Shown here: positions 1 to 21,453 of the stretch, piece by piece | Layout: each line of letters opens with the position of its first letter | Numbering within the stretch: the stretch's first letter is position 1 | Source: a virus | Virus record (IMG/VR): IMGVR_UViG_3300048769_000038 | Coordinates: 1-21,453 of that record | DNA length: 21,453 nucleotides | Strand: one strand, 5' to 3' | Made by a program: the position numbers and the translations under genes | The notes under the pieces: generated by a model | What the model was told of the DNA's origin: nothing | Seen by the model: the letters and a program-made list of their open reading frames with translations, nothing else | Database searches by the model: none

Positions 1-743
1 GAGTTTGTGAAGAAGACAATGATTTGATTGGAGAGCGACTGAGCAGAGATGATCTGGTCTCCGGTAGCAGCATCAGCATAGTCCCCTCCACCAGCCGTCA
101 CGTCATTCCAGTTAGTCGGATTTTGCTTTGCACACCAGCGAGCCCTTTGTGGGTGATAAGAAGTTGTCGATCCATTATTTTCGTAGACACCAAGCACAAC
201 TAGTCGTGAGGCCAAGGAAAAGATCAACTTCCCGCCATACACTGTAACGCCACCGCCAATAGATGGCTTAAACGATGTGCTAATTGTTGGATCGGAGTCT
301 GTAAAATACCGAATTCCATTATTCAGGTACACAGAGTCGTATGGAAGGCCATTTGTAAAATAGAGCCTATTGACGACGTTAGATGATTGCCAGTTTGCTC
401 CCCAAATATAATCGTTGACCCCACCATTGAAAATAGGAACGGCAGGACTTGCAACATCAAGCTTATCGAAAACGTGCGTAGCGAGGTTGTATAGATAGGC
501 GTATTTGGTATCGAACCCAAGCGTCGCCTTACTTCCATCTGACTTGATATATCGCAAGATTCCCATGACCCGATCGGTACTGAGAGTCCCAAAGAGCGAA
601 AATCCGGCTCTTTTTTGCATATATCCGTGAAAAACGTGGACGTTATCCGCAATTGTGAAGGAGTCCGGAGGCGACAGCCACGGCTCGGTCGATATATCGA
701 GGCCCGTCGCAAAAGGTGCTATCATCGACGGTTGAAGACCCAT
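1..743 (-). CDS. Partial tail hub / DNA-stabilisation-like protein (runs off left edge)
   Basis: The minus-strand frame from the ATG at 743-741 stays open for 247 codons to the window edge, so the C-terminus is missing. The start is preceded by AGGA at 7-nt spacing and lies 1 nt after the stop of the upstream gene. The protein begins MGLQPSMIAPFATGLDIS and contains repeated beta-strand-rich stretches (for example YAYLYNLATHVFDKLDV, GGGVTVYGGKLIFSLASRL, QIISAQSLSNQIIVFF). The pattern of short strands with 'W..NPTNW.D' and 'G.IISA..L..QIIVF' resembles beta-propeller head-completion/hub proteins of podoviruses (P22 gp10-type packaged-DNA stabilisation proteins). Its position after the adaptor-like gene fits. 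The family assignment is by pattern only. A tail tube or tail fibre hub protein is the alternative. Confidence 0.6.
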   Translation of the reverse strand, partial: MGLQPSMIAPFATGLDISTEPWLSPPDSFTIADNVHVFHGYMQKRAGFSLFGTLSTDRVMGILRYIKSDGSKATLGFDTKYAYLYNLATHVFDKLDVASPAVPIFNGGVNDYIWGANWQSSNVVNRLYFTNGLPYDSVYLNNGIRYFTDSDPTISTSFKPSIGGGVTVYGGKLIFSLASRLVVLGVYENNGSTTSYHPQRARWCAKQNPTNWNDVTAGGGDYADAATGDQIISAQSLSNQIIVFFTN

Positions 744-744
744 C

Positions 745-1284
745 TTACGATCCTATCGCAATGTACGTAAACATGGCACCACTGACACTGTTGGTGTGTA
801 TGTTAAAAGATCCGGCTGACCACGATCCAGTTCTATAGTTCGATGAGGCTGCCGTGCTATTCATGGGAGAAAGGTTAACGCACAACGTGTTCGTTGGAAA
901 CGCACCTCCTACGTATGAAACTGGCCAGGATGTGCCACTCATCGTGAACTGTCCCCATTTCAATATTACACCGCCAACAAGAAAAAGAGACCCGCTTGTT
1001 CCAACAGTAGGCACACCACGAGTGAACTGAAGGATACCTGACGTTTCATTGATACCGTATAACTCAGAGTTTCCAGCTGTATCAGTCTTGCAGTACATAA
1101 TAAAAGCGTCTGCAATCGCCGTTGGATCAACAGCAATACCCGCAACCGTCCTATCAGCAAAGTTCAGTGCCTTTGGCTTGAATGTAGCATCACCGCTGTC
1201 AATCGCTGCCCAGTTGGGTCGAATGACAATCCCAAGGTTTCGAATCTTCGTTGAGTCTGTGGGCTCGGTAATAACCCATGCCAT
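745..1284 (-). CDS. Phage fibre protein with gp53-like C-terminal domain
   Basis: A 179-residue protein. The start at 1284 has a strong AAGGAG at 8-nt spacing. Residues about 105-179 follow the pattern of the gp53-like C-terminal domain of phage fibres: 'ILKWGQFTMSG', a hydrophobic 'AFPTNTLCVNLSP' strand, 'SFNIHTN' and a terminal 'FTYIAIGS'. The N-terminal half (FKPKALNFADR..AGIAVDPTAIADAFIMYCK) resembles head-fibre or tail-appendage proteins from environmental phages that probably anchor to the capsid or neck. It lies between the adaptor-like gene and the hub-like gene, so it is a virion surface protein and may bind the host. Whether it sits on head or tail cannot be decided from the sequence. 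Confidence 0.68.
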   Translation of the reverse strand: MAWVITEPTDSTKIRNLGIVIRPNWAAIDSGDATFKPKALNFADRTVAGIAVDPTAIADAFIMYCKTDTAGNSELYGINETSGILQFTRGVPTVGTSGSLFLVGGVILKWGQFTMSGTSWPVSYVGGAFPTNTLCVNLSPMNSTAASSNYRTGSWSAGSFNIHTNSVSGAMFTYIAIGS

Positions 1285-1296
1285 AACGTCTTCTCC

Positions 1297-2190
1297 TTAA
1301 AAGGTCGGTTTCGTCCGGCCTTCCATCATGTTCTGTTCGGTTCTCGTCAATATGTACGAGACCTGTTCTTTGTATAGGGCCGTGATCTCAGCGTACGAAT
1401 CGGTTTCACCATAATCCGCGACGATATCGCGCGCAGCACCATACGCAATCGTCGGACCCCATTCATTCATCCGAGGTGTATCTGTGGCCTCAACAAGAGG
1501 AGTCGTTATGCGATACGCGATCATGTTGATGATGTAGCTTTGATCTGGCACTGGCCAAACTTGAAACTGATTGTTGTACATAAGAATTGCTTGTGGTCGA
1601 TTTGCTGCAAAGACCACATAGTTCATGTAGATGACTTGACCGTTTGCCGGTGCAGTAGCAAATGTTACAGAAACCGTTCCAGCACTGTAGTTTATGACAA
1701 GAGCGCCACCTAAAGATCCTGGCACCGATACATCGGCGTTTGTCCATGTTTGATTCGTATCTTCAAATGTTTCAACATTGTCCGTTACGGTCATTGTCCC
1801 AGGATAGATAGGAAATCCTGTGATGCTCGTCGTGAACGTGATCGTAGATCCGTCCCCCGTCCATGGCGTTAAAAAGACATACTGAAGCGGATTCGCCTGG
1901 AAGAACATCGCAGGATCTTGATACCACATCATGTTCAAATTGTTCGCTGTCGCAGGAGGCCCGAAGTTTGTATAGAGATCAAGTGGCTGGTCATAGTACG
2001 CCTGATTCGCCAAGGTGGTGAATGAATAGTACGTATGTTCTGCATCGACCTTTACCTCAGCGGGAAAAGTGAACTGGTAGTACTGGTTTATATAGTTGTC
2101 GAGCTGCTCATTCGTCAGCTCCTGGCCTGTAAACCTACCAGTGACTTGCCTTACCTTTTTTCGGATCTGCGAAAGCGTCCACGTTGCCAT
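1297..2190 (-). CDS. Structural protein, putative head-tail adaptor with inserted Ig-like domain
   Basis: 297 residues. The N-terminus (TLSQIRKKVRQVTGR, then ELTNEQLDNYINQYYQF) and C-terminus (WGPTIAYGAARDIVADYGE, then a helix with YKEQVSYILTRTEQNMMEGR) are helical, as in phage connector/adaptor proteins. Between them, roughly residues 110-190, is a beta-domain with the recurrent phage pattern 'GDGSTITFTTSITGFPIYPG...GTVSVTFATAPANGQVIYMNYV', an Ig-like insertion seen in many virion proteins. It lies downstream of capsid genes and directly before the fibre gene. The sequence suggests a neck or tail-tube role, inferred from helix/strand layout and gene order. The stop is 12 nt before the next start. 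Confidence 0.55.
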   Translation of the reverse strand: MATWTLSQIRKKVRQVTGRFTGQELTNEQLDNYINQYYQFTFPAEVKVDAEHTYYSFTTLANQAYYDQPLDLYTNFGPPATANNLNMMWYQDPAMFFQANPLQYVFLTPWTGDGSTITFTTSITGFPIYPGTMTVTDNVETFEDTNQTWTNADVSVPGSLGGALVINYSAGTVSVTFATAPANGQVIYMNYVVFAANRPQAILMYNNQFQVWPVPDQSYIINMIAYRITTPLVEATDTPRMNEWGPTIAYGAARDIVADYGETDSYAEITALYKEQVSYILTRTEQNMMEGRTKPTF

Positions 2191-2193
2191 GCA

Positions 2194-2574
2194 TTACCCC
2201 ATTGATCCATTGTACGACTGCCGCATCTGGAATCGCTGATCGGTACCAACATACGTCTTTATCATCTGGCCTAAGCCGTTAGGCCGCCATTCATATATAG
2301 GTGTCGAACAATTTTCGACATGTCGCGCCAAAAAGCGCGGAACTTTGTATTTCTGCCCGTGAAAAAATGTGAAGTTCGCGTGGTGTTTTGTGCTTCCATA
2401 CGTAAATTTATGAAACACACCAGGCTCTTTAAGATTTACGAATTCAAACTCACAGATCTCACGTAAAAACGCCTCTTCTTTATCTGAAGATGGCTGCTTT
2501 CCTATGATGGGAAGTTTCTTCATCTCTTCGACTGTCGGGTTGTCCTTCAGTTCTCGATCGAGCGCAATTGTCAT
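2194..2574 (-). CDS. Conserved phage protein of unknown function in the capsid-neck cluster
   Basis: 126 residues, start ATG at 2574 preceded by CGGAGAG. I do not recognise a named family. The stretch 'FTFFHGQKYKVPRFLARHVENCSTPIYEWRPNG' looks like a compact beta/alpha domain, and proteins with this look sit between the major capsid and adaptor genes of environmental phages. The C-terminus is polar (MRQSYNGSMG). The stop at 2194 lies 3 nt before the next ATG, so the two are probably translated together. A minor virion or head-completion protein is the natural inference, but nothing in the sequence proves it. Confidence 0.6.
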   Translation of the reverse strand: MTIALDRELKDNPTVEEMKKLPIIGKQPSSDKEEAFLREICEFEFVNLKEPGVFHKFTYGSTKHHANFTFFHGQKYKVPRFLARHVENCSTPIYEWRPNGLGQMIKTYVGTDQRFQMRQSYNGSMG

Positions 2575-2594
2575 ATCTACTCTCCGTTAATAAT

Positions 2595-2616
2595 GGGGGA
2601 AGCCAAAAACTCCCCC
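2595..2616 (-). other. Small G/C hairpin between two structural genes
   Basis: GGGGGA and TCCCCC face each other across a 10-nt loop in the 50-nt gap between the genes ending at 2625 and starting at 2574. On the transcript it is followed by ATTATTAACGG, not a U-tract, so it is not a classical terminator. It could protect or process the late mRNA, or slightly reduce read-through after the highly expressed capsid genes. Confidence 0.3.
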
Positions 2617-2624
2617 CACCGTTG

Positions 2625-3221
2625 TTATACAACGCTATTCGCGCCTTCATAGACTACAGCCATAGAAGCGCTATTCGCGCCCACCATTGCTGTGCCAATT
2701 CGGCCGCCCGAAATAGCGGCGTTCAGCGTAGGATATGGCTTCCCGTTGATGTCCTTGACTTGAGACAGGAACCCGCCGCTGACATACACGCTATAGCCAG
2801 AAGAGGTGTCTTCCTCGCAGGTGATCTGCGTGGCGGAGACCGTCTTGACGGTATAGAGTTTGTTCAGCGTCAGACCTGTTAGGTCATCGGCAATCTCGGT
2901 AGCCTTAACGGTATCGCCAATAGCAAAACTAAACTGATCGAGGTACGAGCACGTGAAAACCGTGTCGGCCGCGTCGGTTATAGCAGTGATGGGCGCACCA
3001 AAAAGGGCACCTTCGGAAAGTGGAGTCCACCCGTTGGATGTGCTGATCGCTCCAGTAGCGACGTTCATGCAGTATCCTGAGGCCATTCCATACATCCAAA
3101 CCCAAGCGTTCCCGTTGGTTAGGTCGTACGTTGTTACACGTGCCGGCGTAAACCCTACAGAAACGTCTTTTGCAACAGCTGAAGCTGGGTTAGTCCAGCT
3201 GTATGTTTTAAACTGTGACAT
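2625..3221 (-). CDS. Putative virion (decoration-like) protein, unknown family
   Basis: 198 residues, beta-rich and Ser/Thr/Gly/Ala-rich, with almost no Lys/Arg after the N-terminus. This composition is typical of phage virion proteins. It starts MSQFKTYSWTNPASAVAKDV and includes a segment alternating strands and turns (KATEIADDLTGLTLNKLYTV, then KTVSATQITCEEDTSSGYSV) that looks like a small carbohydrate- or capsid-binding beta-domain. It starts 9 nt downstream of the major capsid stop, a common location for decoration or head-stabilising proteins. That role is inferred from position and composition, not from a recognised motif. Confidence 0.55.
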   Translation of the reverse strand: MSQFKTYSWTNPASAVAKDVSVGFTPARVTTYDLTNGNAWVWMYGMASGYCMNVATGAISTSNGWTPLSEGALFGAPITAITDAADTVFTCSYLDQFSFAIGDTVKATEIADDLTGLTLNKLYTVKTVSATQITCEEDTSSGYSVYVSGGFLSQVKDINGKPYPTLNAAISGGRIGTAMVGANSASMAVVYEGANSVV

Positions 3222-3229
3222 ATGCCCTC

Positions 3230-4180
3230 CTAGCTAGCTGTCGCCATTAAATTTTCCATAAAACTGTCGTTGAGGATTCTGGCCACAAAAGGATGCTGCC
3301 AGCCAACCGAACCGCGCTGGTTAAGCGGGTCGGCAGAACCTGCACTACCCAATGGCTTGATGTAGAATTCCCCAGTCTCGCTTCTCAGGTTCACAACTGC
3401 GTAGGCTTCTTTTCCTACGATAAAGTTGTTGAAGACCACAGGAGAGGCGCTTGATTTGCTTCCCACTGATGTGTAAAGCCATCGTACGTTGCCCGTTGAC
3501 CCCCACTCTGCATCCAGAACCACTTTTTGGTTCCCTGGATAGTTGGAAGACGAGACATAGTTCGACACGGACTCAAGATCGCTCAAGAGTTCTGTATCGA
3601 TAAAGCCCCAGAAAGACGGACGGATCGGTGTAGTACCGATTTGGTTCGAGGCTGTCACGACTTCGGAAATCATTTCAGCGTTATTGCCAAGCAATGTTTT
3701 CACTGCGTTGTCAATATCTGGCTTGGTGAGTTCCGTTGGCGTTCCACCATTAATTCCTTGAGAGCATAGCAGGACAGAGCTTGTCGATGCTAGGCAGTCG
3801 CGGGTAACCTCGTCGATGGTCTGTGCGAGATTCTGTGCCAATAATCGGCTTGATTCGTTAAGGACTCTGTCCTCGACGGTGAGCTGGACTTGATTGGTCA
3901 CAGTGACAAAATTTCCGTAGAAAGCAACCCTAGCCTTCAAGTCCGTTACAGACAGAGGTGACCCTGGAGGCGTCACACCGTCTACAAGTGGAATTGGCAC
4001 TGTTGGAAGCCTTGCATACCTACGAAAAACAATCGTATCACCCATCTTCTCCGGTAAAACTCTTTTTTGAGCGAACTTTGAGTAAATCAAAGTTGGGTAC
4101 GCCGTCATCAAGAGCAGCCGGTCATAGTATTCTCGGACCGCTGGCGGTAGAATCGCCGTGGTCGTCATTGAACTAGACAT
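3230..4180 (-). CDS. Major capsid protein, N4-gp56 family
   Basis: 316 residues with the family signature near the N-terminus: 'REYYDRLLLMTAYPTLIYSK', followed by 'FAQKRVLPEKMGDTIVFRR' and 'LVDGVTPPGSPLSV', then 'FVTVTNQVQLTVEDRVLNES' in the E-loop/P-domain region. The C-terminal 'GSVGWQHPFVARILNDSFM' is also typical of N4-gp56-type HK97-fold coat proteins ('vGWk..fa..ILn'). Phage N4 gp56 is longer, near 400 residues, so this is a compact member. It lies directly downstream of the scaffold gene, the usual order. Upstream of the ATG at 4180 only AAGG at long spacing is visible. An in-frame ATG four codons later is an alternative start. Confidence 0.9.
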   Translation of the reverse strand: MSSSMTTTAILPPAVREYYDRLLLMTAYPTLIYSKFAQKRVLPEKMGDTIVFRRYARLPTVPIPLVDGVTPPGSPLSVTDLKARVAFYGNFVTVTNQVQLTVEDRVLNESSRLLAQNLAQTIDEVTRDCLASTSSVLLCSQGINGGTPTELTKPDIDNAVKTLLGNNAEMISEVVTASNQIGTTPIRPSFWGFIDTELLSDLESVSNYVSSSNYPGNQKVVLDAEWGSTGNVRWLYTSVGSKSSASPVVFNNFIVGKEAYAVVNLRSETGEFYIKPLGSAGSADPLNQRGSVGWQHPFVARILNDSFMENLMATAS

Positions 4181-4198
4181 TTTTCTAAACTGCCTTTT

Positions 4199-4873
4199 TT
4201 AAGCCAAGTTCTGGGCAACCAAGTTAGAAAAGTCCTCATCGCTCATGTCTTTGTACCGCTTAGCTTGAACCACGGGCGAAGACGCACCGAGACTTGATAA
4301 AGTCCCCGCACTCTGCGAGTTCTTGATGATGCGCTCGGCATCTTCGTTTCTCGTCGTCTTCGTATTTGCCGTTTTATAAGCATCGGAGTTCTTCGCCAGG
4401 TAGTACGCAAGATCGTAGTCTTGGGATTTTCTAAGTGATTCCCGCAAACTCGGATTTGTTTTAAAAACTTCTGGTAAATACCTTGAGATTACGTCTTGGT
4501 AGTCTGGATGCTGTTGCGTCATCTTCAGTTCTTCGAGGGTCATCTGGAACTGTCCGGCGATCTTGTTGGCGTGCTTCTTGAAGTCGCCATACGTCATAAC
4601 ATCGCCATCTTGAAGACCATCGTCCTCAACGGGTTGAACAGGCTGGGCCTGCGGCCGTGAGGCGTTCGCTTGCATGAGCGCAATATGCTCCCTAAAAAGA
4701 CGGTTCTCCTCCTCCATTTGCTGACGTTTCGACCGTTCGGCCTCTAGAGCAGACAAGGGTACTTGTGGTGCCTGATCTGAATTCTGAGCCGGTTGGTTCG
4801 AAACTACTGCATCTGGTGGGACGGCGGCTCCCTGCGGATTCTGTTCGCCCGAATTTTGAGTGTTTTCGTCCAC
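4199..4873 (-). CDS. Capsid scaffolding protein
   Basis: 224 residues, strongly acidic and Gln/Asn/Ala-rich. The N-terminus is disordered (residues 1-45, many Q, N, P), followed by a coiled coil (LEAERSKRQQMEEENRLFRE) and a helical C-terminal part ending in SDEDFSNLVAQNLA. No catalytic motif is present. This architecture (disordered, coiled coil, basic/helical tail) and the position immediately upstream of the major capsid gene are hallmarks of phage scaffolding proteins, which organise coat subunits into the procapsid and then leave. The start at 4873 has GAGGAG at about 11 nt. No protease domain is seen, so removal by exit rather than self-cleavage is more likely. Confidence 0.8.
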   Translation of the reverse strand: MDENTQNSGEQNPQGAAVPPDAVVSNQPAQNSDQAPQVPLSALEAERSKRQQMEEENRLFREHIALMQANASRPQAQPVQPVEDDGLQDGDVMTYGDFKKHANKIAGQFQMTLEELKMTQQHPDYQDVISRYLPEVFKTNPSLRESLRKSQDYDLAYYLAKNSDAYKTANTKTTRNEDAERIIKNSQSAGTLSSLGASSPVVQAKRYKDMSDEDFSNLVAQNLA

Positions 4874-4904
4874 TTTTTATCTCCTCGCCCGTAAGCCGGC
4901 GGCA

Positions 4905-5276
4905 CTATTTAGTAACGTACGCGAAAGGAATCGTTGTCGTTTCCGTGACGATGTCCTCACCTTCCTGCGCGCCCAGCGCGATAAGACCGTCATAGTTGAA
5001 GGGTACCTGCGGCATATTGACTTCCCAACGGACTGTTCCGAGGTGGTTGTCAACCTCACCGACGATCATCCCAACTTGCGATGACGGCTTTACTGCATAG
5101 GCTTTGATGTGCTTATTCAAGACCGGCTTCCCTTCAATCGTATTACGAGACGGTTTAGCAAAAACAACGATCCAATACTTTTCTTTTCGATTAGTATTCG
5201 CAGAGAGGATCTCTTTGATGTGCTTGTTATCGTCTTCTATAATCGCATTGCGGGTTTCCCCAGTTTCTTGAACCAT
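4905..5276 (-). CDS. Hypothetical protein between portal and scaffold genes
   Basis: 123 residues, family not recognised. It is a mixed alpha/beta sequence. The first 30 residues are polar and helical (ETRNAIIEDDNKHIKEILSA), followed by several strands (KYWIVVFAKPSR, KAYAVKPSSQVGMIVGEVDN, TVRWEVNMPQVPFNYDGLIA) and an acidic turn before the C-terminal 'TTIPFAYVTK'. It is embedded in the head-assembly operon with short gaps on both sides (12 nt after the gene above, 31 nt before scaffold). A role in head assembly is likely, but the sequence gives no mechanism. Confidence 0.6.
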   Translation of the reverse strand: MVQETGETRNAIIEDDNKHIKEILSANTNRKEKYWIVVFAKPSRNTIEGKPVLNKHIKAYAVKPSSQVGMIVGEVDNHLGTVRWEVNMPQVPFNYDGLIALGAQEGEDIVTETTTIPFAYVTK

Positions 5277-5288
5277 TCAATCCTCAAA

Positions 5289-5477
5289 CTAATACTTGTA
5301 ATTCCAGGCTTCAGAAGGGTATCCCTTGCTGCCGCTTGTGTAAGGACGGATACGAGAAATGTCCTCGTCTTGAGACATGGTGTCGATTGTTCGGACTTCG
5401 CCATCCTGCTTGTTGTCCGGAACCTCGAAGCCTTTGCCCTTTTGTTCCACCCTTACGGCTCTATCTTTCTCAGCCAT
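5289..5477 (-). CDS. Small polar protein coupled to the portal gene
   Basis: 62 residues, ATG at 5477-5475, so the first 8 nt overlap the end of the portal gene. A longer in-frame extension upstream lies wholly inside the portal gene and is not needed. The protein is charged and probably unfolded alone (MAEKDRAVRVEQKGKGFEVP at the start), ending in aromatic 'YPSEAWNYKY'. Translational coupling to the portal suggests co-production. Such peptides can be head accessory proteins, but I do not recognise this one. Confidence 0.6.
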   Translation of the reverse strand: MAEKDRAVRVEQKGKGFEVPDNKQDGEVRTIDTMSQDEDISRIRPYTSGSKGYPSEAWNYKY

Positions 5478-7566
5478 TTGGCACCTCTTGTTGTTGTTGC
5501 CCTGCACCTTGCAAGGCAAGACCCTCGGCCAACGGTGCCTCTGCTTGTGCACCGCCAGCCTTGGAAATCTGTACGTCGTCTTGCTTAACTTGGTTCTCGC
5601 TTGATCGAGAGATCTCTTCGAACATCTTGATGATGGACGCATACTTGACGAGCCGATCGTCATCTATCGTAGAAAGCTCTTTAATCGCCTTGGCTCGGCT
5701 TAAAGCCGCTGTTGCCCTGTCATCGACCATTCGAGACGCTCGCTCGTCTTCAAGGCCAAGATTTGCGACCGATCTTGTAAACCGTTCTTTCGCTCCAGCG
5801 ACCTTCTCCATAGCAGCGGCCTTCTCGTACTGCATCTGGCCCTCAACAAGTTGCATCTGCACTTGAGATTGTGTCTGAGCCGCTTGGGCTTGCTGCTTTT
5901 GATTCTCTTCGATGTCTTTGAACATCTCAGTCGCTCCTTGAATTGGAGCCGCCTTGGTAAGCATCATCGGGGTGATTGGAGATCCTTGCGGGCCTCCGGT
6001 GAGCTGATACATATCGACCATCTGACGGAAGTGCATCTGACGCTGTGTATCCGTCATCATGCCTTCTTGGATGGAGATGTCGTACTTGATGAAGTCTTTT
6101 GTGAAGAACTGCTCGGTCGGTTTGCGTCCAAGAATGCGCTCTATCTTCTTCGGACTCCATGTCTGAATAAGCTTTATCACCTTGCGCGTGAGTAACTTAC
6201 GTGATTGTCTGAGGCTATCAAAGACATTCTGAAGGTTATTGATGGCGGCCCCTTGGCGAAGCTGCATCATGACACCAGATTCGTTTCCGCTTTCAGGTAT
6301 ACCGAAGGCTGCATCATTGACACCTAGGATCTCGCTCATGCCCTTAGAAAAGGTTTCAGTAAGCTGGAAGAAGCTCTGTGGTATATCAGCTGGCGGAATC
6401 TTCTCAATAGCACCAGGACGAGAATCCTTGGAACGCCATACAACCTTCCCTTGTGAGGTCTGAAATAAAGATCTTGGGTTTACTACAGAATCTTCGTCAG
6501 CAATCCATCCGGAGTTGATTTGAGATTCGATAAGATCGGTCATCTGCGATAGACGGCGATTGGTCTCTTTCTGAGGGTCGATCATCGGGCGGATCAGCGA
6601 CTGAAGTTTCAGACCCCAAAGCTCGCACTCACTCTCAAACGTCCCAAAGTATGGCGTGAACGGATATTCATCGAGTCCGTATTGATTGACTTCGGTTTTA
6701 AAAAAGGTATTGTTGAGGATGATGTGGCATTCGATGAAACGCTTCGGCTTCTGGATGACTTTTAACTGAGGGTATTTCTCCAGAAGATACTTCATGGCAC
6801 CGCGGCCGCCAGTCCACTCAATCAACTCCCCTGTCTGCGTATCGACAAGGGACGGGACTTTCTTCCAGAGCTGCTTGTAATACTCGTTATAGGCGATCAG
6901 CTCCTGGCCGTTGGGTTGGCGTTGATAGGGAAGCCATGTGAACTTATCATCTCGACTCCATCCAGTCTTATGAAGGTCCCATACTTCATCCTCCATCCCA
7001 GGAAGAAGTGACGCTGCCTGTTCAGGCCCCATGTATTTTCGTCGGATGATGTACGGACAGTCGTCAAGCGTTTGTTGTGTAAAATACGGCGCAGCTATAA
7101 AACCCGAATATGGCTCTCTCCCGAAGCAAATTTCTCCGTCGAGCAAATCATCTCGAAAATCCATCCAGACGGTTCCGAGATTCCATCCTGTCTTGATCGC
7201 CCCGCTGAAACAATCGGACTCGTTTTTATACGCGTCTCCGTGCGAGAAGACGTACTGCACAAGGTCTGACATCTCATCAGCGGATTCTTGCTTGCTTGAC
7301 TCTTGGGGGAGGATTACGGATGAAAGGCGGTGGGCTCGTTGATACCCATCGACCATGTTGATGTTTTTATAGATGAGATTGAAAACGCGCTGATTGCGTC
7401 CCTGATCGTACAGGGCTTGCTTTTCCTTCTCATCCCATTGGTCGCCTAGGTAGGCTCGAAGGTCGATATTTGCTAGCGGATAATACGGGTTCCAGCAGTA
7501 GTACGCCTCTTGATAGGCGGAGTTGTATTCATTGATTAAGCTGATTCCCGAATTGAATTCGGACAT
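5470..7566 (-). CDS. Portal protein, P22-like
   Basis: 698 residues, close to the 725 of P22 gp1. It opens with a long helical segment and 'YLGDQWDEKEKQALYDQGRN', followed by 'NLIYKNINMVDGYQRAHRL', which match the typical start of P22-type portals ('f..gdQW....r..r......n.i.k.v..v.G..r..r'). The middle has the wing/stem pattern (HIILNNTFF, PYFGTFESECELWGLKLQSL) and the helix 'MTDLIESQIN'. The last ~170 residues are Gln/Ala-rich coiled coil, consistent with a barrel or flexible tail. The portal is the dodecameric ring through which terminase pumps DNA. The SD AGAAGG is 7 nt upstream of the ATG and lies inside a strong RNA stem (see 7567-7677). Confidence 0.9.
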   Translation of the reverse strand: MSEFNSGISLINEYNSAYQEAYYCWNPYYPLANIDLRAYLGDQWDEKEKQALYDQGRNQRVFNLIYKNINMVDGYQRAHRLSSVILPQESSKQESADEMSDLVQYVFSHGDAYKNESDCFSGAIKTGWNLGTVWMDFRDDLLDGEICFGREPYSGFIAAPYFTQQTLDDCPYIIRRKYMGPEQAASLLPGMEDEVWDLHKTGWSRDDKFTWLPYQRQPNGQELIAYNEYYKQLWKKVPSLVDTQTGELIEWTGGRGAMKYLLEKYPQLKVIQKPKRFIECHIILNNTFFKTEVNQYGLDEYPFTPYFGTFESECELWGLKLQSLIRPMIDPQKETNRRLSQMTDLIESQINSGWIADEDSVVNPRSLFQTSQGKVVWRSKDSRPGAIEKIPPADIPQSFFQLTETFSKGMSEILGVNDAAFGIPESGNESGVMMQLRQGAAINNLQNVFDSLRQSRKLLTRKVIKLIQTWSPKKIERILGRKPTEQFFTKDFIKYDISIQEGMMTDTQRQMHFRQMVDMYQLTGGPQGSPITPMMLTKAAPIQGATEMFKDIEENQKQQAQAAQTQSQVQMQLVEGQMQYEKAAAMEKVAGAKERFTRSVANLGLEDERASRMVDDRATAALSRAKAIKELSTIDDDRLVKYASIIKMFEEISRSSENQVKQDDVQISKAGGAQAEAPLAEGLALQGAGQQQQEVPNG

Positions 7567-7677
7567 GCCCGCACCTTCTGTAAATAAATCCCTATATTTA
7601 GGGAAGTACCTTCTGCGAAAGGTGCGGGCCTGCTGCCTCGCAGGGTAGCTAAGAGGTGATCAACCCCTACAGCCCGC
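7567..7677 (-). promoter_or_regulatory. Structured leader of the portal gene; possible RNA switch hiding the ribosome-binding site
   Basis: On the transcribed strand three segments can pair in two exclusive ways. Segment B (7619-7629, GCCCGCACCTT) is perfectly complementary over 11 bp to segment C (7567-7577, AAGGTGCGGGC), which ends at the portal ATG and contains most of its Shine-Dalgarno. Segment A (7672-7677, GCGGGC) is complementary to the first 6 nt of B. B:C pairing buries the SD, and A:B pairing would free it. Inside the B-C loop there is a perfect 6-bp hairpin (TCCCTA/TAGGGA, loop AATA). ACCTT in B can also pair with a nearer AAGGT. No U-tract follows, so control of translation is more likely than termination. 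The sequence matches no riboswitch class I know. Confidence 0.55.
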
Positions 7678-7685
7678 GACGTGTG

Positions 7686-7868
7686 CTATTTCTTAAACTT
7701 TCTTAAAGTCTCTGCCAAGATCGCTCGTTTGCGCGTCTTCGGATTTTTCGAGTTCTCGGCCTTTTCGAGCTTCTCTTCAGAGATGTCTTCACCCTTCTTA
7801 GTGTGGAGAGCCTTTCTAAGCGATCCAGGATGCTTTACAGCACCTTTGATCCATTTATCTTTTTCCAT
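7686..7868 (-). CDS. Small basic protein next to portal
   Basis: 60 residues, about one third Lys/Arg. The N-terminus 'MEKDKWIKGAVKHPGSLRKA' is a pattern I know from many phage small proteins ('W.kgaikhPGalrk.'), with a helix of the type 'KNPKTRKRAILAETLRKF' after it. These are common between terminase and portal genes, and no function has been established to my knowledge. DNA binding or a virion-internal role is suggested by charge only. The start overlaps the 46-residue gene upstream by 14 nt. The ~119-nt gap to the portal gene holds the structured leader. Confidence 0.65.
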   Translation of the reverse strand: MEKDKWIKGAVKHPGSLRKALHTKKGEDISEEKLEKAENSKNPKTRKRAILAETLRKFKK

Positions 7869-7995
7869 TGCAGGAGCCTTTCTTAAGCTTGGACTCTAGT
7901 TTTTTGTCATCAGCGATCTGGTCTTTAAACTCCTTGGAGTCTTTCTTCAGATGCTTTAGGACTTGCTTTTTCATTCCGGACGACTTTTTAGCCAT
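7855..7995 (-). CDS. Very short Lys-rich protein between terminase and portal
   Basis: A 46-residue frame from ATG 7995-7993 to TAA at 7857-7855. It begins MAKKSSGMKKQVLKHLKKDS and is nearly one third lysine, predicted helical and strongly basic. The upstream signal is weak (GGTGTGG). Its 3' end overlaps the next gene's start by 14 nt. It starts 24 nt after the terminase stop, filling a stretch with no other gene in a compact operon, which supports it being real. Short KKxKK-type proteins recur at this place in related phages. A role in DNA condensation or head assembly is only inferred. Confidence 0.5.
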   Translation of the reverse strand: MAKKSSGMKKQVLKHLKKDSKEFKDQIADDKKLESKLKKGSCNGKR

Positions 7996-8019
7996 AAACC
8001 ACACCAGTAGAATGAGTTG

Positions 8020-9273
8020 CTACCTGTATGTATACATCTTTTCCATTTCGATTGCATCTTTTTCCGTCATACCACCAGACTGTTTTCTCAAAAAGAAATG
8101 CGTAAAGAGAGCGTAACGTTGCGCGTCCATCGAATGGTCGAATCTCTTGATCGGGAGGTCTAACCCCCTCTCAGATGCTTTTGAGTCCCACATATAGTTT
8201 GAGTACTCTTTGATCGTCTCGTGGCATCCGCCACAGATCTTATACGTACCGCTGGCAAGCAACTGCGCTTGGAATCTGATGCCTGGAATGACTTCATTGT
8301 TTGCGTCGAAGATCCTCCGGACATTATTACGGAGCATCTCCTGTCGCAATGAAGCCGCCGAAGGATCAATGTAAGTAGCTTTTACGTTATACCCGTCGAT
8401 AAACTCTATATAATCTTTGACATACTCATAGTCTGATTTTTGTCGCATCGTTGCCTTAGAATCGTAGTAATATTCCTTCTCAAGCCACATGTTCGGATAT
8501 GCATTTGGATTATACCCAATTAAAACAAATACTGTAGGGTTCGTCGTTCCATAATCAATGCCACAGACGTAATAATCCGCCGGAGACATCGAGTACGGAA
8601 TGACATGATTCGCATCATTGAAGAAGTCGTAGACTGCACCCTCGGCCAGTACCCACTTGCCTTCGATGAAGCGTTTATACCATAACCCTTGATACTCTTT
8701 AGATAGGTCTTCGATGAACTTTTCTGTTAAAGATGGGTTGTCACGTATATTGAAAGAGAAAACCTTCAGATCAAGTTCTGCTTTTCTGTCGATAAAATCG
8801 CGTTTTAGCCAGTGGTACGGACTATCCGCGTTCGTAGAGCAGAAGACTTTTGCCCCTTCGACCGACATACGGCTTAAAAGCATCTTGAAGAAATTTTCAG
8901 GTAAAAGCGTGGCCTCGTCTGCAAGGGCACCGGCAAATTCCGACCCTCTAATTTTGGCCTCGGCGCGATCATCGTTCGCACCCACCACATGCATAACGCG
9001 ATTGAATAAAAAGACCTCCCCACGGCCCTGGCGATAGACGACTGCATCACCGATAAGGTCGCGGAGGGGGTCAATAATATTACGTTTGATGGTCTTGTCG
9101 GTGCGCCCACATAGTATTAGAGGGCCTGGCGGCCCATTGGCGCAAAAGTCGGTCCATCGAAGAAGGGATACAAAGGACTTTCCCGATCGGACAGGGCCTT
9201 CTAGGATATTTATACGGGCATCTGAGTCAAGAAACGCTGCTTGTTGCTTCGGGCTGAGATCCTTCACTGGCAA
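8020..9273 (-). CDS. terL: Terminase large subunit (packaging ATPase/nuclease), PBSX type
   Basis: 417 residues, the usual length for this family. The ATPase domain shows Walker A GPVRSGKS (residues 26-33), an arginine-rich follow-up (RTDKTIKRN) and Walker B 'GALADEA' with D119/E120. The nuclease domain shows the metal-binding acidic residues expected of the RNase H fold: D240 in 'CGIDYGTTNP', D303 in 'YIDPSAA', and D379/D383 in 'KRFDHSMDAQRYAL'. It cuts concatemeric DNA and drives it through the portal. The start lies inside the terminase small-subunit gene (47-nt overlap), a common coupled arrangement. All expected motifs are intact. Confidence 0.95.
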   Translation of the reverse strand: MPVKDLSPKQQAAFLDSDARINILEGPVRSGKSFVSLLRWTDFCANGPPGPLILCGRTDKTIKRNIIDPLRDLIGDAVVYRQGRGEVFLFNRVMHVVGANDDRAEAKIRGSEFAGALADEATLLPENFFKMLLSRMSVEGAKVFCSTNADSPYHWLKRDFIDRKAELDLKVFSFNIRDNPSLTEKFIEDLSKEYQGLWYKRFIEGKWVLAEGAVYDFFNDANHVIPYSMSPADYYVCGIDYGTTNPTVFVLIGYNPNAYPNMWLEKEYYYDSKATMRQKSDYEYVKDYIEFIDGYNVKATYIDPSAASLRQEMLRNNVRRIFDANNEVIPGIRFQAQLLASGTYKICGGCHETIKEYSNYMWDSKASERGLDLPIKRFDHSMDAQRYALFTHFFLRKQSGGMTEKDAIEMEKMYTYR

Positions 9274-9763
9274 TATTCTCTATGTTAACGACCCTGTCGG
9301 TGTCTTCTCGTTTTTCGATTTTCGTTTCAGCAGCGGGGACATCTGCCTGAGCCTTTCGGTCGGATTCATATTTGTTCTTCAACACAGCTATGAATTCTTT
9401 GAGTTCTCCATTGAATCCACCAGTTTGATGCGGATCTTCTCGCTGACCGAGACGCTGCTTACCTAGCCAGATGAGCATGGCCTTGTCACCCTTCATCGCC
9501 ATCTTGAATTGTGCCCCAAAGAGAAGAGAGTCCCCGTGACGACGCTTGTCAAGTGCATACTCGGTAAAGGTCATCTTCTTTTCTTTGTGGATGCGTCTGT
9601 AAAAAGTCTCGTGGTGCATGCCGATAGCCGATGAAATTTGAAGAACCGACGCTCCCGACATGAGAAGATTGTCAACAAACGCCCAGTCGATAGGCTTATA
9701 GGGAACAACCCTCTTTGACCTTTTGGGCTTTCCAGTCTTCTTTTTTGATACCCTCTCTACCAT
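9227..9763 (-). CDS. Terminase small subunit-like HTH protein
   Basis: 178 residues from the ATG at 9763-9761, chosen because an ideal AAGGAGG sits just upstream. The frame is open to 9985 but that extension has no ribosome site. The N-terminus is basic (KKKTGKPKRSKR). A helix-turn-helix follows: 'FVDNLLMSGASVLQISSAIG' then 'MHHETFYRRIHKEK', i.e. recognition of a target and DNA contact. The later segment 'KAMLIWLGKQRLGQREDPHQ' is the phrase commonly found in phage terminase small subunits and related HTH proteins. It directly precedes and overlaps the large subunit gene. It likely recognises the packaging site and recruits TerL. Confidence 0.8.
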   Translation of the reverse strand: MVERVSKKKTGKPKRSKRVVPYKPIDWAFVDNLLMSGASVLQISSAIGMHHETFYRRIHKEKKMTFTEYALDKRRHGDSLLFGAQFKMAMKGDKAMLIWLGKQRLGQREDPHQTGGFNGELKEFIAVLKNKYESDRKAQADVPAAETKIEKREDTDRVVNIENIASEGSQPEATSSVS

Positions 9764-10061
9764 CTTTTCCTCCTTCACCCGAATAATAGGCTCTCTTCTC
9801 TGTCTCAGTACACCCGACCTTGCACCATAATGACCATACTGAAACAAGAGGAGATGGGGGCTCGGGAAGTAAGAGCCGTAGATCAAAGATCTCTTTCCCT
9901 TCGAGTCCCATACGATTCGCCCAGTCAAAGACAAGGCCAAGAGCTTTCCAAATCGCCTTCTCAGAAGGAGGCTCATCCGAGACAAGGACTCGGTATGGGA
10001 TAAAGAGCTTGTCAGGGTAGTCTTTTGATAGTGAAATCCCAGGATTTACGATGACACTCAC
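9696..10061 (-). CDS. Small protein with 'FDWANRMGLE' motif, unknown function
   Basis: 121 residues. It starts with GTG at 10061-10059, sharing the GTGA overlap with the ParB-like gene stop, a classic coupling arrangement. Residues 1-65 look coding, including 'SEKAIWKALGLVFDWANRMG' and 'LEGKEIFDLRLL'. After that the sequence is less protein-like and its last 68 nt overlap the TerS start, so the true folded part may be the first 70 residues. The motif FDWANRMGLE is identical in a second small protein (15824-16024), and a weaker version is in the RusA tail. Function unknown. Confidence 0.55.
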   Translation of the reverse strand: MSVIVNPGISLSKDYPDKLFIPYRVLVSDEPPSEKAIWKALGLVFDWANRMGLEGKEIFDLRLLLPEPPSPLVSVWSLWCKVGCTETEKRAYYSGEGGKDGREGIKKEDWKAQKVKEGCSL

Positions 10062-10579
10062 TTTATTTTCACCTTATACGATGCTGAGGCATACAGGTCG
10101 ACAATGGCGGCTATCTGAACCTCGGCCTGCTCTAGGTCGTCTCCGTTCTCAAAGTGCGCTGTTATCTCAAACTTCTTCGGCTTTTCTGTTTGATCCGGAA
10201 TGCTCTCTAGCTCAAGTTCCTCCATGGAAAAACCCCAATTGATGAGCTTTTCTGGCTCATATCCACCAGCAAGCAAATCGAAGTCAAAATCCGCCGTGTT
10301 TTTGTTCAGCCTAACAGTAAGTTCATCAAGCTGCGCTTGAGAGAGATCATCCTGGCACTCCATGCACTCCACAGACCTCTTCCCTTTCGCTTTGAGGATG
10401 AAGTACCTTTGATGACCCCCGATGATAGTGCCGTCCTTCGTGACGACGATCGGCTCAGCGCACCCGAACTTGGTAAGGCTCTCGCCGAGCTGCTTTTTTT
10501 GCTCTTTTGAGATCTTTCTAGGGTTTTTCTCTTGCGGTTTGAGATCATCGATATCCCTTTTTACAAATTTCCAGTCCAT
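10058..10579 (-). CDS. ParB/Srx-fold N-terminal domain protein
   Basis: 173 residues. The N-terminal ~90 show the ParB/sulfiredoxin fold signature: 'IDDLKPQEKNPRKISKEQ', a helix 'KKQLGESLTKFGCAEPIVV', and the phosphate-binding 'TIIGGHQRYFILKAKG', where GGHQR replaces the canonical GERR of ParB. It continues 'DELTVRLNKNTADFDFDLLA'. This set is typical of stand-alone ParB-like proteins in phages and mobile elements, often near DNA methyltransferases or terminase. They bind or nick DNA or hydrolyse a nucleotide. No methyltransferase lies in this window. Start and stop overlap neighbours by 1 and 4 nt. Confidence 0.82.
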   Translation of the reverse strand: MDWKFVKRDIDDLKPQEKNPRKISKEQKKQLGESLTKFGCAEPIVVTKDGTIIGGHQRYFILKAKGKRSVECMECQDDLSQAQLDELTVRLNKNTADFDFDLLAGGYEPEKLINWGFSMEELELESIPDQTEKPKKFEITAHFENGDDLEQAEVQIAAIVDLYASASYKVKIK

Positions 10580-10851
10580 TAGACATCCTGTGCCACATCA
10601 GTTGAGTTGTCCGATTTTTCCGTACAACTGGATTGGTCTGTTTGAGCCGGAGGAACTTCAGCTTTCTTAGCCTCGGAAGTTATCTGAGCAAAGCGCACAG
10701 CCCCCACCGGAGTCCAAAAGCCCATCACACGGCTATTATCCCAATGAATCGAGCCTGACGCTATCTCCTGAAAAAATTTGGCCAAGTCCTCTTGATCCAT
10801 CTGCACTGATAAATTTACCCCGTCCATATACGTTAAACGAATTTGTGCCAT
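10579..10851 (-). CDS. Small hypothetical protein
   Basis: 90 residues. The start at 10851 has GAGGG at good spacing, and the stop shares one base with the ParB-like start (TAATG). Residues 1-56 look like a folded beta/alpha domain (IRLTYMDGVNLSVQMDQEDL, 'SIHWDNSRVMGFWTPVGAVR'). The last 30 are low-complexity and polar. Its first 116 nt are also read as the end of the metallophosphoesterase-like gene in another frame. No family recognised. Confidence 0.55.
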   Translation of the reverse strand: MAQIRLTYMDGVNLSVQMDQEDLAKFFQEIASGSIHWDNSRVMGFWTPVGAVRFAQITSEAKKAEVPPAQTDQSSCTEKSDNSTDVAQDV

Positions 10852-11377
10852 CTGACCCTCTCTTTTGATTTTTTCTGTATTCCATTAAAGCGTCATCGAA
10901 TTGTATGGGCGTAAAGTCCCATGCATCGCCCGAAACGTCAATTGCTGAACCTAGAACTCTTTGACGTCCTGCCACGTGTCCGTGAAGATTTATCATCCCA
11001 AAAGCCGGCTCGGCAAATACGACGGCCTCTTTTGGTGCGGCCGTTAGGGTAAATTCCCATGTTTTGTAGTCAACGACGACCTCGCTTGCTACAGCGTCGA
11101 AGCCGATATTTAGAAGATCCGGAAAGAACAAATCGTCCGCGTGACGGACAAAACAGATCTTTCCTTTTAGCTTTTGACGGTACTCAGCAAGCTTCTCAAT
11201 AGGCGCATCGCCGAAATGGCCCAGGAGATACACAATATCGGTCGGTTTTACGACTGAATTCCACCGATAGATAATCTGCTCTTCCATCGTTTTTACGTCA
11301 GCGAAGGGCCGATTAAAGAGCTTTATGCCCCGATCAGACGCAAACCATGCGTCGCTTGTGATCCATGCACTTGCCAA
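10736..11377 (-). CDS. Degenerate calcineurin-like metallophosphoesterase homologue
   Basis: 213 residues if it starts at the TTG (11377-11375), which has GGAGAGGG just upstream. The longer frame to 11452 overlaps the previous gene. The backbone matches phage metallophosphoesterases: 'KLFNRPFADVKTMEEQIIYR', 'WNSVVKPTDIVYLLG', 'INLHGHVAG' and 'DAWDFTPIQFDDALMEY'. The metal ligands are mostly replaced: SDxH is SDAW (D9, W11), LGD is LGH (H54), GNHD is HADD (79-82), the SH/TH motif is 'LTAAP' (111-115), and GHxH is GHVA (H134, A136). It is therefore probably catalytically inactive. The tail after residue 168 overlaps the next gene and looks non-homologous. Confidence 0.7.
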   Translation of the reverse strand: MASAWITSDAWFASDRGIKLFNRPFADVKTMEEQIIYRWNSVVKPTDIVYLLGHFGDAPIEKLAEYRQKLKGKICFVRHADDLFFPDLLNIGFDAVASEVVVDYKTWEFTLTAAPKEAVVFAEPAFGMINLHGHVAGRQRVLGSAIDVSGDAWDFTPIQFDDALMEYRKNQKRGSDGTNSFNVYGRGKFISADGSRGLGQIFSGDSVRLDSLG

Positions 11378-11621
11378 AACAGACCCTCTCCGTAGTTGTT
11401 TCTTCGAACACTGGTGCCCCAAGCCACTCTCTCCATGAGGTAACCTGCACATCTGACGATTCGCTTTTGCACGGGATAAATTGCACGATCCCGTCGTGCG
11501 GATGGTACCAACCCTTTATTTTGACGACAATGACATATTCGCAAGGCTGATCGACATCTGGTTTTGCGAAGTTCAGATCAAACCAACCGTCTTGATTTAG
11601 AAAAAGGCTCTCTTTCAACAT
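11334..11621 (-). CDS. Small hypothetical protein (weak DUF551-like look)
   Basis: 95 residues from ATG 11621-11619, chosen over a TTG one codon earlier because it forms a TGATG overlap with the stop of the upstream gene. The middle, 'CEYVIVVKIKGWYHPHDGIV' followed later by 'VTSWREWLGAPVFEE', resembles the strand-then-'vthWm.lp' layout of DUF551 proteins of phages, but the typical N-terminal 'W.sv.d.lP' is absent. The last ~15 residues (MDHKRRMVCV end) overlap the metallophosphoesterase-like gene. Function unknown. Confidence 0.5.
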   Translation of the reverse strand: MLKESLFLNQDGWFDLNFAKPDVDQPCEYVIVVKIKGWYHPHDGIVQFIPCKSESSDVQVTSWREWLGAPVFEETTTERVCFGKCMDHKRRMVCV

Positions 11622-11914
11622 CAAAACGGGATCTCCTCATTTACTATTGGCATCTGCTTTTGAAATGGTTTGACGTTTTTCCTTATAATAGTAAAAAGTT
11701 CTTCTTCATCGCAGCGTGAGTCTAAGATAAAAGAAGGAGTGTACGTCCCGTCTGGGAGCTTACAAGAAAGAGGAGCCGAGAAGAACCCACCATTTTTTGC
11801 TGGAATTACCTTAAATCGTAAGAGGATCTTCCCGAATGCTTTGACAGTCGCCAACCCAAGGTGTTTTTCACCAGGAGTTGGCTCGTACTTAATAAATTCA
11901 AAATCATTGGTCAT
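11621..11914 (-). CDS. Small beta-rich protein, possibly SpoVG-like fold
   Basis: 97 residues. 'HLGLATVKAFGKILLRFKVI' then 'GGFFSAPLSCKLPDGTYTPS' follows the strand-turn-strand plan of SpoVG-type small nucleic-acid-binding proteins ('a.a.itl...f.v..i.vi....G.fvamPs'), ending in a helix 'CDEEELFTIIRKNVKPF'. The match is by pattern only and could be coincidental. It is the first minus-strand gene downstream of the plus-strand island at 12009-12361, and a possible promoter lies 22-50 nt upstream. Confidence 0.55.
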   Translation of the reverse strand: MTNDFEFIKYEPTPGEKHLGLATVKAFGKILLRFKVIPAKNGGFFSAPLSCKLPDGTYTPSFILDSRCDEEELFTIIRKNVKPFQKQMPIVNEEIPF

Positions 11915-11935
11915 ATATTTTGTCCCGTTTCTTCC

Positions 11936-11963
11936 CTAATACCATATGCTGTTTTTTTGTCAC
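11936..11963 (-). promoter_or_regulatory. Possible sigma70-like promoter for the leftward packaging genes
   Basis: On the minus strand GTGACA (11963-11958) and TATTAG (11941-11936) are separated by 16 nt, which matches -35/-10 consensus at 5/6 and 4/6. It would start transcripts about 15-20 nt before the gene at 11914. The poly-A/T context makes chance matches likely. Confidence 0.28.
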
Positions 11964-11976
11964 CAGCTTTTTTTTC

Positions 11977-12006
11977 TGGACGATGAGATGGAAGAAGCCG
12001 TACAAT
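11977..12006 (+). promoter_or_regulatory. Possible sigma70-like promoter reading into the CRISPR-like repeats
   Basis: TGGACG (11977-11982) and TACAAT (12001-12006) are 18 nt apart on the plus strand, with 4/6 and 5/6 match to consensus. The predicted start, around 12012-12014, falls at the first stem of repeat 1. The transcript would cover both repeats and the gene at 12110. It is the only plausible way for this antisense island to be expressed on its own. Confidence 0.4.
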
Positions 12007-12008
12007 AG

Positions 12009-12096
12009 AAGCTCCTCACATTCGTGGGGGTGTTTCTTGAGTAACGAATGGATTCCGAAAGGACTCCACAATTCCCCACGTTAGTGGGGGTGTCCT
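12009..12096 (+). CRISPR. Two type I-E-like repeats with one 32-nt spacer (mini-array or RNA anti-CRISPR candidate)
   Basis: Repeat 1 (12009-12036) and repeat 2 (12069-12096) are 28 nt each, 19/28 identical, and separated by exactly 32 nt (12037-12068). Each has the type I-E layout: a 6-bp stem with a 4-nt loop (CCTCAC-ATTC-GTGGGG; CCCCAC-GTTA-GTGGGG) followed by GGTGT. The single T-to-C change in the stem keeps pairing (T.G versus C-G), which suggests selection on the structure. E. coli repeats have the same form (CCCCGC-GCCA-GCGGGG). No cas gene is in the window. The identity between copies is lower than in an active host array, so this is a degenerate mini-array or a repeat-mimicking RNA. 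Two plain regulatory hairpins are the alternative. Confidence 0.5.
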
Positions 12097-12105
12097 CAAT
12101 TGAGG
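12094..12105. repeat. Perfect 12-bp palindrome before the plus-strand gene
   Basis: CCTCAATTGAGG reads the same on both strands. Its right half (TTGAGG) is also the likely Shine-Dalgarno of the gene at 12110, 4 nt from the ATG, and its left end is the end of repeat 2. It could be a repressor operator or an mRNA dimer site. Confidence 0.45.
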
Positions 12106-12109
12106 TTTT

Positions 12110-12361
12110 ATGGCAAAGATTCTTTCATTACTGTTCGTTTTATTCTGTTTCTGCTTTCCGGCATACAGCACGGGCCAACCGATAAAGTATTACCTATCAG
12201 ACATTGACTACCTGGTCGTAAGCGACAACCCCAATCGAGTTGAAGTCCACCACATCGAGGGCAGTCAATCTTACGTAACACGGCTCAAGTGCATCAGAGA
12301 AGACGAAGAAGGTCAGTACTATTACTTGATTGATGTTATAGGGACGTACGTGTCGAAATAA
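12110..12361 (+). CDS. Small secreted or periplasmic protein, antisense island (moron-like)
   Basis: 83 residues, on the opposite strand to all genes for several kilobases around. The N-terminus is a textbook signal peptide: MAKILSLLFVLFCFCFPAYS, with Lys, a Leu/Phe/Cys core and a small-residue cleavage site near residue 20. The mature part is ~63 residues, charged with several Tyr (YYLSDIDYLVVSDNPNRVEV, 'EEGQYYYLIDVIGTYVSK'). It is not a recognised family. The start is preceded by TTGAGG, and a promoter and CRISPR-like repeats lie just upstream. Its 3' end overlaps the tail of the convergent minus-strand gene by 40 nt. A prophage-expressed host-modifying protein is inferred. Confidence 0.55.
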   Translation: MAKILSLLFVLFCFCFPAYSTGQPIKYYLSDIDYLVVSDNPNRVEVHHIEGSQSYVTRLKCIREDEEGQYYYLIDVIGTYVSK

Positions 12362-12618
12362 CCATAGGGTGAAATATATATGTGTCCAGCCGATGCCATG
12401 GTCATCCTCTTGTCTGCTATAAGCGGATTCCTTTCTGTCCACCTATTCTCCCCCTTCTCAGTTGGTGACGTTTTGTCACCGACCTCCGTTTTATCTGTAT
12501 AAAAATCCCAGTAGCAGTCCTTTAGAACTGATATCCCGAAATGATCCTTGCTTAGGGTTGGTGTCATGGCGTCCCCTATAGTAGCCCAGAACAAGCTCTC
12601 GTCGTCAGTCGATGTCAT
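12322..12618 (-). CDS. Hypothetical polar protein
   Basis: 98 residues. The ATG at 12618 is 6 nt after the stop of the DUF551-like gene, with AGGATTGGTG upstream. The first 70 residues look coding (TDDESLFWATIGDAMTPTLS, 'FGISVLKDCYWDFYTDKTEV'). The last ~28 are less typical and overlap the plus-strand gene. No family recognised. The C-terminal region may be inflated by chance read-through. Confidence 0.45.
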   Translation of the reverse strand: MTSTDDESLFWATIGDAMTPTLSKDHFGISVLKDCYWDFYTDKTEVGDKTSPTEKGENRWTERNPLIADKRMTMASAGHIYISPYGYFDTYVPITSIK

Positions 12619-12624
12619 ACGCCA

Positions 12625-12885
12625 TCACCAATCCTCATCATCTTCTGATATAATTTTGTGCTTCTTCGCGAGCTCAGGGTCTAACTTATTCCGGATCTCA
12701 TATGGCAGGGGAATAGCCAGGTCACACCAGTGCGTCACAACGTTAACGCGCCGATCTTCCGCACTCGTCCAGCCAACAGCGGGATTCCACTTTGCAAGTG
12801 CGTACGCGCCCCATGGCTCGCTATACGCAAGACAGAGCGTATCCTGTGGTGGAAGGTCGTCTGTAACCGAAAACCATTGTGTCAT
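12625..12885 (-). CDS. DUF551-like protein
   Basis: 86 residues with the DUF551 pattern: N-terminal 'MTQWFSVTDDLPPQDTLCLA' (compare 'W.sv.drLPe.g..vl..'), an aromatic middle, and 'VVTHWCDLAIPLPYEI' (compare 'vtHWmplPepP'). The acidic tail is 'KKHKIISEDDEDW'. DUF551 proteins are small, common in phages (near NinX-type accessory genes) and of unknown function. It sits in the accessory run between the SPFH gene and the packaging module. Confidence 0.75.
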   Translation of the reverse strand: MTQWFSVTDDLPPQDTLCLAYSEPWGAYALAKWNPAVGWTSAEDRRVNVVTHWCDLAIPLPYEIRNKLDPELAKKHKIISEDDEDW

Positions 12886-12891
12886 GGCACA

Positions 12892-13089
12892 TCATTCGTC
12901 CTTAAGTGCCGTATATTTTCGATATCGCAGAGTCGCGTTAGATTTCGGTATCGGCCAGAAGGGCTTATCGAAGTCCCCAATATAATCTTTTGTCGCCCTT
13001 ACTAGAAAATCTAGGATAATAGAAGGGTCCTTCAGCCTTGTTTCTAAACGCTGTCTGTGATTTTTCTTCTTTAACCTTTGCCTGTTCAT
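12892..13089 (-). CDS. Small basic hypothetical protein
   Basis: 65 residues. The N-terminus is highly basic (MNRQRLKKKNHRQRLETRLK), then 'PSIILDFLVRATKDYIGDF' and 'DKPFWPIPKSNATLRYRKY' look like real coding. Its last 70 nt are the only gene in that stretch. The first 125 nt overlap the 3' end of the next gene upstream in another frame. GAG sits about 5 nt before the ATG. Function unknown. Confidence 0.5.
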   Translation of the reverse strand: MNRQRLKKKNHRQRLETRLKDPSIILDFLVRATKDYIGDFDKPFWPIPKSNATLRYRKYTALKDE

Positions 13090-13294
13090 ACAACTCTAAA
13101 AACTCCTGCTCTAGTTCAAGACACTTCTTTTTCTTTTGCGGACTATATTCGGCTCTCTTCATCAGCTTTGTTTTGACATGCTGATAGTATTTCCACAAAC
13201 GATCGCTGTATTTTGGCCACGGAGCACACAAAAGACCTCGACTAAATTCCTGGTGGATCGGCGGAGGGAAAGTAAAGGTTGTTTCAATGTCCAT
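12965..13294 (-). CDS. Hypothetical helical protein
   Basis: 109 residues. The N-terminal ~75 look real: 'TFTFPPPIHQEFSRGLLCAP' then a helix 'SDRLWKYYQHVKTKLMKRAE' and a Lys/Glu coiled coil (QKKKKCLELEQEFLELYEQA). The C-terminal ~35 residues overlap the 65-residue gene in another frame. Its start overlaps the previous ORF's stop by 11 nt, which suggests coupling. The 'F.PP.....r......y..rl..Y......' beginning is reminiscent of RusA-like resolvases, but the catalytic acidic motif is absent, so I do not assign it. Confidence 0.5.
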   Translation of the reverse strand: MDIETTFTFPPPIHQEFSRGLLCAPWPKYSDRLWKYYQHVKTKLMKRAEYSPQKKKKCLELEQEFLELYEQAKVKEEKSQTAFRNKAEGPFYYPRFSSKGDKRLYWGLR

Positions 13295-13487
13295 CTTTTT
13301 CTATTGTCCCCTCTGTTTTTTCTTCTTCTGTTTTTTCTATTATCCACTTTACGAAGAAGTTTTGCATCGCGTCTAAGACTCGATCATAGTTGTCATAGTC
13401 GTCGTCGAGACCGCCCTCGGGATAATGTATGAACTCCTCATGCAAATCTAAAATGCCATAAAGGTCTTTAAAAAACTCTGCACTGAA
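13284..13487 (-). CDS. Coding-like ORF without a normal start codon
   Basis: After the TAA at 13490-13488 the same frame stays open for 67 codons and reads like a real acidic protein: 'FSAEFFKDLYGILDLHEEFI', then 'YPEGGLDDDYDNYDRVLDAM' and 'QNFFVKWIIEKTEEEK'. It ends in TGA overlapping the next gene's ATG by 11 nt, the usual operon spacing. No ATG, GTG or TTG lies near its beginning in frame (the first TTG is at codon 15). A GTG at 13483-13481 opens the +1-shifted frame and is followed by T TTT TTA (13475-13469), a -1 slippery heptamer in the right phase to enter this ORF. Otherwise it is an interrupted gene or a read-through extension of the gene upstream. Confidence 0.5.
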   Translation of the reverse strand, partial: FSAEFFKDLYGILDLHEEFIHYPEGGLDDDYDNYDRVLDAMQNFFVKWIIEKTEEEKTEGTIEKDGH

Positions 13488-13760
13488 TTAGGTTTCGTCA
13501 TAGTAAGGTCGCCCCTTCATTTCATGGATATACTTCTCAACCTCTTTTGCGTCGTTATAGTCGCCACGAAAAAAGACAACAGCAACGCCAAGATGTGGGG
13601 CGTCAGCGGTAAGGGTGAATCGTTTCATATCGTGAAACATTTCGATGCTATTTTTCAGAAGATTATCTTTCATTTCGTCGGCTGACCTCCAAATTCCACA
13701 GGAGCAGTTACCATCGACAATATCCGATCCGCACATATCACATTTTGTTCTCATTTCCAA
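13488..13760 (-). CDS. Small zinc-ribbon-like protein
   Basis: 90 residues. The N-terminus has paired cysteines, 'CDMCGSDIVDGNCSCGIW' (C7, C10, C19, C21), which would bind one zinc. The rest has strands 'FTLTADAPHLGVAVVFF' and 'RGDYNDAKEVEKYIHEMKG', an alpha/beta domain. Similar small phage proteins with a CxxC...CxC start exist, with no known function to my knowledge. The reading frame continues past the TAA into the ORF at 13284-13487. AAGGAA-like bases precede the ATG. Confidence 0.62.
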   Translation of the reverse strand: MEMRTKCDMCGSDIVDGNCSCGIWRSADEMKDNLLKNSIEMFHDMKRFTLTADAPHLGVAVVFFRGDYNDAKEVEKYIHEMKGRPYYDET

Positions 13761-13774
13761 TTTGGTTTTTCCTT

Positions 13775-14107
13775 TTATTCTAATCCAAGATCCATGAGCT
13801 TCATAACTTTTGTGAGACGAGCGAGCTTTTTCTTGTCGTATTTACGAAGCGCACATCGAAGAGTGTACAGCGCATCATTCACATCATCAACCGCCCTATC
13901 AGCATCGTTTTTCAGAAGCTCAAGCCTATGAATTGCCCCTGTCGGGGATTGGAGGTCATCAATCCTCCATTCCATCACGTCAACGGCCTTATTCAGCCTG
14001 TCGATCCGACCATTCAACGCGGTATCTGCCTCAGCGCACCTCTCGTCCATCCATGCCATGAAGTTTTTGAAAGCATTCTCAGACACCATCTTTTCGGATT
14101 CGTCCAT
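13775..14107 (-). CDS. Coiled-coil hypothetical protein
   Basis: 110 residues from the ATG at 14107-14105, chosen because GAGG lies exactly 7 nt upstream. The open frame extends to 14164 but without a ribosome site. The protein is almost all helix: 'ENAFKNFMAWMDERCAEADT', 'ALNGRIDRLNKAVDVMEWRI', 'DADRAVDDVNDALYTLRCAL', ending in 'KVMKLMDLGLE'. Heptad spacing suggests a coiled coil or a small helical bundle. No enzymatic motif. Confidence 0.55.
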   Translation of the reverse strand: MDESEKMVSENAFKNFMAWMDERCAEADTALNGRIDRLNKAVDVMEWRIDDLQSPTGAIHRLELLKNDADRAVDDVNDALYTLRCALRKYDKKKLARLTKVMKLMDLGLE

Positions 14108-14118
14108 CACTAATCCTC

Positions 14119-14229
14119 TCAAAAAAGAGCCTTTCCGGCTATATGTAAGGCAATAAAATAACAAAGCATTGTCATCCTAGGACAAAACAACCAGCCCAGG
14201 AAAATCATTATGGAGATCATCGCTGTCAT
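14119..14229 (-). CDS. Possible 36-residue membrane peptide
   Basis: ATG 14229-14227 to TGA 14121-14119 encodes 36 mostly hydrophobic residues (MTAMISIMIFLGWLFCPRMT, then MLCYFIALHIAGKALF), enough for one or two short membrane segments. The ribosome site is weak. It fills the only gap of about 160 nt in this part of the operon and its stop sits at the next gene's Shine-Dalgarno, so translation coupling is possible. If it is not real, this gap holds no other feature I can see. Confidence 0.35.
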   Translation of the reverse strand: MTAMISIMIFLGWLFCPRMTMLCYFIALHIAGKALF

Positions 14230-14265
14230 CACACGGCTATCCGCAGTTCGCGCACTTAATAGTGA

Positions 14266-14691
14266 TCACTTAGTTCTCTTTTTGCTGTCTAGTGTATTTT
14301 CTATCGCTTCAATACGACCGAAGAGTTCTTTGTATCCAGCGGCCGCGATTCGGGTCTGTTCAAACAACTCTTCTATGGATTCTTCAATATCACTCTTCTT
14401 TTCTTGACCCAACTTTGTAGCAGCTTCCCCAGGAATCCAGATCTCGTACTCGGCCTCTTCTTCGCAAAACGAGTCGTGGACTTTCCACCCAGATCGTCGG
14501 AGGTCTTCTTTTATTTCTTTAAAGTATGGGTGGGTAGAAACTATGCGATATCTGCTATCAACCACCATCTGCTTATATAGGCTGTCAAGTAGCATGGTTT
14601 TTATCAACTTCTGGTTCGACGCCCGATCGAGTGACACAACGACCCTCTGGCTTTTTTCTAGCTCTGCCTGTAGTTTTTTCTTTCCGAACAT
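14266..14691 (-). CDS. Hypothetical helical protein
   Basis: 141 residues. A basic start (MFGKKKLQAELEKSQ) is followed by a folded domain 'YRIVSTHPYFKEIKEDLRRS' with 'GWKVHDSFCEEEAEYEIWIP', and a C-terminal coiled coil 'DIEESIEELFEQTRIAAAGY'. No family recognised. It lies 19 nt after the SPFH gene's stop. A membrane-associated partner of SPFH is possible but purely positional. Confidence 0.55.
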   Translation of the reverse strand: MFGKKKLQAELEKSQRVVVSLDRASNQKLIKTMLLDSLYKQMVVDSRYRIVSTHPYFKEIKEDLRRSGWKVHDSFCEEEAEYEIWIPGEAATKLGQEKKSDIEESIEELFEQTRIAAAGYKELFGRIEAIENTLDSKKRTK

Positions 14692-14710
14692 GGTTTACCT
14701 CGTCTGTCTT

Positions 14711-15598
14711 TCATTTTATCTCGATGAACGGCAATGCCCCAGAAGTTACGTGTGGCATTTTCCCGTCCCACTTCTGGACAGCCTGCCATTGGATGAGTTC
14801 GGCGGTCACGGACGCGGCCAAGACCAGATTAGCCTTCGCCTCTGACTCCGATTGCAGTATAACGCACCGCGCCTGTCCTTCAGCCTTCGCAATCTGCTTC
14901 TTAGCCTCGGCTTCTGCCTCCCTAAGCTCGTTTTCTCGCTGCTGCGCACGCTGCATGGCCTCAATCTTGGCATTGAGTGCAGAGATAACCGTCTGAGGGA
15001 AGTGAAACCTACCGATGAGATAGATGCGCGATAGCTCGATTCCTATGGGGGCAAGGTCAGCTTTGACGTGATCTTCTACATCCTCAAAGAATCCCTCCTT
15101 CCCAGAATATAGGTCTTCTATCTTGGTTTTGGATGCAGATTTATTAACCGCGTCACGAATATAGTTACGAATGAATACGTTGGTTATTTCATCCATTCCC
15201 CTTCGATATCTCTGAAAGATGAGATGGATGGCATCCGGTCGAAGATGGTAGGTAATGCCTATGTCGGCCGACACAGCCATTCCTTCAGACGTTTGAAAGT
15301 CAAAACCCTCTCCCTCGCCCTCCCAGGTGTCGTTCTGCTCAAAAATTGGAAACTGATAAACACTTTTCCAAGGCGCGACCCAGTGCATTCCGACATGAAG
15401 CTCTTTATCTTCCACACCCTTTTGATCTCCCAGCATGTCGATCACAACGCCTACATAACCTGGCTGGATCATCTTAAAAAACATGATCCAAATAATGATC
15501 AGTGCTGCTAGGGCTATAAATAACCATTTGTGTCTGAGAATAAATTGATAAGCTGGATTTTCTGAATCTTGTTTTTTATCTTCTGTATATACGTACAC
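14711..15598 (-). CDS. SPFH/Band 7 (stomatin/prohibitin-like) membrane protein
   Basis: 295 residues from the GTG at 15598-15596, picked because AAGGAG lies exactly 6 nt upstream. The frame to 15649 would run through the tRNA-like element. One transmembrane helix (about residues 25-43, WLFIALAALIIIWIMFF) precedes the SPFH domain: 'IQPGYVGVVIDMLGDQKG', 'HVGMHWVAPWKSVYQFPIF', 'DFQTSEGMAVSADIGITYHL'. A long Glu/Ala/Lys coiled coil follows (about 220-265, with 'AQQRENELREAEAEAKKQIA'). SPFH proteins oligomerise on membranes and scaffold proteases or channels. A phage copy may reshape the host membrane, resist lysis or block superinfection. That is inference. Confidence 0.88.
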   Translation of the reverse strand: MYVYTEDKKQDSENPAYQFILRHKWLFIALAALIIIWIMFFKMIQPGYVGVVIDMLGDQKGVEDKELHVGMHWVAPWKSVYQFPIFEQNDTWEGEGEGFDFQTSEGMAVSADIGITYHLRPDAIHLIFQRYRRGMDEITNVFIRNYIRDAVNKSASKTKIEDLYSGKEGFFEDVEDHVKADLAPIGIELSRIYLIGRFHFPQTVISALNAKIEAMQRAQQRENELREAEAEAKKQIAKAEGQARCVILQSESEAKANLVLAASVTAELIQWQAVQKWDGKMPHVTSGALPFIEIK

Positions 15599-15623
15599 GT
15601 CTATCTCCTTTTTCCCTATATTA

Positions 15624-15728
15624 GCCGTAGGAAGGATTCGAACCTCCATCTGGTGTGTTTTGTCGCTACGCGATTTGTCACATCCGCAGCGGTATCACCC
15701 GCGTGCCTCACCCAAATGGATCTACGGC
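15624..15728 (-). tRNA. tRNA-like element with canonical ends and abnormal middle
   Basis: On the minus strand a 7-bp acceptor GCCGTAG/CTACGGC (9 bp counting the flanking TA/TA) encloses 105 nt. A T-arm GGAGG-TTCGAAT-CCTTC sits in the right place, and a GTTCGAATCC T-loop is intact. The middle does not fold as a normal tRNA: it contains GCGG-GTGATA-CCGC (4 bp, loop of 6, TGATA would give anticodon GAT) and a 10-bp hairpin with a 7-nt loop GTGACAA (would give GAC). It is about 30 nt longer than a class I tRNA, and no CCA is encoded. It could be a degenerate tRNA, a tRNA carrying an insertion, or a remnant attachment site. The 93 nt before it (15731-15823) hold only a 17-codon ORF behind a GAGG. 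Confidence 0.42.
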
Positions 15729-15823
15729 TATTGCAAAGTCGTGCCGTCAAGATCTGGCATCTATCGGTCTTCATCCTGCTTTCTTTCAGAGTCGGAGCAT
15801 TCAATATCGCACATGAGATGACC

Positions 15824-16024
15824 TCACATCGGCCAGGAATGAGCACCCCTCTCGTTGTAAGATTTTACAAACCTCAGAGCGCACACCTTCCGATTCTCTT
15901 CAAGTCCCATACGATTTGCCCAATCAAAGGCGCGTCGATAGGCCTCAGCCATCACAGGGTCTTCAGAACCATTAATAGCCAAGGGATATACCTCTAAAAT
16001 TATGTACGGTAAGCTTTTTTCCAT
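15824..16024 (-). CDS. Small protein with 'FDWANRMGLE' motif
   Basis: 66 residues. 'EDPVMAEAYRRAFDWANRMG' followed by 'LEENRKVCALRFVKSYN' matches the central part of the 121-residue protein at 9696-10061: FDWANRMGLE is identical, and 27 of 30 nt are identical at 15900-15929 versus 9901-9930. The start has AGGGCGG upstream. The repeated motif suggests a shared small domain, or recent copying between two sites of the phage. Function unknown. There is no obvious catalytic residue set. Confidence 0.55.
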   Translation of the reverse strand: MEKSLPYIILEVYPLAINGSEDPVMAEAYRRAFDWANRMGLEENRKVCALRFVKSYNERGAHSWPM

Positions 16025-16042
16025 ACGACCGCCCTATTGACA

Positions 16043-16177
16043 TCAGAATAAACATCGAAAATGTAACGAAAAATCGGCATTTATGAACAGCATCAACAAC
16101 GTCTTAAGAAGAGAATTATATATATGTTCTTCATCTTCAGACTCTGTTGGAGTTGTGCATAAAGGGGCCTCTCTCAT
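16043..16177 (-). CDS. Very short hypothetical protein
   Basis: 44 residues from ATG 16177-16175 (GGGGG 5 nt upstream) to TGA 16045-16043. It reads MREAPLCTTPTESEDEEHIY followed by 'SLLKTLLMLFINADFSLHF', i.e. an acidic N-terminus and an amphipathic or hydrophobic helix. It closes the gap between the genes at 16024 and 16211 with 18 and 33 nt spacers, as expected in this operon. The TATAAT inside it (16115-16120, minus strand) has no good -35. Confidence 0.38.
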   Translation of the reverse strand: MREAPLCTTPTESEDEEHIYNSLLKTLLMLFINADFSLHFRCLF

Positions 16178-16210
16178 TTATACCCCCGATATTCCCAAGT
16201 AGACGCCTTC

Positions 16211-16552
16211 TTAGACGGCTTTTTTGCTTTTCCGGCCACGTTTAGGGCTATCGCCACCGCTTGCTTGTGAGGCTTCCCCGCTTTTATTTCTGTCTCTATG
16301 TTCGCCGATACGGCAGCTCGGCCTTTCCCTTTCTTCAACGGCATGGCTTACCTCTGCGTTTTTTTGTTCTTCCCTACAGCGGCACTGGACGCAAAGCTCA
16401 CTCTCATCCGACTCTACAACCGCCCCGCACGACCCGCAATACATCATCCAAGCCTCTTGCTCAGACGATCGTACCGGCTGCTGCTCGGGCGTTGGCTCAA
16501 CCGAGCGCACAATACTATCCCCCATTGCGCTGGGGTCTGAAAAATCTACCAT
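16211..16552 (-). CDS. Zinc-ribbon protein with low-complexity flanks
   Basis: 113 residues. A central zinc-ribbon 'YCGSCGAVVESDESELCVQC' (CxxC, 14 residues, CxxC) is flanked by disordered Ser/Glu-rich (1-35) and Arg/Lys/Gly-rich (70-113, ends KRGRKSKKAV) stretches. Such small zinc proteins in phages may bind nucleic acid or host polymerase. No family can be given. The start lies 9 nt downstream of the RusA stop. Confidence 0.5.
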   Translation of the reverse strand: MVDFSDPSAMGDSIVRSVEPTPEQQPVRSSEQEAWMMYCGSCGAVVESDESELCVQCRCREEQKNAEVSHAVEERERPSCRIGEHRDRNKSGEASQASGGDSPKRGRKSKKAV

Positions 16553-16561
16553 AAGGTCCTT

Positions 16562-17143
16562 CTAATGCTCTCTCGGAGCGTCGCACTCATAGTACACGTG
16601 ACGCCCGTCCCCGTCTTCGGTAATGAAAACGTGAAATATCTCTCGATGCTGCAATCCTAGGTGGTTTGCTTTCTTGACCATGTACTCTAAATCGGCGGGA
16701 GTAATTTCTTTGCCAACTGTCTTTGCGTGCTCTTGTATCATAACACCCCCGAGCTCATAAATTTTGAACTCTGCTCTAGTGGTAACGGAAAATCTTTTTT
16801 CTGCATAGACAGAAGCGATGAGACAGTCATCTTTGTAGGCGATCCCGTTCATCGCATCGAATGAAAACTTAAGGAGATTGTCGACGTCTCCTCGCTGCGT
16901 ATGATATTCGCCTTCCAATGCCTTTCTTTTGACCTCAGACAGGCTAGAAGCGATCGGAAGAAAGTAAGTCGCATCGACATGCAATGGCGCGCCTGGCCGC
17001 AATTTAGGCTCATTGCGGATCTGGTTTGCGACCATCCACTTCCACCGCATCTTCTCGTCATGGTCGGGATTGTAAAACCGTCCACCCGAGGATCGTGGCC
17101 GTTTTTGAAAGACAGGCTCTTGGTCTATCGTGATCGAAAGCAT
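16562..17143 (-). CDS. rusA-like: RusA-type Holliday-junction resolvase with C-terminal extension
   Basis: 193 residues from ATG 17143-17141 (GGAGG 5 nt upstream). A GTG four codons earlier is the alternative. It shows the RusA signature: 'QKRPRSSGGRFYNPDHDEKM' at the N-terminus, 'HTQRGDVDNLLKFSFDAMNG' with acidic residues D86, D88 and D96, and 'IAYKDDCLIASVYAEKRFS' with D105/D106 and K116. It cuts four-way junctions or branches during recombination and packaging. Canonical RusA is ~120 residues. From about 131 onward this one carries an extra ~60 residues, 'LEYMVKKANHLGLQHREIFH', that resemble the ANRMGLE proteins of this phage. Confidence 0.85.
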   Translation of the reverse strand: MLSITIDQEPVFQKRPRSSGGRFYNPDHDEKMRWKWMVANQIRNEPKLRPGAPLHVDATYFLPIASSLSEVKRKALEGEYHTQRGDVDNLLKFSFDAMNGIAYKDDCLIASVYAEKRFSVTTRAEFKIYELGGVMIQEHAKTVGKEITPADLEYMVKKANHLGLQHREIFHVFITEDGDGRHVYYECDAPREH

Positions 17144-17334
17144 TTGCGCCTCCACTTTGCGTCCGGATCGCAGTAGTCCTCGTCAAACGTACTACGCTCT
17201 CCAGGCCCGCTTCCCGCCCAGCTTTTGTACTGCCAGTAGCCCCCGATGCACAAAGATCCGGTATCAGGCGTCGGTATGATCCGGTATGAGGACTTCGGCA
17301 GTTTTGTGCGCTCTTTAGGCTTTTTACTCTTCAT
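17125..17334 (-). CDS. Small basic protein with aromatic segment
   Basis: 69 residues. The ATG (17334-17332) overlaps the stop of the initiator gene as ATGA, so it is translationally coupled; the longer frame to 17421 lies inside that gene. It begins MKSKKPKERTKLPKSSYRII, then 'GSLCIGGYWQYKSWAGSGPG', then an Arg/Lys-rich C-terminus with two Cys. It overlaps the RusA start by 19 nt. Position between initiator and resolvase suggests a replication/recombination accessory, but no family is recognised. Confidence 0.5.
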   Translation of the reverse strand: MKSKKPKERTKLPKSSYRIIPTPDTGSLCIGGYWQYKSWAGSGPGERSTFDEDYCDPDAKWRRKCFRSR

Positions 17335-18461
17335 GTCTGCACCAATTTTTGCGTACATTGTGCATACATTGCTTCTGCAAAGGGGTTTTGCGAGGATATC
17401 CCAAGCCCAACGCCTTCCCAATACTCCTCAGACCCACCGATGCTGTGGGTCGTCTCAATCGCCCCGCTGATCCGCGTCAGCGCATCTCTGCCTCGAGAAA
17501 AGATATAGTTGTTCTCAAATCGCCTCGACAAGTCAACGGCAAAAGCCCTCCTCCGATCGTACATCGGGCCTACCATGAGGGCTTCGGGCCTATGCTGACG
17601 AGGCTTTCTACGGGCCGTGGCCTCGATGCAGTATGCCTTCGCAAGCTCAAACTCTGAGCGATACTTGCTGCTGTGCGTGTTACCGTCCCTCTCCATCGCA
17701 AAAAGCGTTGCCCTAGCGTTTTTGAGCCGTTTGTACGCCTCCTCACGGCCGAAGTTTGAGACTAAGTACGCCTCTTCCTCAGCCGTCAGCACCGCCCGTT
17801 GTCTTGGCTCCTGCTTTTTGTAATCATTTCTTTTAAAGCGAGGTGGTAACCGCTTTACCTCATCGCGGTCTTCGGCCCCTCGCGTGCGCAATACTACCTC
17901 TCTATTAGCTTCTAGTATTGTGTTTTTATTATACCGCGCGTACGTGTGTAGAGGATTTGTCTCAGAAGCGGGGGGGGGTGACAGGGGGGTGACAGGGGGG
18001 GGTGACAGGGGGGTGACAACCGGCCCCCGTTCCCGCCCCCCAATACGATCAATCGGGGCCTGTATTATTATGCTCTTCGCTAGTATAGATTTTATTTGTG
18101 GGTCTTCGAACGGAAGCACCTTACCGCAGCCGATTGTACGCTCCGGCGGATGCAGCCCAAGAAGCTCATCTATGATTGGCTCGTGGCTTGTAGGATAGTA
18201 TATCTGGCGTCGGATGCCGTTGTGGGTCTGCACCATCTTTGTGCAGATGCTACCCGACTTCTTGGCCTCGGCTGTCCGTCGTTGGACGGTACGCTTTGAG
18301 ACGCCAAAATGCCTTGCGATGCTGTGAGGAGAGAAAAAAGCATAGCCTATTGCTCGGCTCATGTGGCGTACGCAGTCGGTAAACTGGGATAAACTGAGCA
18401 GTCCAGGTTGTCTATTGTATTGAGTGGCTTGCGGTAATTGAGATGATTTGCTATTCTTCAC
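17331..18461 (-). CDS. Replication initiator-like protein with N-terminal HTH (lambda O-like layout)
   Basis: 376 residues from the GTG at 18461-18459 (AGG 6 nt upstream). The frame remains open to 18587, but that region contains repeats and a terminator-like hairpin and looks intergenic. Residues ~30-75 form a winged/HTH segment: 'SRAIGYAFFSPHSIARHFGV' and 'SKRTVQRRTAEAKKSGSI'. The middle is a Pro-rich linker (VTPLSPPPVTPLSPPP) encoded by a G-rich tandem repeat; the C-terminal half is basic with 'EEEAYLVSNFGREEAYKRLK' helices. DNA-binding N-terminus, linker with internal repeats and basic C-terminus recall phage O-type initiators whose origin lies inside the gene. Function by layout, not by a recognised conserved domain. 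Confidence 0.62.
   Translation of the reverse strand: MKNSKSSQLPQATQYNRQPGLLSLSQFTDCVRHMSRAIGYAFFSPHSIARHFGVSKRTVQRRTAEAKKSGSICTKMVQTHNGIRRQIYYPTSHEPIIDELLGLHPPERTIGCGKVLPFEDPQIKSILAKSIIIQAPIDRIGGRERGPVVTPLSPPPVTPLSPPPASETNPLHTYARYNKNTILEANREVVLRTRGAEDRDEVKRLPPRFKRNDYKKQEPRQRAVLTAEEEAYLVSNFGREEAYKRLKNARATLFAMERDGNTHSSKYRSEFELAKAYCIEATARRKPRQHRPEALMVGPMYDRRRAFAVDLSRRFENNYIFSRGRDALTRISGAIETTHSIGGSEEYWEGVGLGISSQNPFAEAMYAQCTQKLVQT
17349..17370. repeat. Tandem 11-mer, site 1
   Basis: TTGCGTACATT and GTGCATACATT are adjacent (11-bp period, about one helical turn) at the 3' end of the initiator gene. The same motif pair occurs at 18803-18824 (see there). A protein-binding site is possible, but the site is inside coding sequence. 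Confidence 0.35.
17970..18018. repeat. Four G-rich iteron-like repeats inside the initiator gene; candidate origin
   Basis: On the plus strand G9-TGACA, G6-TGACA, G8-TGACA and G6-TGACA follow each other: four copies of GGGGGGTGACA. They are arranged as two near-identical 25-bp blocks and encode the Pro-rich linker. An AT-rich stretch (TTTTTATTATA) lies 36-52 bp away on the left. Iterons plus an AT-rich DNA-unwinding region within an initiator gene is the lambda ori pattern. The homopolymer runs may also slip and change linker length or frame. Confidence 0.6.
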
Positions 18462-18476
18462 GACATACCTATGTAG

Positions 18477-18520
18477 GATGTAGTAACTGGTCTCTGCGAA
18501 AACTGAACAGGCACTACATC
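18477..18520. repeat. Inverted repeat upstream of the initiator gene
   Basis: GATGTAGT (18477-18484) and ACTACATC (18513-18520) are perfect inverted 8-mers 28 nt apart, and CCTATGTAGG (18469-18478) is a near-palindrome beside them. They lie in the ~144-nt space between the initiator start (18461) and the stop at 18606. They may be operator half-sites for a regulator. Confidence 0.35.
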
Positions 18521-18527
18521 GTGGTTG

Positions 18528-18551
18528 GGTGCGGCTTTGATCGGCCGCACC
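18528..18551 (+). terminator. Hairpin with T-tract (terminator-like) on the plus strand
   Basis: GGTGCGGC (18528-18535) pairs perfectly with GCCGCACC (18544-18551), loop of 8, followed on the plus strand by GTCTTTTTCCC. It would stop antisense transcription coming from the left. Its position inside the upstream open frame of the initiator argues that the true start is the GTG at 18461. Confidence 0.45.
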
Positions 18552-18586
18552 GTCTTTTTCCCTTCTTACGTCTTTTTCCCTTCTCA
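18551..18586. repeat. Tandem 18-bp repeat
   Basis: Two copies (18551-18568 and 18569-18586) of CGTCTTTTTCCCTTCTTA, 17/18 identical. The left copy supplies the T-tract of the terminator-like hairpin, and the duplication doubles it. If translated from the far GTG it would give a repeated RREKD motif, but no ribosome site supports that. Confidence 0.5.
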
Positions 18587-18605
18587 CACTAGGGTCCGTC
18601 GTTGA

Positions 18606-18812
18606 TCAAGTGACGGAGTCATGTTCATTAAATTTCCTACGCTCATTTTTAGCAAGAAAATCTGGTAATACGATCGGGAAAACGGGGCAAATCACGCCGT
18701 TTTTCAGCTCGTAAGATGCTTGTATTAGACGAGTTACAACTATTTTGCTGGGTGGAAGATTAGCGGAAGAGAGTTTATGGCTCACGTGGACATGTTTGCT
18801 GTATGCGTACAT
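18606..18812 (-). CDS. Small hypothetical protein after the Cro-like gene
   Basis: 68 residues if the ATG at 18812-18810 is used. A longer in-frame start lies within the Cro-like gene. It begins MYAYSKHVHVSHKLSSANLP and continues 'SKIVVTRLIQASYELKNGVI' with a hydrophobic 'CPVFPIVLPDFLA' and basic/acidic tail. The Shine-Dalgarno is weak. It overlaps the Cro-like gene's 3' end by 38 nt and contains the second tandem 11-mer at its start. Lambda has cII here, but no cII features are seen. Real but of unknown function is the most I can say. Confidence 0.42.
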   Translation of the reverse strand: MYAYSKHVHVSHKLSSANLPPSKIVVTRLIQASYELKNGVICPVFPIVLPDFLAKNERRKFNEHDSVT

Positions 18813-19038
18813 TTTGCGTACATTCGCACTCGTTAAGCTCTTTAAGCTCATCAGGGTTAAGTAGCTCCTCGGGCGTGACCTCGCCATTGGTCGCCTTGTA
18901 GATCTTCAGTGCGGTAAGTAGGGTCGGCGTATAGCGTCTGTTGCTGAGGTTTGAGACACTTTGCGCGGTTACGCCTATCGTTTGGGCAAAGTCGGTACCG
19001 CGGACTCGTCTCACCCAAAACCACTTATAAAGTTCCAT
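18775..19038 (-). CDS. Cro/YdaS-like HTH transcriptional repressor
   Basis: 87 residues, ATG at 19038 with AGGA 7 nt upstream. The HTH is 'RGTDFAQTIGVTAQSVSNLS' followed by 'NRRYTPTLLTALKIYKATNG', the compact layout of YdaS/Cro-type proteins; 'EVTPEELLNPDELKEL' after it is also typical. The C-terminal ~25 residues are polar with Cys. It is divergent from the recombination operon and reads toward the initiator, as cro does toward O. It probably represses the promoter(s) in the 190-nt intergenic space. A CI-type partner is not in the window. Confidence 0.78.
   Translation of the reverse strand: MELYKWFWVRRVRGTDFAQTIGVTAQSVSNLSNRRYTPTLLTALKIYKATNGEVTPEELLNPDELKELNECECTQNVRIQQTCPREP
18803..18824. 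repeat. Tandem 11-mer, site 2
   Basis: ATGCGTACATT and TTGCGTACATT are adjacent, matching the tandem pair at 17349-17370. Both copies lie on the same strand with the same 11-bp period. This site spans the end of the Cro-like gene and the start of the next ORF, where a regulator could bind. Confidence 0.4.
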
Positions 19039-19087
19039 TCTTTGATCCTATGCCTTGGGGTGTTTTCTGTGTGCTGGAAAGATTCTC

Positions 19088-19116
19088 TTGCTGTTAATTA
19101 ATCAATCAATTATATT
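19088..19116 (+). promoter_or_regulatory. Predicted early promoter and operator region
   Basis: TTGCTG (19088-19093) and TATATT (19111-19116) are 17 bp apart, matching sigma70 consensus 4/6 and 5/6. Between them lie TTAATTAA and two ATCAAT repeats, an AT-rich set that could be operators for the Cro-like repressor. The start would be near 19123, about 105 nt before the first gene of the operon. In the intergenic 19039-19227 I see no other gene. Confidence 0.5.
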
Positions 19117-19227
19117 AGATGTTATAGGGCGGGTTGCGGAAGCGATAAAGGCTCTGTAGATAGAGTGTGGGGCGGAAAGCCGAATTTGATAGACAGAAGA
19201 GAAAAGAAAATAAAAAGGAGAAACAAA

Positions 19228-19428
19228 ATGGAAAACAAAGATTGGCTTGGTGACTACACCCATCTCCTTGAGAGGAATGCAAACACAATGTTTTGGCAGC
19301 ATTCTTTGATGGGTGACATGGCGAGGGTTTTGAACGATAAAAAAGATCGCTACCGAGAACATATCAGCCCCAAAAAGCTCAGAGAAACCTTTGAGCTAAT
19401 GGCCTTGATGGTGGAGGTGGTGGAATGA
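19228..19428 (+). CDS. Small hypothetical early protein
   Basis: 66 residues, ATG at 19228 with AAGGAG 7 nt upstream. The open frame extends to 19165 with no ribosome site. It is helical and polar: MENKDWLGDYTHLLERNANT, 'MFWQHSLMGDMARVLNDKKD', with 'KKLRETFELMALMVEVVE' at the end. It overlaps the next gene as ATGA. The whole run to 20179 is early small proteins, so anti-host or recombination-accessory roles are possible. Confidence 0.6.
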   Translation: MENKDWLGDYTHLLERNANTMFWQHSLMGDMARVLNDKKDRYREHISPKKLRETFELMALMVEVVE

Positions 19429-19694
19429 GCGGACAACTAGGCAAAGAGGGTATTGTTTTTTTACAGGAGATGGACAAGGAGATATACCAGAGGCTTGCGG
19501 CATTTTTCGAGAGCGAAAGAGACATATTGGATGCATATGGTGTGCTATCTTTTTCAATGATCACAAACTTTTTATATCGTCAGTTGTCGGTAGGGGTTGA
19601 TAGAGAGAGGACTATACTCAACGTCGGCGCGGTTGTTAGCAAGTCGCTTGAAACGGCTGAAAATAAATTTAAGGAGAAACAAAATGAAGTTTAG
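19425..19694 (+). CDS. Small helical hypothetical early protein
   Basis: 89 residues. The ATG overlaps the previous stop (ATGA), so the two are coupled. Mostly amphipathic helix: 'EIYQRLAAFFESERDILDAY', 'LSFSMITNFLYRQLSVGVDR', 'AVVSKSLETAENKFKEKQNE'. No family recognised. Its last bases carry AAGGAGAAACAAAATG, the same ribosome-site cassette that starts the gene at 19228. Confidence 0.58.
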   Translation: MSGQLGKEGIVFLQEMDKEIYQRLAAFFESERDILDAYGVLSFSMITNFLYRQLSVGVDRERTILNVGAVVSKSLETAENKFKEKQNEV

Positions 19695-19703
19695 GCGGAC
19701 AAG

Positions 19704-19844
19704 ATGGAGTTTAAGGACGACTTCATCGCGTTTACAACCATCTCAGTCTACGGCCATGGAACGACTACCGCCCATTTTATCTCGATCAATGAAATAAAAT
19801 CCCTGAGAATCACTAGAAAAATGGAGAAGAAGGATGATCAATAA
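19704..19844 (+). CDS. 46-residue protein, probably a small beta domain
   Basis: ATG 19704-19706 (AGGCGG 5 nt upstream) to TAA 19842-19844. It reads MEFKDDFIAFTTISVYGHGT then 'TTAHFISINEIKSLRITRKM': two strands, a turn and an 'I.EI..L.I' strand or helix, like the compact domains of small RNA- or DNA-binding regulators. It overlaps the next gene by 11 nt. An ATG at 19684 with a better Shine-Dalgarno opens another frame (37 residues) that does not look coding. Confidence 0.5.
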   Translation: MEFKDDFIAFTTISVYGHGTTTAHFISINEIKSLRITRKMEKKDDQ

Positions 19845-20046
19845 GAAAAGATGTTTTTATTGTGGAAGACGCCTTGGGGAAGGAGACATATTAATTACTC
19901 CGGATCGCCAAGAAAAATGCGAGCTAAGGCAAACTTGTTCTGTATGCTTCCAGATAAACGCCATAGAGGTGAATCTAAAATTACTTAGGGTATTTGTGTG
20001 TCGAAATAACGGAGAAAAAGAGGGGAAGGAGGATGGGGCGCAATAG
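19834..20046 (+). CDS. Small zinc-binding protein
   Basis: 70 residues. 'CFYCGRRLGEGD' (C7, C10) and 'CELRQTCSVC' (CxxC at about 35-38) give a CxxC...CxxC zinc ribbon. A helix 'FQINAIEVNLKLLRVFV' follows, and an acidic/basic tail ends the protein. Start at 19834 overlaps the previous gene by 11 nt. Likely nucleic-acid or protein binding. No family recognised. Confidence 0.6.
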   Translation: MINKKRCFYCGRRLGEGDILITPDRQEKCELRQTCSVCFQINAIEVNLKLLRVFVCRNNGEKEGKEDGAQ

Positions 20047-20179
20047 AGCCGGATGGTGCGTGCCAATGGCTATGATTATATCGTCTTTTATGATGGTCTT
20101 CGGTAACCCAATCACAGCGATTTGGGTTTTGCTGGGGGCGATTTTATACACTTTGTTGGTTATAGTTGATTTTGTTTAG
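20033..20179 (+). CDS. Small membrane protein (two helices)
   Basis: 48 residues from the ATG at 20033, with a GGGGAAGGAGG immediately before it and a 14-nt overlap with the previous gene. Two hydrophobic segments, 'MAMIISSFMMVFG' and 'TAIWVLLGAILYTLLVIVDF', separated by a short turn, make a helical hairpin. Such early membrane peptides can be superinfection-exclusion factors. No family recognised. Confidence 0.55.
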   Translation: MGRNRAGWCVPMAMIISSFMMVFGNPITAIWVLLGAILYTLLVIVDFV

Positions 20180-20201
20180 GAACAAGAAAGGAGAACTTGA
20201 A

Positions 20202-21029
20202 ATGGAAAATGAAATGGTTAAAAGAGACGAACTAGACATAGCCGTCTCAGACATCGACAAGATGAGCAAACTTAGCCGTGCTCTCATGGCGACGAAGCAC
20301 TACACAAAGATGGGTGAGGCTGGCGTCTTCGCGATCGTGATGAAAGCGCGAAGTCTTGGGCTGAATCCGATGGAGGCCCTCAACGGCGGGATGTACTACC
20401 TTGACGGGAAGGTCGAGATGAGTTCGACGCTCATGGCAAAGCTTATCCGGCAGAAAGGACATTCCGTCACGAAGGCCCGTGAGAGCAACGACGAGATCTG
20501 TATCTTGCATGGAAAGCGCGCTGACAACGGCGATACGTGGAGCAGTTCCTTTAGCATGAAGGACGCTGTAAGGGCTGGTCTTTCTAATAAAGACAACTGG
20601 AAGAAGTACCCGGGCGCGATGTGCTACAACCGGGCACTGAGTCTTTTGGCTAGGCAGCTCTTTCCCGACGTGATTGGAAACTCATACGTTGAGGGGGAGA
20701 TTACCGATTCCGCTCCTGTGGGGACTCCGGTTGAGATGTTGACAGTTGAGGCCACTGGCGAGGTTGTTGAAACTGGAATCATCACGAAGGATCAGGCAGA
20801 AAAGCTTGAGTCGCTTATCGGAACTGACGACGAGTTCCGAGGACTGCTGATGGGTTTTCTGAACAAGAAGTTCGGTGTCTCGACTCTTGATCAGATCCCC
20901 TCAGACCATGTAGAAATGATTATGCACAGGACCGAGGAAAGGGCTAAGCAGCGAGAAGAAAAGAAAGCCTTAGAGTCTCAGCCGGCATCGGTTGCTCAGA
21001 GTGTGTTAAAACAGATGGTTTGTTCTTAA
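20202..21029 (+). CDS. RecT-like single-strand annealing protein
   Basis: 275 residues from the ATG at 20202 (GGAG 8 nt upstream); an in-frame TTG at 20166 is unlikely. 'ARSLGLNPMEALNGGMYYLD' followed by 'GKVEMSSTLMAKLIRQKGHS' and 'WKKYPGAMCYNRALSLLARQ' with 'LFPDVIGNSYVEGEI' is the pattern of RecT-type recombinases in phages. The C-terminal ~90 residues are acidic/helical, commonly variable. It anneals complementary strands, working with the adjacent exonuclease in phage recombination. The pairing recT-YqaJ in one operon supports the call. Confidence 0.82.
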   Translation: MENEMVKRDELDIAVSDIDKMSKLSRALMATKHYTKMGEAGVFAIVMKARSLGLNPMEALNGGMYYLDGKVEMSSTLMAKLIRQKGHSVTKARESNDEICILHGKRADNGDTWSSSFSMKDAVRAGLSNKDNWKKYPGAMCYNRALSLLARQLFPDVIGNSYVEGEITDSAPVGTPVEMLTVEATGEVVETGIITKDQAEKLESLIGTDDEFRGLLMGFLNKKFGVSTLDQIPSDHVEMIMHRTEERAKQREEKKALESQPASVAQSVLKQMVCS

Positions 21030-21037
21030 AACAAAAA

Positions 21038-21068
21038 TGCCTGGTGAGTGTTACAGCACCCCCAGGCA
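21038..21068 (-). terminator. Hairpin with T-tract on the minus strand between recT and exonuclease genes
   Basis: TGCCTGG (21038-21044) and CCAGGCA (21062-21068) pair perfectly over 7 bp. On the minus strand it is followed by TTTTTGTTTT. It would stop antisense transcripts; on the plus strand it lacks a T-tract and may just be a small mRNA hairpin between the two genes. Confidence 0.4.
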
Positions 21069-21088
21069 AAAAGCAAGGAAACGTACAG

Positions 21089-21453
21089 ATGGATCTTATA
21101 CAGGGAACGCCGGAATGGCTGCAAGTTAGAAAATCGCATGTCGGGGCAAGCGATGCGCCGATCATCATGGGGGCCTCTAGGTTTAAGACGAGTGACGGGA
21201 GGTATAAGACTCCCCTCTTGCTGTGGCAAGAGAAGCTCGGTCTTGCGTCTTTCGATGAGGAGACGGCTGGCATGGCATACGGTAAGCGCATGGAAGAGCC
21301 AGCTCGGCAAGTTTATGAGAAGATGACGGGCCAGATGGTTGCGCCCGAGGTCATCTTTCACAAAGACGTGTCGTACGCAATGGCATCTCTAGACGGGTTG
21401 TCTATGGAAAAAGACATGGCTGTTGAGATAAAGAATGCGAATGAAGAGGATCA
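21089..21453 (+). CDS. YqaJ-like viral exonuclease, cut by right edge
   Basis: 121 residues visible from the ATG at 21089 (AAGGAAA upstream), no stop before the window ends. It has the YqaJ/lambda-exonuclease-like start 'MDLIQGTPEWLQVRKSHVGA' and 'SDAPIIMG', then 'GKRMEEPARQVYEKMTG' with the conserved Glu, 'YAMASLDGL' with the catalytic Asp, and 'AVEIKNANEED' holding the ExK motif. It resects DNA ends to make the single strands that RecT anneals. The C-terminal half lies outside the window. Confidence 0.88.
   Translation, partial: MDLIQGTPEWLQVRKSHVGASDAPIIMGASRFKTSDGRYKTPLLLWQEKLGLASFDEETAGMAYGKRMEEPARQVYEKMTGQMVAPEVIFHKDVSYAMASLDGLSMEKDMAVEIKNANEED

Follow-up and report, generated by a model that had tools for sequence, protein, structure and literature searches.

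Two diverged hairpin repeats, placed exactly one type I-E CRISPR period apart, occupy an intergenic region of the window, a stretch of 21,453 bases that makes up a virus record. The same layout recurs in phages unrelated to this one and, in one Limosilactobacillus phage family, the whole unit is far better conserved than its surroundings. Judging from these sequences, we give an even chance to the proposal that the window locus encodes a two-repeat mimic RNA that would sequester Cas6e or Cascade and so lower type I-E interference; the element is accordingly filed as putatively Racr-like in action, not as a proven Racr.

The RNA is predicted to be short, to be read from the + strand and to copy one repeat–spacer–repeat unit of a type I-E array. 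Host Cas6e would bind and cut both hairpins, yielding a product of about 60 nt that would consist of the handle GUGUUUCU, a self-folded pseudo-guide and hairpin 2. Such a product may fill Cas6e, Cas7e or the whole Cascade without a target, leaving less interference against the phage. We infer transcription of the locus, cutting by Cas6e and the block of Cascade from the anatomy described below.

Anatomy of the repeat pair

The portal, terminase and major head protein genes of the phage lie on the minus strand of the window, which contains no cas genes or leader. The repeat pair is intergenic, and the locus comprises the following features.

11977–12006, + strand: promoter-like site TGGACG-18-TACAAT, a 9/12 consensus match that ends 7 nt before stem 1
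12009–12036, + strand: repeat copy 1, AAGCTCCTCACATTCGTGGGGGTGTTTC, with the I-E-like hairpin CCTCAC-ATTC-GTGGGG
12030–12037, + strand: handle GTGTTTCT, 8 nt, after the stem of copy 1
12037–12068, + strand: 'spacer' interval, 32 nt
12049–12068, + strand: inverted repeat in the spacer, TGGATTCC-GAAA-GGACTCCA
12069–12096, + strand: repeat copy 2, CAATTCCCCACGTTAGTGGGGGTGTCCT, with the I-E-like hairpin CCCCAC-GTTA-GTGGGG
12094–12109, + strand: short hairpin CCTC-AATT-GAGG followed by TTTT, a weak terminator or the ribosome-binding region of the next ORF
12110–12361, + strand: 83-aa ORF whose start resembles a signal peptide, beginning 13 nt after copy 2

A sequence-only reading of this DNA had described two 28-nt I-E-like repeats with an interval of exactly 32 nt and a period of 60 nt, and this arrangement was found as described. 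Each copy forms a 6-bp stem with a 4-nt loop and then GTG, the two copies are identical at 19 of 28 positions and their period fits that of type I-E (60–61 nt). The T-to-C difference between the stems, which had been said to keep pairing, exchanges a U–G for a C–G pair and does so on the + strand only. None of 300 dinucleotide shuffles of the window held two such hairpins at 59–62 nt; a chance pair is ruled out by this result together with the poor yield of the off-period control described below. In the window RNA, an alternative repeat-to-repeat pairing is, for some end points, 1–2 kcal/mol better than the two local hairpins.

The likeness to type I-E goes beyond the hairpin form. With the stem held fixed, only 0.6% (copy 1) and 2.6% (copy 2) of random flanks match I-E array repeats as well as the actual loop and flanks do, bearing out the earlier description of a type I-E-like pair in a phage intergenic island; the best identity to the array repeats compared is 79% for copy 1 and 75% for copy 2. 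The handle GTGTTTCT is also that of the type I-E arrays of Klebsiella (PMC8847753), and it is present in the I-E arrays of the genomes from which two loci, L030 (Methylococcales) and L031 (Desulfovibrio), come; these loci carry cas1e and their genomes carry cas6e. With I-E repeats of the GTCTTCCCCAC-NNNN-GTGGGGGTGTTTC kind (Klebsiella; L030, L031, L086), the window shares the stem, the loop size, the period and, in copy 1, the handle, but it lacks the 5′ GTCT, shows stem variants and has two copies only, with no cas genes or leader. An Rfam element was ruled out, as no Rfam covariance model matched the window above its gathering score.

The promoter-like site agrees with the earlier prediction of a promoter on the plus strand, as a consensus match only, and 4.6% of base shuffles of the upstream 60 nt score equally. 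The statement that the pair lies opposite to all neighbouring genes was mistaken, since the 83-aa ORF follows on the + strand. Whether this ORF is part of the element is uncertain; a family search with it gave no usable match. The hairpin at 12094–12109 was not called in the terminator scan.

Occurrence in other phages

A search of IMG/VR with the exact single-hairpin pattern, with no spacing imposed, returned four contigs: that of the window's own phage, L004, L003 and L005. The first is a twin of the window phage, without a single difference across 16,128 bases, and L004 has one hairpin without a partner. L003, from a Limosilactobacillus prophage family, and L005, an unplaced phage, are unrelated to the window phage and carry their hairpins 61 and 60 nt apart, respectively. 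The two-repeat pattern, run over 84,980 species genomes, gave only three contigs, including a Limosilactobacillus alvi contig (L032) whose unit closely matches that of L003. Lactobacillus phage mv4, found by BLAST with a single I-E repeat, has a second hairpin exactly 60 nt away, and paired scans added further diverged-repeat pairs in L012 (60 nt) and L062 (63 nt). The sequence-only reading had envisaged that related phages might show hairpins of other spacing at this place; the spacing seen in other phages is 60–61 nt.

In a gap-width control, 31 non-CRISPR widths yielded four stretches, compared with 26 for 13 CRISPR-like widths, many of the latter being real arrays. This poor yield indicates that the spacing is constrained, and because unrelated phages share the layout, a CRISPR-related RNA is likely. 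Two samples of host genomes, of 369 and 395, contained little besides ordinary arrays. Pairs on four GC-rich prophage contigs (L010, L021, L023 and L029) were left out because other repeats adjoin them; common to these contigs is a compact series of dissimilar I-E hairpins, of GCGGGG and GTGGGG types with two in tandem, closed by a strong terminator-like hairpin.

Conservation could be followed between L003 and L032, in which the 108 nt from hairpin 1 through the terminator, spacer included, are identical at 107 positions, against 77% identity in the remainder of the 901-nt alignment, a protein gene included (binomial P about 7e-11). The RNA of the Limosilactobacillus family is therefore under selection. 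The window copy has no independent conservation, its sole relative with the pair being the 100% identical twin. In the portal relatives of the window phage the pair is absent, though several of these contigs may stop short of the site; portal matches in Methylococcales genomes are only remote and named phages are ∼22% identical.

The L003 unit is preceded by a perfect sigma-70-like promoter, TTGACA-17-TATAAT (12/12), 10 nt before stem 1. Promoter-like sites occur at the same place in L005 (10/12) and in mv4, L062 and the window (9/12 each), while none stands out before stem 1 in L032 (8/12) or L012 (6/12). An intrinsic terminator directly follows copy 2 in L003, and terminators are also visible in L032 and L005. 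The 12 hairpins keep all 72 of their stem pairs on the + strand and 66 on the minus strand, the difference being due to six C-to-T changes that face a G; stem covariation amounts to one two-sided compensated change and is not significant. Both L003 (6682–7242) and L032 (3848–4393) have, beyond the lysin gene, a small HTH-domain gene that is divergent to the repeat-pair RNA.

Spacers and handles

Compared with 168 spacers of arrays and mini-arrays, those of the six diverged pairs are more strongly folded (Mann–Whitney p = 0.00075 in a post hoc comparison with n = 6). The window spacer has a folding energy of −8.1 kcal/mol and that of L005 contains a 10-bp inverted repeat, while the spacers of three phage mini-arrays (L063, L070 and L071) fold like shuffled sequence.

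The spacer search that the sequence-only reading had proposed was run on IMG/VR (exact, with every sixth position free), 50,697 phage records and 72,556 plasmids and gave no protospacer, and the rest of the window holds no second site above 19/32. The L003 and mv4 units had no other match in phages. As a positive control for targeting, the spacer of a further phage mini-array (L068) gave one weak match, in an unrelated Acinetobacter phage, and was thus uninformative. The absence of a protospacer favours a decoy, but most real spacers likewise have no match.

I-E repeats on Lactobacillaceae plasmids end in GTGATCC, while copy 1 of L003 and L032 runs on as GTGTTGC; here the hairpin is kept and the handle is altered, a state that resembles RacrIF1, which has no usable handle (PMC10651486). 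The window handle would be intact if the host uses the GTGTTTC type, and a real crRNA could then form. Occlusion of the handle by pairing looked promising in the window, L003 and mv4 but was dropped as a general rule: comparison with the array repeats of 26 loci gave p = 0.2, and the window transcript probably starts downstream of GAAGC, the segment with which the handle would pair.

Alternative explanations

The earlier preference for a decoy over an active array is favoured by the missing protospacer and the self-folding spacer, but the intact handle of copy 1 would allow a real crRNA, and the divergence between copies, on which it had leaned, is by itself a weak argument. The pair might instead be a working one-spacer mini-CRISPR array, by which host I-E Cascade would aim the 32-nt spacer at a competing phage or plasmid. 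We consider this unlikely, yet it stays alive because a real crRNA could be made: the period is right, the repeats are I-E-like and the intact GTGTTTCT of copy 1 with the intact hairpin of copy 2 would be enough for one. Phage mini-arrays with near-identical repeats do occur in the same scans (L063, L068, L070 and L071). Against an array, the search of IMG/VR, phages and plasmids left the window spacer without a protospacer, and this spacer, unlike those of arrays, forms an inverted repeat. In L003 and L032 the spacer is frozen instead of being turned over and the handle is unlike the Lactobacillaceae type. The two repeats are 64–86% identical in most members of the set, compared with 89–100% in the mini-arrays L063, L070 and L071.

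The divergence of the repeats would also suit a relic of a host array, acquired by recombination, in decay and now without function, and stray pairs do exist outside the main array in a Methylococcales genome (G001; L085) and in another genome (L084). This origin appears improbable to us, since no stem change, whether in the two window copies or in other phages, disrupts + strand pairing, a promoter-like site lies directly upstream in most members and the L003/L032 unit is far more conserved than its surroundings; for the window copy taken by itself, decay may still apply. Somewhat less credible again is a hairpin element unconnected with CRISPR, such as a two-hairpin leader of the 83-aa ORF or the gene ends of the other strand. 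The + strand ORF does start 13 nt after copy 2, and the L012 pair also stands shortly before an ATG. L003, L032 and L005, however, end in terminators with no directly following same-strand ORF (in L005 the portal gene comes further on), the period and flanks fit I-E repeats and no Rfam family matches; intrinsic terminators of the minus-strand genes were ruled out, as no T tract follows the reverse-complement hairpins.

It is very improbable that the RNA serves as a guide with which host Cascade represses a host or phage gene without cleavage, as in the CreR/scaRNA idea of crRNA-like regulatory RNAs. Mini-arrays with deviant repeats just upstream of cas1e in two I-E loci (L030 and L031) lend this some plausibility, but in the window the spacer has no second site above 19/32.

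Comparison with known systems

Solitary phage repeats that act as RNA anti-CRISPRs are established, two of them (RacrIE1 and RacrIE2) against type I-E (PMC10651486). The putative mimic RNA of the window shares with these units that it is an intergenic, CRISPR-repeat-like phage RNA with the hairpin kept, no cas genes and a position right behind a promoter (here by consensus); they have one repeat, whereas the window has two, set one CRISPR period apart around a structured interval. In the published search a repeat had to stand alone and reach at least 90% identity, and any that had a similar copy in the surrounding 100 bp was dropped (PMC10651486). The window copies lie 60 nt apart and are only 79% and 75% identical to array repeats, outside the solitary-unit definition of SRUFinder, which asks for one repeat of 90% identity or more and bars partial copies up to 100 bp away, and are therefore very probably absent from the published Racr catalogue.

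Viral mini-arrays are likewise established (PMC6858448; reviewed in PMC8616872), and those of archaeal viruses have leaders and spacers that match related viruses (PMC6858448). The window resembles them in that two repeats enclose a single spacer between the genes of a virus, but its spacer folds on itself and has no protospacer found, no host-like leader is seen and its repeats, identical at 19 of 28 positions, are far from the near-identity that marks a mini-array.

More tentatively, and on balance doubtfully, the pairs may belong to a recurrent class of Racr that forms a complete dummy crRNA unit, with two I-E hairpins at one period and a self-folding pseudo-spacer. Cas6e would cut it to a guide of the right length that fills the whole Cascade and pairs with no target; the class would have emerged separately in several lineages of phages and gone unnoticed, since paired repeats are thrown out in searches. 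If so, it would represent a second architecture of RNA anti-CRISPRs, absent from current catalogues by construction, and its mechanism would be unlike that of RacrIF1, with a stalled full-length Cascade holding an unusable guide in place of a partial Cas6–Cas7 filament. Phage mv4, the Limosilactobacillus prophages and the window phage make a compact set for testing, part of it in culturable hosts.

Other type I-E repeat units

Several further units were met in the course of the scans. The mini-arrays of L030 (Methylococcales; array strand 4309 and 4370) and L031 (Desulfovibrio; array strand 3501, 3562 and 3623) have two and three slightly deviant repeats, respectively, with a GTTC loop, and are located shortly before cas1e, separate from the main array; they are possibly regulatory crRNA-like units. 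The Methylococcales pair L085 (G001:C53:44157-44225, minus strand) is a lone I-E repeat pair with a period of 62, located after an nqrF-like gene and directly followed by a terminator-like hairpin. Lactobacillaceae plasmids carry, outside annotated genes, one exact or near-exact I-E repeat each (L055 and L058, 1501–1530; L057, 1301–1330) or, in L053 (1153–1238), two identical repeats 61 nt apart. Two Microviridae genomes of 4.7–5.0 kb, L078 (PQ006273) and L079 (KT264830), both have a solitary I-E repeat with the handle GTGTTTCT at 601–626, in an intergenic gap that precedes either the replication gene or VP3, and these repeats are candidate Racrs in tiny ssDNA phages.
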